This document shows positions 1 through 64,000 of a DNA stretch of 64,000 bases, piece after piece. Position 1 is the first letter of the stretch; every line of letters begins with the position of its first letter. A program made the translations under genes and the position numbers. Source of the DNA: an uncultured beta proteobacterium (GTDB taxonomy: Bacteria; Pseudomonadota; Gammaproteobacteria; Burkholderiales; Burkholderiaceae_C); contig CAIVLG010000267.1 in NCBI GenBank assembly GCA_903906695.1, positions 22,418 to 86,417 on the forward strand, in the 5' to 3' direction. The notes beneath the pieces are model-generated. The model did no database searches and was not told the origin of the DNA. It saw only the letters and a list, made by a program, of their open reading frames with translations.

Positions 1-153
1 TGGTGGGCAAGATTGGTCTACGGCGTGCGCACAGAAAAAAGCATGCTCGGCATTTTGGTCTACCATCATCCCGCGACATTTCTGCAGCAAGGCCTGCGCC
101 GTCTTTACCTTGGTCCAGTCAATTCGCTCGGCTTTTTCAAAGCGCCGGTTTGA
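1..153 (+). CDS. C-terminal fragment of an upstream CDS cut by the window edge (…WWARLVYGVRTEKSMLGILVYHHPATFLQQGLRRLYLGPVNSLGFFKAPV*), function unknown
   Basis: Frame 1 is open from base 1 to a TGA at 151-153, just upstream of the PqqD-like gene; the listed 3..200 ORF in another frame looks spurious. Confidence 0.5.
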   Translation, partial: WWARLVYGVRTEKSMLGILVYHHPATFLQQGLRRLYLGPVNSLGFFKAPV

Positions 154-183
154 TCTGCTTGAAACTGAAACGCAATACTCGCC

Positions 184-462
184 ATGAATATCCTGGATAG
201 CTGCTACCGACCCAAAGTCGGATTGGACGTGGAAGACACGGGCGACGAAGTTCTCATTTACCTGCCGGCAATCGACAAGACACTCTATCTGAACGAAACG
301 GCGGCCCTTGTCTGGCGACTCTGCGATGGACACAGAACCGGCTTCGAAATTGCCGATTTGCTGGCCGAGGCCTATCCTGAGGCGCATCAACTGATCAAAC
401 AGCAGGTGCAGGAAGGTCTGGCTGATTTCATGGAACGGGGCGTTATTGAAATCGTCTCGTGA
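184..462 (+). CDS. PqqD-like small protein (peptide-chaperone family)
   Basis: 92 aa with PqqD-type pattern (…DETGDEVLIYLPAIDKTLYLNETAALVWRLCDGHRTGFEIADLL…-like); adjacent to a HprK-like kinase. Confidence 0.8.
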   Translation: MNILDSCYRPKVGLDVEDTGDEVLIYLPAIDKTLYLNETAALVWRLCDGHRTGFEIADLLAEAYPEAHQLIKQQVQEGLADFMERGVIEIVS

Positions 463-1297
463 TTTGCATCATTCGGTCTGCCTGGCGTTTGCCGGCAACC
501 AACTTCGTATCCAAACCGAAAGCACGCTGGTCGTGGAGCTTGCACAGTTTCTTTTTGGGCACCATTTGCAGAACGAGTGCGATGAATTCTGCCCGGCCAT
601 TGAAGTCGTGTTCGCTACCGATGGTGGCTTTCAGCTCATGGTGGATGGTCAACTGGTGGCGATTGCCCTCAACGAAGACGAATTACCGGTGGTGCTGATG
701 CAACTTGCACAACGTCAACTTGTATTCGGGGAGTCCCGGTGCGCCATGCTTCACGCTGCGCTGCTGATCAGGAATGGTTGCGGATTCCTTTTGCCCGCGG
801 CAGCGGGATCGGGCAAGACGACGCTGGCGGCATGGCTGCTTGGTCACGGCTTCGATCTGGTGTCGGACGAATTGTCTGCTGCCAGCGAGAACGGCGACTT
901 GGATGGCTTCACCCGCCCCCTGAATATCAAGCGGGGCAGTGAATATCTTGTCAACAGTTTTGATTGGATGGGCGCGCCTCTGTCACGGTCCCGACGGTCC
1001 AACGGCGTGACTTTGGTGCCCTGGGAACGATGCGCGCCGAGCAAGCTGACAGCCAAGGTCATTCTGTGTCCCTCCTATGACGACAACGCATCGTTCAATG
1101 TCGAAGCGCTGAGTCGAGGACGTTGCGCTACCGAACTCTTGGGAAGTTTGCTCAACGCCAGGAACCTTCCCAAGCATGGTCTTACCCTTGTGAGCCGCCT
1201 TGCCGGGAGTTGCCCTAGCTACCGCGTTGCTTACTCAAGACTTGAGGACGTTTCCATCTGGCTGGAAGAACTGCACGGTTTTCACAACATTTCCTGA
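446..1297 (+). CDS. HPr kinase/phosphorylase-related protein
   Basis: P-loop LLPAAAGSGKTTLAAWLL followed by DLVSDELSA; overlaps the PqqD-like gene; likely TTG start. Confidence 0.75.
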   Translation: MKSSRDLHHSVCLAFAGNQLRIQTESTLVVELAQFLFGHHLQNECDEFCPAIEVVFATDGGFQLMVDGQLVAIALNEDELPVVLMQLAQRQLVFGESRCAMLHAALLIRNGCGFLLPAAAGSGKTTLAAWLLGHGFDLVSDELSAASENGDLDGFTRPLNIKRGSEYLVNSFDWMGAPLSRSRRSNGVTLVPWERCAPSKLTAKVILCPSYDDNASFNVEALSRGRCATELLGSLLNARNLPKHGLTLVSRLAGSCPSYRVAYSRLEDVSIWLEELHGFHNIS

Positions 1298-1376
1298 GCA
1301 ATTTGCTGATCCGCATCAATAATAAGTACCGAATCGACTCGAAACCAAGGGTTTTCCCGTAGATACTTGAGTCATT

Positions 1377-2798
1377 ATGAATTTGCCTCTAGATACCGAT
1401 CTGGTTGAGAACGTCACCTTTGATGAAATCACGCTGGGTCAAAGCGCTCGCCTGCTACGCACCCTGACACTGGCCGACATCCAGGCCTTTGCGGCGGTGT
1501 CGGGCGACACCAACCCGGCCCATCTGGATGCCAAATACGCCAACGACACCCTATTCCACGGCGTCATCGCCCACGGAATGTGGGGCGGCGCCCTGATCTC
1601 CGCACTGCTGGGCACGCATTTTCCCGGCCCCGGCACGATTTACCTCGACCAGGTACTGCACTTCACCCGACCGGTTCGAATCGGCGACACGCTGACCGTG
1701 ACGGCCACCGTGGTCAGCAAGGACGACGCGAAGAAGAGCGTCGAACTCGACTGCCAGGTCGTCAATCAGAAGGGTGAACGCGTGCTGCACGGCACGGCAC
1801 GCGTGCTGGCACCCACCGAGAAGATCAGGCTGGCGCAGATCCATGCGCCGCAAATCCAGTTATTTGATCCCGAGGCCCGCTTCAAGGAACTTCTGACACT
1901 GGGCGCGGGTCTGCCGGCGGTGCGTTGCGCTGTGGTTCACCCCTGCGATGCGGGCTCACTCAGCGGCGCCATCGATTCGGCGCGCTACGGCCTGATCGTG
2001 CCGGTGCTGATCGGCCCCGAGGTGCGGATTCGGCGTCTGGCCGAACAGTCCGGCATCGATCTGCAGGGCATCGACATCATCTCGGTGCCACACAGCCACG
2101 CGGCTGCCGAAAGAGCCGCCGAATTGGCGGTGAAGGGTGATGTCGCTGTGATCATGAAAGGCAGCCTGCACACCGACGAACTGGTGCACGCAGTGCTCTT
2201 GCAGCGCTCGCTGCGCACAGGCCGGCGCATGTCGCATGTGTTCCGTTTTGATATTCCGCTTTACAGCAAGCCCCTGCTGATCACCGACGCCGCGCTGAAC
2301 ATCCGGCCGACCTTGCAGGAAAAGGTCGACATCATCCAAAACGCGATCGATTTTGCCCGCGTGATGGGCGTCAGGACACCCAAAGTTGCCATTCTGTCGG
2401 CTGTCGAAACCGTCAACCCAAACATTCCTTCGACGCTTGACGCAGCAGCTCTGTGCAAAATGGCCGAGCGGGGCCAGATCAAGGGCGGCATGCTCGACGG
2501 TCCGCTGGCCTTTGACAACGCCATTTCGGCCCACGCAGCGCAGATCAAGAACATCAAGTCCTCAGTCGCCGGGGACGCCGACATTCTGGCCGTCCCGGAC
2601 CTGGAGTCGGGCAACATGCTGGCCAAACAACTGGAGTACCTAGCGGGGGCCAGCGGCGCCGGTCTGGTGCTGGGGGCGCGTGTGCCGATTGCATTGACCA
2701 GCCGTGCCGACGGCCCGATGAATCGGGTCTCTTCAGCGCTGCTGGCGCAACTGGCAGCCCACAATGCACGCCGCGACCAGCCGCGTCAGGCCTGGTAG
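1377..2798 (+). CDS. Bifunctional MaoC-like enoyl-CoA hydratase / phosphate acetyl-butyryltransferase
   Basis: N-terminal MaoC hotdog (SGDTNPAHLDAKYAN…FHGVIAHGMW) fused to a Pta/Ptb domain. Confidence 0.9.
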   Translation: MNLPLDTDLVENVTFDEITLGQSARLLRTLTLADIQAFAAVSGDTNPAHLDAKYANDTLFHGVIAHGMWGGALISALLGTHFPGPGTIYLDQVLHFTRPVRIGDTLTVTATVVSKDDAKKSVELDCQVVNQKGERVLHGTARVLAPTEKIRLAQIHAPQIQLFDPEARFKELLTLGAGLPAVRCAVVHPCDAGSLSGAIDSARYGLIVPVLIGPEVRIRRLAEQSGIDLQGIDIISVPHSHAAAERAAELAVKGDVAVIMKGSLHTDELVHAVLLQRSLRTGRRMSHVFRFDIPLYSKPLLITDAALNIRPTLQEKVDIIQNAIDFARVMGVRTPKVAILSAVETVNPNIPSTLDAAALCKMAERGQIKGGMLDGPLAFDNAISAHAAQIKNIKSSVAGDADILAVPDLESGNMLAKQLEYLAGASGAGLVLGARVPIALTSRADGPMNRVSSALLAQLAAHNARRDQPRQAW

Positions 2799-3641
2799 CT
2801 ACTGCCGCGCGGTACGGATATTGGGCGGCAAGGCCCGCGGACAACTGGTTCGAAACGGGTTGATGTCAAGACCACCACGGCGCGTGTAGCGCGCATAGAC
2901 TGTCAGCTTGATCGGCCTGCAGTGGGTCCACAGATCCATGAAGATGCGCTCGACGCACTGCTCATGAAACTCGTTGTGGTTGCGATAGCTCACTAGGTAT
3001 TGCAGCAAGCCCTCTTGCTCGATCTGCGCGCCGCTGTAGCTGATTTGCACACTGCCCCAATCGGGCTGGCCGGTCACCGGGCAGTTGCTCTTGAGCAGAC
3101 CGCTGACCAATACTTCGGTCACGGGCGCCGCCCCTGGCACCACTGTAAGCAGTTCCGGTGCCGGCGTGTAGCGGCTGCATTCGACGTCGAGCCGGTCCAG
3201 ATTCAAGCCATCAAGCTCGTGCATCGGTTCACGGTCGAACAATTCAGGCAACACGATTCTGACGCCAATCGGCGTCGGGTTGCCACCGTGCGACACGGCT
3301 TCACTCAGATCCCGGCGCAGGCAGGTCTTGACGGCTTCGACGTCGGCAAAGCGGCTGTTGCAGAAGCTGTTGAGGTAAAGCTTGAAGGACTTGCTCTCGA
3401 TGATATTGAGGCTTTCGCACGGCACCGTGAAGTGCGCCAGCGCGACCTGCGGTTTGCCGCGCAGATTGAGCCAGCTGAGCTCATACGCACTCCACATGTC
3501 GGCGCCGAGAAAAGGTAGCTCGGCGCTGATTCCCAACTCGGCGCGCTTGACGGCGCGCGCGATCGGGAACAACAGCGAAGCATCGTACTGATCAATGTAA
3601 ACAGCGCTCTTGCCGAGCGGTGAGTCTTGAGGTCTGCTCAT
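2799..3641 (-). CDS. queF: NADPH-dependent 7-cyano-7-deazaguanine reductase QueF (long form)
   Basis: [46 protein letters not shown]. Confidence 0.93.
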
Positions 3642-4564
3642 ACAGTCGACGCGCGCGCTTCCCAAGTCTCCTGCGCGCTTCTGAAGTGCTCAATCAGGGG
3701 TTGCAGCAGACGCTTGACCACCGCCGGCGGCAAGTCATGTCCCATCCCCCGGATGCCGAGCAATCTGGCACCGGCAATCCTGCGCGCCGTATCTTCACCG
3801 CAGGCGTACGGCACCAGTGGGTCGGCCTCGCCATGCACCACCAGCGTCGGAACCCGCAAGCTGGTTAATTGCGCGGCACGGGTGATGTCTGCCAAGATAG
3901 CCAGCATCTGGCGCCGACTGCCAATCCGGTCATAACCGCGGGCCACCCCCTGCAGTATGCGTTCTCTCAATTCGGGCTCGGGCGTCGGATAGGCCGGACT
4001 GCCTATGACCTTGAACAGCCTGATGTAGTGCTCCACCAGCGCCTGGGGTTGACTGGTGATCGGACGCCTCAGCATCACTCGCAGCACCCGCGCGCGCGGT
4101 CGCGGCAGGGCTCTGGCACCGCTGCTGCTCATGATGCTGGTCAGACTCAGAACCCGTTGGGGCGCAGCCAGAGCCACACGCTGCGCAATCATGCCGCCCA
4201 TGCTGGCGCCGACCACATGCGCCTGCTCGATACCCAGTGCATCCAGAACGCCAAGGGAATCGGCCGCCATATCGCGCAAACTGTAGGGCGAACGCAGCCG
4301 CAGGCCCAATCGGGCGCGCACGCTTTCCAGCACCAGCCGCGGCTTGCCCAGCGCATCCATATGCTGACTCAGACCAACGTCGCGGTTATCGTGTCGCAGC
4401 ACACGATATCCCGCCTCCACCAGACCCTGCACCAGTTGTGGCGGCCAGGCGACCAGTTGCATGCCCAATCCCATGATCAACAAGACTACCGGTCGCTCCC
4501 GCGCCGCTGCATCGACAGCACTGTCGACGACTTCGATCTCGATGCCGTTGGAGCGGACCTTCAT
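3638..4564 (-). CDS. Alpha/beta hydrolase
   Basis: [24 protein letters not shown] nucleophile elbow, [17 protein letters not shown]. Confidence 0.88.
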
Positions 4565-5334
4565 GACGACCGGCGCCTGAACACCAATCGTTCCGGTCTT
4601 GAGACGGTCGTGTCAAACGCGTAGCCTTCCAAGTTGAAACCTTCAAGCTGCCGCGGCGTCAGCACGCGATGCTGCGCCACGTAGCGTGCCATCAGCCCGC
4701 GTGCCCGTTTGGCGTGCAAGGCAAGCACTTTGTAGTGGCCGCCCCGGTACTCCTCAAAGACACATTCGATCACGCGCGCCTTGACCGCTTTGACGTCCAC
4801 CACCTTAAAATATTCTTTGGACGCCAGGTTGACCAACACCGGCGTGACCTCGCGCCGCAGGCGCTGGTTGAGGTAATCCGCTATCGTCGAACTCCAGAAT
4901 TGGTAAAGGTTTTCTCCCTTTGCATTTGCGAGCGTGGTCCCCATTTCAAGCCGGTACGCTTGCATCCAGTCCAGCGGCCTCAATACGCCATACAAGCCGC
5001 TAAGGATGCAAACATGATCTTGCAACCACTCCCGTTGTTCGCTCGCCAGGCTTGCCGCATCCAGGCCGCCATAGACATTGCCATTGAAAGCCAGCACTGC
5101 CTGCTTCGAATTCTTCGCATCGAAACGGGGACGCCAAGCCTGGTAGCGCGCCACATTCAGCTGCGCCAGGGCATCACTGATCCCCATCAACGAAGCCAAG
5201 TGCTGCGGTGACTTTTGGCGCAACAGCTCAATCAGCTCGGCCGACTGCTTCACAAACAGCGGTTTGGTGTGGCGAATATCCCCGGGCGGGGTGCCGAAAT
5301 CAAGCGATTTGGCAGGGGACAGCAGGAACAACAT
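4561..5334 (-). CDS. yaaA: Peroxide stress protein YaaA (DUF328)
   Basis: MLFLLSPAKSLDF start, FNGNVYGGLDA, LSGLYGVLRPLD. Confidence 0.93.
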   Translation of the reverse strand: MLFLLSPAKSLDFGTPPGDIRHTKPLFVKQSAELIELLRQKSPQHLASLMGISDALAQLNVARYQAWRPRFDAKNSKQAVLAFNGNVYGGLDAASLASEQREWLQDHVCILSGLYGVLRPLDWMQAYRLEMGTTLANAKGENLYQFWSSTIADYLNQRLRREVTPVLVNLASKEYFKVVDVKAVKARVIECVFEEYRGGHYKVLALHAKRARGLMARYVAQHRVLTPRQLEGFNLEGYAFDTTVSRPERLVFRRRSS

Positions 5335-5344
5335 GACTGGCAGT

Positions 5345-5935
5345 TTAGCCGAGGTCTCCCGCCAGTGATGCCAGCGTCTCGGGCGCAATCAGCGTGTGTG
5401 CCGGGTAATTCGTGTGGTCACAACCCAAGGTGACGCTGGCGCCGGCCTTGACCGCGGCGCACATGGCCGGCGTCAGCTCGAAACGCACAAAGTGCACGGC
5501 GGACGTCTTCTCGTCGTTTTCGCGCTCCAGGTCTTCGTCGGCGATGGCGTAGACGCGGCTCTGCCCTTCGACCTCGACAAACATACGGTCTTCGACTCCT
5601 ATCAGGCGCGCCAGTTCGCGCTGGCGCTGATTCACGTCGGGATACTCCAACATCATGGTCGCCTTCCAGTTGCTGCCATCGGGTACCAATGGCGCGTAGG
5701 CTTCGATCTCCTGCGCAATGCCTTCTTCTTCAAAGATCTTCTCAATCCGCAGCATTTCCTGGATCTGGTAGCGGATGGTGGTCTCAGACTCAAACTGCAG
5801 ATTGATGTGCTCACCCAGACGCACGCTGCGCAGCTTGCGCTGCGCCATCACGCTCGCCTTGTTGAGCTTGCGCCACTTGCTGTAGGCCTCCAGCGACATG
5901 AGGCTCTCTATGGTGATGGTTCCGGTTAATTGCAT
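5345..5935 (-). CDS. DUF3501 family protein
   Basis: MSLEAYSKWRKLNKASVMAQRKLRSVRLGEHINLQFESETTIRYQIQEMLRIEKIFEE; downstream of the rubrerythrin/Fe-S genes. Confidence 0.8.
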   Translation of the reverse strand: MQLTGTITIESLMSLEAYSKWRKLNKASVMAQRKLRSVRLGEHINLQFESETTIRYQIQEMLRIEKIFEEEGIAQEIEAYAPLVPDGSNWKATMMLEYPDVNQRQRELARLIGVEDRMFVEVEGQSRVYAIADEDLERENDEKTSAVHFVRFELTPAMCAAVKAGASVTLGCDHTNYPAHTLIAPETLASLAGDLG

Positions 5936-6015
5936 TTCATTGACTCTTAAAAGCGTCATCCCTGACCTGATCCGGGATCCATGGATTGCGGGTCAGGCCC
6001 GCAATGACAAACTGT

Positions 6016-7362
6016 TCACAAACCATAAGCCTTGGCGACCAGGCTCAACGGATGCTTGAGTTCTGGCGTCCCAAGGTCGTTGACCTCAAAACCTTGCGCA
6101 ATGTGGCGCCCCCCGAGCGGGCAGTCCGAACTGATGAAATCCGGCTTGGCACCATCCCTCATGCTGGCCATCGCCTTAAACACTGGTTTGCCGATCTTCA
6201 TGGCCTGCTGGTGCGTTGCCTTCTTCACACCGAAAGTGCCGGCGTGACCGGAGCAACGTTCGATCGTGTTGATGGTGGTACCGGGAATCATCTTCAGCAT
6301 TTCCTCGGTCTTCTTGCCGATATTCTGGACGCGACCATGGCACGGAATCTGGTAACTGACATTGCCCAAGGGCACCGGAAACTCCGTCTTCAGCAGACCA
6401 TCGCGCTTGCGTTGCATCAGGTACTCGAACGGATCCCACATCGCGTCCTTCACCAACTGCACGTCGGCCTCGTCCGGATACATCAGCGGGATTTCCTGCT
6501 TGAACATCAGGGCGCAACTTGGCACTGCGGCAAGAATCGCGTAGCCCTCTTGGGCGTAACGCACCAACACCGGAATATTGGCTTCCTTGCTGGCGTTGAC
6601 CGACTGCAAATCACCGAGTTCAAGCTTGGGCATGCCGCAGCATTTCTCTTTCTCGACAATCACATAGGGCACATCGTTGTGATCGAGAATCTTCAGCAGG
6701 TCCAGACCAATGCCGGGCTCGTTGTAGTTGATGTAGCAGGTGGAAAAAATGGCAGCCTTTCCTGGCGTTTTTTGACCATCGGTTACCACGGTCGTCTTCG
6801 CCTTGGGTGCGGCAGAGCGGAATCGTTGTGTCGCCAGCGAGGGAAGCCAGGCATTCTTGTCAACGCCGAGGGCCGATTCCATCGCACTGCGAACGATCCT
6901 AGTCTGATTCACCGCATTGGCCACCTGCACGACGATCGGAATGCCGGCAAACTGTCCGTGCATGTCAGTGGACGCCAGAAATTTTTCGCCAAGTCCGACT
7001 TCACCCTTTTTGAACTTGATCGCTTTGGCACGCAGCATGGTGTGCGGAAAATCCAGATTGAACTGGTGCGGCGGCACATAAGGACACTTGGTCAGGTAGC
7101 ACAGATCACACAGATAGCATTGATCGACGACCTTCCAGTACTCCTTCTTGTCGACGCCTTCGACCTCGCCACTCTTGGTTGCATCAACCAGGTCGAACAA
7201 GGTCGGAAACGAACCGCACAAGCTGACGCAGCGCCGGCAACCATGGCAGATGTCAAAGATCCGCTCCAGTTCGTGAACGACCAACTCTTCGTTGTAGTAA
7301 TCGGGGTTTTTCCAGTCAATCGGATGCCGGGTCGGTGCCTGCAGATTTCCCTCGCGTGCCAT
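6016..7362 (-). CDS. Heterodisulfide reductase / GlpC-related (Fe-S)-binding protein
   Basis: Two ferredoxin-like Cys motifs (CHGCRRCVSLC; CYLCDLCYLTKCP) and CCG-like motifs (CCGMPKLELG; CSGHAGTFG). Confidence 0.88.
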   Translation of the reverse strand: MAREGNLQAPTRHPIDWKNPDYYNEELVVHELERIFDICHGCRRCVSLCGSFPTLFDLVDATKSGEVEGVDKKEYWKVVDQCYLCDLCYLTKCPYVPPHQFNLDFPHTMLRAKAIKFKKGEVGLGEKFLASTDMHGQFAGIPIVVQVANAVNQTRIVRSAMESALGVDKNAWLPSLATQRFRSAAPKAKTTVVTDGQKTPGKAAIFSTCYINYNEPGIGLDLLKILDHNDVPYVIVEKEKCCGMPKLELGDLQSVNASKEANIPVLVRYAQEGYAILAAVPSCALMFKQEIPLMYPDEADVQLVKDAMWDPFEYLMQRKRDGLLKTEFPVPLGNVSYQIPCHGRVQNIGKKTEEMLKMIPGTTINTIERCSGHAGTFGVKKATHQQAMKIGKPVFKAMASMRDGAKPDFISSDCPLGGRHIAQGFEVNDLGTPELKHPLSLVAKAYGL

Positions 7363-7445
7363 GGTCGGGCCTCTTGAAAATGAATTTTTGAATTCTCTGC
7401 ATTGGGCGCTGCCAGCAACGCCCAACACAGACTATTCAGTGGCTA

Positions 7446-7868
7446 TCAATCAGCCAGCTCTGCCAAAGCCTTGGCATAGCGATTGGCATGCGAACGCTCG
7501 GCCTTGGCCAGCGTCTCGAACCAGTCGGCCACCTCGTCATGACCTTCGTCACGCGCCGTTTTGGCCATGCCAGGGTACATGTCGGTGTACTCGTGGGTCT
7601 CACCGGCGACCGCCGATTTGAGGTTGTCACGGGTGGCGCCGAACGGCAGGCCGGTGGCCGGGTCACCGCACTGTTCAAGCCATTCGAGATGGCCGTGGGC
7701 ATGGCCGGTTTCCCCCTCTGCGGTGGAGCGAAACAACGCCGCCACATCGGGTTGGCCTTCAACATCAGCCTTGTTCGCGAAATACAGATAACGGCGGTTT
7801 GCCTGTGACTCGCCTGCGAAGGCGGCTTTCAGGTTGTCTTCCGTCTTCGAGCCTTTGAGTGCTGCCAT
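7446..7868 (-). CDS. Rubrerythrin family protein
   Basis: ENLKAAFAGESQANRRYLYFA-type start, EGETGHAHGHLEWL diiron motif, KAERSHANRYAKAL. Confidence 0.92.
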   Translation of the reverse strand: MAALKGSKTEDNLKAAFAGESQANRRYLYFANKADVEGQPDVAALFRSTAEGETGHAHGHLEWLEQCGDPATGLPFGATRDNLKSAVAGETHEYTDMYPGMAKTARDEGHDEVADWFETLAKAERSHANRYAKALAELAD

Positions 7869-8028
7869 CGAATTCTCCTAGAGTTAAAAAATGAGCGCTT
7901 TGAACAACAATTTGCCAAAGACCGGCAAAGCTTATCCCTTAATGGGTGCCCAGTCTAATTGGATGGATCAATAACAGCCATTGTTTTTGCCTATAAAAAT
8001 AGTTTCCCCGAATAAAATCGAAGCCACC

Positions 8029-11000
8029 ATGAACGACGCACTAAAACAACCCGGTCTGAACAGCCTTTCCAAATCGTTCGAACCGGCCGCCATCGAATCC
8101 CGCTGGGGACCCGAATGGGAGCGCCGGGGCTACGGCCAAGCCGGCTATCGCGGTAGCAAAACACCCAAAAGCGGCGCTGATTCGTTCTCCATTCAGTTGC
8201 CGCCACCGAATGTCACCGGCACACTGCACATGGGGCACGCATTCAACCAGACCATTATGGACTCGCTGACGCGCTATCACCGCATGCGCGGCGACAACAC
8301 GGCATGGATTCCGGGCACGGACCACGCCGGCATTGCCACGCAGATCGTGGTTGAACGCCAGTTGCAGGAGCAACAGACAAGCCGCCATGACCTGGGACGC
8401 AAGAACTTCGTCGCCAAGGTCTGGGAATGGAAGGAAAAATCGGGCAACACCATCACGACCCAGATGCGGCGCATGGGTGACAGCGTGGACTGGAGTCGCG
8501 AGTACTTCACGATGGACGACAAGCTGTCCAAGACCGTCACCGAAACCTTTGTCCGCCTCTATGAGCAAGGCCTGATCTACCGCGGCAAGCGACTGGTCAA
8601 CTGGGATCCGGTGCTGCAGAGCGCCGTCAGCGACCTGGAGGTCGAGAGCGCGGAGGAAGACGGCTTCATGTGGCACATCTGCTACCCCTTTACAGAGGGT
8701 CCGCAGTTGGTTGACGGTGCCATGGCGGCGGGTCTCGTGGTCGCCACGACCCGGCCCGAAACCATGCTCGGCGACGTGGCACTAATGGTGCATCCCGAGG
8801 ACGAGCGCTACCGGCAGCTGATCGGCAAGCAGGTCACACTGCCACTATGCAATCGCAACGTCCCGGTGATCGCCGACGACTACGTGGACAAGGCTTTCGG
8901 CACCGGCGTGGTGAAAGTCACACCAGCGCACGACCAGAACGATTACGCCGTCGGCCAGCGCCACAAACTACCCATCATTGGTGTGCTGACACTGGACGCC
9001 AAAATCAACGACAAGGCGCCACTGGCCTACCAGGGGCTGGACCGCTTTGTGGCGCGAAAAAAAGTGGTTGCCGATCTGCAGACGCTGAACCTGTTGGTCG
9101 AAACAAAGAAACACAAACTGATGGTGCCTCGCTGCGGGCGCACTGGCCAGATCATCGAACCCATGCTCACAGACCAATGGTTCGTCGCAATGACCAAAAT
9201 CAGTCCGCAAGACCCGACTAGCAAATCGATTGCACAGAAAGCGATTGATGCGGTGCAGTCGGGCGAAATCAGATTCGTGCCAGAGAACTGGGTCAACACT
9301 TATAACCAGTGGATGAACAACATACAGGACTGGTGCATCAGCCGCCAATTGTGGTGGGGCCATCAGATTCCAGCCTGGTACGACGAAGAAGGCAGGGTGT
9401 ACGTGGCGCGTAACGAAGCCGAGGCACAGACGCAGGCACCGGGTAAAACGCTGAAACGAGACGAGGATGTGTTGGATACGTGGTATTCCTCCGCATTAGT
9501 TCCCTTTAGCACTATGGGTTGGCCCAACAGCGCAGCGCTGGGACAAGCCGGGCTTGGGCGCAGCGATTTTGTGCGCGAAGCGCATATGAGCAAGACCGAG
9601 TCCGGCTCGGCCCAGCGCGGCTCCGGCACTGAGGCGGAGCTCTCAGACTACAACCTGTACCTGCCATCGAGCGTGCTGGTCACCGGCTACGACATCATCT
9701 TTTTCTGGGTGGCGCGGATGATCATGATGACCACCCACTTTACCGGCCGGGTGCCGTTCAGGCACGTCTACATCCATGGTCTGGTGCGCGATGCGCAGGG
9801 CCACAAGATGAGCAAGTCTGAGGGCAATGTACTGGACCCGGTGGACCTGATCGACGGCATTGCGCTGCCCGAGTTGCTGGCCAAACGCTCCGAAGGCTTG
9901 CGCAAGCCCGAAACCGCACCGCAGGTGCGCAAGAACACCGAAAAAGAATTTCCGAACGGTATTCCGGCCTTCGGCGCCGATGCGCTGCGCTTTACCTTTG
10001 CCTCTCTGGCATCACTCGGACGCAGCATCAACTTCGATGCCAAGCGCTGTGAGGGCTACCGCAATTTCTGCAACAAGTTGTGGAATGCCAGCCGTTTCGT
10101 ACTGATGAATTGCGAAGGTCAAGACTGCGGACTGAACGAACACACCGAGGAAGAGTGTGCAGTGGGTGGCAGCGCACATGGCTACCTCGATTTCAGCGCG
10201 GCCGATCGCTGGATCGTCTCGCTACTGCAGCGTACCGAAGCCGATGTAGCGACCGGCTTTGAGGAATACCGACTCGACAACGTGGCAAACAGTTTGTATG
10301 ACTTTGTCTGGAATGAATTCTGCGACTGGTATCTGGAAATTGCCAAGGTCCAGTTGCAACAGGGCGGCCCGGCGCAGCAACGCGCCACGCGCCGCACGCT
10401 GATTCGCACGCTGGAAACCGTGCTGCGCCTGGCGCATCCTGTCATTCCGTTTGTCACCGAAGAACTTTGGCAACAGGTGGCGCCGGTTGCAGGACGCGCC
10501 GGCGCTTCGGTCGCCATCGCCGCCTACCCCATGAGCCAGCCCGAGCGGATTGACGAAGCGGCGATTGCGCACGTCGGCAGACTCAAGGCACTGGTCGATG
10601 CCTGTCGCAACCTGCGCGGTGAAATGAACGTTTCGCCCGCCACGCGGCTGCCGCTGTTCGTGATCGCCAGCGAAGCCGATGACGCAGGCTTCCTCAGGCA
10701 TTCAGCGCCGGTCTTGCAGGCGCTGGCCAAGCTCAACGAGGTGCGCGTGTTCGAAGATGAATCCGCCTGGTCGGCAGCGGCGCAAGCAGCGCCAGTCGCG
10801 GTAGTGGGCGGCGCCCGCATCTGCCTGCACATGGAAATCGACGTCGCTGCTGAAAAGCTTCGCCTGGGCAAAGAAGCGATGCGCCTGGAGGGCGAAATTA
10901 CCAGAGCCAATGGCAAGCTGGGAAATCAGGCTTTCGTCGCCAAAGCGCCTGCGACGGTAATCGATCTGGAGCGCAAGCGGGTGGCTGATTTTGAAGCGAC

Positions 11001-11040
11001 GTTGACCAAGTTGAAGGATCAGCTGCTACGCCTCGGGTAA
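8029..11040 (+). CDS. valS: Valyl-tRNA synthetase
   Basis: [21 protein letters not shown] (HIGH), KMSKSEGNV (KMSKS), full-length class I synthetase. Confidence 0.97.
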
Positions 11041-11048
11041 AGCGTTTT

Positions 11049-11279
11049 CTAGCGCCGGCGCATGACGTGAAAGTACTCCAGACCGACAGTTTGCTGTTCC
11101 AGCAATTCATTGCCGGTCTGCTTGGCAAAGGCCTGAAAATCGCGCATGGAACCGGCGTCTGTCGCCACGACCCTGAGCGTCTGTCCGCTTTGCATGTCAG
11201 CCAGTGCCTTCTTGGCTTTCAGGATAGGCAACGGGCAGTTCAGGCCGCGGGCGTCGAGTTCTCGGTCGATTTGCATCAA
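11049..11279 (-). CDS. TusA/SirA family sulfurtransferase
   Basis: LDARGLNCPLPILKAKKALADMQSGQTLRV. Confidence 0.93.
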   Translation of the reverse strand: MMQIDRELDARGLNCPLPILKAKKALADMQSGQTLRVVATDAGSMRDFQAFAKQTGNELLEQQTVGLEYFHVMRRR

Positions 11280-11318
11280 GTGTTCCTTGGAGTGAACTGA
11301 ATTCTAGAGCCCTTGCGC

Positions 11319-11849
11319 TCAAACCCGCCGGGGAAACTCGACAAACTGCGGCTCGTGGCCGCGCGAACGCAACCAGTCGGCCAGCGCCTGGCCGGTGCCG
11401 GCACGCCAGCACTTCACCTCATCGAGCGCAAACAATCGGTAATCCACCAGTTCGGGCGACAGTTTCACCTCACCATGGCAGACCGCGTGATAGGCCACGA
11501 TGAGCTGGTTCATGCGCTGAAAATCATAGACACCAATCAAATTCAGCGCGCTGGTGCTCAAATTGGTTTCTTCCATGATCTCTCGGGCCATGCCGCCCTG
11601 GGGCGTCTCACCCGCCTCCATGAAGCCGGTGATCAGCGCAAACATCTTGCCCGGCCAAGCCGCGTTCTGCGCGAGCAGAACCTTGCCCTGGTACTCGATG
11701 ACCGCCGCCAGCACGGGGATTGGATTGTTCCAGTGGGTGTAGTCGCAGGCCCCGCAGCGCAAGCGTTCCTTGTCGCCACTGTCCTCAGTCTGCGTGATCA
11801 GGGTCAGCGGTGCGGCGCACTGCGGACAGAAGCGAAAGGCTTGCGTCAT
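11319..11849 (-). CDS. NUDIX hydrolase with N-terminal zinc ribbon
   Basis: FCPQCAAPL…CGACDYTHW zinc ribbon; Nudix box GFMEAGETPQGGMAREIMEET. Confidence 0.92.
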   Translation of the reverse strand: MTQAFRFCPQCAAPLTLITQTEDSGDKERLRCGACDYTHWNNPIPVLAAVIEYQGKVLLAQNAAWPGKMFALITGFMEAGETPQGGMAREIMEETNLSTSALNLIGVYDFQRMNQLIVAYHAVCHGEVKLSPELVDYRLFALDEVKCWRAGTGQALADWLRSRGHEPQFVEFPRRV

Positions 11850-12748
11850 GCGGGAAAGACTCCGGTTGAAAGATAACGGTCACCGCGATCGCAGACCACG
11901 AACACGATGGTCGCGTTGTTTTCTCGCAGGGCGATCTGCTGTGCCACCCAGCAGGCACCGGCCGCTGATATGCCGGCAAAGATGCCTTCTTCACACGCCA
12001 GACGCCGGCACATGTCTTCGGCCGTCTCCTGGCTCACGTACATCAACTCATCCACGCGGCTAGCGTCGTATATCTTCGGCAGGTATTCCTGCGGCCATTT
12101 GCGGATACCGGGAATGCGCGAACCCTCCATCGGCTGCACGCCAATGACTTTGATTGTCGGATTCTTCTGCTTGAGGAATTGCGAAACGCCGGTGATGGTG
12201 CCGGTGGTTCCCATGGCGCTGACAAAGTGCGTGACGTGCCCTTTGGTATCGGCCCAGATTTCCGGGCCGGTGGTTTCGAAATGAATGCGCGGGTTGTCGG
12301 CATTGGCAAACTGGTCCAGTACAAACCCTTTGCCGTCGCGCTGCATCTGCTCGGCCAGGTCACGCGCGTATTCGATGCCGCCGCTCTTGGGTGTCAGGAT
12401 CAGTTCGGCACCAAACGCCTTCATGGTTTGGGCGCGCTCGATCGAGAGGTCTTCGGGCATGATCAAAATCATTAGATAGCCCTTGATGGCAGCCGCCATG
12501 GCCAGCGCGATGCCGGTGTTGCCAGAAGTTGCTTCGATCAGAGTGTCGCCAGGCTTGATGTCGCCGCGCTCCTGAGCCCGGCGGATCATCGACAAGGCTG
12601 GGCGATCTTTCACCGAGCCGGCCGGGTTATTGCCTTCTAGTTTGCCCAAAATCACGTTGCTCCGGCGCGCGTTTTCATCAGCGCCGATACGCTGCAACCG
12701 GACCAGCGGCGTCTTGCCGATGGCGTCTTCAACTGTAGGATATTTCAT
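11846..12748 (-). CDS. cysM: Cysteine synthase B
   Basis: GKTPLVRLQRIG, GNNPAGSVKDRPA, EATSGNTGIALA. Confidence 0.94.
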   Translation of the reverse strand: MKYPTVEDAIGKTPLVRLQRIGADENARRSNVILGKLEGNNPAGSVKDRPALSMIRRAQERGDIKPGDTLIEATSGNTGIALAMAAAIKGYLMILIMPEDLSIERAQTMKAFGAELILTPKSGGIEYARDLAEQMQRDGKGFVLDQFANADNPRIHFETTGPEIWADTKGHVTHFVSAMGTTGTITGVSQFLKQKNPTIKVIGVQPMEGSRIPGIRKWPQEYLPKIYDASRVDELMYVSQETAEDMCRRLACEEGIFAGISAAGACWVAQQIALRENNATIVFVVCDRGDRYLSTGVFPA

Positions 12749-12785
12749 ACCCCACACTGTGCCATAATTTGCGCCTTACCCCTCT

Positions 12786-12870
12786 GCCCGGGTGGCGAAA
12801 TTGGTAGACGCGCCAGACTCAAAATCTGGTTCCGAGAGGAGTGTCGGTTCGATTCCGACTCCGGGCACCA
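12786..12870 (+). tRNA. tRNA-Leu (CAA)
   Basis: Cloverleaf GCCCGGGTGGCGAAATTGGTAGACGCGCCAGACTCAAAATCTGG…GGTTCGATTCCGACTCCGGGCACCA; anticodon loop CTCAAAA; CCA encoded. Confidence 0.95.
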
Positions 12871-12942
12871 TTGCAGTGAGAGTGAGTGACAGAGTTTGTG
12901 CTGACCTTGGAAAGGTTTGAAATGCCACTTACACGCCAGCCC

Positions 12943-13467
12943 ATGAAGCTCAAATTCACCGACCTTCAGCGACTCGTCGCTGTTACCTGCCTGGTCTTTG
13001 CATCGTCATACTGTTTGGGCGCCCAGGAAGACGCATACGTTGAAAGCGTTGTCAACGCAACACCATCACAGGCCTGGAGCGCTTTGACAACCAAGACTGG
13101 ACTGGAATCCTGGATGGTTGCGATGGCCGAGGTGGATTGGCGCATCGGCGGTTCAATCCGAACGCGCTACAAAGCGGATGGCTTTATCGGTGACGATGGA
13201 ACCATCGAAAACTCGATATTGAGTTTTGATGAGCCCAGAATGTATTCCATAAGAATTGCGAAACCGCCCCAAGGTTTTCCGTTCATGGCAGCCTTCAAAT
13301 CAGTTTGGAGTGTGGTGTATTTCGAGCCTGTTGCTGCTGGAAAGACCAGGGTCTCGATTCGCATGCATGGTTTTTCGGAAGAAGATGAGTCGCAAAAAAT
13401 GCGTGAGTTCTTTTTGCGAGGCAACCAATACATACTTGACAAGCTCGGAGAGAAGTTCTCCAGGTGA
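12943..13467 (+). CDS. SRPBCC/AHSA1-like domain protein with a probable N-terminal signal sequence
   Basis: MKLKFTDLQRLVAVTCLVFASSYCLGAQ hydrophobic N-terminus, then ESVVNATPSQAWSALTTKTGLESWMV. Confidence 0.7.
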   Translation: MKLKFTDLQRLVAVTCLVFASSYCLGAQEDAYVESVVNATPSQAWSALTTKTGLESWMVAMAEVDWRIGGSIRTRYKADGFIGDDGTIENSILSFDEPRMYSIRIAKPPQGFPFMAAFKSVWSVVYFEPVAAGKTRVSIRMHGFSEEDESQKMREFFLRGNQYILDKLGEKFSR

Positions 13468-13488
13468 CTTTGGTCTACTGGTCAGGCT

Positions 13489-13691
13489 TCATTCCTTGCC
13501 GGCGCAATTGACCATCCAGTGAATGCCAAACCTGTCGGTCAAGCTACCGAAGTAGGCACCCCAGAACATGTCCTGCATTGGCATGTCCGCAGTACCACCG
13601 GCAGACAGGGCGTTGAAAAATCGGTCCGATAGAACTTAAAGGCTTGCTCGGTGTTGCCATTGAAGTTGAGGTAGGTGCTGGTGCGTGCCAT
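13489..13691 (-). pseudogene. Decayed VOC/PhnB-like (glyoxalase fold) gene
   Basis: N-terminus MARTSTYLNFNGNTEQAFKFYRTDF and, in another frame, C-terminus ADMPMQDMFWGAYFGSLTDRFGIHWMVNCAGKE*; the middle is missing and the frame is shifted. Confidence 0.8.
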
Positions 13692-13803
13692 GGTGTAACT
13701 CCGTGGTTCAGGCTGGGTGGAGTAGTCGGCGCGATGTCGCACCGCCTCACACATTGGACGCTTTGTTATTCGAGGGGGTTGGTCCGGCCCAACTTGGTTG
13801 ATA

Positions 13804-14709
13804 TCAAAGTAGGGGCAATAGGTGTTTTTTGGCACCTTCGCGCAGCCCCAGCAGCAGCCGCGCCTCTGCCGGACTCGCTACCGCTCTGCCGGCCTTGCGA
13901 GCGCAATCAGCCAAGGCGGTAATCAACTCGCCATTGCCTTTGGCGCGCTCACCGCCGGGCAGGTAGAACGTGTCTTCCAGACCGGTGCGCAGCATGCCAC
14001 CGAGCTCAGCGGTCTTCTGGTGCACCGGCCAGATTTCGGCACGGCCAATTAGGGTGGTCTGCCAGACGCTGTCGGTTGCCATCCAGCGTGGAATCAGCGC
14101 CAGCAAATCGGCGTCGCACGGCATGCCGGAGGCCACACCCATCACCAGGTTGTATTCGGCGCGCCCCATCTCAGGCTTGAGCATGCCGTTCTTCAGGAAC
14201 ATGCTGACCGAGCGCACGATGCCGACATCAAAGCATTCAAACTCGGGGTGCACCTGGCACTCCTGCATCACGTCCAGAAACTGCTGCACCTTGGCGACCG
14301 GGTTGTCGAACACCATGGGCGGCCAGGCCCACTGGCCGTCGTCCTTGATCTTGAGGTAGTTCAGGCTGCCGGCGTTGCAGGCGGCGATTTCAGGCTTGAC
14401 GCGGCGGATGCAGGCCAGTGGTCCCGAGATGTCCTTGCCGACGACCCCTGTCGTCAGATTGATGATGACTCCGGGGCAGGCTGCGCGAATGGCGTTGACA
14501 ATCGTCTCGGCCACGTACGGGTCCCAGCTTGGCATGTGCCCCAGGCCCTCCTCCTGCATGCGCAGATGCACGTGCATGATGGAGGCGCCGGCGTTGAAGG
14601 CGTCACGGGCCTCGGCCGCCATCTGGGCCGGGGTCACCGGCACCGGGTGCTGCTTCGGGTTGGTCAGGACGCCGGTCAGGGCACAGGTGAGAATGGCTTT
14701 GTCCATCAT
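13804..14709 (-). CDS. Beta-keto acid cleavage enzyme family protein (BKACE, DUF849)
   Basis: ILTCALTGVLTNPKQHPVPVTPAQMAAEARDAFNAGASIMHVHLR TIM-barrel start; stop/start overlap with the upstream gene. Confidence 0.88.
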   Translation of the reverse strand: MMDKAILTCALTGVLTNPKQHPVPVTPAQMAAEARDAFNAGASIMHVHLRMQEEGLGHMPSWDPYVAETIVNAIRAACPGVIINLTTGVVGKDISGPLACIRRVKPEIAACNAGSLNYLKIKDDGQWAWPPMVFDNPVAKVQQFLDVMQECQVHPEFECFDVGIVRSVSMFLKNGMLKPEMGRAEYNLVMGVASGMPCDADLLALIPRWMATDSVWQTTLIGRAEIWPVHQKTAELGGMLRTGLEDTFYLPGGERAKGNGELITALADCARKAGRAVASPAEARLLLGLREGAKKHLLPLL

Positions 14710-16667
14710 GCTTCCTTTTTGTCTTCGGGCTCGATTTCGACCAGCAATGCGCCGGATTCGACTTGCTCGCCTACTTTCACGTGCAGTGCCGCCACGGTGC
14801 CCGAGGTCTGAGCGTTGAGCCACATTTCCATCTTCATGGCCTCGACACACAGCAAGGCCTGTCCATCGCTGATGGCATCACCCAGCGCGACCTTGATTTG
14901 TGTGACCTTGCCAGCCACTGGTGCGCGCGCCCGAGTCGCGTCCTGCGCCAGGTCTTTGCCCCGAAACGGTGAGATTTCGCTAAAAACAAAAGAGGCGCCC
15001 CCCACGGCCAGATGCAACTGCTGTTGTTGCAGCAGCGCCACGCCGCGGCGCGTCACGCCATCAATCTCGAAGCGCATTGCGCCATCGTGCCAGTCGACGA
15101 TCTTCACCTGGTGCTGCTGGCCAGCCAGGACAACGGCGACCTGCCCTGACCGATTCGGATGCACACGCAGTGTTTGCGCAAGCTCATCGCATTGCAGGGG
15201 AATATCAAATGCAGCCACGCTGTCGGCGCGCCAGTTGGCGCCGTTTCGCATGGCAAAAAGCGCCGCCGCAAGGCACCAGGTGTGGTCATCTGCAACCGGG
15301 CGTTGCAGCAGCGCTTCGCCGCTTTCCTGCCACTGGTCGATCATGCCAGTCGTCATCGCTCCATCCCGAAACGCGCCGTGGTTGAGCAGATCGGCCAGAA
15401 AGCGGCCGTTGTTGCGCAGTCCCAGGAGCGGTGTGTTCTCAAGGGCAGCACGCAGGCGCCGGATTGCGTCATCGCGGTCACGGCCATGCGCGATGAGTTT
15501 GGCCACCATCGGGTCGTAAAAGGGCGATATTTGGCCGCCCTCTTCGATGCCATCGTCGATGCGAACGCCGTCAAGCGGTGCCTGCTGCGGCCGCCACCAG
15601 TGCACGTGGCCAGTCTGCGGTGCAAAACCGGCGTACGGGTCTTCAACATAAAGACGCGCCTCGATGGCGTGGCCGGTCAACACGATGTCGGCCTGAGCCG
15701 CTGGCAGCGGCTGCCCGGCGGCGACCATCAACTGCCACTCCACCAAATCAAAACCGGTCACCATTTCCGTCACCGTGTGCTCGACCTGCAATCGCGTGTT
15801 CATCTCCAGAAAGTAGTGCTTCAGATCGGCATCGACCATGAACTCGATGGTGCCGGCACCGCGGTATCCGACGGCCAGCGCCGCTGCCACCGCGTCCTTG
15901 CCCATGGCCTCGCGCATCGCCGTGTTGACCACCGGCGACGGCACTTCCTCGATCACCTTTTGCCGTCTGCGCTGCGCCGTGCAGTCGCGCTCGCCCAAGT
16001 AGACTGCGTTGCCGTGTGCATCGGCAAAGATCTGAATCTCGATGTGCCGACCGTTCTCGATCAAGCGCTCCAGCATCAGCGTGCCATCACCAAAAGCACT
16101 TAACGCCTCGCGTCGGGCGCCGAGCAAGGCCTGCGGCAGTTCAGCTTCTGCACGCACCAGTCGCATGCCGCGACCGCCACCACCGGCCACCGCCTTGACC
16201 AGGAGCGGAAAGCCCAGCTTCGAAGCCTCCTGGGTCAAGCGCTGATCGTCCTGATCGTCACCCAGATAACCCGGCGCGCAGGGCACGCCGGCGGCCAGCA
16301 TGCGCCGCTTGGCCAGTGCCTTGTTGCCCATCGCCAGCATGGCCGAGGGCGGCGGACCGATGAAGACCAGACCGGCATCCAGACAGGCCTGCGCAAAGCC
16401 GGCGTTCTCGCTCAAAAATCCGTAGCCCGGGTGCACCGCCTCGGCACCCGTCTTGCGAGCCGCTTCCATCAGGGCAGGAACGCACAGGTAGGAGTCGGCA
16501 GCCGCAGAGGCGCCGATACGCACTGCCTCATCAGCCAGCCGTACGTGGGGCGCAGCTTGGTCGGCATCACTGTAAACGGCAACCGTGCGATAGCCCAGTT
16601 TGCGCGCCGTTCGCATTACGCGGCAGGCGATCTCGCCCCGATTGGCGATCAATATCTTGCTAAACAT
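14706..16667 (-). CDS. Biotin-dependent acyl-CoA carboxylase alpha subunit (biotin carboxylase + BCCP)
   Basis: MFSKILIANRGEIACRVMRTARKLGY; GGGGRGMR; biotinyl site CVEAMKMEMWLNA. Confidence 0.93.
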   Translation of the reverse strand: MFSKILIANRGEIACRVMRTARKLGYRTVAVYSDADQAAPHVRLADEAVRIGASAAADSYLCVPALMEAARKTGAEAVHPGYGFLSENAGFAQACLDAGLVFIGPPPSAMLAMGNKALAKRRMLAAGVPCAPGYLGDDQDDQRLTQEASKLGFPLLVKAVAGGGGRGMRLVRAEAELPQALLGARREALSAFGDGTLMLERLIENGRHIEIQIFADAHGNAVYLGERDCTAQRRRQKVIEEVPSPVVNTAMREAMGKDAVAAALAVGYRGAGTIEFMVDADLKHYFLEMNTRLQVEHTVTEMVTGFDLVEWQLMVAAGQPLPAAQADIVLTGHAIEARLYVEDPYAGFAPQTGHVHWWRPQQAPLDGVRIDDGIEEGGQISPFYDPMVAKLIAHGRDRDDAIRRLRAALENTPLLGLRNNGRFLADLLNHGAFRDGAMTTGMIDQWQESGEALLQRPVADDHTWCLAAALFAMRNGANWRADSVAAFDIPLQCDELAQTLRVHPNRSGQVAVVLAGQQHQVKIVDWHDGAMRFEIDGVTRRGVALLQQQQLHLAVGGASFVFSEISPFRGKDLAQDATRARAPVAGKVTQIKVALGDAISDGQALLCVEAMKMEMWLNAQTSGTVAALHVKVGEQVESGALLVEIEPEDKKEA

Positions 16668-16706
16668 GATGCATCTCCCACGGGGCGATCGGTGTACTCT
16701 TGAGTC

Positions 16707-17522
16707 TCATGGGCCGGCCCAACTCGGTTTACGTTTTTGCAGAAAGGCGGCGGTCCCCTCCGCGCCCTCGGCACCTTGTGCGGCACGCGAAAAAACCCGG
16801 GCTGCCTCCTGCACCAGATCGGCGGGCGCCGTCAGACGCGCCTTCGCCATCAGAGCCTTGGTGGCAGCCAGCGCCGCCGGAGCACAGGTCAGAATGTCGC
16901 TCACCACAGCGGCCAACGCCGCATCGATTTGATCGGATGCATGGACGGCATGGACCAGACCGACGGCGAGTGCGTCCGCTGCCGCGACGCGTCCCCCAGT
17001 CACCGCCAGTCGCTTGGCCTGTGAATATCCGAGCCGCTCCACCAGGAAGGGAGCGATTTGCGCCGGCACCAGACCCAAAGCGGTCTCCGGCAAACGGAAG
17101 ACCGCCGTATCGCAAGCCAGCGCCACATCAGCGACGCAGGCCAGACCAAAGCCGCCACCCATCACGCTGCCCTCCAGAACCGCGACCAGCGCAAGCGGTG
17201 TTTGTGCGAAGGCCACGCAGAGTTCGCCGAACTGGCTGTTGGCCTGCGCCACAGCGTCCATGGCAGGACTTCCCTCACCGGCTCGATGCTCGCCTTGCAT
17301 CGCTTGCATGCGCCCCATCGCCATGTCCTTTAAGTCAGCACCGGCGCAAAAATGTCCGCCGGCACCCCGCAACACAATGACGCGAACCAAACCCTCGGCT
17401 TCGGCGGATGCCAGTGCGGCGCGCAAGTCAGCCACCATCCGCAATGACATCGCATTGCGCACTTCAGGGCGGTTCAATGTGATGTGAAGAACAGCCCCGC
17501 TGTGCTGAATGGCCAGGGTCAT
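16707..17522 (-). CDS. Enoyl-CoA hydratase/isomerase (methylglutaconyl- or isohexenylglutaconyl-CoA hydratase-like)
   Basis: ITLNRPEVRNAMSLRM; GHFCAGADLKDM; GSVMGGGFGLA. Confidence 0.9.
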   Translation of the reverse strand: MTLAIQHSGAVLHITLNRPEVRNAMSLRMVADLRAALASAEAEGLVRVIVLRGAGGHFCAGADLKDMAMGRMQAMQGEHRAGEGSPAMDAVAQANSQFGELCVAFAQTPLALVAVLEGSVMGGGFGLACVADVALACDTAVFRLPETALGLVPAQIAPFLVERLGYSQAKRLAVTGGRVAAADALAVGLVHAVHASDQIDAALAAVVSDILTCAPAALAATKALMAKARLTAPADLVQEAARVFSRAAQGAEGAEGTAAFLQKRKPSWAGP

Positions 17523-18676
17523 GCCATGGCCTTGCCAGGCAGCGTGCCCTCGAGTTTGCAGATGATGCCCAGCATGATCTCGTCGGCACCGCCACCGATC
17601 GAAATCAATCGACCATCTCGATACGATTGCGAGATCGGGTTGTCTGCGGTAAAGCCCATGCCACCCCAGTACTGCAGGCAACTGTCGGCGACCTCTCGGC
17701 TCAGTCGCCCGGCCTTGAGCTTGGCCATCGAGGCCAGCTTGGTGACGTCCTTGCCCGAAATGTAGGACTCGACCGCACGATAGGTCAGCGCACGCAGGGC
17801 CTCAACCTCTGTGCGCAACTCGGCGAGACGGAAATGCACGACCTGGTTGTGCAAGATCGGCTTGCCAAAAGTGTGGCGTTGCCGGGTGTAGTCAATCGTC
17901 TGGTCGATCAAGCGGTCCAGCGAACGCAATGAACCGGCTGCACCATACAGGCGCTCTTCCTGGAACTGCAGCATCTGGAACATGAAACCCATGCCTTCCT
18001 GTCCGACCAGATTGCGTCGCGGCACCCGCACATTGTCAAAGAACAGTTGCGCGGTATCCGACGAATGCATACCGATCTTCTCGATTTTCTGCCGTGTCAC
18101 ACCCGGACTGTCCAGGCGAACCATGATCAGCGATTTGTTCTTGTGCACCGGACCTTCCGAGGTGTTGGCCAGCAGGCAGCACCAGTCAGCCTGCATCGCG
18201 TTGGTGATCCACATCTTGGAGCCGTTGATGATGTAATCGTCGCCATCCTTGCGCGCCGTCGTCTTGAGTGCCGCCACGTCGGAGCCGCCGCCGGCCTCGC
18301 TGACACCAATGCAGCCCACCATGTCGCCGGCGATGCTCGGCGCGAGGAATTCGCGCCTGAGTTCATCCGAGCCAAAGCGTGCCAACGCCGGCGTGCACAT
18401 ATCGGTTTGCACGCCGATCGCCATCGGCACGCCGCCGGCATTGCATTCGCCCAAAGCCTCTGCCATGACCATCGAGTAGCTGAAATCCAGCCCCATGCCG
18501 CCGTACTCCGTCGGGTACTTGATGCCCAGCAAACCCAGGTCGCCCAACTTCTTGAAAACTTCATGCGCCGGAAACTGCCCGGCTGCCTCCCAAGCCGCAA
18601 TATGGGGATTGATTTCCTTGGCAACAAACTTGCGCACAGTGTCGGCGATCTGTTCGTGTTCCGGGGTAAATTTCAT
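17519..18676 (-). CDS. Acyl-CoA dehydrogenase (citronellyl-/isovaleryl-CoA dehydrogenase-like)
   Basis: GVSEAGGGSDVAALKTTA, KMWITNAMQADW, YWGGMGFTADNPISQSYRDGR. Confidence 0.92.
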   Translation of the reverse strand: MKFTPEHEQIADTVRKFVAKEINPHIAAWEAAGQFPAHEVFKKLGDLGLLGIKYPTEYGGMGLDFSYSMVMAEALGECNAGGVPMAIGVQTDMCTPALARFGSDELRREFLAPSIAGDMVGCIGVSEAGGGSDVAALKTTARKDGDDYIINGSKMWITNAMQADWCCLLANTSEGPVHKNKSLIMVRLDSPGVTRQKIEKIGMHSSDTAQLFFDNVRVPRRNLVGQEGMGFMFQMLQFQEERLYGAAGSLRSLDRLIDQTIDYTRQRHTFGKPILHNQVVHFRLAELRTEVEALRALTYRAVESYISGKDVTKLASMAKLKAGRLSREVADSCLQYWGGMGFTADNPISQSYRDGRLISIGGGADEIMLGIICKLEGTLPGKAMA

Positions 18677-18724
18677 AAAGACCTTTCGTTCGAAGAGGAA
18701 AAACCAGTGCCTGCTTGTGCGGCA

Positions 18725-20335
18725 CTACATGCGAGCCACGCCAAAGGTATTGGGGTGCAAATTGCGACCCTGCGCCTCTTCAGCCATGGCCAGACAAAGC
18801 CCCAGCAGTCGGCGCGTGTCGCGCGGATCGATGATGCCGTCGTCCCACAGCCGTGCCGTGCCAAAGAGTGCGGCCGACTCCTTGTCGAGCCGCAAACGCA
18901 GACCATCCGACATCGCTTTGAGCGCCTCCTCATTGGCGGCAATGCCGCTGCGCTCGATCTTGGCGCGGTTCACGATGTCCATCACCTTGGCCGCCTGGGC
19001 GCCGCCCATGACAGCGGTGCGCGCCGTGGGCCAGGAAAAGATGAAGCGCGGATCGAAACCCCGACCGCACATACCGTAGTTGCCAGCGCCATACGACCCG
19101 CCCAGCACGACCGTGAACTTGGGCACCCGCGCATTGGCGACGGCCTGAATCATCTTGGAGCCATGCTTGATCGCGCCGCTGCGCTCGGCCACCGAGCCGA
19201 CCATGTAGCCGGTTGTGTTTTGCAAGAAGATCAGCGGCGTGCCGCTCTGATCGCAAAGCTGGATGAATTGCCCAGCCTTGGTGGAGCCATTGGGCTGAAT
19301 CGGGCCATTGTTGCCGAGTATTCCCACCAGCCGACCTTGCAGGCGGGCATGGCCGCACATCGTCTCCGCCGCGTACTCGGCCTTGAATTCCAGGAAATCG
19401 GAGCCATCGACCAGACGCGCAATCACCTCGCGGACGTCGTAAGGTTCGCGTTCATCTGCCGGCACCAGACCGAGCAATTCTTGTTCGTCATAAAGAGGCT
19501 GCTGATATTCTTGGTGCTTCGGCACTTCGTCCCAATTCAACTTGTCGAGCACTTCGCGCGCCATGCCGATGGCATGCGCATCGTCCTCGCACAAGTACTC
19601 GCCCAGGCCGGTGACACGGGCATGGGTTTCGGCGCCGCCAATTTCGTCTTCGGTGCAATCCTCGCCGATGGCTGCCTTCACCAATGGCGGGCCGGCCAGG
19701 AAGATGTTGGATCGGCCGCGCACCAGAATCACATAGTCCGACAGGCCCGGAAGATAGGCACCACCGGCGGTTGACGAGCCGTGCACCACGGCGATCTGCG
19801 GCAAACCCGCTGCCGACATGCGCGCCTGATTGGCAAAACTGCGACCGCCTTCGACAAATATTTCACTCTGGTACATCAGATTGGCGCCGCCACTTTCCAC
19901 CAGATAGATCACCGGCAGCTTGTTTTCACGGGCAATGTCCTGGGCCCGCAGGGCTTTGCGCAAACCCATGGGCGCCACGGTGCCGCCCTTGACAGCGCTG
20001 TCACTGGCCGAAATCAGGCAGCGCTTGCCGGCCACCACACCAATGCCAACGATGGAGCCGCCACCGAGCACCGACTTCTTGCCATCGTCGTCGTGCATGT
20101 TGAGCCCGGCCAGACGACTGAGTTCAAGGAAAGGCGAACCGCGGTCCAACAGCCGCGCTACACGCTCACGTGGCAGCAACTGTCCACGGGCTTCAAATTT
20201 GGCTCGTTTGGAGTCCGACTCGGCGATCACCATTTGCTCCAGACGCTGGACTTCGGACAACAAATCCTGCATGCGCTTCACGTTCACTCCAAACGCGTCG
20301 GACTTGACATTGATCTTGGAACGGATAAGGGGCAT
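18725..20335 (-). CDS. Acyl-CoA carboxylase beta (carboxyltransferase) subunit
   Basis: ESGGANLMYQSEIF, GSSTAGGAYLPGLSDY, FLQNTTGYMVG, GSYGAGNYGMCGRGFDPRF. Confidence 0.93.
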   Translation of the reverse strand: MPLIRSKINVKSDAFGVNVKRMQDLLSEVQRLEQMVIAESDSKRAKFEARGQLLPRERVARLLDRGSPFLELSRLAGLNMHDDDGKKSVLGGGSIVGIGVVAGKRCLISASDSAVKGGTVAPMGLRKALRAQDIARENKLPVIYLVESGGANLMYQSEIFVEGGRSFANQARMSAAGLPQIAVVHGSSTAGGAYLPGLSDYVILVRGRSNIFLAGPPLVKAAIGEDCTEDEIGGAETHARVTGLGEYLCEDDAHAIGMAREVLDKLNWDEVPKHQEYQQPLYDEQELLGLVPADEREPYDVREVIARLVDGSDFLEFKAEYAAETMCGHARLQGRLVGILGNNGPIQPNGSTKAGQFIQLCDQSGTPLIFLQNTTGYMVGSVAERSGAIKHGSKMIQAVANARVPKFTVVLGGSYGAGNYGMCGRGFDPRFIFSWPTARTAVMGGAQAAKVMDIVNRAKIERSGIAANEEALKAMSDGLRLRLDKESAALFGTARLWDDGIIDPRDTRRLLGLCLAMAEEAQGRNLHPNTFGVARM

Positions 20336-20378
20336 TGAATGTGATCCTCTCGATTGCAGCGAATTAGACATGAAGCTA

Positions 20379-20388
20379 ACGTTAACGT
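20379..20388. promoter_or_regulatory. Perfect palindrome ACGTTAACGT, candidate operator for the MerR-family regulator
   Basis: taACGTTAACGTcaa lies between the divergent carboxylase and SCP2/MerR genes; similar in form to LiuR-type sites of branched-chain/acyl-CoA regulons (from memory). Confidence 0.5.
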
Positions 20389-20400
20389 CAATCTAATACC

Positions 20401-20421
20401 GTATAGGTATTTTCCCTATAC
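20401..20421. promoter_or_regulatory. Inverted repeat GTATAGG-N7-CCTATAC
   Basis: Perfect 7-bp arms with a 7-nt spacer in the divergent intergenic region. Confidence 0.4.
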
Positions 20422-20497
20422 ATTACGTGAGACAGCTCTGCTAGCATGCAGTCGTATCAAGACCTTTATCTCTGGAACCCACTCATCAAGGAACCCC

Positions 20498-20794
20498 ATG
20501 AACCTCGAAGCCTGCACCGAAGCCATTCGCACCAAAGTCGGTTCTGACAGCGGACTTGCCGCCACCCTCAAATTTGACTGCGGTGCCGATGGCGTCATTT
20601 ATATCGACGGCAAATCCACTCCCAACACAGTGAGCAACAGCGCCGGGGAGGCCGATTGCACGGTCGGCATCACACTGGAAAACTTGAACGCCATGCTGGC
20701 CGGCGATCTTGAACCCGCCAACGGTTTCATGATGGGAAAACTCAAGGTCACGGGTGACATGAGTGTGGCCATGCGCCTGCAGCGCGTCATCTGA
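20498..20794 (+). CDS. SCP2 sterol-binding domain protein
   Basis: CGADGVIYIDGKSTPNTVSNSAGEADCTVGITLENLNAMLAGDLEPANGFMMGKLKVTGDMSVAMRLQ. Confidence 0.9.
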   Translation: MNLEACTEAIRTKVGSDSGLAATLKFDCGADGVIYIDGKSTPNTVSNSAGEADCTVGITLENLNAMLAGDLEPANGFMMGKLKVTGDMSVAMRLQRVI

Positions 20795-20815
20795 ATCTGG
20801 CTGCGGATCCAAGGC

Positions 20816-21295
20816 GTGGCGACGTCCACCCGCTCGAAAGCTTCACAGGCGCAAGCCGTTGTCGACGCGCACCGCGATGAGGGCGCTTCGGAGCTATTTG
20901 GTATTACCGAATTGTGCAGAGAGTTCGGCATCACCCTGCGCGCCCTTCGGTTTTACGAAGACAAGGGGCTTCTGGCGCCCCGACGCGTCAACGGAGCGCG
21001 GGTCTACACGCGACGCGACCGGGCCCGGCTGGCCCTGATACTGCGTGCTAAAGACATCGGATCCCCGCTGTCCGAGATCAAGCGTTACCTTGACCTGTAC
21101 GGTGATCATGGGGAAGGTCGCGCCGAGCAGTTGCGCTACGTCATCAACCGCACCGATACCGCCATCAAGGAGTTGGAGCAGAAGCGCTCGCAAATCGATG
21201 ACACGCTGGCTGAATTGCGCGTCATCAATGCCAGTTGCCGCGGACATCTGGCGGCACGGCGCAGCGGCGAAAAGAATCCAAGCCAAACGGTCTAG
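20816..21295 (+). CDS. MerR family transcriptional regulator
   Basis: FGITELCREFGITLRALRFYEDKGLLAPRRVNGARVYTRRDRARL winged-HTH; GTG start. Confidence 0.9.
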   Translation: MATSTRSKASQAQAVVDAHRDEGASELFGITELCREFGITLRALRFYEDKGLLAPRRVNGARVYTRRDRARLALILRAKDIGSPLSEIKRYLDLYGDHGEGRAEQLRYVINRTDTAIKELEQKRSQIDDTLAELRVINASCRGHLAARRSGEKNPSQTV

Positions 21296-21298
21296 AAT

Positions 21299-21589
21299 TT
21301 GTCCCAATTCCGGATCGGCGTTGACATGGTGAATAAAGTTACTCAAATAGTTTCTGACAAGGCGTCTGCAGAGCCAGACACCGAAGTCGATCATCCTTAT
21401 GCGGCGACCGATCCGATACCCGTCCCTGAGGCAGTCGAGTCTGATACCGACACGTCATGGGATCTGTGGCAAGACCTGAGCACAGAAAGACCGGAACCAG
21501 AGGCGCATGCCAACAGCGCGTTCGCCCCTACCATGCCCGACACGCTGCCCCTTTCACTCGTTCCTGACACGCCGAAACGACGCCCCTGA
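21299..21589 (+). CDS. Short acidic hypothetical protein
   Basis: 96-aa ORF fills the gap after merR; no domain recognised; start may be the ATG at 21326. Confidence 0.35.
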   Translation: MSQFRIGVDMVNKVTQIVSDKASAEPDTEVDHPYAATDPIPVPEAVESDTDTSWDLWQDLSTERPEPEAHANSAFAPTMPDTLPLSLVPDTPKRRP

Positions 21590-21591
21590 CT

Positions 21592-22785
21592 TCAGTTTGA
21601 CTCGTCCTGCGGCGGCAGAAACAGGGACTGCAGGTCGTTCAAGAAGTCAAAGCCTCGCACACTGGGTTTGACGCTTTCCAGATCGCGCTCGATCCAGCCT
21701 TTTCTTTCAGCTTCTTGCAGACCGATTTCAATGGCCGACAGCGGCAGCCCTGTGCGTTCGTGAAACTGCCGCAACGCAAAACCATCTTTCAGCCGCAGCG
21801 CGTTGAGCATGAACTCGAATGAAAGGTCGGCACGAGTGACTTGCACCTCCTGCGCCAGGCAGTGGCCTTCGAGCGCCTTCTGCATGTACAACATGGGTTC
21901 TCTAAAACGCACTTGCCGCACGATGCGATGGGCAAAGCTGAGCTTGCTGTGGGCACCAGCGCCAAGGCCCAGATAATCTCCAAACTGCCAGTAATTCAGG
22001 TTATGCCAGCAACGATGGCCTGGCCTGGCATAGGCCGACACCTCATAGCGCTGCAGGCCGGCCTGCGTGGTCATGTCGGTAATCAGGTCCAGCATCTCAT
22101 AGGCGCTGTCGTCGTCAGGGATCTGTGGCGGAAATTTGGCAAAGTAGGTGTTGGGCTCAATCGTCAGGTGATAGATTGAAATATGTGGTGGCGCCGAAGC
22201 CAACGCAGTTGTCATGTCGTCTCTTAAGTCCGCCAGCGTCTGGCCGGGCAGTGCGTACATGATGTCCAGGTTGAAAGTGTCGAAGACTCGCGCCGCTTCT
22301 TCCACCGCTGCCAAAGCCTGAGCGCGATCGTGAATACGGCCCAACACTTTCAGGAAATCATCGTTAAAACTCTGCACCCCTACTGAAAGGCGGGTCACGC
22401 CAGCGGAGCGGAAGGCCTTGAATCGGCCTTTCTCGAAAGTGCCCGGATTGGCCTCCAGTGTGATCTCACAGGCCGGCGCGAGCGCAAGGCGAGCCCGAAT
22501 TCCTCCCAGGAGTTGATCGATCGCTTCGGGAGAAAACAGACTCGGCGTGCCGCCACCTAAGAAAATACTGTAAATTGTTCGTCCCCATAGCAGCGGCAGC
22601 GCCGCCTCCAGGTCAGCCATCAAGGCGTCGATGTAACGCTGCTGCGGCATTTCTGCCGGGCTTATCTCGTGCGAATTGAAATCACAATAAGGACACTTCC
22701 TGAGGCACCATGGGAGGTGAACATACAGCGACAGCGGCGGCAGGGCCGTCAACTGCAGCGTTCCTGAATTGGTGTCTGACCCCAA
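21592..22785 (-). CDS. hemW: Radical SAM heme chaperone HemW (HemN-like)
   Basis: LYVHLPWCLRKCPYCDFNSHE, FLGGGTPSLFSPEAI; annotated start is TTG inside a repeat fragment. Confidence 0.93.
   Translation of the reverse strand: MGSDTNSGTLQLTALPPLSLYVHLPWCLRKCPYCDFNSHEISPAEMPQQRYIDALMADLEAALPLLWGRTIYSIFLGGGTPSLFSPEAIDQLLGGIRARLALAPACEITLEANPGTFEKGRFKAFRSAGVTRLSVGVQSFNDDFLKVLGRIHDRAQALAAVEEAARVFDTFNLDIMYALPGQTLADLRDDMTTALASAPPHISIYHLTIEPNTYFAKFPPQIPDDDSAYEMLDLITDMTTQAGLQRYEVSAYARPGHRCWHNLNYWQFGDYLGLGAGAHSKLSFAHRIVRQVRFREPMLYMQKALEGHCLAQEVQVTRADLSFEFMLNALRLKDGFALRQFHERTGLPLSAIEIGLQEAERKGWIERDLESVKPSVRGFDFLNDLQSLFLPPQDESN
22767..22785. repeat. Fragment of a REP-like unit (AATTGGTGTCTGACCCCAA)
   Basis: 19-bp exact reverse complement of 63897-63915. 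Confidence 0.85.
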
Positions 22786-22786
22786 T

Positions 22787-23386
22787 TTATAGCCAGCGCT
22801 CGCGCATCAGTTGCACCATGGTCTGCGCAGCCCGGCCGCGATGACTGTTGGCGTTCTTCAACTCTACCGGCAGTTGGGCAAAGGTTTTGCCAAACTCCGG
22901 GATATACATGACCGGATCAAATCCAAAGCCATTGCTGCCGGCGGGTTCGCGGCTGATGTCGCCGCTGACCCGGCCGACGGCAATCAAAGGTTCCGGGTCC
23001 TGTGCACAGCGCACCGCCACCAGGGTACTGACCATGGCGGCACGCCGATTGGGCTGATCGCGCATTTGTTCAAGCAGGACGCGAACGTTGTTGACATCGC
23101 CCTTTGGGTAGCCAAATTGCGTTGCGTAGTAAGCCGTATCCACGCCCGGCAAGCCACCGAAGGCGTCGACACACAAACCCGCATCGTCGGCCAGTGCCGG
23201 CAAGCCACTTAACTGGGCAGCATGCCGGGCCTTGGCCAAAGCGTTTTCGACAAAAGTGTGAAAGGGCTCCGCCGCTTCCGCAATACCCAGATCGCCCTGC
23301 GCAATCAATTCCAGCCCGAGAGGCGCCAGCATGGCGCGCAATTCCTTCAACTTGCCCTGATTGTTGGAGGCCAGAACAATCTTCAT
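22787..23386 (-). CDS. rdgB: XTP/dITP pyrophosphatase (RdgB/HAM1)
   Basis: [43 protein letters not shown]. Confidence 0.95.
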
Positions 23387-24111
23387 GCGCTCAAGGAGTG
23401 CTTCTGAAGGGCCACGAGTTCGCCTATGCCTTTTTCGGCCAGCGCCAGCAGGATATCCATCTCGCGGCGTGAAAATGCCAGCCCCTCGGCGGTTCCCTGA
23501 ATCTCGACAAAATGACCCGCGCCCGTCATCACGACGTTCATATCGGTGTCACAGGTCGAGTCTTCGACGTACTCCAGATCGAGCAGCGGCGTACCCTGAA
23601 CCATGCCAACTGAAATAGCCGCCACATGGTCGCGAATCGGACTCTGCTCAATCTTGCCTTGCCGCAGCAACTTCGTCACCGCGTCCTGTGCCGCCACAAA
23701 CGCGCCCGTGATCGCCGCAGTGCGGGTTCCGCCGTCCGCCTGCAAGACGTCACAGTCCAGATGAATGGTGCGCTCCCCCAGGCGGGCGAGGTCAAAGACC
23801 GATCGCATGGAACGGCCAATGAGGCGCTGAATCTCCTGCGTTCGCCCGCTTTGTTTGCCGCGCGCTGCCTCGCGCTCGCTGCGGCTATGGGTGGCACGTG
23901 GCAGCATGCCGTATTCGGCGGTGACCCAACCCTCTGCCGTGCCCCTCTTGTGAGCCGGTACTTTTTCCTCAACCGACGCGGTACACAGGACCTTGGTGGC
24001 GCCGAATTCGACCAGCACCGATCCCTCAGCGTGAATCGTGTAGCTGCGCGTCATGCGCACCGAACGAAGCTGGTCCGCCAAGCGGTTGCCGCTTCTGACA
24101 AAATGACTCAT
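23383..24111 (-). CDS. rph: Ribonuclease PH
   Basis: [46 protein letters not shown]. Confidence 0.95.
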
Positions 24112-24124
24112 GAGACGATCTCCA

Positions 24125-25039
24125 TCAGGCCTTATTGGCCGCTGTTCGGCGTATCGCCTCGTTGATTTCCACGATCGCGCGCTCAATGTCCGCATCGTCC
24201 ATATCTTCCATCACAGGCACCGGCCGGGCGCCCTGGATGGTCGAGGCGAAGAAGCCGTCGCTTAAGGTTTCGGTTGAAACATTTTCCTGCGCGGATTCGA
24301 CATCGTCAGGAGTCTGCCACTCGATCGCGATAACGGTCACGTTATCACTGGTTTCCCCCCCGCTGCGAAGTGCGCTTTCGACCAGGTCCGGTACCGCATC
24401 GCTGACCGGTTTATGTCCCAAATGGTAAGTGATGTCTGCGTCACTGAGGCTGCTCCACAGACCGTCTGAACACAACATCAAACGATCGCCCTCCTGCAGT
24501 GCAAGCGGCCCGCTGATCTCAAACATCGGCCGCGTCGGCGAGCCCAGGCAGGTAAACAAAATATTGCGATTGCTTTGCTCGGGCGACATCGAACCGGTCG
24601 CACCGGTCTTCTGCTGTTCCACAAAAGAATGGTCCCGCGTGCGTACCAACAACGCTCCCTGGCGCACCAGATAGAGTCGGGAGTCACCACAGTGGATCCA
24701 TGTCACTGCGCCGGCCTGGACGACGGCCGCGACAACCGTGGTGCGGGGCGAGTCCAGCATATTCCTTTGCATCGCATATTGGAGAATCTTCCGGTGTGCC
24801 GCCGTCACTGCGGTGGTGAGGAACAGTGCCACATCAGGAAGCTCCGGCTTTGCCTCTTTTTGAAACATCGCCGAGATCACTTGCAGCGCCAGTTCCGCAG
24901 CGACTTCCCCCTGCGGGTGCCCTCCCATGCCATCGGTCAAGAAAAAGATTCCTGAGGCGCGCGTGTAGCAATACCCCATTCGATCTTCGTTGACCTCCCG
25001 CCCGCCTTTGCGACTGACCTGAAAGACGGCAAATTTCAT
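24125..25039 (-). CDS. PP2C-family serine/threonine phosphatase
   Basis: [46 protein letters not shown]. Confidence 0.93.
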
Positions 25040-26043
25040 TTGACCCGTCCGGTCGCAGCGGTCGCTTTGATGACATTTTTCTTGGTATCCGTCACCATGG
25101 TGTCGAGTTTGAGCCGAACCTGTTCACCGACACTGAGTTTGGTATAGCGGCGCTCTCCTTCCCGACCCAGTTCCTTCTGCAAGGCAAATACCGACTGCGG
25201 TCTTGACAGTGGATCAAGCGACATGCACCACTCCACCACCTCGATCAGATTGTCCGAATAGACACCCCGCAAGCGCGTCAGGGCAATGGCGATGCGGTCC
25301 TTCTCCAGACGCTGCGGCGCCTCGTTCGGAGGGTACCCTTGCATGCAGGCGTAGATGCAGGCTCCGATGGCATAGATATCGGTCCAGGGCCCCATCGAGG
25401 TATCGCGCCGGTACATCTCAGGTGCGGCAAAACCGGGCGTATACATGGGTCGGATGAAATTGCCTTCCTTACTGAGAACTTCGCGTGCGGCACCGAAGTC
25501 GATCAGCACCGACTTGTTGTCATCGGTGATAAAAATATTGGCAGGTTTGATGTCCAGATGCAACATCTTGTGTTGATGAACAATTCTCAAGCCGCGCAAT
25601 ATTTCGTCGAACAGTGAGCGGATCGTCGATTCCCTGAATACCTTGGACTGTTTGAGATCGCGCGCCGTGATGATGAAATCCTGCAGGGAAGCACCCTCCA
25701 GATAATTCATCACCATGTACACAGTTTCGTTCTCCCGGAAAAAGTTCATCACACTGACCACCGAAGGGTGTGAGATCTGCGCCAGCGAACGGCCTTCTTC
25801 AAAAAAACTCTTCAGCCCAAGCCGGTACAGGGACAATTTTTCGGGCGGCACTTCAGGCAGCAAGGCGCCGGATTCCCGGGTGGCCAGCGATGCCGGCAGA
25901 TACTCCTTGATGGCAACCTGCTGACCGCTCGCATCCACCGCCAGATAAACCACCCCGAAGCCACCGGCAGCGACTTTGCGAACAATGCGATAACCACCAA
26001 TCATGGTATCGGGGGGTAGCGGTGCAGGTTTAACCTTGGCCAT
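25036..26043 (-). CDS. Serine/threonine protein kinase
   Basis: GYRIVRKVAAGGFGVVYLA, VAIKEY, LHLDIKPANIFI, LIDFGAAR; 4-nt overlap with the phosphatase. Confidence 0.94.
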   Translation of the reverse strand: MAKVKPAPLPPDTMIGGYRIVRKVAAGGFGVVYLAVDASGQQVAIKEYLPASLATRESGALLPEVPPEKLSLYRLGLKSFFEEGRSLAQISHPSVVSVMNFFRENETVYMVMNYLEGASLQDFIITARDLKQSKVFRESTIRSLFDEILRGLRIVHQHKMLHLDIKPANIFITDDNKSVLIDFGAAREVLSKEGNFIRPMYTPGFAAPEMYRRDTSMGPWTDIYAIGACIYACMQGYPPNEAPQRLEKDRIAIALTRLRGVYSDNLIEVVEWCMSLDPLSRPQSVFALQKELGREGERRYTKLSVGEQVRLKLDTMVTDTKKNVIKATAATGRVK

Positions 26044-26120
26044 AATTTTTGAATGAACAACCGCTACGTCTACATGAATCGGGTTATTCTCAAGTACATC
26101 CCATTGATAAGAGAGTCGAG

Positions 26121-27038
26121 ATGCCAGTTTACAGCATGACCGGTTACGCCAGCGCACAGCACAACGCTGGCAATTTCGCATCGGAGGCCGAATCCAAGCG
26201 TGGCTTGTCCGGGCATCTGGGTCTGGAAATCAGGTCCGTCAACAGCCGCTTTCTGGATCTGTCGTTTCGCCTGCCGGAGGAACTCCGACCGAGTGAGCCT
26301 GCGCTGCGCGAAATCATCAGCAAACGCGTCAAACGCGGCAAGATCGAAGTGCGCGCCTTCATCGAAAGCGGGTCCCAGAATTCGGTACCGGACCCCAATC
26401 CCCGATTGCTGCAGCGACTCAACGCGGTACAGGACACTGTCAAAGCGTGGTTGCCTGAGGCCAAACCTTTGAGCGTGGCAGACGTCATCCGCCTTAGCGT
26501 CAACGAAATTCAGTCCGGCCGCGATTGGTGCCAGGAAATTGTGCCGCTGGCCGAGCAGGCCCTCAATCAGTTGCTGATCGCGCGCCAGCGCGAGGGCGAA
26601 CGCCTGGGCGCTGTGATGCTGTCGCAGATCAGCCAGTTGCGAGCCCTGGCGGTCAGGGCCGGTCCCCTGGTACCGCAACTTGTAGCGCAGCAACGCCAGC
26701 GCTTCATGGACCGCTGGAAAGAGGCCATGGAAATGACCGATGCCGGCAATCTTCCTGAAATGGCGCAGGACCGGGCCCTGGCAGAAGCCACTGCGTTTGC
26801 GATTCGAATCGACGTCGCAGAGGAAATCGCACGCCTTGCCTCGCATCTCGACGAAATCGAGCGCCTGATCAACAAGGGCGGGGAAATGGGCAAGCGGCTC
26901 GATTTTCTGATCCAGGAATTGCATCGCGAAGCCAACACCATGGGCTCCAAATCAGCGGCGCTCGAACTGACCCATTTGTCAGTCGACATGAAGGTGCTGA
27001 TCGAGCAGTTGCGCGAGCAGGTGCAAAACATAGAATAG
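26121..27038 (+). CDS. YicC family protein
   Basis: MPVYSMTGYASAQ; LEIRSVNSRFLDLSFRLPEELR; KRLDFLIQELHREANTMGSKS. Confidence 0.95.
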   Translation: MPVYSMTGYASAQHNAGNFASEAESKRGLSGHLGLEIRSVNSRFLDLSFRLPEELRPSEPALREIISKRVKRGKIEVRAFIESGSQNSVPDPNPRLLQRLNAVQDTVKAWLPEAKPLSVADVIRLSVNEIQSGRDWCQEIVPLAEQALNQLLIARQREGERLGAVMLSQISQLRALAVRAGPLVPQLVAQQRQRFMDRWKEAMEMTDAGNLPEMAQDRALAEATAFAIRIDVAEEIARLASHLDEIERLINKGGEMGKRLDFLIQELHREANTMGSKSAALELTHLSVDMKVLIEQLREQVQNIE

Positions 27039-27047
27039 GCACCCTCC

Positions 27048-27668
27048 ATGGACTACCCCGGAAATCTGTTTGTCGTGGCGGCCCCGAGCGGCGCCGGAAA
27101 ATCAAGCCTGGTCAAGGCCCTGCTCGAACTTGACGCCCATGTGCAACCGTCGGTATCACACACGACGCGCGCTCCCCGAGGACAGGAAAAACACGGGCGC
27201 GAGTATTTTTTCGTCTCCGACGCGGAATTCGACACCATGGTAAAGACCGATGCCTTCCTTGAATGGGCATCTGTCCACCAGCACCGCTACGGCACTTCCA
27301 AAAAGGCAATTGAGGACCGGATGGCGCAGGGCGCCGACGTCATTCTTGAGATCGATTTTCAAGGCGCCCTGCAAGTCAAGAAAATCTTCACCAACGCCGT
27401 CACCATCTTCATCCTGCCGCCAAGTTGGGAAGAACTTCGCGCGCGCCTGGAGCGTCGCGGCGAAGACACTTCCGAGGTCATCGAACTGCGGCTCAAAAAC
27501 GCAGCCCTTGAAGTGGCTCAGGTCCACCAATTCGACTTCGTTATAATCAACGAACTGTTTGACCGCGCGCTTTTTGACCTGAAGGCGATCGTTCACTCCC
27601 AGCGGCTCAAGTTCTCGGCGCAACGTCGCGCCAGGGTTGAAACCTTCAAGGCTTTGCACATTCCCTAG
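27048..27668 (+). CDS. gmk: Guanylate kinase
   Basis: [40 protein letters not shown]. Confidence 0.97.
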
Positions 27669-27697
27669 TGCATTTCACCGATCTCCTGGAGATTTAG

Positions 27698-27901
27698 ATG
27701 GCTCGTATTACCGTTGAAGACTGTTTGTTGCAGATTCCGAATCGTTTCCAGCTGGTATTGGCCGCGACCTACCGTGCGCGCATGCTGAGTCAGGGCCACG
27801 CACCCAAGGTCACCAGCAAGAACAAGCCGGGCGTCACGGCCCTGCGTGAAATCGCTGCCGGCAAGATCGGTCTGGAAATGCTCAAAAAGGTTCCTCTTTA
27901 A
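27698..27901 (+). CDS. rpoZ: RNA polymerase omega subunit
   Basis: [30 protein letters not shown]; downstream of gmk. Confidence 0.96.
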
Positions 27902-27921
27902 CGACTTTTCAAGTCTGCCAT

Positions 27922-27945
27922 AGGCGCCGCCAGCGGCGCCTTTTT
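27922..27945 (+). terminator. Intrinsic terminator after rpoZ
   Basis: AGGCGCCGC-CA-GCGGCGCCT followed by TTTT. Confidence 0.75.
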
Positions 27946-27988
27946 GTTTGATCGCGGCAACATTTGGCCTGCGCGCTATATTCGGGGG

Positions 27989-30268
27989 GTGAGTACCGCG
28001 CTCAAAACACCCTCCAGCAAAAACCCGGTCGCAGACAGACCAGATGCTGCCGTGCGCTCTTCGAGCCCTGCCGCGGCCAACGCCGCTGCAGCGAGCTTCG
28101 CGAGCCTGACAGCCAAACTCGACTACCTGTCTCCATCTGAACTCGAACAGGTCAGGACTGCCTACCGTTTTGCTGATCAGGCTCACCTCGGACAAATCCG
28201 CAACAGCGGCGAACCCTACATTACGCATCCGATTGCCGTTGCCGCCCAATGCGCCGAATGGAAACTCGATGCCCAGGCGCTGATGGCGGCGCTGCTACAC
28301 GACGCACTCGAAGACTGCAGCGTCACAAAAATTGAATTGGTTGAACACTTTGGTCCGGCCGTGGCGGACCTGGTCGATGGCCTGACCAAGCTCGACAAGT
28401 TGCAGTTCAATACACGCGAAGAAAACCAGGCCGAGTCATTTCGAAAAATGCTGCTGGCCATGTCCCGGGACATTCGCGTCATCCTGATCAAATTGGCCGA
28501 CCGGACCCACAACATGCGAACCCTGTCCGATGTGCCACGTGAAAAATGGGCACGCATTGCGTCAGAAACGCTGGATGTCTACGCACCGATCGCTCACCGC
28601 CTGGGACTGAACCAGACCTACCGTGAATTGCAAAATCTGGCGTTTCGTCATTTGCGGCCCTGGCGCTTCGCCGTCCTGTCCAAGGCGGTGGCGAAGGCCC
28701 GCAGCCGGCGCAGAGACCTGATCCAGAAAGTGCATAAAGAAGTTGAAGCAGCATTCGCCACCAGCGGCATGCAAGTCAAAATCAGCGGGCGTGAAAAGAC
28801 CCTTTATTCCATTTACAAGAAGATGGATGAAAAGCACCTGAGCTTTGCCCAGGTGACCGACATTTATGGGTTTAGGGTTCTGGTGCCCGGCGTGATTGAC
28901 TGCTATACCGCGCTTGGCACCTTGCACCAGATGTACAAACCGGTCCCTGGACGCTTCAAGGACCACATTGCCATCGGCAAACTCAACGGCTACCAATCCT
29001 TGCATACCACCCTGGTCGGCCCCTCGAGCATCAGCGTGGAGTTTCAGGTCCGTACCGAGGCCATGAACATCGTTGCCGAATCGGGCGTGGCAGCCCACTG
29101 GTTGTACAAAGTGAACAATCCATCCGAAGCGAGCCTGGGCGACCGGCTCGGTTCAAAGTGGTTACAGTCGCTGCTCGACATCCAGGACGAGACGCGCGAT
29201 GCGGCGGAATTCTGGGACCATGTCAAGGTCGATCTGTTTCCGGATGCAGTCTATGTCTTTACGCCGAAAAGTCAGATCATGGCCTTGCCGCGAGGGGCCA
29301 CAGTGGTTGACTTTGCGTACTCGATTCACAGCAACGTCGGCGACAGAACGCAGGGCGCGAAGATCAACGGGGAGCCAGTGCCGCTGCGCACCGAACTCAA
29401 GAACGGCGATGTGATTGAAATCGTCACCGCCGCCGACGCCACACCGAACCCGAACTGGCTCAGTTTTGTAAGAACCGCACGCGCACGCTCCAAAATCCGC
29501 CAGCACCTGAAGACGCTGGCACTGGCCGACTCGGAGGGCTTGGGTGAAGTGATGCTGACACAGGCGCTGCGGGCCGAAGGCATTGACAAGACGATCGAGG
29601 AAACGGCCAAGAACAAGCTGATCTGGGACAAGCTGCTGCGTTTCAGCGGCAACAAGAGTCGCTCCGAACTCTTGACCGATATTGGATTGGGCAAACGCAT
29701 CGCGAGCATTGTCGCCAAGCGGCTGCGCGCACTGCTGACCGACAGCGGCGAAAAGCCCGATGCCGTCCTGCTGACGCGTGAGCGCTTTGCCATGCGCCAG
29801 TCCGGATCACAAGGTGGCGTAATGCTCGATGGCAGCGAAAATGCCTCGGTTTCCTATGCCCGGTGTTGTCGACCGGTTCCCGGTGACACCATTGTCGGCT
29901 ACCTCGGACGCGGCGAAGGTTTGATCGTGCATAACGACAGTTGCACGGTTGCCAAGAAACTCAAACACAAGGACAGTGAACGCTTCATCGAGGTCGAGTG
30001 GTCCGACGAGCCGGTTCGAGCCTTTGAGACCGAAGTGCTGGTCAGGGTCACCGATGGCAAGGGGGTGTTGGCCAGAGTCGCTGCCGCCCTGACAAGCGCC
30101 GAGGCCGACATCACCCACGTCAACATGGAAAATGAAGCAGCACAGGATGCCACCGATTTGCGCTTTCGTATTGCCGTACGCGATCGCAACCAGCTCGATG
30201 CCGCGCTGCGCAACTTAAGAAAGACCGCTTCGGTTCTCAAAGCAGAACGGGTCAGTAACGCGGCGTGA
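27989..30268 (+). CDS. spoT: Bifunctional (p)ppGpp synthetase/hydrolase (SpoT/Rel-type)
   Basis: Hydrolase motif LLHDALEDC; RFKD motif in PGRFKDHIAIGKLNGYQSLHT; TGS and ACT regions; GTG start preferred because the upstream ATG at 27944 sits in the rpoZ terminator. Confidence 0.93.
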   Translation: MSTALKTPSSKNPVADRPDAAVRSSSPAAANAAAASFASLTAKLDYLSPSELEQVRTAYRFADQAHLGQIRNSGEPYITHPIAVAAQCAEWKLDAQALMAALLHDALEDCSVTKIELVEHFGPAVADLVDGLTKLDKLQFNTREENQAESFRKMLLAMSRDIRVILIKLADRTHNMRTLSDVPREKWARIASETLDVYAPIAHRLGLNQTYRELQNLAFRHLRPWRFAVLSKAVAKARSRRRDLIQKVHKEVEAAFATSGMQVKISGREKTLYSIYKKMDEKHLSFAQVTDIYGFRVLVPGVIDCYTALGTLHQMYKPVPGRFKDHIAIGKLNGYQSLHTTLVGPSSISVEFQVRTEAMNIVAESGVAAHWLYKVNNPSEASLGDRLGSKWLQSLLDIQDETRDAAEFWDHVKVDLFPDAVYVFTPKSQIMALPRGATVVDFAYSIHSNVGDRTQGAKINGEPVPLRTELKNGDVIEIVTAADATPNPNWLSFVRTARARSKIRQHLKTLALADSEGLGEVMLTQALRAEGIDKTIEETAKNKLIWDKLLRFSGNKSRSELLTDIGLGKRIASIVAKRLRALLTDSGEKPDAVLLTRERFAMRQSGSQGGVMLDGSENASVSYARCCRPVPGDTIVGYLGRGEGLIVHNDSCTVAKKLKHKDSERFIEVEWSDEPVRAFETEVLVRVTDGKGVLARVAAALTSAEADITHVNMENEAAQDATDLRFRIAVRDRNQLDAALRNLRKTASVLKAERVSNAA

Positions 30269-30269
30269 A

Positions 30270-30827
30270 TCAGGCGCCGGGCGGACCGGGGTATTGCACC
30301 GCAATCACCTCGATTTCGACGGTCCCGGCAGGTGTCGCCAGTTGCAACACATCACCAAGTCGGCTTTTCAACAAGCTTTTGGCGATCGGCGAGACCCAGC
30401 TCACTTGATCCTTGGAACTATCCACCTCGTCGACGCCCAGAATCGTGACCTTGCGCTGCCGGCCCTGGTTGTCGGCATAGGTGACGGTGGCACCAAAAAA
30501 AATCTGCTCGCTGCCATGGTGGATTGCAGGTTCAACGACCTCGGCGATGGCCAGTCTCTTGGTCAGAAAGCGGATGCGTCGGTCGATCTCGCGCAAGCGC
30601 TTCTTGCCATAGTGGTAATCACCATTTTCGGAACGATCACCATTGCTCGCGGCCCAGTGCACGATCTCCACGACCTTGGGTCGCTCCTGATCCATCAGAT
30701 TCAGCAGCTCTGCGCGAATGCTGGCGTAACCACCGGCAGTGATGTAGTTCTTCTCGCTGGCCGCGGCAGCAAGCGGCTGCAGATCATCCTCCGGATCGTC
30801 AATTTCTTTGGTAAAAGCCTTGCTCAT
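30270..30827 (-). CDS. greB: Transcription elongation factor GreB
   Basis: NYITAGGYASIRAELLNLMDQERPKVVEIVHWAASNGDRSENGDYHYGKKRLREIDRRIRFL. Confidence 0.95.
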   Translation of the reverse strand: MSKAFTKEIDDPEDDLQPLAAAASEKNYITAGGYASIRAELLNLMDQERPKVVEIVHWAASNGDRSENGDYHYGKKRLREIDRRIRFLTKRLAIAEVVEPAIHHGSEQIFFGATVTYADNQGRQRKVTILGVDEVDSSKDQVSWVSPIAKSLLKSRLGDVLQLATPAGTVEIEVIAVQYPGPPGA

Positions 30828-30882
30828 TTCAGTCTTGAAGTACGGCCTATTCTGCCTTATCCACTAGGCGACAATTGCGGCC

Positions 30883-32118
30883 ATGAACCAACAGTTGCAA
30901 CTGTGGCGTCAGCTGGTGCCTGCCTATGCTGCGGGCTATTTCCTGTCTTACAGCTTGCGCAGCATCAATGCCGTCATCGCACCCGACCTGATGCGCGAAC
31001 TCAGTATCACGGCGACGGGCCTGGGCCTTTTGACCTCGTCGTATTTCCTGGCATTCGGATTGTTTCAGCTGCCGCTGGGTCTGCTACTTGACCGCTTTGG
31101 ACCGCGCCGGGTGGAGGCAGTGTTGTTGCTTGTCGCCGCTGCCGGCTGCGCCTTGTTCGGTATCGGGACGACGCTGCTGACGCTGGCGGTCGCGCGTGCC
31201 CTGATCGGACTCGGCGTCTCGGCCTGCCTCATGGCCAGCTTCAAGGCTTTCAGCCAATGGTTCCCAGGCGAGCGTTTTCCGGCCCTGTCGGCGACCATCA
31301 TGATGGCCGGCAGCCTTGGTGCGCTGTCGGCCACCGTGCCGGTCGAAGCTGCGCTGCCGCTGTTTGGCTGGCGCGGCATCTTCTTTCTCTTCGCGGGACT
31401 GCTGGTGGTGACATCGGGCTTTCTGCTGACGGTGCCGGACCATGCCGACAGCAGTCGCCATGAATCATTCGGCATGCAGGTGCGTACCCTGGCCCGAATT
31501 TTCGGTAACCGCATCTTCTGGCGATTCGCGCCGCAGGGCTGTGTGACCAGCGGCGGCTTCATGGCGATCCAAGGGCTGTGGGCCGTGCCCTGGCTGATGG
31601 AGGTCAATGGGTTTTCGCGCTCCGCTGCAGCGGGCATCCTGTTCCTGATGGGTTCTGCGATGCTGGTCGGCTACATCTTCGTCGCAAGCTGTTCCGGTTG
31701 GCTGGCTCGTCGAGGAATTGCACCCATGACCCTGCTGATCACCGGCCTTGGAGTTTCACTGCTGGTCGAGCTGGCCATCATCTTGAACATCGCTCGGCCA
31801 ACTTTGCTGTGGCCCTTGGTCGGTCTGTCTTTTAGTCTCAGCACTTTGGCCTACTCGCAACTGACCATCGCTTTTCCGGTCTCGATTTCAGGGCGTGTCA
31901 ATAGCACTCTCAACCTCGTGATGTTTTCCGGTGCCTTCAGCCTGCAATGGGGCATCGGCGCCGCTGTGGAAGCGTTTGCCGCAAGCAGTATGTCACGCGC
32001 CGACGCCTTTCGAACCACGTTCGCCCTACTGCTCGCAGTTCAGGCGCTTGCCTTCGCCTGGTTCCTCGTGCCGGTGAAACGCGTGCAACGGTCGGACGCT
32101 GGCTCAAGCGTCATATAA
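30883..32118 (+). CDS. MFS transporter
   Basis: 411 aa, multiple TM segments, LGLLLDRFGPRRVE motif. Confidence 0.9.
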   Translation: MNQQLQLWRQLVPAYAAGYFLSYSLRSINAVIAPDLMRELSITATGLGLLTSSYFLAFGLFQLPLGLLLDRFGPRRVEAVLLLVAAAGCALFGIGTTLLTLAVARALIGLGVSACLMASFKAFSQWFPGERFPALSATIMMAGSLGALSATVPVEAALPLFGWRGIFFLFAGLLVVTSGFLLTVPDHADSSRHESFGMQVRTLARIFGNRIFWRFAPQGCVTSGGFMAIQGLWAVPWLMEVNGFSRSAAAGILFLMGSAMLVGYIFVASCSGWLARRGIAPMTLLITGLGVSLLVELAIILNIARPTLLWPLVGLSFSLSTLAYSQLTIAFPVSISGRVNSTLNLVMFSGAFSLQWGIGAAVEAFAASSMSRADAFRTTFALLLAVQALAFAWFLVPVKRVQRSDAGSSVI

Positions 32119-32171
32119 ACTGCTGTGCAACTTCCACGCGGCAAGACATCGTCGCCCTCCACTCCGACGTC

Positions 32172-33041
32172 ATGGCAGAAACACAGACGCTGAACATTAC
32201 CAGCCCCGATCGCCATCAATTTGATGCGACGCTCTATGCGACCGATGATCGCAGCGCACCGGTCCTGATATTTCTTTCGGCACTCGGGACGCCGGCGCGG
32301 GTCTACGGACGCTTTGGCCGCGAAATGATCAATCACGGCGTGCAGGTTTGCGCGCCTGACTGGCGCGGCATCGGCAGCAGTTCAATCCGCGCCGGACGAT
32401 CCAGTGACTTTGGCTATCGCCATCTCATCGAGTTTGATCTGACGGCGCTGATTGAGGCTGTGCGACAACGCTTGCCCGCAGCACCGATCTGGCTTGGTGG
32501 TCATAGCCTGGGCGGGCAGTTGGCGCTGCTGGGCGCCGCCGCCAAGCCGGACGGCATCTCTGGCGTTGCCCTGATTGCCAGTGGCAGCGTGCACCTGCCT
32601 TGCTACTCATGGAAACTGCGCGTGGGTGTTGGCTCATTGGTCGTGTTGTCAAGCATTGCACGGCCCGTGCTTGGCTATTTCCCCGGTGGACGAGTCGGCT
32701 TTGGGGGTCGGGAAGCTGCCGGTTTAATGCGTGACTGGAGTCGCGTTGCTCTCACAGGCAAATACCGCCCGGACGGATCGGACATAGACTACGAAAACTC
32801 CATGCGCTCGCTCAAGCTCCCGGTATTTGCGCTCACCTTCGATGCCGATCACTGGTCACCAAATCTGGCTGCGCAAGCCCTGCTGAACAAGTTGCCGAAC
32901 AACACAGCGATCCATTGGCACTGGGATGAATCAGATACCCAAGGCATCGCGGTCGATCACTATTCGTGGATCAAACAACCGTCCCTGGTGGCTCCCGCCA
33001 TCTCGCGGCACATCTTCGGAGTGAGGTCGCCAGAAGCCTGA
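32172..33041 (+). CDS. Serine aminopeptidase-like alpha/beta hydrolase
   Basis: PVLIFLSALGTPARVY; IWLGGHSLGGQLAL; CAPDWRGIGSS. Confidence 0.85.
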   Translation: MAETQTLNITSPDRHQFDATLYATDDRSAPVLIFLSALGTPARVYGRFGREMINHGVQVCAPDWRGIGSSSIRAGRSSDFGYRHLIEFDLTALIEAVRQRLPAAPIWLGGHSLGGQLALLGAAAKPDGISGVALIASGSVHLPCYSWKLRVGVGSLVVLSSIARPVLGYFPGGRVGFGGREAAGLMRDWSRVALTGKYRPDGSDIDYENSMRSLKLPVFALTFDADHWSPNLAAQALLNKLPNNTAIHWHWDESDTQGIAVDHYSWIKQPSLVAPAISRHIFGVRSPEA

Positions 33042-33061
33042 AAGAACGGGGAGTCGCTATC

Positions 33062-33471
33062 TCATGAGTTGTGCGGCGAGATCACCGGTTTGCCGCTCTG
33101 CTTTTCAATATCCTTGCGGGTACGCCCGGCCACCGCACCGCCGTCTTTTGCGTCCCTCTTCGGCGGCGTCATGCCTTTGGAGTCACGGTCGCGGTGCAGC
33201 TTGGTGGTGGTGGCCTGCTCGGCCAGCATGGTCAGGATCAGTTCAATAACAGTCGGTCACCCGTTGTTTGCCGTCCGGAGCGACCATTTTCAACTGTCCG
33301 ATTTTTTCGGACAGTTCAACATAACCCTCAATACTGAGCTTCTTCTTCAGGTCGCTCCACCAGCACATCAACCACATTAATGATTGAAAACCACCACTCG
33401 CCGGCGTCGAACAGTTTGCGTATTTGTTGACCAGCAAACAAGGCCAGATTGGATTTTTTTTCATCGACCAT
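33062..33471 (-). pseudogene. Decayed Bro-N domain protein (BRO/phage-antirepressor-like)
   Basis: MVDEKKSNLALFAGQQIRKLFDAGEWWFSIINVVDVLVE; then out of frame DLKKKLSIEGYVELSEKIGQLKMVAPDGKQRVTDC; then C-terminal VIELILTMLAEQATTTKLHRDRDSKGMTPPKRDAKDGGAVAGRTRKDIEKQSGKPVISPHNS*. Confidence 0.82.
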
Positions 33472-33536
33472 GAAGAATCCTTTCACGATGCTTCTTCAGC
33501 AAACACCGACGCGCGTGTGATCCGGTAGCAATTCAC

Positions 33537-34199
33537 TCACAGCCGCCCCGCTTCCAGAAAGCTGAAGTAGTCAGTTCGATTGAAGATGATGTGATCCAGG
33601 AGCGCAATACCTACGATGTCCCCGGCGGCCTTGAGCTGCTTGGTCACGTCGACATCGGACAAAGACGGTTCAACGCCACCGCTGGGGTGGTTATGTGCAA
33701 CGATGATCGCCGAAGCGCGGTCTGATAGCGCATCGGCGAACGCTTCTCGCGGATGAACCGGGCTGCGGTCAACCAGGCCGATCGACACCACACGGATGTT
33801 CAGGATCTCGTTTGCGCCATTGATGCTGGCACACAGAAAATGCTCTTGCTTGCGGTCGGCGTAATGGCGGACGTGCGGCAACAGATCGGCCGGGGTCACG
33901 ATCTTTGCGCCTTCCGGTTTGATGCGCCGACGAGCGAACTCGATGGCCGCGAGGATCAAAGTTGCCTTGGCGTCACCGACCCCCGCGAACTGCGAGAGGT
34001 CTTCGGTTTTCACGTCCAGGCCCTTTTCGTCAATGAGACGCGCCAGTTTGGAGGCGAGCGTCATCACGTCCATGCCAGGCGTGCCTTTGCCGATCAGCAC
34101 GGCCAGCAATTCCTGGTCGCTCAGTGCAGCCGCCCCTTTGCGCAGAAGCTTCTCACGCGGCCGGTCGGCTTTCGGGATGTCGTGGATGGACTTGCTCAT
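33537..34199 (-). CDS. radC: RadC family JAB/MPN-domain protein
   Basis: IIVAHNHPSGGVEPSLSDVDVT JAMM-type motif; HhH-like N-terminus; stop/start overlap with hsdR. Confidence 0.94.
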   Translation of the reverse strand: MSKSIHDIPKADRPREKLLRKGAAALSDQELLAVLIGKGTPGMDVMTLASKLARLIDEKGLDVKTEDLSQFAGVGDAKATLILAAIEFARRRIKPEGAKIVTPADLLPHVRHYADRKQEHFLCASINGANEILNIRVVSIGLVDRSPVHPREAFADALSDRASAIIVAHNHPSGGVEPSLSDVDVTKQLKAAGDIVGIALLDHIIFNRTDYFSFLEAGRL

Positions 34200-37123
34200 G
34201 AGCTCAGGCTGCCACTTGACAGATGGGTCTGGATGACGGTCACCGCCATGATGTCGAAGATGCCACCGGTGTCCGTGTATTTCGGGTCGGCCAGTTCGTC
34301 GTAACGACCGCGTTCATCGTAGATGGTCTGGATGTCGCTGTTGACTTGTCCGCGATACGGGCCTTCGAGATAAATCTGGTCAGCGCGGTGCGCGTGAACG
34401 GTAAAGCGGATGACCGGGTCGGCAATCTTCTCTTGCGTCACCTGCTTGATATAGAGCGCCTCCTCGTCGGTAATTTGGTACCTGGCGAGAATCTGCTCGA
34501 TCATGTCTTGCACGGACGACTTCACCGGCACCGGGCCTGCGCCGCCTTTTCCTCTGCCCGGCTGTAGCTTCACCGGGCCGCCGCTGGTCGTCACGCCCTG
34601 ATACTGCACCGCCGCCTTGGTAACCACTGTGGCGCGTATCTGCTTCATCAACTCGGATACAGTGCCCGCCTTGATGAGTTGCGGGCCAACCCATTCAGCG
34701 AAGGTAACGAACTCCTGAATCGCTGGCGGGTAGGTGAAGAAGCAGGTCAGGAAATGAAAGCTCTGCACGAAGCGGGCCAGCAGATAGACGAACGCTTTGC
34801 GCTCCTCCCAATCGGTGAGCTTGGCCTGAAAACGCGTGCGCAGGGCGTTGACCTGAAATTGAACCCGCGCATTCGTCCCGTTCTTGAGCAGCGCGAACAA
34901 CTCGGTAGCGTCCTGCTGGGTGAAAACATCTGCGGCCAGAATCTTCGCGTGCAGCTTCAGGCAAGTTTCCTGATCCGGCTCCTCAGGCTCGAACGGCGTG
35001 CCCTTGCGATACTTCGCAAACGCTTTCAGGATTTGCCTGGCGTTGTTGGTGAAGTCCACAACGATGACCTTCTTGCCGGGAAGGTGGCGGTTCAGGCGGG
35101 ACACGGTCTGCACAGCGTTGCGACCCAGCACCGGCTTGTCGAGGAACATGCCTGCGAGCAGGGGCTGGTCGAAGCCAGTTTGAAACTTGTTCGCCACCAC
35201 CATGATCCGATAATCGTCGCCCTCGAAGCGGTCTTCAATCAACTCACCTGGCTGCAACGCATTCACCGCGTGTTCACTGATGGCCGCGTTGGTGTCAGGG
35301 TGGACGAAATCCGAAAAAGCATACAGCACCTGGTAGTCGGCGCCGCGCTCCTTGAGCTTTTCCTTGATGATGTTGAAATAGCGCATCCCGGCCACGCGTG
35401 ACGAGGTAACAATCATCGCTTTGGCGCGCCCGCCAACGAGCGACTTCACGTCAGCCTCGAAGATGCGCAGCATCACCTCGGCCTTGTACATGATCAGTCC
35501 GTCATCCTGAAACGCCACGTTCTGCAGCGCCTTGGACACAACACCCTTTGCGTACTGCTTCTCTTCGCCCGGCTTCGGGACGATGGGGCAATGCAGGTTG
35601 TAGAGCGTCTTGTACGAGATGATGCTCGCCGCCACGTCCACAATGTAGCCCTCGGCGATGGCCTGTGCCTCGGTGTAGCTGTCAAACGGCTGGCCAAACA
35701 TCGACACGGTGGCCGGTGCCGGTGTCGCGGTGAAGGCGATGAACAACTGATTCAGGTCATGCTCGCGGATGATCCTGGCGAGTTGCTCTTCCGGGTCCTC
35801 TTCGGCTGCCTCCTCGTCCGCCTCGCCCGCCTCGCGAAACGGCAGGCGGATGGCCGCACCCATCTGGCCTTCCTGCGAGCGGTGGGCTTCATCGATCAGG
35901 AATGCCACCCGCAGCTTCTTCAATCCCGGATTGTTCTGAATCTCTTCCAGCACCCGGGCAAACTTCTGCTGCGTGGTCACGATGATGGACTTGCGCTCGT
36001 TCAGGAAACTGAGCAAATGCTCGGTCTTCTTCGCGATGCCCACCACATCCTTGAGCTGGGTGAAATTGTCAATGTCATCGCGGATATTGGTGTCAAGCGA
36101 TTTGCGATCCGTCAGGATGAACGTGATGTCCACCAGCTTCTCATTGGTGCCGGGCTTGAAGAGGCTGTGCAAGCGGTCAGCCAGCCAGCAGATGGTGAGC
36201 GTCTTGCCACTGCCAGCGGAATGGTCCACCAGATACTTCTTTCCAATATCGCCCGCCGTGGCGAAGTGGGCCTTGATGTCGTCCGCCACCCGCCGCACTA
36301 GGCGGCTTTGGTGGTAGCGCGGGAAAATGGTGAAGGCCGCTCGCGCCGGCTTGTCGTCCTTGGCTTCACGCTCCGGCACCCGCACCAGGAAGAACGACAA
36401 GGCTTCGAGCAAATGCTCCTGCGACAGCACCTCGCGGTAAAGGAACTCGACCGGATACTCGTCGGCATTCGTGGGCGTGTTGCTCAGCCCCATGTTGTGC
36501 CAACGGAAGTTTTCTTCGCGGCAAGGGTCGGTGGCGGCCATGGCGTCGCTGGTATCGGCGGCGAGGTAGAGAAAGGGATGCTGGAAAATCCTGTGCCTGT
36601 GGTCGCGCTGGGTGAACTGCGACACCGCGTCATGCACGTTCTGGTTCTTCTCGTGCTTTAACTCCAGCGCCACGATGGGCAGGCCATTGAGGTAGAAGAC
36701 GAAATCAATTTCCTGATTCGTGTCGCCGAAATAGAAGTGCGGCCGGAACGTGATGCGGTTCTCAGCGTAACCTTTGGCGCGAGCGCTCTCCGCCGAACGC
36801 GGTTTTGGAAAGTAGAGTTGGAGCTTCAATCCACGCACCGGCAAACCGTCCCGAAACAACATCCAAAGCGGTGTATGTTCCAGTTGCTTGCGCAGCGCCT
36901 TGAAGACTTCCTCGCGTGCGTCGGTGCCGTAATCAATCGCCAGCTTCTTCAGCGTGGCAGCCTGACTGGCTTGGAGAAAAGCCCAGATCTGGTCTTCGGC
37001 GATGAAATGCTCGGTATCCGTGATGTCGGACTGCTCCAGCACACCATACTTGTGCTCGCGGACCAGGTATTCCGCGATGTGCTTCTGAAATGTCAGCTCA
37101 GGGGGTTGCTTCTTCTTGGCCAT
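34196..37123 (-). CDS. hsdR: Type I restriction endonuclease subunit R
   Basis: Nuclease motif EIDFVFYLNGLPIVALELK; Walker A DHSAGSGKTLTICW; FLIDEAHRSQEGQ. Confidence 0.96.
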   Translation of the reverse strand: MAKKKQPPELTFQKHIAEYLVREHKYGVLEQSDITDTEHFIAEDQIWAFLQASQAATLKKLAIDYGTDAREEVFKALRKQLEHTPLWMLFRDGLPVRGLKLQLYFPKPRSAESARAKGYAENRITFRPHFYFGDTNQEIDFVFYLNGLPIVALELKHEKNQNVHDAVSQFTQRDHRHRIFQHPFLYLAADTSDAMAATDPCREENFRWHNMGLSNTPTNADEYPVEFLYREVLSQEHLLEALSFFLVRVPEREAKDDKPARAAFTIFPRYHQSRLVRRVADDIKAHFATAGDIGKKYLVDHSAGSGKTLTICWLADRLHSLFKPGTNEKLVDITFILTDRKSLDTNIRDDIDNFTQLKDVVGIAKKTEHLLSFLNERKSIIVTTQQKFARVLEEIQNNPGLKKLRVAFLIDEAHRSQEGQMGAAIRLPFREAGEADEEAAEEDPEEQLARIIREHDLNQLFIAFTATPAPATVSMFGQPFDSYTEAQAIAEGYIVDVAASIISYKTLYNLHCPIVPKPGEEKQYAKGVVSKALQNVAFQDDGLIMYKAEVMLRIFEADVKSLVGGRAKAMIVTSSRVAGMRYFNIIKEKLKERGADYQVLYAFSDFVHPDTNAAISEHAVNALQPGELIEDRFEGDDYRIMVVANKFQTGFDQPLLAGMFLDKPVLGRNAVQTVSRLNRHLPGKKVIVVDFTNNARQILKAFAKYRKGTPFEPEEPDQETCLKLHAKILAADVFTQQDATELFALLKNGTNARVQFQVNALRTRFQAKLTDWEERKAFVYLLARFVQSFHFLTCFFTYPPAIQEFVTFAEWVGPQLIKAGTVSELMKQIRATVVTKAAVQYQGVTTSGGPVKLQPGRGKGGAGPVPVKSSVQDMIEQILARYQITDEEALYIKQVTQEKIADPVIRFTVHAHRADQIYLEGPYRGQVNSDIQTIYDERGRYDELADPKYTDTGGIFDIMAVTVIQTHLSSGSLSS

Positions 37124-38408
37124 GCACTTTGACCCGGTTGATGTCCGCCGCAGTCACCCGCCGCTGGCCGGTAACGCATTCGTGAATCAGCGACTTGCGG
37201 TAGGCGATTAAGGTGGCGATTTGGGTTTCGATCCCGGTAATGATGCTTCTCACCTCAGCAATTTTCACGTCGAGATAGTCCGCAATTGCCTCTTGTTCCT
37301 TGCGAGTTGGTGGCAATGCCACGAGGACACTTCCCAATTCCTGGGCGTTCAAATGCGGCTGTGCGGCACGTAGCGTCAGCAGCAAGAGTTGCCCCTCCAG
37401 GACGTACCTGCTTAAGAGGCAGTAAGCGATGAAACGCGGCGATGCCCGATTCACGGTTACAACCATGTCATAACCCGCGACCGCGCCTTCCAGTGCGGCT
37501 GGAACAATCGCTGAATCACCCGTGTAAGCGCCGCTGCGAACGACGATGATCTCGCCACTTTTCAAATAGGGGTTTCGGTCATGCGGTAGTTCTTCGGGAT
37601 CTACTCGCAGAAAAGCGTCCGTCCGGATCGTCCCCGCATCTACATCGGTCGCACGGATCATGGCCACACCAGATGAAAGCACTGCAGGAGGCTGACCCAA
37701 ACCATAGCGAATGGTCGCCACGGATTTCAGCCGACCGAACCGCCAGTTGGCGGGGATTTTTGGCAAGACGACCGCCCCCGTCGGGCGCGTCTCTGCCTGT
37801 GGTCTTAGTCCAATAGTCAGAGCATTAAGAAGTATCGAGCCAGCAAGCGCATCGAGAGTTTCGAGTTGGCGGCGTTTGGCGGTCACCGCAGCGTCAATCG
37901 CCGCGCAACTCGCATCCAGATACGCTGCGATGAGTTCTTGCTCAGGTAGCGGTGGGAGCGGGAAATTGAATTGCGACAGTTGAGTCGGCCAACTGACACG
38001 AGGCATCTTTGCGCCATAGGCAAGTGCGTTGCATCGTTCGATAAACCACCGTGAGCCAAGGCAGTAAAACAAAAAGCGACTCGCGATTCGCTGCGGCTTG
38101 AACGCCAGAATTTCGCCAGTGCATTTGCCGTCAAACTCGGCAACCCAGTACTTTTCCAAGTACGGGCGCAGCTTTCCGAAGAGCACGTCTCCGGTCTTGA
38201 ACCGTGTGACGGCACTGCCAACCTCAAGGGTATTGCGGCGGCTCAGGATTCGACCAGAACCAGAGTCCAAGTCTTCGAGTTCGAGGTAATCCTCATCTGC
38301 ACTGGGTTCATCCGTCTTTTCGTTGCGCAGGGAGACGACATCCTTGAACCGGTCGGATTTCCACCCGGCAGGCAAATCATCTAGGAAGCCGTCGTATGCA
38401 GCGATCAC
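37098..38408 (-). CDS. hsdS: Type I restriction specificity subunit S
   Basis: Two target-recognition halves; PLPPLPEQELIAAYLDASCAAIDAAVTAKRRQLETL and ALPPTRKEQEAIADYLDVKIAEVRSII repeats. Confidence 0.95.
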   Translation of the reverse strand: MIAAYDGFLDDLPAGWKSDRFKDVVSLRNEKTDEPSADEDYLELEDLDSGSGRILSRRNTLEVGSAVTRFKTGDVLFGKLRPYLEKYWVAEFDGKCTGEILAFKPQRIASRFLFYCLGSRWFIERCNALAYGAKMPRVSWPTQLSQFNFPLPPLPEQELIAAYLDASCAAIDAAVTAKRRQLETLDALAGSILLNALTIGLRPQAETRPTGAVVLPKIPANWRFGRLKSVATIRYGLGQPPAVLSSGVAMIRATDVDAGTIRTDAFLRVDPEELPHDRNPYLKSGEIIVVRSGAYTGDSAIVPAALEGAVAGYDMVVTVNRASPRFIAYCLLSRYVLEGQLLLLTLRAAQPHLNAQELGSVLVALPPTRKEQEAIADYLDVKIAEVRSIITGIETQIATLIAYRKSLIHECVTGQRRVTAADINRVKVHGQEEATP

Positions 38409-39595
38409 TCTTTCCCCTTCATTTCCACCCGCACCAGGTCCGCGAGTTGTTTGGCGCTGGGCAGCTTCCCTTTCAATGCGCCCGGCAGTTTCGATTGCAA
38501 GGTATAGGCGGCAACTCCGATGGGGTTGGTTTTGGAGCGCAGGGCGTATTCGACTTCCACATCGTCCTTCTCCGCGCAGAGAATGATGCCGATGGAGGGC
38601 TGGTCCTCGGGGCCGCGCTCCTTATCGTTGAGCAGGTTCAAATAGAAATCCATCTTGCCCGCGTGTTCCGGCTCGAACGGGCCAACCTTCAGCTCGAAGG
38701 CTACCAGGGCCTTGATGTGGCGGTGATAGAACAGCAGGTCAATGAAATACTCTTTCTGGCCCAACTTCAAACGGTGCTGGCGGCCGACGAAGCAGAAGCC
38801 ATAGCCCAGCTCCAGCAGGAAAGCCTGTAGCCGCGAGATCAACCGGTCTTCAAGTTCGCGCTCTTTGACCGCGCCGCGCAGGCCCAAGAACTCCAGGCTG
38901 TAAGCACTTTTGAGCATTTCGTCCGCCTGCTCCGCCAAGTGCTCGGGCAGTGCAAGGGCAAAGTTGTGGCTTTTCTTGTCCGTCACCGTTCGGGCATACG
39001 CATTGGCCTTGATCTGGTTGAGCAAGACATTGCGTGTCCAGCCAAATTGGGCTGTAGCCTTGAGGTAGTAAAGCCGCATCGCAGCATCGCTAATCTTTTT
39101 CAGAATCAGGAGATGGTGCCCCCATGGAACCGTCGCCAGCAGTTCGAGGCTAAGCGCTTTCGATCCTGTGCGCACGACATGCTTTTTTGTGTTGACTTCT
39201 GGGACAGGCTGTCCCAGAACTACCTGCTGACCACTGGTTAAGAGTATCGATCCCGCAGAAACGGATTTTGGGACAAGCTGTCCCAGAAAGGATACGTCGT
39301 CGTAAGCCAGGAAAAACTGCCGCATGCGCCAGACGTTGTCGGCGGAGAAACTGCGACTGCTCGGGAACGCACGCCTAAGATCGGCGGCGATCATCTCGAC
39401 CACCGACTCGCCCCAGCCAAGCATTTGCTGCTTGCCGACAATGCCCCGTCCGATCTCCCAATAAAGCAGAATCAGGTTCAAATTTACGGCGCGTGCGGCC
39501 GTTGCTCGGGCAGCATTTACCCAGGCCTTGATGTCCTCAATAAGGCTTTGGTACTCAAGGGAATTCAGGACCACCGCCGTCTCCGCATTTTTCAT
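38405..39595 (-). CDS. DUF1016 (YhcG-like) PD-(D/E)XK nuclease-domain protein
   Basis: WVNAARATAARAVNLNLILLYWEIGRGIV; VGRQHRLKLGQKEYFIDLLFYHRHIKALVAFELKVGPFEPEHAGKMDFYLNLLND. Confidence 0.93.
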   Translation of the reverse strand: MKNAETAVVLNSLEYQSLIEDIKAWVNAARATAARAVNLNLILLYWEIGRGIVGKQQMLGWGESVVEMIAADLRRAFPSSRSFSADNVWRMRQFFLAYDDVSFLGQLVPKSVSAGSILLTSGQQVVLGQPVPEVNTKKHVVRTGSKALSLELLATVPWGHHLLILKKISDAAMRLYYLKATAQFGWTRNVLLNQIKANAYARTVTDKKSHNFALALPEHLAEQADEMLKSAYSLEFLGLRGAVKERELEDRLISRLQAFLLELGYGFCFVGRQHRLKLGQKEYFIDLLFYHRHIKALVAFELKVGPFEPEHAGKMDFYLNLLNDKERGPEDQPSIGIILCAEKDDVEVEYALRSKTNPIGVAAYTLQSKLPGALKGKLPSAKQLADLVRVEMKGKE

Positions 39596-41589
39596 TTCGC
39601 CAAGCCCTCCAGCATCTTCTCCGCTTCCTTCTCCAACTTCCAGAACTCGGCGAGCAGATCTTTCGCGGGCGTGGGCGGCCGGTAGCGGTAGAAGTATTTG
39701 TTCGGCAGGATTTCGTAGCCAAGGATTGGCTTGCCGTTCTTCTGTGTCTCTTCCCAGCGGATGATGGGTTTGGCGATTTCGCGCTTGAGGAAGGCCGCGA
39801 TGTCCTCGCCGAGCGGGATGTACTCGTCGTCTTGCACGTAATGCCGGTGCGTCCATTCGACGGCCAGCGTCTCGTCGGCATCGACCAGGGCTTGCTTGAA
39901 CTTGCTTGCGGCGTTGTCCTTCGCTTTGACGGTGAACGCAACGGTTTTCTCTTTGCCCTTGGCCTTCACCCGCACGCGAAAGCTCAGGTCGCTCGCGTGG
40001 AAGTCCTGCTCCTTCTTCACGTTCGCGGCAGTGAACGCCCTTTCGTAAGCCTCGGTGATGGTAGCGGGCTGGTCGTGTTCATCGGTCTGCCAGAAGACGA
40101 CGCTGACCTTGTGATATGCGAAGTCTTCGCGTGGGAAGATTTTGACCTGCTCGTCGGCATAGCCCTTGGCCCAGCCCTTTGTGTAACGCGCCTCGATCCA
40201 GGCGCGGTGCGCATCGGTGATGCGGTTGCGTTTGTTGCCGAAAGACTTGGGCTCCTTCTCGAACTGCTGGCGCGCATCGATCAGCATCACGCGCCGCTGG
40301 TGGCTGGCAGGCTTGTCATTGCGCAGCAACCATACGTAGGTGAAGATGCCGGTGTTGTAGAAAAGCTGGTCGGGCAGCATGACGATGGCGTCGAGCCAGT
40401 CGTTCTCCAGAATCGAGCGGCGGATTTCACTCTCGCCAGAGCCGCAGTCGCCATTGGAGAGGGGCGAGCCATTGAAGATGATGGCGATGCGACTGCCGCC
40501 GTCCTCGGGCGAGGCCATCTTGGCAAGCATGGTTTGCAGAAACAGCAGCGCGCCGTCATTCACGCGCGGCATTCCCGCCTTATAGCGGGTCTGCTCCAGC
40601 TTGCGGGCTTCCTTTTCGTAGCCATCCTTGCCGCCCCATGTGACGCCGAAGGGCGGATTGCTGAGCATCCGGTTGAAGCGCCACTTGCGCTCTGGCCACT
40701 GGTCGCCCGGCTCCTTGCTGTACGACTCGTGCGGGATCAGCGAGTTGCCGAGGTGGACAGTGGCCTGCCGGTCATTCTTGATGAGCAGATCGGCCTGACA
40801 GACGGCGTAGTTCGTGGGCGATAGCTCCTGCCCGTGAACCGTGACGTATTTCTCCACCCGCGCCTTTTCCTCCGGCGTGTCAGCACGCTCCAGCAGGTGC
40901 TCCTTGGCCACGGACAACATGCCGCCGGTGCCGCTGGCAGGATCGTAGATCGAGAGATGCTTGTCAGGGATCGGAATATCAAGCAACTCGACCATGAGGC
41001 GGATGACTTCGCGCGGCGTGAAGTGCTCCCCTGCCTCGTCACCGCTTTGTTCCGAAAAGCGCCGGAGCAGTTCCTCGTAGATGTAGCCCATCTCCAGCCC
41101 GGAAAGCTGGTCGGGCCCGAGCGGGAGTTCGCGGTATTGATTCAGGATCGGGGCCAGCCGGTTGTTCTTTACCATCAGGCCAATGGTGGCGCGGTAATTG
41201 AAGTGCTCGATGATGTCGTCAACGTTCTGCGAGAAGCCGTTGATGTAGGCGCGAAAATTTTCTTCCAGCAACGCGTGGTCTTCCTCATAGACCGAGCGCA
41301 GCGTCCAATCGGTGCTGTTGGAAAACGGGCACTGTTTGGGATTGAGCTCCAGTTCCTTGACCAGCTTGGCGAGTTGCTGCTCTGTGAGCTTGGGTCGCTT
41401 CTTGAGTACCTCGGCCGATTTGCTCGCTCGCCAGTCAATCAGAACGCACTCCAGACGGCGGATGACGATGATGGGCAGGATGACGCTCTGGTATTCGTAG
41501 GACTTGAACTTGCCGCGCAGGCGCTCAGCCGACTTCCAGATTTCGTTGGCGAGGTTGTCGAGCTTGGGCTTGTTGAGCGAGAGCGCCAT
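39592..41589 (-). CDS. hsdM: Type I restriction-modification DNA methyltransferase subunit M
   Basis: IYDPASGTGGML and LSNPPFGVTW methyltransferase motifs. Confidence 0.96.
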   Translation of the reverse strand: MALSLNKPKLDNLANEIWKSAERLRGKFKSYEYQSVILPIIVIRRLECVLIDWRASKSAEVLKKRPKLTEQQLAKLVKELELNPKQCPFSNSTDWTLRSVYEEDHALLEENFRAYINGFSQNVDDIIEHFNYRATIGLMVKNNRLAPILNQYRELPLGPDQLSGLEMGYIYEELLRRFSEQSGDEAGEHFTPREVIRLMVELLDIPIPDKHLSIYDPASGTGGMLSVAKEHLLERADTPEEKARVEKYVTVHGQELSPTNYAVCQADLLIKNDRQATVHLGNSLIPHESYSKEPGDQWPERKWRFNRMLSNPPFGVTWGGKDGYEKEARKLEQTRYKAGMPRVNDGALLFLQTMLAKMASPEDGGSRIAIIFNGSPLSNGDCGSGESEIRRSILENDWLDAIVMLPDQLFYNTGIFTYVWLLRNDKPASHQRRVMLIDARQQFEKEPKSFGNKRNRITDAHRAWIEARYTKGWAKGYADEQVKIFPREDFAYHKVSVVFWQTDEHDQPATITEAYERAFTAANVKKEQDFHASDLSFRVRVKAKGKEKTVAFTVKAKDNAASKFKQALVDADETLAVEWTHRHYVQDDEYIPLGEDIAAFLKREIAKPIIRWEETQKNGKPILGYEILPNKYFYRYRPPTPAKDLLAEFWKLEKEAEKMLEGLAK

Positions 41590-41700
41590 CTATTCTTTCC
41601 GTTTGTCCCTGACCGAGCGATATAAAGTTAAGCCAATATCGTCCGTGGGAGTGTATTGCAACACACACAAAAGAGGGAGAAAAAAGCGGTAGAAAGAAGA

Positions 41701-41732
41701 AAGGACTTAGTGCCTTTCGACGCTAAGTCCTT
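41701..41732 (-). terminator. Hairpin/terminator downstream of tRNA-Arg
   Basis: AAGGACTTAG…CTAAGTCCTT, perfect 10-bp arms, followed on the minus strand by a T-rich stretch. Confidence 0.6.
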
Positions 41733-41740
41733 GATCCATT

Positions 41741-41817
41741 TGGTGCGGCTGGCAGGAATTGAACCCACGACCCCTTGGTTCGTAGCCAAGTACTCTATCC
41801 AACTGAGCTACAGCCGC
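41741..41817 (-). tRNA. tRNA-Arg (ACG)
   Basis: Minus strand GCGGCTGTAGCTCAGTTGGATAGAGTACTTGGCTACGAACCAAGGGGTCGTGGGTTCAATTCCTGCCAGCCGCACCA; loop CTACGAA. Confidence 0.95.
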
Positions 41818-41847
41818 CGAGGCGCGCAGTATAGCAGCAAGATCCCG

Positions 41848-44640
41848 TCAATGGGCTTTGTCCCAGTTGGGACCGACGCCGACCTCGGCCAGCAAGGGCA
41901 CCTTGAGATCGGCCACCCCAGCCATCAGGCGCGGAACCTCGTGCCGGACCCAGGCGATTTCTGACTCGGGCACCTCGAACACCAGCTCATCATGCACCTG
42001 CATGATCATTTTGGTACTTCGCTTTTCGTCATCCAGAACCTGCTGCACCTTGACCATGCTGAGCTTGATCAGATCGGCTGCGGTACCCTGCATGGGCGCG
42101 TTGATGGCGGCACGCTCGGCGCCGCTGCGCCGGGGCCCGTTGGGCGAGTTGATCTCGGGCAGATACAAGCGACGGCCAAACACGGTCTCGACATAGCCTT
42201 TGCTCTTGGCACTCTGGCGCGTGTGGTCCATGTAGAGCCGCACGCCCGGGTAACGCTCGAAGTAGCGCTCGATGTAATTCTTGGCGGCCGTGTTGTCGAT
42301 GTTGAGGGCGCGCGCCAGGCCGTAGGCGCTCATGCCGTAGATCAATCCAAAGTTGATGACCTTGGCATAACGGCGCTGCTCACTGGAGACCTGCGCGGTG
42401 CTGACGCCGAAGATCTCGGCGGCGGTGGCACGGTGTACATCCATGCCATCATGAAAGGCCAGCAGCAGCGCCGAGTCGCCACTGATGTGCGCCATGATGC
42501 GCAGCTCGATCTGGCTGTAGTCGGCACTCGCAATCATGCATCCTGCCGGCGCCACGAAGGCTTCGCGCACGCGGCGCCCCTCGACCGTTCGGATCGGAAT
42601 ATTTTGCAGGTTCGGGTCGTTGCTGGAGAGCCTTCCGGTCACCGCCACGGCCTGCGCGTAATGGGTGTGAACACGGCCAGTACGCGGGTGCGCCAACTGG
42701 GCCAGTTTGTCGGTGTAGGTTCCTTTCAATTTGGCCAACCCGCGGTGTTCCAGAATCTTGGCAGGCAGCGGATAGTCTTCGGCCAGTTTTTCCAGCACTT
42801 CCTCGTCGGTGCTGGGCGCGCCGGTTGCGGTCTTCTTGACCACCGGCAAGCCCAATTTGGTAAAGAAGATGTCGCCGATTTGCTTCGGGCTGCTGAGGTT
42901 GAAAGGTTGGCCGGCCAGTTCGTGCGCCTCGTGCTCCAACTGAACAATACGGCCCCCGAGTTCGTGACTTTGCACGGCCAGGGTCGCCGCGTCAATCAGC
43001 ACGCCGTTGCGCTCAATACGATAGAGCGTCTCGCTGCTGGCAATTTCAAGCTCGTAGATGAAACGCAATTTGGCATTAGCCTGCAACTGCGGCCACAGCC
43101 CCAGGTGCAAATCGAGCGTCATGTCGGAGTCTTCGCAGGAGTACTGTGCCGCCTTGGCCACATCCACCTGATCAAAGCAGATCTGGTTCACTCCCTTGCC
43201 GCACAGGTCTTCAAAGCTGATACCGCTGCGACCCAGATGACGCTCGGCAAGACTGGCCAGCCCGTGCGGCTTGTGCACTTCCAGCACATAGCTCTGCAGC
43301 ATGGTGTCGTGGGCATAGCCTTGCACTTCGATGCCGTGATTGGCAAAGACATGCCGGTCGTATTTGATGTGCTGGCCCAGCTTCTTCTTGCTGCCATCCT
43401 GCAGCCAGGGCTTGAGCCGCGCCAGGACCTCGTCGCGCGGCAATTGAAGCGGTGCATCGGGGTAGGTGTGGGCCAAGGGAATGTAGGCAGCCTCGCCCGG
43501 CTTCACGCTAACACTGACGCCAACAATCTCGGCACGCATTTCGTCCAGCGACGTCGTCTCGGTATCGATAGCCACCAGATCGGCCTGGCGGATTTTGTCC
43601 AACCACAGATCAAAAGCAAGCCAAGTCAAGACCGTCTCATAGGCCACGCTGGTAATGGAAGACGCAACGGTCGCCGGTGCATCGCCAAATAGATCAGGCT
43701 CGAATCGGTCGGTGTTTGCCTTGATCCGGGCAGGCGCAGCAGTCATGCCACTGATCGCCTTCGCCAGGCCCTTGAAACCATAACGCTCATAAAACACCAG
43801 CAAAGATGGCGTGTCCATGGAACCGACTGCGATAGAGTCCAGCGCGGGCAAGTCCGGTACCCAGCCATTCAGATCGCAGTCGGTCTTGATGGTCAGGAGC
43901 TGACGACCCAGCGGCAGCCAGTCAAGCGTCTTTCTCAGGTTCTCACCAACGGCCCCTGCAATGCTGTCGGCATGGGCTACCACCTGTTCCAGCGAACCGT
44001 ATTGCTGCAGCCACTTGGCTGCGGTCTTGGGGCCGACCTTGGGCACGCCCGGCACGTTGTCGATCACATCACCGACCAGTGTCTGAAAATCGACCATCAA
44101 ATGCGGCGGCACCCCGAACTCAGCCTCGACCCCGGCGACATCGCGCCGTTTGCCGTTCATGGTGTCGATGATGGTGATATGGGCATCGACCAGTTGCGCC
44201 AGGTCCTTATCGCCACTGCTCACAATGACCTCGATGCCCTGTCTGGCAGCCGTCTGCGCCAGCGTGCCGATCACATCGTCGGCCTCCACGCCGGGCACAG
44301 CCAGCACCTTCCAGCCCATCAGGTGCACCACCTCATGAATCGGCTCGATCTGGGCGCGCAAGTCATCGGGCATCGGCGAGCGATGTGCCTTGTACTGTGG
44401 GTACAGATCGTCCCGAAAGGTCGGCCCTTTGGCGTCAAACACACAGGCCGCAAAATCAGCGGGAAATTCTTTGCGCAGACTTTGCAGCATGTTGATCATG
44501 CCGCGAATGGCGCCGGTGGGTGCGCTGGCAGCATCACCGGGCACGGCGCGCAAGTCCGGCATGGCGTGAAAGGCGCGATACAGATAGCTTGATCCGTCAA
44601 CCAGAAGCAGGCATTTTCGTGATGGGAGGGCGTCATTCAT
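41848..44640 (-). CDS. polA: DNA polymerase I
   Basis: 5'-3' exo, 3'-5' exo and polymerase motifs (ADYSQIELRIMAHIS, YAKVINFGLIYGMSAYGLA, MQVHDELVFEVP). Confidence 0.97.
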   Translation of the reverse strand: MNDALPSRKCLLLVDGSSYLYRAFHAMPDLRAVPGDAASAPTGAIRGMINMLQSLRKEFPADFAACVFDAKGPTFRDDLYPQYKAHRSPMPDDLRAQIEPIHEVVHLMGWKVLAVPGVEADDVIGTLAQTAARQGIEVIVSSGDKDLAQLVDAHITIIDTMNGKRRDVAGVEAEFGVPPHLMVDFQTLVGDVIDNVPGVPKVGPKTAAKWLQQYGSLEQVVAHADSIAGAVGENLRKTLDWLPLGRQLLTIKTDCDLNGWVPDLPALDSIAVGSMDTPSLLVFYERYGFKGLAKAISGMTAAPARIKANTDRFEPDLFGDAPATVASSITSVAYETVLTWLAFDLWLDKIRQADLVAIDTETTSLDEMRAEIVGVSVSVKPGEAAYIPLAHTYPDAPLQLPRDEVLARLKPWLQDGSKKKLGQHIKYDRHVFANHGIEVQGYAHDTMLQSYVLEVHKPHGLASLAERHLGRSGISFEDLCGKGVNQICFDQVDVAKAAQYSCEDSDMTLDLHLGLWPQLQANAKLRFIYELEIASSETLYRIERNGVLIDAATLAVQSHELGGRIVQLEHEAHELAGQPFNLSSPKQIGDIFFTKLGLPVVKKTATGAPSTDEEVLEKLAEDYPLPAKILEHRGLAKLKGTYTDKLAQLAHPRTGRVHTHYAQAVAVTGRLSSNDPNLQNIPIRTVEGRRVREAFVAPAGCMIASADYSQIELRIMAHISGDSALLLAFHDGMDVHRATAAEIFGVSTAQVSSEQRRYAKVINFGLIYGMSAYGLARALNIDNTAAKNYIERYFERYPGVRLYMDHTRQSAKSKGYVETVFGRRLYLPEINSPNGPRRSGAERAAINAPMQGTAADLIKLSMVKVQQVLDDEKRSTKMIMQVHDELVFEVPESEIAWVRHEVPRLMAGVADLKVPLLAEVGVGPNWDKAH

Positions 44641-44692
44641 GGCGCCATTTTGCCTGCTGCCAGCGCCGAGTATGTGGTTCTACAATCGTGCC

Positions 44693-44989
44693 ATGCGATC
44701 CGCCCTGCTTTTTGCCCTGTCAATTCTTTGCATCGGCGTCTGCCGGGGCGAGTCGCCGGCGCCAGCGCCGACCCCGCCCGATTTGAGAGATTTGCCGGCC
44801 CCGGCGAGCGCCAAGGTGGTCGAGCAGCGCACCGAGCGGATTCACGTTGAAGACGTCGGCGCGAGCATCGATGAATTGCGTGTTGGCGGGGAGACCCGTA
44901 GCATCACAGTGCAACCCAAGGGAGGCCTGCCCGCCTACGAAGTTTCGCCCGCCAGTGGCGAGCGCAATTGGAAGTTTCTGAGTTTTTGA
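44693..44989 (+). CDS. DUF2782 domain protein with signal peptide
   Basis: MRSALLFALSILCIGVCRGES; EERIHVEDVGASIDELRVGGETRSITVQP-like; upstream of homoserine kinase. Confidence 0.8.
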   Translation: MRSALLFALSILCIGVCRGESPAPAPTPPDLRDLPAPASAKVVEQRTERIHVEDVGASIDELRVGGETRSITVQPKGGLPAYEVSPASGERNWKFLSF

Positions 44990-44992
44990 GCG

Positions 44993-45988
44993 ATGGCGGT
45001 TTACACAGAAGTCTCGACCGAAGAGGTCCGCGCCCTGCTGCGACAACTCAAGCTCGGCGAACTCAAAGACATGCAGGGCTGTGCCGGTGGTATCGAGAAC
45101 ACCAATTACTTTGTCAGCACGCAACAAGACGGCGCCGTCCGCGACTATGTTCTGACGCTTTTTGAGCGGCTGAGCTTTCAGCAGTTGCCGTTTTACCTGC
45201 GCCTGATGAAACACCTGGCGCAACGCGGCATCCCGGTGCCCGATCCGAGCGCCAACGCGCAGGGCGAGTTGATCTTCGAGATCAAGGGCAAACCGGCTGC
45301 CGTGGTAGACAGATTGCGCGGCAAGAGCGAGCAGGCGCCGACAGCGGCACACTGTGCGGCCGTCGGGACCATGCTCGCCAGAATGCATTTGGCGGGCGCC
45401 GATTTCCCCTTGTCCCAGCCGCATTTGCGCGGCCTTGCCTGGTGGATAGAAACAGCGCCAGTGGTGCTGCCGCACCTCGACGCCCGCCAGGCGGCGCTGA
45501 TGCGCGGTGAACTCGATCACCAGCAGAGCATCGCAAGTTCAGCCGCCTATGCGGCCTTGCCGCGCGGCCCGATTCACGCCGACCTGTTTCGAGACAACGT
45601 CATGTTTGAAGAGGACCGGGGTCAAATCCGTTTAAGCGGCTTCTTCGATTTTTACTTCGCCGGTGTTGACAGCTGGCTTTTTGACATTGCAGTCTGCATG
45701 AACGACTGGTGCGTTGACCTTCAGAACGGTGCCCACAACCAGCAACACGCCCGCAGTCTGTTGACAGCCTACAGCGCTGAACGCCCTTTGACCACGCCGG
45801 AGTCCGAGCTGTTGCCCGCCATGCTGCGCGCGGCGGCTTTGCGCTTCTGGATTTCGCGCTTGTGGGACTACCACCAGCCACGCGCCGCCCATCTGCTCAA
45901 GGCGCACGACCCGCAGCACTTCGAGCGCATTCTGCAGCAGCGCATTGATCATCCGCTCGTCATTGGCACACTGCAGCCCCAACCATGA
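44993..45988 (+). CDS. thrB: Homoserine kinase (choline-kinase-fold type)
   Basis: MAVYTEVSTEEVRALLRQLKLGEL; GGIENTNYFVST; HADLFRDNVMFE. Confidence 0.94.
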   Translation: MAVYTEVSTEEVRALLRQLKLGELKDMQGCAGGIENTNYFVSTQQDGAVRDYVLTLFERLSFQQLPFYLRLMKHLAQRGIPVPDPSANAQGELIFEIKGKPAAVVDRLRGKSEQAPTAAHCAAVGTMLARMHLAGADFPLSQPHLRGLAWWIETAPVVLPHLDARQAALMRGELDHQQSIASSAAYAALPRGPIHADLFRDNVMFEEDRGQIRLSGFFDFYFAGVDSWLFDIAVCMNDWCVDLQNGAHNQQHARSLLTAYSAERPLTTPESELLPAMLRAAALRFWISRLWDYHQPRAAHLLKAHDPQHFERILQQRIDHPLVIGTLQPQP

Positions 45989-46752
45989 AATTGAACATCA
46001 TTGCGGCGCGCACCGGCATCTCGTGGGTCAAGCTCGGCATTCGCACGTTCTTCAGGCAGCCACTGGCGCTGGCGGGTCTGTTCTTCATGTTCATGGCGCT
46101 GATGACGCTTGCCAGTCAAATTCCATTCATTGGTTTCGTGCTCGCCATGGCGCTGTTGCCGGCGGCCACGCTCGGACTGATGGTTGCCACGCGCGAGGCG
46201 ACCGACGGCCGTTTTCCGATGCCGGTGGTCTTGCTGGCAGCTTTCCGTGCCGGACGCCAGCAGGCGCGCGCCATGCTGGTGCTGGGTGCTCTCTATGCGT
46301 TGGGCTTTCTTGCCGCCATCGCTCTGTCCTACCTGGTCGATGGTGGCGACTTTGCCCGCGTCTATTTAGGTGGCGCCACGCCAACCCGCGAAATGATGAT
46401 GGAGCCTGCCTTTCAGGGTGCAATGTGGGTCTTCATCGGCCTGCATCTGCCCTTGTCGCTGATGTTCTGGCATGCGCCGGCGCTGGTGCACTGGCACGGT
46501 TTTCCGCCCCTCAAGAGTCTGTTCTACAGCCTCATGGCGTGCCTGCGCAATTTCTGGGCCTACGCGGTTTTCGGCTTGATGTGGATGGCCGTTCTGGTGC
46601 TGATCGTAGCCGGCGTCAGCACGGTGGGCGCGCTGCTGGATCAGCCCGGCCTGGCCGGTGACCTCCTGTTTCCCGCGCTGCTGCTGCTGGCTTCGATGTT
46701 CTTCAGCTCGCTCTATTTCACATTTCGAGACACTTTCGAGCAGTCGCCATAG
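45985..46752 (+). CDS. BPSS1780-like integral membrane protein
   Basis: WVKLGIRTFFRQPLALAGLFFMFMALMTLASQIPFIG; 4-nt overlap with thrB. Confidence 0.75.
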   Translation: MKLNIIAARTGISWVKLGIRTFFRQPLALAGLFFMFMALMTLASQIPFIGFVLAMALLPAATLGLMVATREATDGRFPMPVVLLAAFRAGRQQARAMLVLGALYALGFLAAIALSYLVDGGDFARVYLGGATPTREMMMEPAFQGAMWVFIGLHLPLSLMFWHAPALVHWHGFPPLKSLFYSLMACLRNFWAYAVFGLMWMAVLVLIVAGVSTVGALLDQPGLAGDLLFPALLLLASMFFSSLYFTFRDTFEQSP

Positions 46753-46767
46753 GCCACAGCCCGGACT

Positions 46768-48099
46768 TCACGGGTGCTTCAGGTACAACTGCCAGTATCT
46801 GACGCAGTCATCGAAGCCGACCGGCTCGGTCTTGCCTGCAAGGGCGCCCAGCAATTCTGTCGCCTTGTTGCGCTGATCGAGCTTGGCGTACGCCGCCACC
46901 AGGCGCAACTTGAGCAGGTCACTGTTGCGCGCAATGCCTTTGGCCAGCGCCTGCTCCATCTGGGCGACGCCACGCTCGGCCTGGCCCAACTGAAACAGAT
47001 TGAAGCCGTAGTTGAACATGGCCAGACCGTCGGGCAGGTTCTTGGCGCGCGCCACATCCTTCTCCAAAGTGTTCCGGTCTTCTGCGGCCGACTTGCTGGC
47101 CTTGTCGGTAAGACGCTTCAATTCGATCGCCTTGTCGCTTGCCACCAGCACACCTGCTGCATAGCCCTGCTCCAGCAGCTTGTTGGCCTCAATCGCAGAA
47201 CCTTCCTGCAAAGCCAGCGCCGCCATCTCGGTGTAATCAGTTTCATCGCTCAGCCCGACGCTGGCCAGCTGCAGCCGAAAAACGTCCAGTTGAAGACGGT
47301 TTGACAAGCCGGGCCGGGCCCACAGGCGTGCCATCAGCGTTCGCCAATTGGCCTGACTGGGGTAGTACGACACCAGGGATTCAACGGCCCGGGTATAGCC
47401 AGCCGGGTCTTTCGTGCGGCCGCGCGAATCGGCCAGCAATTTGAGCTGCATCTCAGTGGGCACCTTGCCGGCTGATGTCGCATTGCCGATCTCAATTTCA
47501 AATGCCTTGGCTGCATTGGCATAGTCTGCGTTGAGGTAATAGCTTTGAGCCAGCACCGTCCGCAACGCTGGATTGTCACCCCCAGCCTGCTGGTACTTGG
47601 CAATCCACTCAATCGTCTTGCCGTAGTTCTTGGCGTTGTAGTACAGCGCCACGATCGCCTGCAGGCGTGCCACTTTGTCGGCCTGCTTCAGCCACGGTCC
47701 CTGGCTCGCCAATTCATATTGCTGTGCGGCCAGATCGGCGTCGCCCAGAGCGGACGCCAAAGCACCTTTGAGCAGCGCCAGAACATGCAGTTCGTACGGC
47801 GTCTTGTTGGTCACGGCCTCGGCCGCACTGATCCTGTCGGCAGCGTCCTTGGTATTCTTTTCGCCGATCAGGCGCTGCGCATCAAGCAAGGGATTGCCAA
47901 TCTCCGGTCGAACCGTGGGCCCGGCCTCGCCCGCAGCCGCGGAGCTGGCGCTGGCGGGGCCGGAAGCGCCCCGCTGCGCGGCTGTCGCCGACTGCGCATC
48001 CTGGGCATTTGCGGGTTGCATCAGCGTCATGGCGAGCAGCGCGCTGCACGCCAGCAGCCGGCACGGGCTCGTATTTGCTTCAATCATCTTCATCTCCAA
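46768..48099 (-). CDS. Exported TPR-like hypothetical protein
   Basis: N-terminal signal-like segment; repeated helical tetratricopeptide character (YYNAKNYGKTIEWIAKYQQAG…). Confidence 0.7.
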   Translation of the reverse strand: MEMKMIEANTSPCRLLACSALLAMTLMQPANAQDAQSATAAQRGASGPASASSAAAGEAGPTVRPEIGNPLLDAQRLIGEKNTKDAADRISAAEAVTNKTPYELHVLALLKGALASALGDADLAAQQYELASQGPWLKQADKVARLQAIVALYYNAKNYGKTIEWIAKYQQAGGDNPALRTVLAQSYYLNADYANAAKAFEIEIGNATSAGKVPTEMQLKLLADSRGRTKDPAGYTRAVESLVSYYPSQANWRTLMARLWARPGLSNRLQLDVFRLQLASVGLSDETDYTEMAALALQEGSAIEANKLLEQGYAAGVLVASDKAIELKRLTDKASKSAAEDRNTLEKDVARAKNLPDGLAMFNYGFNLFQLGQAERGVAQMEQALAKGIARNSDLLKLRLVAAYAKLDQRNKATELLGALAGKTEPVGFDDCVRYWQLYLKHP

Positions 48100-48123
48100 T
48101 CAAATCTGAGCTCGCTTGCGCCA

Positions 48124-50529
48124 TCACGGAATCAGCGTCAGCTTGGCCACGCTCAGAGCCAGCCACTTGACACCATGGCGCGGGAAGTTGATCTGCGCGC
48201 GGGCATCATCGCCGCTGCCCTCCAAGGCCATCACTGTGCCTTCACCAAACTTGGCATGAAATACCTTCGCCCCCAAACGCAAACCATGGCTTGAGGCGGT
48301 ACTGCGTTGCAGCACCGGTGGCCCCAAAGAAGCGGGAGAGGCGTTGCCGAAGGTTCCGAATTCAAAACCTCGATCCAACTTCCTTGGCGTAATCCACTTC
48401 AATGCCGACTCAGGCAGCTCATCGAAAAATCGACTTTTCAGGTTGTAGCGGGTCTGACCGTGCAACATCCGGGTTTGTGAGTGGCTCAGGTAGAGACGCT
48501 TGCGAGCCCGTGTGATCGCCACGTACATCAGGCGGCGTTCCTCTTCCAGCCCATCGCGATCGCTCATCGAGTTCTCGTGCGGAAACAGTCCTTCTTCAAT
48601 GCCGGTGATGAAGACACAGTCAAACTCCAGCCCCTTGCTGGAATGCACCGTCATCAGCTGAATGGCATCCTGCCCGGCCTGCGCCTGGTTGTCACCGGCC
48701 TCCAAGGCGGCGTGGGCCAGAAAGGCAGCCAATGGCGACAGGGTTTCACCGGTTTCAAGGTCGGGCGCGAGTTCGTCCACCGGCAGCGCCACAGCATCAC
48801 GACCGAAACCCTCCATGGAGACAAAGCTCTCTGCCGCATTGACCAGCTCTTCAAGGTTTTCAACACGGTCAGCGCCTTCTCGGTCGGCCTTGTAATGCTC
48901 AACCAGCCCGCTGTGCTCAAGCACCAGTTCGATGATTTCGCGCAGGCTCAACCCCTGCGTCTGCTCGCGCAGAACTTGTATCTTGGCCAGAAAAGCGCCG
49001 ATGTTGGCACCCGCCTTGCCACCGAGGCCGGCGACGGCCTCACTCAATGAACAGGCCGAGGCGCGCGCCGCGTCCTGCAACTGCTCCAGGCTGCGCAGGC
49101 CAATGCCGCGCGCCGGAAAATTCACCACGCGCAGAAAACTGGTGTCGTCCTGCGGGTTTTCCAGCAGGCGCAAGTAGGCCAGCGCATTCTTGATTTCGGC
49201 ACGCTCAAAAAAACGCAAACCACCATACACCTTGTAGGGCATCGCGGCATTGAACAAGGCCGTCTCCAGCACCCGGCTTTGTGCGTTGCTGCGGTACAGC
49301 ACGCCAATTTCTTTCCGTGGGTAGCCGGCCCCCGCGCTTGCCACTTCGTGTGCTTCGCTGTACAGACCGCTTCCAGAGTCAGCGGCTCTTCGCCCCGTCC
49401 CAGCCTGCGCAGGCAAGCTCGGAGCCGCGGGGCTCAGCCCCGAGGGGGCGTGGCCTTGCTTGGGGCGGCCCGGCGCGGCGGCCCCCACGAGCTCACGTAT
49501 TTCATCGACCAGCCACTGCGCCTCTGCGAAATCGCTGGGAGCTTCGAACACCCGCACCGGCTCGCCCGGTCCCTGGCTGGTGCGCAAATTCTTGCCCAGC
49601 CTCTTGTTGTTGTGCCCAATCAATTCGTTGGCCGAGTCCAGGATATTGCTGCCGCTGCGGTAGTTCTCCTCGAGCTTGATCTGATGAAGCACCTTGAACT
49701 CGCGCACAAAATCAGCCATGTTGCCGACGCGAGCGCCGCGAAAGGCATAAATGCTCTGATCGTCATCGCCCACCGCCATCACGCAAGCGGTCCCCGCCAA
49801 CATTTTGATCCAGGCATATTGCAGCTTGTTGGTGTCCTGAAATTCGTCAATCAGGATGTGCCGGAAGCGGCGCTGATAGTGCTCGCGCACCGGATCGTTG
49901 TCACGCAGTAATTCATAGCTGCGCAACATCAGTTCGGCAAAATCGACGACGCCCTCGCGCTGGCATTGCTCCTCATACAACTGATAGATTTCGATCTTCT
50001 TGCGCGTTTCCTCGTCACGCACATCGACCATATTGGGCCGCAGGCCCTCTTCCTTGCAGCCCCCGATAAACCACTGCATCTGCTTCGGAGGAAAACGCTC
50101 GTCGTCCAGATTGAACTGCTTGTACAAGCGCTTGATCGCAGAGAGCTGGTCTTGCGTATCGAGAATCTGGAAACTCTGCGGCAGATTGGCCAGCTTATAG
50201 TGCGCGCGCAGGAATCGATTGCACAAACCGTGAAAAGTGCCAATCCACATGCCACGCACATTGAGCGGCAACATGCTGCCAAGGCGGGTCATCATCTCCC
50301 GCGCCGCCTTGTTGGTGAAAGTGACTGCCAGGACGCCGCCCGCAGAGACCTGTCCGGTCTGCAGCAACCAGGCAATGCGCGTCGTCAGGACACGGGTCTT
50401 GCCCGATCCGGCACCGGCCAGAATCAGCGCATGCTCGGGTGGCAAAGTGACAGCGTCGCGCTGCTCGGTATTGAGCCCCAGCAACAGCGGGGATTGCTGG
50501 ACGTCGTGGCTTGCAGTATCTGAGAACAT
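48124..50529 (-). CDS. UvrD/Rep/PcrA-type SF1 DNA helicase
   Basis: LNTEQRDAVTLPPEHALILAGAGSGKTRVLTTRIAWLL; VGDDDQSIYAFRGA; LMTVHSSKGLEFDCVFI. Confidence 0.96.
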   Translation of the reverse strand: MFSDTASHDVQQSPLLLGLNTEQRDAVTLPPEHALILAGAGSGKTRVLTTRIAWLLQTGQVSAGGVLAVTFTNKAAREMMTRLGSMLPLNVRGMWIGTFHGLCNRFLRAHYKLANLPQSFQILDTQDQLSAIKRLYKQFNLDDERFPPKQMQWFIGGCKEEGLRPNMVDVRDEETRKKIEIYQLYEEQCQREGVVDFAELMLRSYELLRDNDPVREHYQRRFRHILIDEFQDTNKLQYAWIKMLAGTACVMAVGDDDQSIYAFRGARVGNMADFVREFKVLHQIKLEENYRSGSNILDSANELIGHNNKRLGKNLRTSQGPGEPVRVFEAPSDFAEAQWLVDEIRELVGAAAPGRPKQGHAPSGLSPAAPSLPAQAGTGRRAADSGSGLYSEAHEVASAGAGYPRKEIGVLYRSNAQSRVLETALFNAAMPYKVYGGLRFFERAEIKNALAYLRLLENPQDDTSFLRVVNFPARGIGLRSLEQLQDAARASACSLSEAVAGLGGKAGANIGAFLAKIQVLREQTQGLSLREIIELVLEHSGLVEHYKADREGADRVENLEELVNAAESFVSMEGFGRDAVALPVDELAPDLETGETLSPLAAFLAHAALEAGDNQAQAGQDAIQLMTVHSSKGLEFDCVFITGIEEGLFPHENSMSDRDGLEEERRLMYVAITRARKRLYLSHSQTRMLHGQTRYNLKSRFFDELPESALKWITPRKLDRGFEFGTFGNASPASLGPPVLQRSTASSHGLRLGAKVFHAKFGEGTVMALEGSGDDARAQINFPRHGVKWLALSVAKLTLIP

Positions 50530-50562
50530 CGTGGCATTGTAGAAAGCCCGTCACGTCGCAAG

Positions 50563-52647
50563 CTAGCCCGATGGCGATCCCGATCTCTTGTCCTGCGCAA
50601 CGGAGTGTGACTCGATCTCTGGAAAATGATCGCCAACGTCCGGCTTGGCACGGACCTCACGATCCTCCAGCGTCAATACGGCACGTGCAAGCTCGGCTTC
50701 AAGGCTGTTGCTGACCGCTGGCAGCGCGTCTCCCAGTTCAGACAAATCCAGATCGAGCGCGCTCGATGACCCATCATCCCGCCCAAACAAATCAGCCAGC
50801 GCGCTCTTTGACAAGGCCGGAAAAGACGAAGCAACCGAATCGGCATAGCCGAGTTGAGCTGGCCGACTCTCCGGCGAATCCACCGTCAGTTCGCCATCGA
50901 CCGAAACGCCAGCAAGAACCAGACTTTGGGCGATCGAATGCAGCAGCAAAAGCTCACGCATGGCGGCCAGATCAAAGGGCTCGCTGCGCGCCGCCCACGG
51001 GTCCCGAAAGATACAGGCCTCAATGACTTCGATCGCCTTGGGCGATGGCCAGACCGCACTGATGCGGGATAAAGCTTCCGGATACGCCTGCAGGTCCTTG
51101 CCCTCATCGCTGAACAAGGCAAACTCCGGCACCCTGCCGTTAAACAGTAAATTGAAATCCTGACAAAACTGCTGAAAATCATTCTTCAGGTCGAGCGCAT
51201 GAAACAGGTCGAGTAGATCCAGGTATACCAGCGGATTGGGCTCGTCGCTGTCACCGATCTGCTTCCTGAGCAGCGCCAGTGCCTGTTCGGCTTTTCCACG
51301 AGATACAAGTTTTTGGGCCCGACGCCGCGTTTGAGCGACCGCGTCCGAATTGAGGCTTCGCGCCAGTTTTCCCGGCCCCTGTGCGTCGGTTGCAGGTTGT
51401 GCGGGACCAGGACCGGGTTGCCTGACCGCAACGCCACCGGTTTGTGTGAAATCCAGAAAAGCCGAGTCCGTCAAATGGACCGAATGCGCTTCAAGTCCTG
51501 ACGTATTTCCAGCCTCTGCCGAGGCCATGCGCGACGCTTGGACCTGCTGCGCCGGAGCCGGTTTGGTCGCCGGTGGGACCGGGCTTGCCCCCGCCTCGCT
51601 CCACCACGCTGTGTCCAGCGCCGATGCGCGACGCTGTCGACTCCAAAGCCAGGCCACGGCCAACAAACAGGCAAGCACCAAAGCGATCAGCACATAGATC
51701 GTGACGCCAGGAAAACGTTCTGCCTCCGCCTGTTGCAAACGGACTTTGAAGTCGGCCAAGACGCGCTCGTTTTTTGTGGCCGAATCGCGCAGCACCTTTA
51801 CTTCGCCCTCCAGCGACTTCATCTTTTGTATGTTGAGCAGAGCATCCTCGGTCGGCGCAAACGTCGTGCTTGGATCGAGATTCGCGATACGGTCAGAAAG
51901 CAATTCCAAAGGGTCCAATTTCAGGCGGGGTTGCCCGGCCAGGCGCACCGGTTTGGCCTTGCTCTCAGGCGTTGTGCGCTTTGCCGAGGCAATGTCAACG
52001 CCATCGCCGGCGTGGGCGGCCTTGGCGCGCCTTTGCGCCACGGGTTTCGATGCTGCAGGACGCTTGACCTTGCTCGCCGGAACAGCACTTGTTGGTGGCG
52101 TTGGCGATCCGGTCGCGGGCATAGCCCCCGCAGTGGCAGCAGTCGGCTTCTGCTCTGTTCGGACGGTTTCCGATATCGGTACCAAAGCGGAAGTGCTCGT
52201 TGAGCCCGACGACGTTGCCGCAAGATTCGGCAGATCAGCCAGCAGCACGTATCGACGGCTTAGCTTCTGGCCGCAAACGTAGCGCAAATTGAGCGTGACG
52301 ACCGGCTCGTCAACCGCTGTTGCCGAGTGCACCCGCACTTGGGCCATGTTTGTCTGCGCAAGTCTTTCGACTGAGACCCGAAGCTTGCTGGCATCCTGAG
52401 CAGTGTCAGCATGAAACAGTTCGGCCTCGAAACAAGTTGTCGCGGCATCCTCACCACCACTCATCTGAATTTGCACGGCAAGGTCAAGCGGCTGACCCAG
52501 CAGTGCCGCACCATGCAAGCTACCCAGAGTCAACCCCCAGCAATCGAATGCAACATAAAGCAGGGCAACTACCGCAATTCTGGCTATTTGTTTCAACAAA
52601 TCGTTCCTAACTTGGGAATATTCTCTCACGGCACTCTGGCAGTCCAA
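50563..52647 (-). CDS. FimV/HubP-like protein
   Basis: LTLGSLHGAALLGQPLDLAVQIQM N-terminal domain, LysM-less middle, one TM segment (VTIYVLIALVLACLLAVAWLW), C-terminal TPR-like region. Confidence 0.75.
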   Translation of the reverse strand: MDCQSAVREYSQVRNDLLKQIARIAVVALLYVAFDCWGLTLGSLHGAALLGQPLDLAVQIQMSGGEDAATTCFEAELFHADTAQDASKLRVSVERLAQTNMAQVRVHSATAVDEPVVTLNLRYVCGQKLSRRYVLLADLPNLAATSSGSTSTSALVPISETVRTEQKPTAATAGAMPATGSPTPPTSAVPASKVKRPAASKPVAQRRAKAAHAGDGVDIASAKRTTPESKAKPVRLAGQPRLKLDPLELLSDRIANLDPSTTFAPTEDALLNIQKMKSLEGEVKVLRDSATKNERVLADFKVRLQQAEAERFPGVTIYVLIALVLACLLAVAWLWSRQRRASALDTAWWSEAGASPVPPATKPAPAQQVQASRMASAEAGNTSGLEAHSVHLTDSAFLDFTQTGGVAVRQPGPGPAQPATDAQGPGKLARSLNSDAVAQTRRRAQKLVSRGKAEQALALLRKQIGDSDEPNPLVYLDLLDLFHALDLKNDFQQFCQDFNLLFNGRVPEFALFSDEGKDLQAYPEALSRISAVWPSPKAIEVIEACIFRDPWAARSEPFDLAAMRELLLLHSIAQSLVLAGVSVDGELTVDSPESRPAQLGYADSVASSFPALSKSALADLFGRDDGSSSALDLDLSELGDALPAVSNSLEAELARAVLTLEDREVRAKPDVGDHFPEIESHSVAQDKRSGSPSG

Positions 52648-52708
52648 CTATCGGGCGTGTTGCGCCAGCCAGTGAATGAGTAATTGAGCCGACTCCCGAC
52701 TGGTCCCC

Positions 52709-54676
52709 TCATTTGACAGACACCATCTTGCCAGCGTCGAGCCGGGCTTTCAGGAAGCCCCCGGAACCATAACGCGTGACCCGACTGTAGAAGCGCGCGG
52801 TCAAACGCCTGACCATGGCGGAATAGGCGTCGACCAAAGTCGGCAGAATCGTGAAGCTGTCGTAATTCACGACCACCGCCACGCGCTCGGCCGGACTGCT
52901 GACCACCGGCTTCAACAATTCTTCCACCATGCGTTCAACCTGAACAATGTCGGACAAGGAATCGATCGCCAGTCCTTCGCAATTGATGAACAGCAGGCGA
53001 TGCTCGCGGTCCAGTTCAAAGCGCTCCGCCAGCGGTGTTGCCAGCAGGCGCTCACGCAAACCCATCCTCTGATCGACAAACAGGGCGCCGTCCATCAGCC
53101 TGAGCTGCGTGCTGATGGCGGGCTTGAAATCCATCTGCGCCAATATGTCACGCTCCAGATCGATGCCCGGCGCGATTTCAATCAATTCCAGTGCGCCGCG
53201 CGCAGCGTCGCCGGTCAGCCGAAAGACACATCGTTCGGTCACATACAACACGCGCTGACCCCTTCGGAGCGCTTCACGGCCGCTGAAAGTGCGGTGTTCG
53301 ACGGCATTGACAAACTTGCGGGTGCGGCCTTCAGTGACCACCTGCAAGCGACCGTTTTCAACCCGAACGGCAAGATTATCTGCAGTAAACGTGCCGGCAA
53401 ACACGACCATCTTGGCGTTCTGGCTGATGTTGATAAAGCCACCGGCGCCAGCCAGACGAGTGCCGAATTTGCTGACATTCAAATTGCCATGCGCATCGGC
53501 TTGGGCCAGACCCAGCACCGCGATATCGAGTCCGCCGCCATCGTAGAAATCAAACTGGTTCGGTTGATCAAGGATTGCCTGCGTATTGACGGCAGCGCCA
53601 AAACTCATGCCACTGGCCGGAATGCCACCGATGACACCGGGCTCCGCGGTGAGCGTCAGCAAGTCAATCAACTTCTCCTCGGTAGCCACCGCAGACACAC
53701 CTTCGGGCATGCCGATACCGAGATTCACAACACTGTCGGGGCGCAGTTCCATCGCAGCGCGCCGGGCGATGACCTTGCGCTCGCTCAGCGGCATGGCAGC
53801 CAGGGTTTCCACCGGCACGCGAATTTCCCCCGAGTAGGCCGGGTTGTATTGCTCAGAGAAAGTTTGCATGTGGTGCGCCGGCTCTGTTGCCACCACCACG
53901 GCATCGACCAGCACGCCCGGAACCCGCACCTGGCGCGGATTCAGCGTGCCGCGCGCCGCCACCCGTTCGACCTGGGCAATTACGATGCCGCCCGAATTGC
54001 GCGCTGCCATGGCGATGGCCAGGGATTCCAGCGTCAGTGCTTCGCGCTCCATGCTGAGGTTGCCGTCCGGGTCGGCGGTGGTCGCCCGGATGATGCCGAC
54101 CGAAATCGGAAATGCCTTGTAGAAAAGATATTCGCGACCGTCAATCTCCATCAATCGCACCAGTTCCTCGGTGGTCCTTGCATTGATCTTGCCGCCACCA
54201 AAGCGCGGGTCGACAAAAGTATCAAGGCCGACATGGGTCAGCGTGCCCGGCTTGCCTGCTGCAATGTCACGGAACAGATGGGAAATCACGCCCTGTGGCA
54301 GGTTGTAGGCTTCAATTTCGTTGTCCACTGCCAGCTTTTGCAGTGCCGGCACCAAGCCCCAATGGCCACCGATCACACGCCGGACCATGCCGCGGTGTCC
54401 AAAATGATTGAGCCCCCTGCCTTGGCCATCACCCTGCCCAGCGGCATAGACCAGGGTCAATCGAGCGGGGGCACCGACGCCGCTCTCGCTTTGGGTCGCC
54501 AGAAAACGTTGTTCGAGGGCGATCGCGATGCCTTCGGCAAAGCCGACGCCGACGAATCCCGAAGTGGCCACCGTATCACCATCATGAACCAGGCGAACGG
54601 CTTCGGCAGCAGACACAATCTTGTTGCTCCGGATCCCTGAGCCAACATGCTCGTTGAGATTGAAATTGGTGTGCAC
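52709..54676 (-). CDS. Acyl-CoA:acetate/3-ketoacid CoA-transferase (alpha-beta fused)
   Basis: [56 protein letters not shown]; 655 aa. Confidence 0.92.
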
Positions 54677-54728
54677 GACCGCTCCTTTGCGCTGGCTCTA
54701 TCATGCTCGACATTGTCAGTCCATTGTT

Positions 54729-56222
54729 ATGGGGGAAACCATGCCAGGCCAAGCGGCCACACTGCCTGAACTGCAGGCGCGCTACGGCGAGCGTTACCGC
54801 TGGCTCCTGCTGTTGGCGGTGATGGTCGGGACGATGGCCGCGATCATGTCGTCGACCATCATCAACGTGGCGGTTCCCGACATGAGTCGCCATTTTTCAC
54901 TGGGGCAGGAACGCGCCCAATGGGTCGCCTCGGGCTTCATGATTTCAATGACGGTATCGATGCTGACAACGCCCTGGCTGCTGACGCGTTACGGTTTTCG
55001 GCACACCTATGCCGGCAGCATGTGGCTGCTGCTGGCAAGCAGCGTGATCGCCGGCCTGTCAAATGATTTTCTTCTGGTGCTGGCCGCGCGCGTGGCCGAA
55101 GGGCTGGCCGCGGGCGTGGTCCAACCGATTCCGGCGATCATCATCGTGCGTACCTTCGAACCGCATGAGCAGGGTCGCGCCGGTGGCATTTTTGGCATGG
55201 GCGTGGTGCTGGCACCGGCCATTGGTCCCAGTATCGGCGGCGTGCTGGTGGACTGGTTTGGCTGGCGTTCGATCTTCTTCATGGTCGTACCATTCTGTCT
55301 GGCCTCGATCTGGATGGCGCGGCGCTTTGTGCCGACCCTGGCTTCGGGCAGAGCGGCCGACAGAGGTCCCGCAGACAGACTGGATTGGCCAGGCTTGCTG
55401 CTGGCCAGCACCGGCACCATCTGCCTTCTAAACGGTCTGGTTCAGTTGCACGCCGGTCTGAGTGCATCGACCCTGTTTTTGTTGCTGCTTGCAGTCTGCT
55501 CATTGGTCGGTTTTTTGGTTCGACAACGGCAGCTGGGTCGATTGGCCGCAGCGGGTCAAAACGCTCCCTTGATGAATCTGAAGCTCTTTGCGCATCGACC
55601 TTTTGCCATGGGCAGCATCGTGGCTTTCATCTATGGCATGGCGCTGTTCGGATCGACTTACCTGCTGCCGGTCTATATGCGGCTCGGCCTGGGCTTGTCG
55701 GCGTCGCACGTCGGCACCATCTTGCTGCCCGCCGGCCTGGCGTTGGCCGTCACCATTCCCCTGGCCGGGCGACTGGCAGACCGGCAACCAACGCACCGTC
55801 TGGTGAGCATCGGCCTGGCCTTGTTGGCAAGCTCGTTTGCCCTGACGAGCACAGTCAGCCTGACGCACAGCCTCTGGATCCTGAGCGCCGTGGCGATCCT
55901 CGGACGCATTGGCCTGGGCTTCGTCCTGCCCTCGCTCAACTCAGGCTCCTTGCGGGGCTTGCACCGGGATTTGCTGCCGCAAGGTTCGAGCGCCATCAAC
56001 TTTCTGCGCACGCTGGGCGGCGCGGCCGGGATCAGTGTCTGCGGCATTGTGCTTGAGTGGCGCCTTGCCGCCCACGGCGATTCACTGAGCGAGCACGCCA
56101 GCAGTCCGGCCCGACTGGCGGCTTTCAACGAATCGTTCTACCTGCTCGCCGGCCTGTGTGCACTGGCGCTGACGGCCGCCTGGCGCTTGCGCCCCGGCCC
56201 CAGAAGAGCCTCACCGACCTGA
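54729..56222 (+). CDS. DHA2-type MFS efflux transporter
   Basis: IMSSTIINVAVPDMSRHF; about 14 TM segments; EGLAAGVVQPIPAIIIVR. Confidence 0.9.
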   Translation: MGETMPGQAATLPELQARYGERYRWLLLLAVMVGTMAAIMSSTIINVAVPDMSRHFSLGQERAQWVASGFMISMTVSMLTTPWLLTRYGFRHTYAGSMWLLLASSVIAGLSNDFLLVLAARVAEGLAAGVVQPIPAIIIVRTFEPHEQGRAGGIFGMGVVLAPAIGPSIGGVLVDWFGWRSIFFMVVPFCLASIWMARRFVPTLASGRAADRGPADRLDWPGLLLASTGTICLLNGLVQLHAGLSASTLFLLLLAVCSLVGFLVRQRQLGRLAAAGQNAPLMNLKLFAHRPFAMGSIVAFIYGMALFGSTYLLPVYMRLGLGLSASHVGTILLPAGLALAVTIPLAGRLADRQPTHRLVSIGLALLASSFALTSTVSLTHSLWILSAVAILGRIGLGFVLPSLNSGSLRGLHRDLLPQGSSAINFLRTLGGAAGISVCGIVLEWRLAAHGDSLSEHASSPARLAAFNESFYLLAGLCALALTAAWRLRPGPRRASPT

Positions 56223-56272
56223 GCGCCTACGCCAGGCCGCCTGGGGCCCGCTCCACGCGGTAAACTCGCAGC

Positions 56273-57103
56273 ATGTGCCAATTGCTTGGAATGAACAGCC
56301 GCCTGCCGGCCAGTCTGACACTGAGTTTCACCGGATTTTCTCAACGTGGCGGATGCACCGACCACCACGCCGACGGTTGGGGCATCGCCTTCTTCGAAAG
56401 CGAGGAAGCGACGCCCGATCAGCCAGGCAAGGGTGTACGCTATTTCGTCGACAAGCAGGGCGCCTCGACCTCGCCGATTGCCAGCATGCTGCGCACCTAC
56501 CCGATCAAGAGCCACAACGTGGTGGCGCATGTGCGCAAGGCAACGATCGGTGCCATCTCGCTCGAAAACTGCCACCCCTTCGTGCGCGAGCTGTGGGGAC
56601 GCTATTGGGTCTTTGCGCATAACGGTGACCTGAAAGATTACAAACCCACGCTGCACGGCAGTTTCCGCCCGGTCGGCAACACCGACAGCGAGTTGGCGTT
56701 TTGCTGGCTGCTACAGGAACTGGCCAAATCACACGCCGGCGTTCCGGACGTTGCCGAGTTGACCTGTACCCTGGCTGAACTGGTGCCGCAAATCGCCCGG
56801 CATGGTACCTTCAATTTCCTGCTGAGCAACGGCCAGGCCTTGTGGGCGCATGCCAGCACGCAACTGCATTACGTGCTGCGCCAGCACCCGTTCACCGAGG
56901 TCCGCCTCAAGGACGAAGACGTTAGCGTCGATCTGGCCGATCTGAACGGCCCCGACGACCGGCTCGCCATCGTCGTCACAGAGCCGCTGACCACCAATGA
57001 AGACTGGATCGCCATGAAGCCTGGCGAACTGCAGGTTTTTGTCGATGGCACTGTGGCTGAATGCAGCTGCTGCACGCACGCAGCGGCGTCAGCTAGCGCC
57101 TGA
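56273..57103 (+). CDS. Class II glutamine amidotransferase (YafJ/EgtC/Dug3-like)
   Basis: MCQLLGMNSRLP (Cys2 nucleophile); HHADGWGIAFFE; HVRKATIG; FAHNGDL. Confidence 0.93.
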   Translation: MCQLLGMNSRLPASLTLSFTGFSQRGGCTDHHADGWGIAFFESEEATPDQPGKGVRYFVDKQGASTSPIASMLRTYPIKSHNVVAHVRKATIGAISLENCHPFVRELWGRYWVFAHNGDLKDYKPTLHGSFRPVGNTDSELAFCWLLQELAKSHAGVPDVAELTCTLAELVPQIARHGTFNFLLSNGQALWAHASTQLHYVLRQHPFTEVRLKDEDVSVDLADLNGPDDRLAIVVTEPLTTNEDWIAMKPGELQVFVDGTVAECSCCTHAAASASA

Positions 57104-58040
57104 GCGTTTCCTCTAGGGCAGCGACGAACATGGCGGCGACATCGAAGCCGGTCTGATCGAAAATTTCCTGGAAGCAGGTCGGACTGGTGACATTGATCTC
57201 GGTCAGGCTGTCGCCGATCACGTCGAGTCCCACCAGCAACAAGCCACGCGCGCTGAGCACCGGGCCGAGTGATTCAGCGATAAAGCGGTCACGTTCACTC
57301 AAGGGCTGCGCCACTCCCTTGCCACCGGCGGCCAGATTACCTCGCACTTCACTGCCCTGCGGAATGCGCGCCAGACAGAAAGGCACCGGCTTGCCGCCGA
57401 TCACCAGCACGCGTTTGTCACCTTGCGCGATGGCCGGCAGAAACTTCTGCACCATCAGGCTCTGCGCGCCGTGGCGGTTCAGCGTCTCGGTGATGGAACC
57501 AAGATTCAAACCGTCCGGACCGACGCGGAAGATGCCCATGCCGCCCATGCCATCAAGCGGTTTCAGGATGATGTCACCATGCTCGGCGTGAAAGCGCTTG
57601 ATGTCGGCCTCGTCGCGCGTCACCAGCGTCGGACCGATGAATTGGGGAAACTCCATGATCGCCAGCTTCTCGGGGTGGTCGCGCAGCGCGCGCGGCGAGT
57701 TGAAGACGCGCGCGCCATCTCGCTCAGCCTGCTCCAGCAAATGCGTGGCGTAGAAGTACTCCGAGTCAAACGGCGGGTCCTTGCGCATCAGGACGGCATC
57801 GAAGTCCTTCAACGCAGCAGAGCGCGAATGCTGGTCCTCAAACCAGCGCGTCGCGTCGCCCGTGAGGATGATGTCATGCACATGCGCACTGACAGCGGCG
57901 CCACGCTGCCATAACAGGTCCTGCTGCTCGCAGGCTGACACAGTGTGGCCGCGTCTTTGCGCCTCGCGCATCATGGCGAAGGTGGTGTCCTTGTAAATCT
58001 TGAACGATTCGAGCGGGTCGGCGACAAAGAGTAGGTTCAT
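57093..58040 (-). CDS. gshB: Glutathione synthetase
   Basis: [49 protein letters not shown]. Confidence 0.96.
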
Positions 58041-59929
58041 ATTTCAATCTTGGAGCCCAGTTCCACGACCGAGTTGTTGGGAAGACGCAGGAACTCGGCC
58101 GCCGCGCTGGCGTTGTGGTGCATCTGTGAAAACAACTTTTCTCGCCATTGCGCCATGCCGCCCCCGATCGTCGGGACCACAATGTCACGCGAGAGAAAGT
58201 AGCTCGTGGTCATAGGGTCGAGTTCACAACCACGACCCTTGATAAGCTGAAGGGCTTTGGGCAGGTCTGGATCGCCCTTGAAGCCATAGTTAACAATCAC
58301 CTGCCAACAGTTGTGGCCCAGAGACTCGACCTCAAGGCGCTTGTCCATCCCGACCCACGGCACCTCATGGTTGCGCACAGTAACGAACAGATTGTTCTTG
58401 TGCAACACCTTGTTGTGCTTCAAATTGTGCAACATGGCGTTGGGCACCGTGCCGGGCTCGGCTGTAAGAAACACGGCGGTGCCATCGACCCGCACCGGGG
58501 GACTCACGAACACGGCCTCCAGAAAGCTTTTCAGGTCGATCGAGTCAACGCGCAGCTTGCGATTCAAGAGGCGTCGTCCGTCCTTCCATGTGGTCATGAC
58601 GATGTAGAGCGAGAGCGCCATCGCCAGCGGAAACCAGCCACCCTGGACGATCTTCAGGGAATTGGAAGCGAAGAAAGCAAGATCGACAGTTACAAAGAAA
58701 GCGGTGGATGCCAGGCAATATCGCAGCGGGTAACCCCAACCATAGTGCACCACATAGAAAGTTAGCAGCGTGGTGATGACCATCACCAGACTGACCGAAA
58801 TTCCATACGCTGCTGCTAAAGCGGTCGAAGAACCGAACAGCGTCACGGCCGCGATCACGCCGCCCAGCAGCAACCAGTTCACGACCGGTATATAGATTTG
58901 TCCGGTATCGCGAATCGACGTATGCAGAATCGACAAACGCGGTAAAAAACCGAGCTGGATCGTCTGCTTCGTCGCGGAAAACGCGCCGGTAATCAAGGCC
59001 TGCGATGCGATCACAGTGGCGGCAGTGGCCATCGCCACCATGGGAATCATCGCCCACGCCGGGGTCATCAAATAAAACGGATTTTCCGCTGCCTTGGGAT
59101 CGAACAGCACGAGCGCACCCTGCCCAAAATAGTTCAGCAACAAGGAAGGCATGACGAGACTGAACCAGGCAATTCGAATCGGCCTCTTGCCAAAATGCCC
59201 CATGTCAGCATACAGAGCTTCGGCACCTGTGACACACAGAAAGACAGCGCCCAGCGTGATGAAGGCCAGCCCATAGTGATCGGCAGCAAAGGCAAAGGCA
59301 TAGCCGGGTAGCACAGCCTTGAGGACCATCGGATTGTGCGCGATCTGCAGAGCGCCGATACAGGCGATGGCGAAGAACCAGATGACCATGATCGGGCCGA
59401 AAAACTTGCCAATGTCACTGGTACCGCGCCGCTGCAGCGCAAACAGCATCACCAGTACGGTCAAGGAAATGGAAACCACATAGGGTTTGGCGGCTGGGGT
59501 AACAACTTCCAGACCCTCAACGGCCGACAGTACTGAAATCGCGGGGGTGATGACGCCATCACCGAAAAAAAGCGCGACGCCAAAGACACCTATCATCAAC
59601 AAGAGTCCGCGCAGTTGGGGGCGATCCCTGACCGATTGCGAGGCCAGCGCCAGCAAGGCCATCAAACCGCCCTCACCGGCGTTGTCGGCCCGCATGATCA
59701 GGACCACGTATTTCAAGGTGACGATGATGGTCAGGGTCCAGAAGAAAAGCGACAACACGCCCAGAATGTTATCGGTCGTGATCGGAACGTGGCCGCTGAC
59801 AAAGACCTCCTTGAAGGCGTACAGGACGCTGGTGCCGATATCGCCGTAAACAACGCCGATGGCACCCAGGGTCAGGGCGGTGAGTGAAGACTTGGATGTG
59901 GACATCGCCTTACCCGTTGCTGTGCTCAC
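58037..59929 (-). CDS. kup: Low-affinity potassium transporter Kup
   Basis: [38 protein letters not shown]; about 12 TM segments. Confidence 0.96.
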
Positions 59930-61221
59930 TCGTAGACCTCGGCATCAGGATCGGTCGCTTCGAGTTCGTAGCTCGCCGCCAGCATCGCCAGGCGCGCCAC
60001 CACGCCGTACATATAGAAACGATTCGGGACACTGGTGCCGGGCTTGCTTCCGGGTTGCGGCAAATGCGTGCTGTGTTCGAAGGCCAAGGGCACAAAACTC
60101 GAACCTGGGGCATTCAGATTTTCATCGACACCGCGTTCGGCGTGGATCCGATAAAAACCGCCAACCACGTAGCGATCCATCATGAAAACCACGGGCTCGG
60201 CCACCGCATCATTGACCTCCTCGCTGGTCAAAACGCCTTCTTGGATCAAAATATCCTGGCCCGGCGAACCTTCCCGGTTCGCGCTCATCTGGCTCTCGAG
60301 TGTCTTGCGCATCGCATTCATGTCTTTGGCATCGCGCAGCGTCACGATGCCCATGCCGTGCGCGGCGTCGTCGGCTTTCACCACGACAAAGGGCTTATCC
60401 TTGATTCCGTACTCCTTGTATTTGCGACGGATTTTGGTGAACAAAAGATCGACCTGAGCCTGCACCCGCTCCAGCCCTGCCTCGTCGCCGAGCTTGACCT
60501 GGGGGCATTTGTCGAACATGGGATTGATCAACCAAGGGTCTACGCCCAGCAGTTTGCCCATGCGTTTGGCCACTTCTTCGTAGCACTTGAAATGCTTGCT
60601 CTTGCGCCGCGTCGTCCAGCCCGCATGCAACGGCGGCAACAGATATTGCTCGCCAATTTCCTCCAGAATGCCCGGCACGCCGGACCCCAGATCATTGTTG
60701 AGCAGGATCGTGCAAGGGTCGAAGTCCTTGACACCGATGCGGCGCTTGCCGCGGACAACCGGCTCCAGCACCACGCTCTCGCCATTGGGTAAATCGAATT
60801 TGGTGACCTTCTTGATGGCCGGGTCGATTGAACCCATGCGCACATTCAGCCCGGCCATCTGAAAAATGCGCCGCAACTGGGCCAGGCTCGAAAGATACAC
60901 GCTACTGGTCGAGCGGTTCTCCGGAATCAGCAACAAATTGCGCGCCTCCGGGCAGATCTTTTCTATCGCTGCCATCGCCGCCTGTATCGCTAGTGGCAAC
61001 ATTTCGGGCGTCAGATTGTGCCAGCCATCGGGGTAGAGATTGGTGGCCACCGGGGCCAGCTTGAAACCTGCGTTGCGGACATCGACCGACGTGTAAAACG
61101 GCGGCGTGTGCTCCATCCACTCCAAACGAAACCAGCGCTCGATGGCCGACATCGAATCCAGCACGCGCTGCTCCAGTTCATTGATCGGACCGTTGAGTGC
61201 GGTAACGAGGTGTGGAACCAT
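59926..61221 (-). CDS. gshA: Glutamate-cysteine ligase (proteobacterial GshA type)
   Basis: [69 protein letters not shown]. Confidence 0.9.
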
Positions 61222-61252
61222 ATAGCCAATCAGTTGAGGACAGAGCTTGTTT

Positions 61253-62533
61253 TCACGATTTCACTTCACCGTTGCCAAGCACGACATATTTCAGCGATGT
61301 CAGGCCTTCGATGCCGACCGGACCGCGGGCGTGAAACTTGTCGGTGCTGATACCGATTTCGGCACCCAGGCCGTACTCAAAGCCGTCGGCAAAGCGGGTA
61401 CTCGCATTGACCATCACACTGGCCGAATCGACTTCGCGCAAAAAGACCTGTGCATGCATATGGTCGCGCGTGATGATGACGTCGGTGTGGTGTGACGAAC
61501 AGCGATTGATGTGGTCGATCGCCTGACCGACATCATCCACCAGTTTGATACTGATAATGGGCGCAAGATATTCTTCGTACCAGTCCTGTTCGGTCGCAAG
61601 TTGACAACAGCCATCACTAAGCTGAGACAGCAGGTCCAGAGCTTGTGGATCACATCGCATCTGCACTCCTTTGTCAGCATAAACCCGGCCGATCAGGGGT
61701 AAAAATGCCGGCGCCACAGAACGTGCCACAAGCAGGCTCTCAGCTGCGTTGCACGGACTGTATTTTTGCGTCTTGGCGTTGTCGGCGACCCGGATCGCCA
61801 TCTCGATGTCACAGGGATCATCGACGTAGACATGGCAGTTGCCATCGAGATGCTTGATGACCGGCACCGTGGCCTCACGGCTGATGCGCTCGATCAAACT
61901 CTTGCCGCCACGCGGAATGATCAGATCGACATAGTCCGGCATCGTGATGAGCTGACCTACCAGCTCGCGGTCGGTGACTTGCACCAACTGCACGGCATCG
62001 GTTGGAAGACCGCTTTCGGTGAGTGCCTGCTGCACCAGCAGCGCGAGCGCCTTGTTGGATTCGATGGCTTCGGAGCCGCCGCGCAGGATGCACGCGTTGC
62101 CACTCTTGATCGACAGGCTGGCCGCCTCAATGGTGACGTTCGGTCGGCTTTCGAAAATCATGCCGAAAACACCGATTGGAACCCGCATCTGCCCGACCCG
62201 GATACCGCTGGGCTGCTGCCGCAAGCCAATGATTTCGCCAATCACATCGGGCATCGCCGCCAGTTGCTCGCAGCCCTGAGCACAGGTCTCAATGGCCTGG
62301 GGCGTCAGTTTGAGGCGATCAAGCATAGGCGCAGCCAGACCGGCCTGGCGCGCGCGCTCCAAATCCCTCGCATTGTCAATTTGCAGCGCTTGCGCGCTGC
62401 TGCGCAACAACGCGGCCAGCTTGCGTAGGGTCACGTTTCTGCCTGCCGCCTGAGCCTTGGCCATCTGCGCCGAGGCCGTTCTTGCCTTGCGACCCAGCGT
62501 TTGTGCGTAATCGAAGTGAGGGGTCAGCGTCAT
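61253..62533 (-). CDS. proA: Gamma-glutamyl phosphate reductase
   Basis: [54 protein letters not shown]. Confidence 0.97.
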
Positions 62534-62561
62534 GCTTTCATTCTCTCACGAGTCACATCGT

Positions 62562-63635
62562 CTAACCTGCTCGCGCAGGGCTCCCAGGCAACAGACATTC
62601 GCTGCACAGCATCATTGCCAATCGCTGCAATGCCTGCCAGTTGTCGACCGGCCAATCGGCCTGCTTCAGACCCTTGACGATGCCGTCGACCTGATGCGCC
62701 GCTTGCAGCAAACTGGCCAGGGCCGCTTCACTCAGACGCGGCAGCAAGCGCTCAAACAAGCGTTCCTTCACACCCCAAACGCGTTGCTCGCGCAGGGCCA
62801 GTGGCATGGGTTGGCCGGCAGCCAGGGCGTCCTTGACGCGCTTGAGGGCACGTATGTCTTCGCTCAGGGCGTAGTGCACCAGCACTTCGGCCTCGCCTTC
62901 GGCGCGCAAACCGTCGAGCATGCGCTGCACGCGCAGTGCCTGCCCCCCCAGCACGGCTTCGGAGAGTTTGAAAACGTCATAACGCGCAACGTTCAGGACA
63001 GCACTCTCGACCTGCTCAAACGAAAGTTCGCCAGGAGCAAACAGGAGCGCCAACTTCTGGATTTCCTGATGGGCCGCGAGCAGATTGCCTTCGACCCGGT
63101 CGGCAAAGAACTGCAACAGGGCCTGCCCTTCTTCGCCAGCACGCACGCGTTGGCCCTGCAGCGCCAGCCGCTGCGCGATCCACTGCGGCAGCGCCTTGCG
63201 TTCAATCGATTCGACCTGAACTGTCACACCCAGGCTTTCGAGTGCCTCGAACCAGGCACTGCCCCGGGTGAGCTTGTCAAGGCGTGGCAGCATGATCAGG
63301 GTCAGCGTGGACTGGCTGCCTCGCGATTGCTCGGCCAGCTGTTGCAGCGCGCTACCGCCGTCCTTGCCTGGTTTTCCGGAAGGGATGTTCAGCTCAAGCA
63401 ACTGCTTGTCGGCAAAAAGGCTCAGCGAGCTGCCAGCGGCTAATAGCGTGCTCCAATCGAAATGGGCGCCGGCAACTGTGTGCGAGCTGCGTTCCGTAAA
63501 ACCCTGCGTCCGGGCCGCGCTGCGAATGGCATCGGCGGCCTCCTGAATCAACAGGGGCTCGTCACCATGCAGCGTGTAAAGACTTCTCAACCCCTTTTGC
63601 AAATGGTTTGTCAGTTGGTTAGGGCTTAGCTGCAT
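62562..63635 (-). CDS. holA: DNA polymerase III delta subunit
   Basis: MQLSPNQLTNHLQKGLRSLYTLHGDEPLLIQEAADAIR; upstream of proA. Confidence 0.95.
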   Translation of the reverse strand: MQLSPNQLTNHLQKGLRSLYTLHGDEPLLIQEAADAIRSAARTQGFTERSSHTVAGAHFDWSTLLAAGSSLSLFADKQLLELNIPSGKPGKDGGSALQQLAEQSRGSQSTLTLIMLPRLDKLTRGSAWFEALESLGVTVQVESIERKALPQWIAQRLALQGQRVRAGEEGQALLQFFADRVEGNLLAAHQEIQKLALLFAPGELSFEQVESAVLNVARYDVFKLSEAVLGGQALRVQRMLDGLRAEGEAEVLVHYALSEDIRALKRVKDALAAGQPMPLALREQRVWGVKERLFERLLPRLSEAALASLLQAAHQVDGIVKGLKQADWPVDNWQALQRLAMMLCSECLLPGSPARAG

Positions 63636-63650
63636 GCGGCCTTTCCCCTC

Positions 63651-64000
63651 TCACTTCCCCGTTGGGATGATCTATTCCCCCCTTATCCCCCCCGGTGGGC
63701 TGTTTGCCCCACTCATACCCCCCCGCCCCTCTCTCGCCCCGCCGGGCGAAAGAGGGGAGCCCCATGTGGCCGCGTCTTTGAACAAGAGAAGTACACGCGC
63801 CTCGGCACGTTGCGTGCAGATTCCTATGAACAAGACCTCGGAGAGGCACTTCGCATCTTTCACACGCGGCCACATGGGGCTCCCCTTTTTCGGTTATTGG
63901 GGTCAGACACCAATTTCGCTGCGGCAAATTTGGGCTCTGACCCCAAAAACCGGGGCGGTGGGAATAAGGGGGGGAATACACCATCCCACAGAAAGAGTGA
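63651..64000. repeat. Nested inverted-repeat element (MITE/REP-like)
   Basis: Imperfect outer IR (TCACTTCCCCGTTGGGATGATCTATTCCCCCCTTATCCCC vs reverse complement of the window end); 22-bp perfect IR GGGGAGCCCCATGTGGCCGCGT; hairpin at 63726-63757; GGGGTCAGA…TCTGACCCC at 63897-63946. Confidence 0.75.

Follow-up and report, generated by a model that had tools for sequence, protein, structure and literature searches.

The window (the whole stretch of DNA analysed here, 64 kb in length) contains five overlapping genes of a type I restriction-modification (R-M) operon on its minus strand, in the order hsdM, DUF1016/YhcG, hsdS, hsdR and radC, and the features of the operon and its borders are listed in Table 1. 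The first-pass annotation had described five overlapping genes with intact catalytic motifs. All five ORFs were found intact at the positions listed, with overlaps of 4, 4, 26 and 4 nt at the hsdM/DUF1016, DUF1016/hsdS, hsdS/hsdR and hsdR/radC junctions, respectively, and the DUF1016 gene is therefore joined to hsdM and to hsdS by a 4-nt overlap at either end. In the translations, the catalytic motifs are present in HsdM (DPASGTGG and NPPF), HsdR (IVALELK, SAGSGKT and DEAH), DUF1016 (FID...FELK) and RadC (HNHPSGGVEPSLSD). Two features had escaped this earlier reading, namely two coding palindromes in the DUF1016 gene and a degraded Bro-N gene downstream of radC.

Table 1. Features of the operon and of its borders, in positions of the window.
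Feature	Position	Strand	Product	Remarks
hsdM, type I methyltransferase subunit	39592..41589	-	665 aa	Pfam N6_Mtase 184 bits, HsdM_N
DUF1016/YhcG PD-(D/E)XK nuclease gene	38405..39595	-	396 aa	YhcG_C 199 bits, DUF1016_N 119 bits; PADLOC PDC-S02
hsdS, specificity subunit	37098..38408	-	436 aa	GTG start; two Methylase_S stretches (Pfam, PADLOC)
hsdR, restriction/translocase subunit	34196..37123	-	975 aa	Pfam HSDR_N, SWI2_SNF2, ResIII, T1R_D3-like
radC, hsdR-linked RadC/JAMM protein	33537..34199	-	220 aa	RadC 125 bits, UPF0758_N 79 bits
Coding palindrome 1, DUF1016 gene	39266..39288		FLGQLVPK	ORF nt 308-330; sense strand TTCTGGGACAGCTTGTCCCAAAA
Coding palindrome 2, DUF1016 gene	39195..39221		VLGQPVPEV	Sense strand AGTTCTGGGACAGCCTGTCCCAGAAGT
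tRNA-Arg(ACG)	41741..41817	-		Borders the operon, between operon and polA
Bro-N (antirepressor-like) gene remnant	33063..33471 (about)	-		Degraded; just downstream of radC

By Pfam and PADLOC, the operon encodes an HsdM N6 methyltransferase, a two-domain HsdS and an HsdR with nuclease and SF2 translocase domains, as in type I R-M systems, and the HsdM product matches PADLOC MTase_I (PDLC03029) with 573 bits over its full length. In NCBIfam, HsdR scores 201.9 bits against a cut-off of 284.55 (TIGR00348) and HsdM 91.2 bits against 242.75 (TIGR00497). Because both lie well below the equivalog cut-offs, we place them in a type I lineage that has diverged beyond the curated equivalog and that automatic annotation may miss or misname. 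The DUF1016 protein, which carries DUF1016_N and YhcG_C with the PD-(D/E)XK residues, is a full-length member of the DUF1016/YhcG family (COG4804, PF06250/PF17761, PDC-S02) with the E-D-ExK motif. The RadC product combines UPF0758_N and the RadC JAB domain (HxH..S..D), scores above the TIGR00608 cut-off of NCBIfam and shares its domains and JAMM motif with the RadC/UPF0758 family (PF04002, TIGR00608), of which 2qlc is a solved relative.

The operon is probably an acquired block, since R-M genes are present in none of the eight polA neighbourhoods of same-genus genomes, one of which reads polA-tRNA-Arg-other DNA-greB. The tRNA-Arg gene is the likely insertion site. Site-specific integration at this tRNA was considered and rejected, because its 3' end has no direct repeat at the opposite border and no integrase gene was found among the ORFs inspected there. 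The base composition of the operon gave no distinction from its surroundings. The Bro-N remnant can be read in frames 0 and 1 as MVDEKKSNLALFAGQQIRKLFDAGEWWFSIINVVDVL and LILTMLAEQATTTKLHRD...GGAVAGRTRKDIEKQSGKPVISPHNS, interrupted by stops, and was identified by eye from the intact Bro-N genes that occupy the place between hsdS and hsdR in three related loci (L014, L016 and L018).

The role of RadC has been disputed for decades. In the HsdR lineage of the window, radC lies directly after hsdR, at a distance of a few nt at most, in all 15 loci with a visible hsdR 3' end, and these loci belong to four phyla. The first sample consisted of the 80 closest loci retrieved via DUF1016 from a GTDB-wide collection, and carries the ascertainment bias of a DUF1016 query; in each of the retrieved loci where an hsdR of this lineage can be read to its 3' end, radC is the following gene. 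Reverse searches in one phylum, starting from RadC in 388 genomes and from HsdR in 376, yielded two loci (L206 and L207) with the hsdR-radC pair again; among the HsdRs of this lineage whose end was visible, none lacked RadC. Three more genomes, in which hsdR runs into the end of a contig, carry the pair on a different contig.

In a RadC tree that also included the remaining RadCs of the genomes concerned, 13 hsdR-linked RadCs cluster with support of 91/90. A single unlinked relative (L168) joins them on a branch of length 1.41 with 100/100 support, which separates this group from the remaining RadCs. The window RadC thus differs from other members of its family by its place in a separate, long-branched clade of hsdR-linked proteins, and a second, distant RadC of the housekeeping type is found elsewhere in the source genome (L001). 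The JAMM residues are kept in the 13 linked RadCs, with one variant reading HNHPEG (L180). The invariable adjacency and the separate clade together support RadC as a dedicated part of the operon. RadC is most likely a lineage-specific partner of HsdR: the co-occurrence is observed, while a role alongside HsdR, and a contact between the two proteins, are suggested by synteny. Earlier authors have suggested that RadC acts on nucleic acids (PMC5512222). In another locus (L209:5234-6672), a RadC 51% identical to that of the window overlaps an HsdS-like ORF (54 bits) by 4 nt; that genome lacks the HsdR lineage of the window, and this is perhaps a second type of RadC-bearing R-M operon.

The order hsdM-DUF1016-hsdS-hsdR-radC was found by a synteny search to recur in unrelated genomes, which disposes of the possibility that it is confined to the window. 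The complete module is present also in L014-L018, L031, L035 and L050 and in degraded form in L039, and hsdM-DUF1016-hsdS-(x)-hsdR-radC is found in Verrucomicrobiota, Thermodesulfobacteriota/Myxococcota and Chromatiaceae. The hsdM-DUF1016-hsdS part occurs with equally short overlaps in Verrucomicrobiota, Thermodesulfobacteriota/Myxococcota and Pseudomonadota. Further type I lineages contain it as well, on Azotobacter and Aeromonas plasmids (L193 and L197) and on viral contigs (L253, L254, L259, L266 and L269). With recurrence in other phyla at such overlaps, the gene order is far beyond chance.

The proposal of the first-pass annotation that both additional genes are functional parts of an extended type I module is partly supported: RadC is a conserved component that may be functional in it; the DUF1016 gene is recurrent and is not required. 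Locus L206, which was found independently through RadC, has a close set of HsdM, HsdS, HsdR and RadC in the order hsdM-hsdS-AAA_21-DUF4276-hsdR-radC without DUF1016, so DUF1016 can be regarded as an optional, swappable cassette. In L207 there was no DUF1016 match on a contig that ends near hsdS. The slot between hsdS and hsdR is elsewhere filled by Bro-N or by AAA_21 plus DUF4276; the latter pair, of which AAA_21 is OLD/AbiEii-like, is seen in L010 and L032, where it was named by Pfam, and in L206 and L207, where it was named by position and size. DUF1016 and RadC are both absent from a sister HsdM group (20 loci, 38-47% identical), so type I systems do not in general show this association. 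A paper of 2005 contains a single note of a link between DUF1016 and type I systems, in Methanosarcina acetivorans (PMC1189080), and PADLOC lists DUF1016 among its phage-defence candidates (PDC-S02), so the idea of a defence module is not wholly new for DUF1016.

RadC and DUF1016 might instead be hitchhikers of defence islands, without a functional tie to the type I enzyme. In most of the 80 closest loci DUF1016 occurs by itself, the gene is optional, and on viral contigs without hsd genes (L236, L241, L244 and L246) a RadC-like gene follows DUF1016 at about 300-350 nt, so that the two families also pair on mobile elements. However, the unbroken succession of hsdR and a RadC of a separate clade at almost no distance, and the ATGA-type overlaps that DUF1016 keeps with hsdM and hsdS across phyla, are not expected of mere neighbours, and we consider this explanation doubtful.

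To our knowledge, no activity is known for the DUF1016/YhcG family, which is widespread. In alignments, D286 and K303 of the D...ExK motif are invariant. The AlphaFold model of the window protein has a pLDDT of 82, and the peptide encoded by the palindromes falls in residues 108-142, for which pLDDT is below 50. The closest solved folds to the nuclease domain, the only part spanned by the Foldseek match, are those of NucS/EndoMS (DUF91), which are structure- or mismatch-specific nucleases (E value 1e-4, TM-score to query 0.23); with 15% identity over a part of the protein, this is a likeness of fold only. Profile work has placed YhcG near Holliday-junction-resolvase-like nucleases (PMC1189080). 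Membership of this family is ordinary, whereas the coding palindromes of the window gene appear to be new.

A repeat scan of the window detected two near-identical self-complementary 23-mers within the DUF1016 ORF. They belong to two near-perfect palindromes of 23-27 nt that are read in frame within the predicted-disordered stretch; the second is the sole exact palindrome with arms of at least 8 nt and a 3-nt loop in the 64 kb. A pattern search of the source genome (4.4 Mb) returned one true palindrome, in this same gene. Palindromes are present at the matching place in 166 of 176 DUF1016 genes from bacteria, archaea and viral contigs, including yhcG of E. coli K-12, and none at threshold was found in the other 10. 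In the first sets at least one was present in each of 112 genes, nearly always at the shared place; among other distant members 12 of 13 have one, the copy of a Wolbachia phage falling below threshold, and on viral contigs 43 of 49 distinct genes do. The number per gene is from one to four, and E. coli K-12 yhcG has three, with arms of up to 18 nt (L155:10130-10240). When one palindrome is taken per gene, the 166 genes contain 138 different 25-mers. We found no description of palindromes in DUF1016/YhcG/COG4804 genes in the open-access literature, and their family-wide occurrence seems to be undescribed so far.

Several controls were used for evaluating this feature. Exact arms of at least 10 nt are present in 91 of 127 genes as against 0-2 of 127 after synonymous-codon shuffling within each gene, and with a 3-nt loop such palindromes occur at 0.705 per kb in DUF1016 genes and at 0.0108 per kb in the surrounding 1.94 Mb, i.e. 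a 65-fold enrichment. In the hsdM, hsdS, hsdR and radC genes, palindromes are no more frequent than after shuffling. Pairing at positions 2 to 9 on both sides of the centre is 0.956, compared with 0.457 for shuffled columns and 0.15-0.34 for slid ones; since it is only 0.41 at the positions adjoining the centre, the loop is of 3 nt. All four Watson-Crick pairs are present in the arms. The centre is at the first codon position in 217 of 232 cases. Of the 125 genes that have a PW/SW motif, 101 place the centre at a spacing of exactly 18 or 30 nt ahead of the conserved Trp codon of this motif. The encoded peptide falls in a region for which little order is predicted, so the constraint is on the nucleic acid.

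The arms vary between DUF1016 genes while complementarity around the 3-nt loop is preserved, and within a single gene they differ, though still complementary, in 46 of 73 genes with multiple palindromes; this favours a structure over one fixed sequence or operator. A double-stranded operator, bound by a DUF1016 dimer through its N-terminal helical domain for negative autoregulation, would suit the symmetry of the sites and their uniqueness to the DUF1016 gene within the source genome, and mobile genes profit from an operator inside the coding sequence. A dimer that reads sequence, however, needs no pairing between arms that differ from site to site, nor does it account for an unpaired centre of 3 nt in each subfamily examined, so this possibility appears very unlikely.

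Sense-strand mismatches in the arms consist of 21 G.T and 23 A.C among 992 pairs, and because the two are equally rare, DNA rather than mRNA is favoured as the level of selection. This bears on a control by mRNA hairpins, which would slow or block translation of DUF1016 and of the downstream hsdS and hsdR, or bind the protein for translational autocontrol. RNA stems should tolerate G.U far more than A.C, and palindromes are equally frequent in stand-alone DUF1016 genes, where there is nothing downstream to control. The stretch nevertheless folds strongly as RNA (z of -9.3 for E. coli yhcG, -7.2 for L014, -6.6 for Enterobacter and -3.8 for the window), 3-nt loops suit RNA hairpins, and in the window the element is upstream of hsdS and hsdR; on the whole we consider such control unlikely. 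The two hairpins of the window can also pair with each other, which weakens a simple hairpin picture.

Between related genes, two-sided changes of paired positions number 666 against 121 expected if the arms changed independently, on gene pairs that are not phylogenetically independent, and one such compensatory change is seen between E. coli strains (AATTCGCCAGACAGTGTCTGGCGAATT to AATTGTGCAGACACTGTCTGCACAATT). The palindromes are probably kept by constraint at the DNA level. The chief rival to a hairpin or cruciform site is neutral upkeep, by which template switching in replication (quasi-palindrome correction) keeps the arms alike in a loop that tolerates the resulting peptides. The peptide is disordered in the model, the stretch varies widely in length in the alignment, the G.T/A.C symmetry is expected at the DNA level, and O157 yhcG lacks 78 nt spanning palindromes 2 and 3 of the three in E. 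coli. Against this, palindromes without function would hardly occupy a single in-frame position in nearly all members, whether bacterial, archaeal or from viral contigs, and be missing from other genes of the same genomes; one-sided intermediates (402 as against 596 two-sided paired changes) indicate that the arms are not instantly corrected. We therefore regard neutral upkeep as improbable.

Alleles and broken copies of the gene were also inspected. Most of E. coli yhcG (NC_000913 3367827-3368954) is matched near-identically in only 3324 of 5426 genomes, and in view of its frequent disruption the gene is not essential in this species. The half-matches were traced to IS1, inserted at nt 385 and at nt 1060, to an IS629-type insertion at nt 235 and to a deletion/insertion at nt 406; the IS1 at nt 385 and the change at nt 406 fall inside palindrome 3. 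Recombination of N- and C-terminal halves at the palindrome was rejected, because the half-matches inspected were such insertions or a deletion and included no domain swaps. Phase variation by breaks at the palindrome was likewise rejected: the split ORFs of viral contigs L221, L233 and L239 are due to in-frame TAG or TGA codons, some at conserved Trp codons, of which TGA is possibly recoded, and others are cases of simple decay.

Inverted repeats within open frames have been known from other systems, such as mitochondrial genes of Nematomorpha (PMC6649704) and the Rickettsia palindromic elements (RPEs), whose host frames likewise stay open. As far as RPEs are summarized in a citing paper (PMC4316617), they are selfish and measure about 100-150 nt, and a single genome carries them in many different genes, whereas the DUF1016 site is 20-40 nt long, belongs to one gene family and is position-locked across phyla. 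A dispersed element of the Rickettsia type was rejected on the one true palindrome in 4.4 Mb and the enrichment in DUF1016. For the operon, the closest parallel is EcoPrrI with prrC, in which an extra nuclease gene, a possible back-up effector, likewise lies inside a type I hsd operon (PMC12707154). PrrC is an anticodon nuclease, whereas the embedded gene of the window operon encodes a PD-(D/E)XK DUF1016 protein, and this operon has a dedicated radC behind hsdR.

Taken together, the mismatch symmetry at the DNA level, the varying arms, the NucS/EndoMS fold and the resolvase link make a hairpin or cruciform recognised by the encoded nuclease the leading idea. We tentatively propose, with a probability of roughly 40%, that the window contains an acquired type I operon with an HsdR-specific RadC and an optional DUF1016 nuclease, whose gene carries the palindromes as a cis-acting hairpin/cruciform site. 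To judge from their families, HsdM2S would methylate and HsdR would restrict in the standard way; RadC may act on or with HsdR, e.g. as a processing or restraint factor; and DUF1016, as an optional nuclease embedded in the operon, would probably serve as a back-up effector in the manner of PrrC. The in-gene hairpin or cruciform would be recognised by the gene's own structure-specific nuclease or a partner, by which expression or activity could be held in check, and this control element would travel with the DUF1016 gene into any operon. The wider proposal that DUF1016/YhcG is a self-targeted nuclease system, with the variable self-complementary in-frame hairpin array as its recognition or control site, is rather doubtful at present; if true, the array would be a co-evolving cis-element built into the gene and distinct from known operators, selfish palindromes and RNA antitoxins.

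While the operon is a variant on known type I systems, the palindrome system may be more than that. The hsdR-linked RadC clade provides a defined partner for studying the role of RadC. A family-wide in-gene cis-element, found in E. coli K-12 as well, makes DUF1016 directly accessible to experiment and, if the proposal is true, would represent a rare case of selection at the nucleic-acid level acting through a coding sequence across bacteria, archaea and viral contigs.
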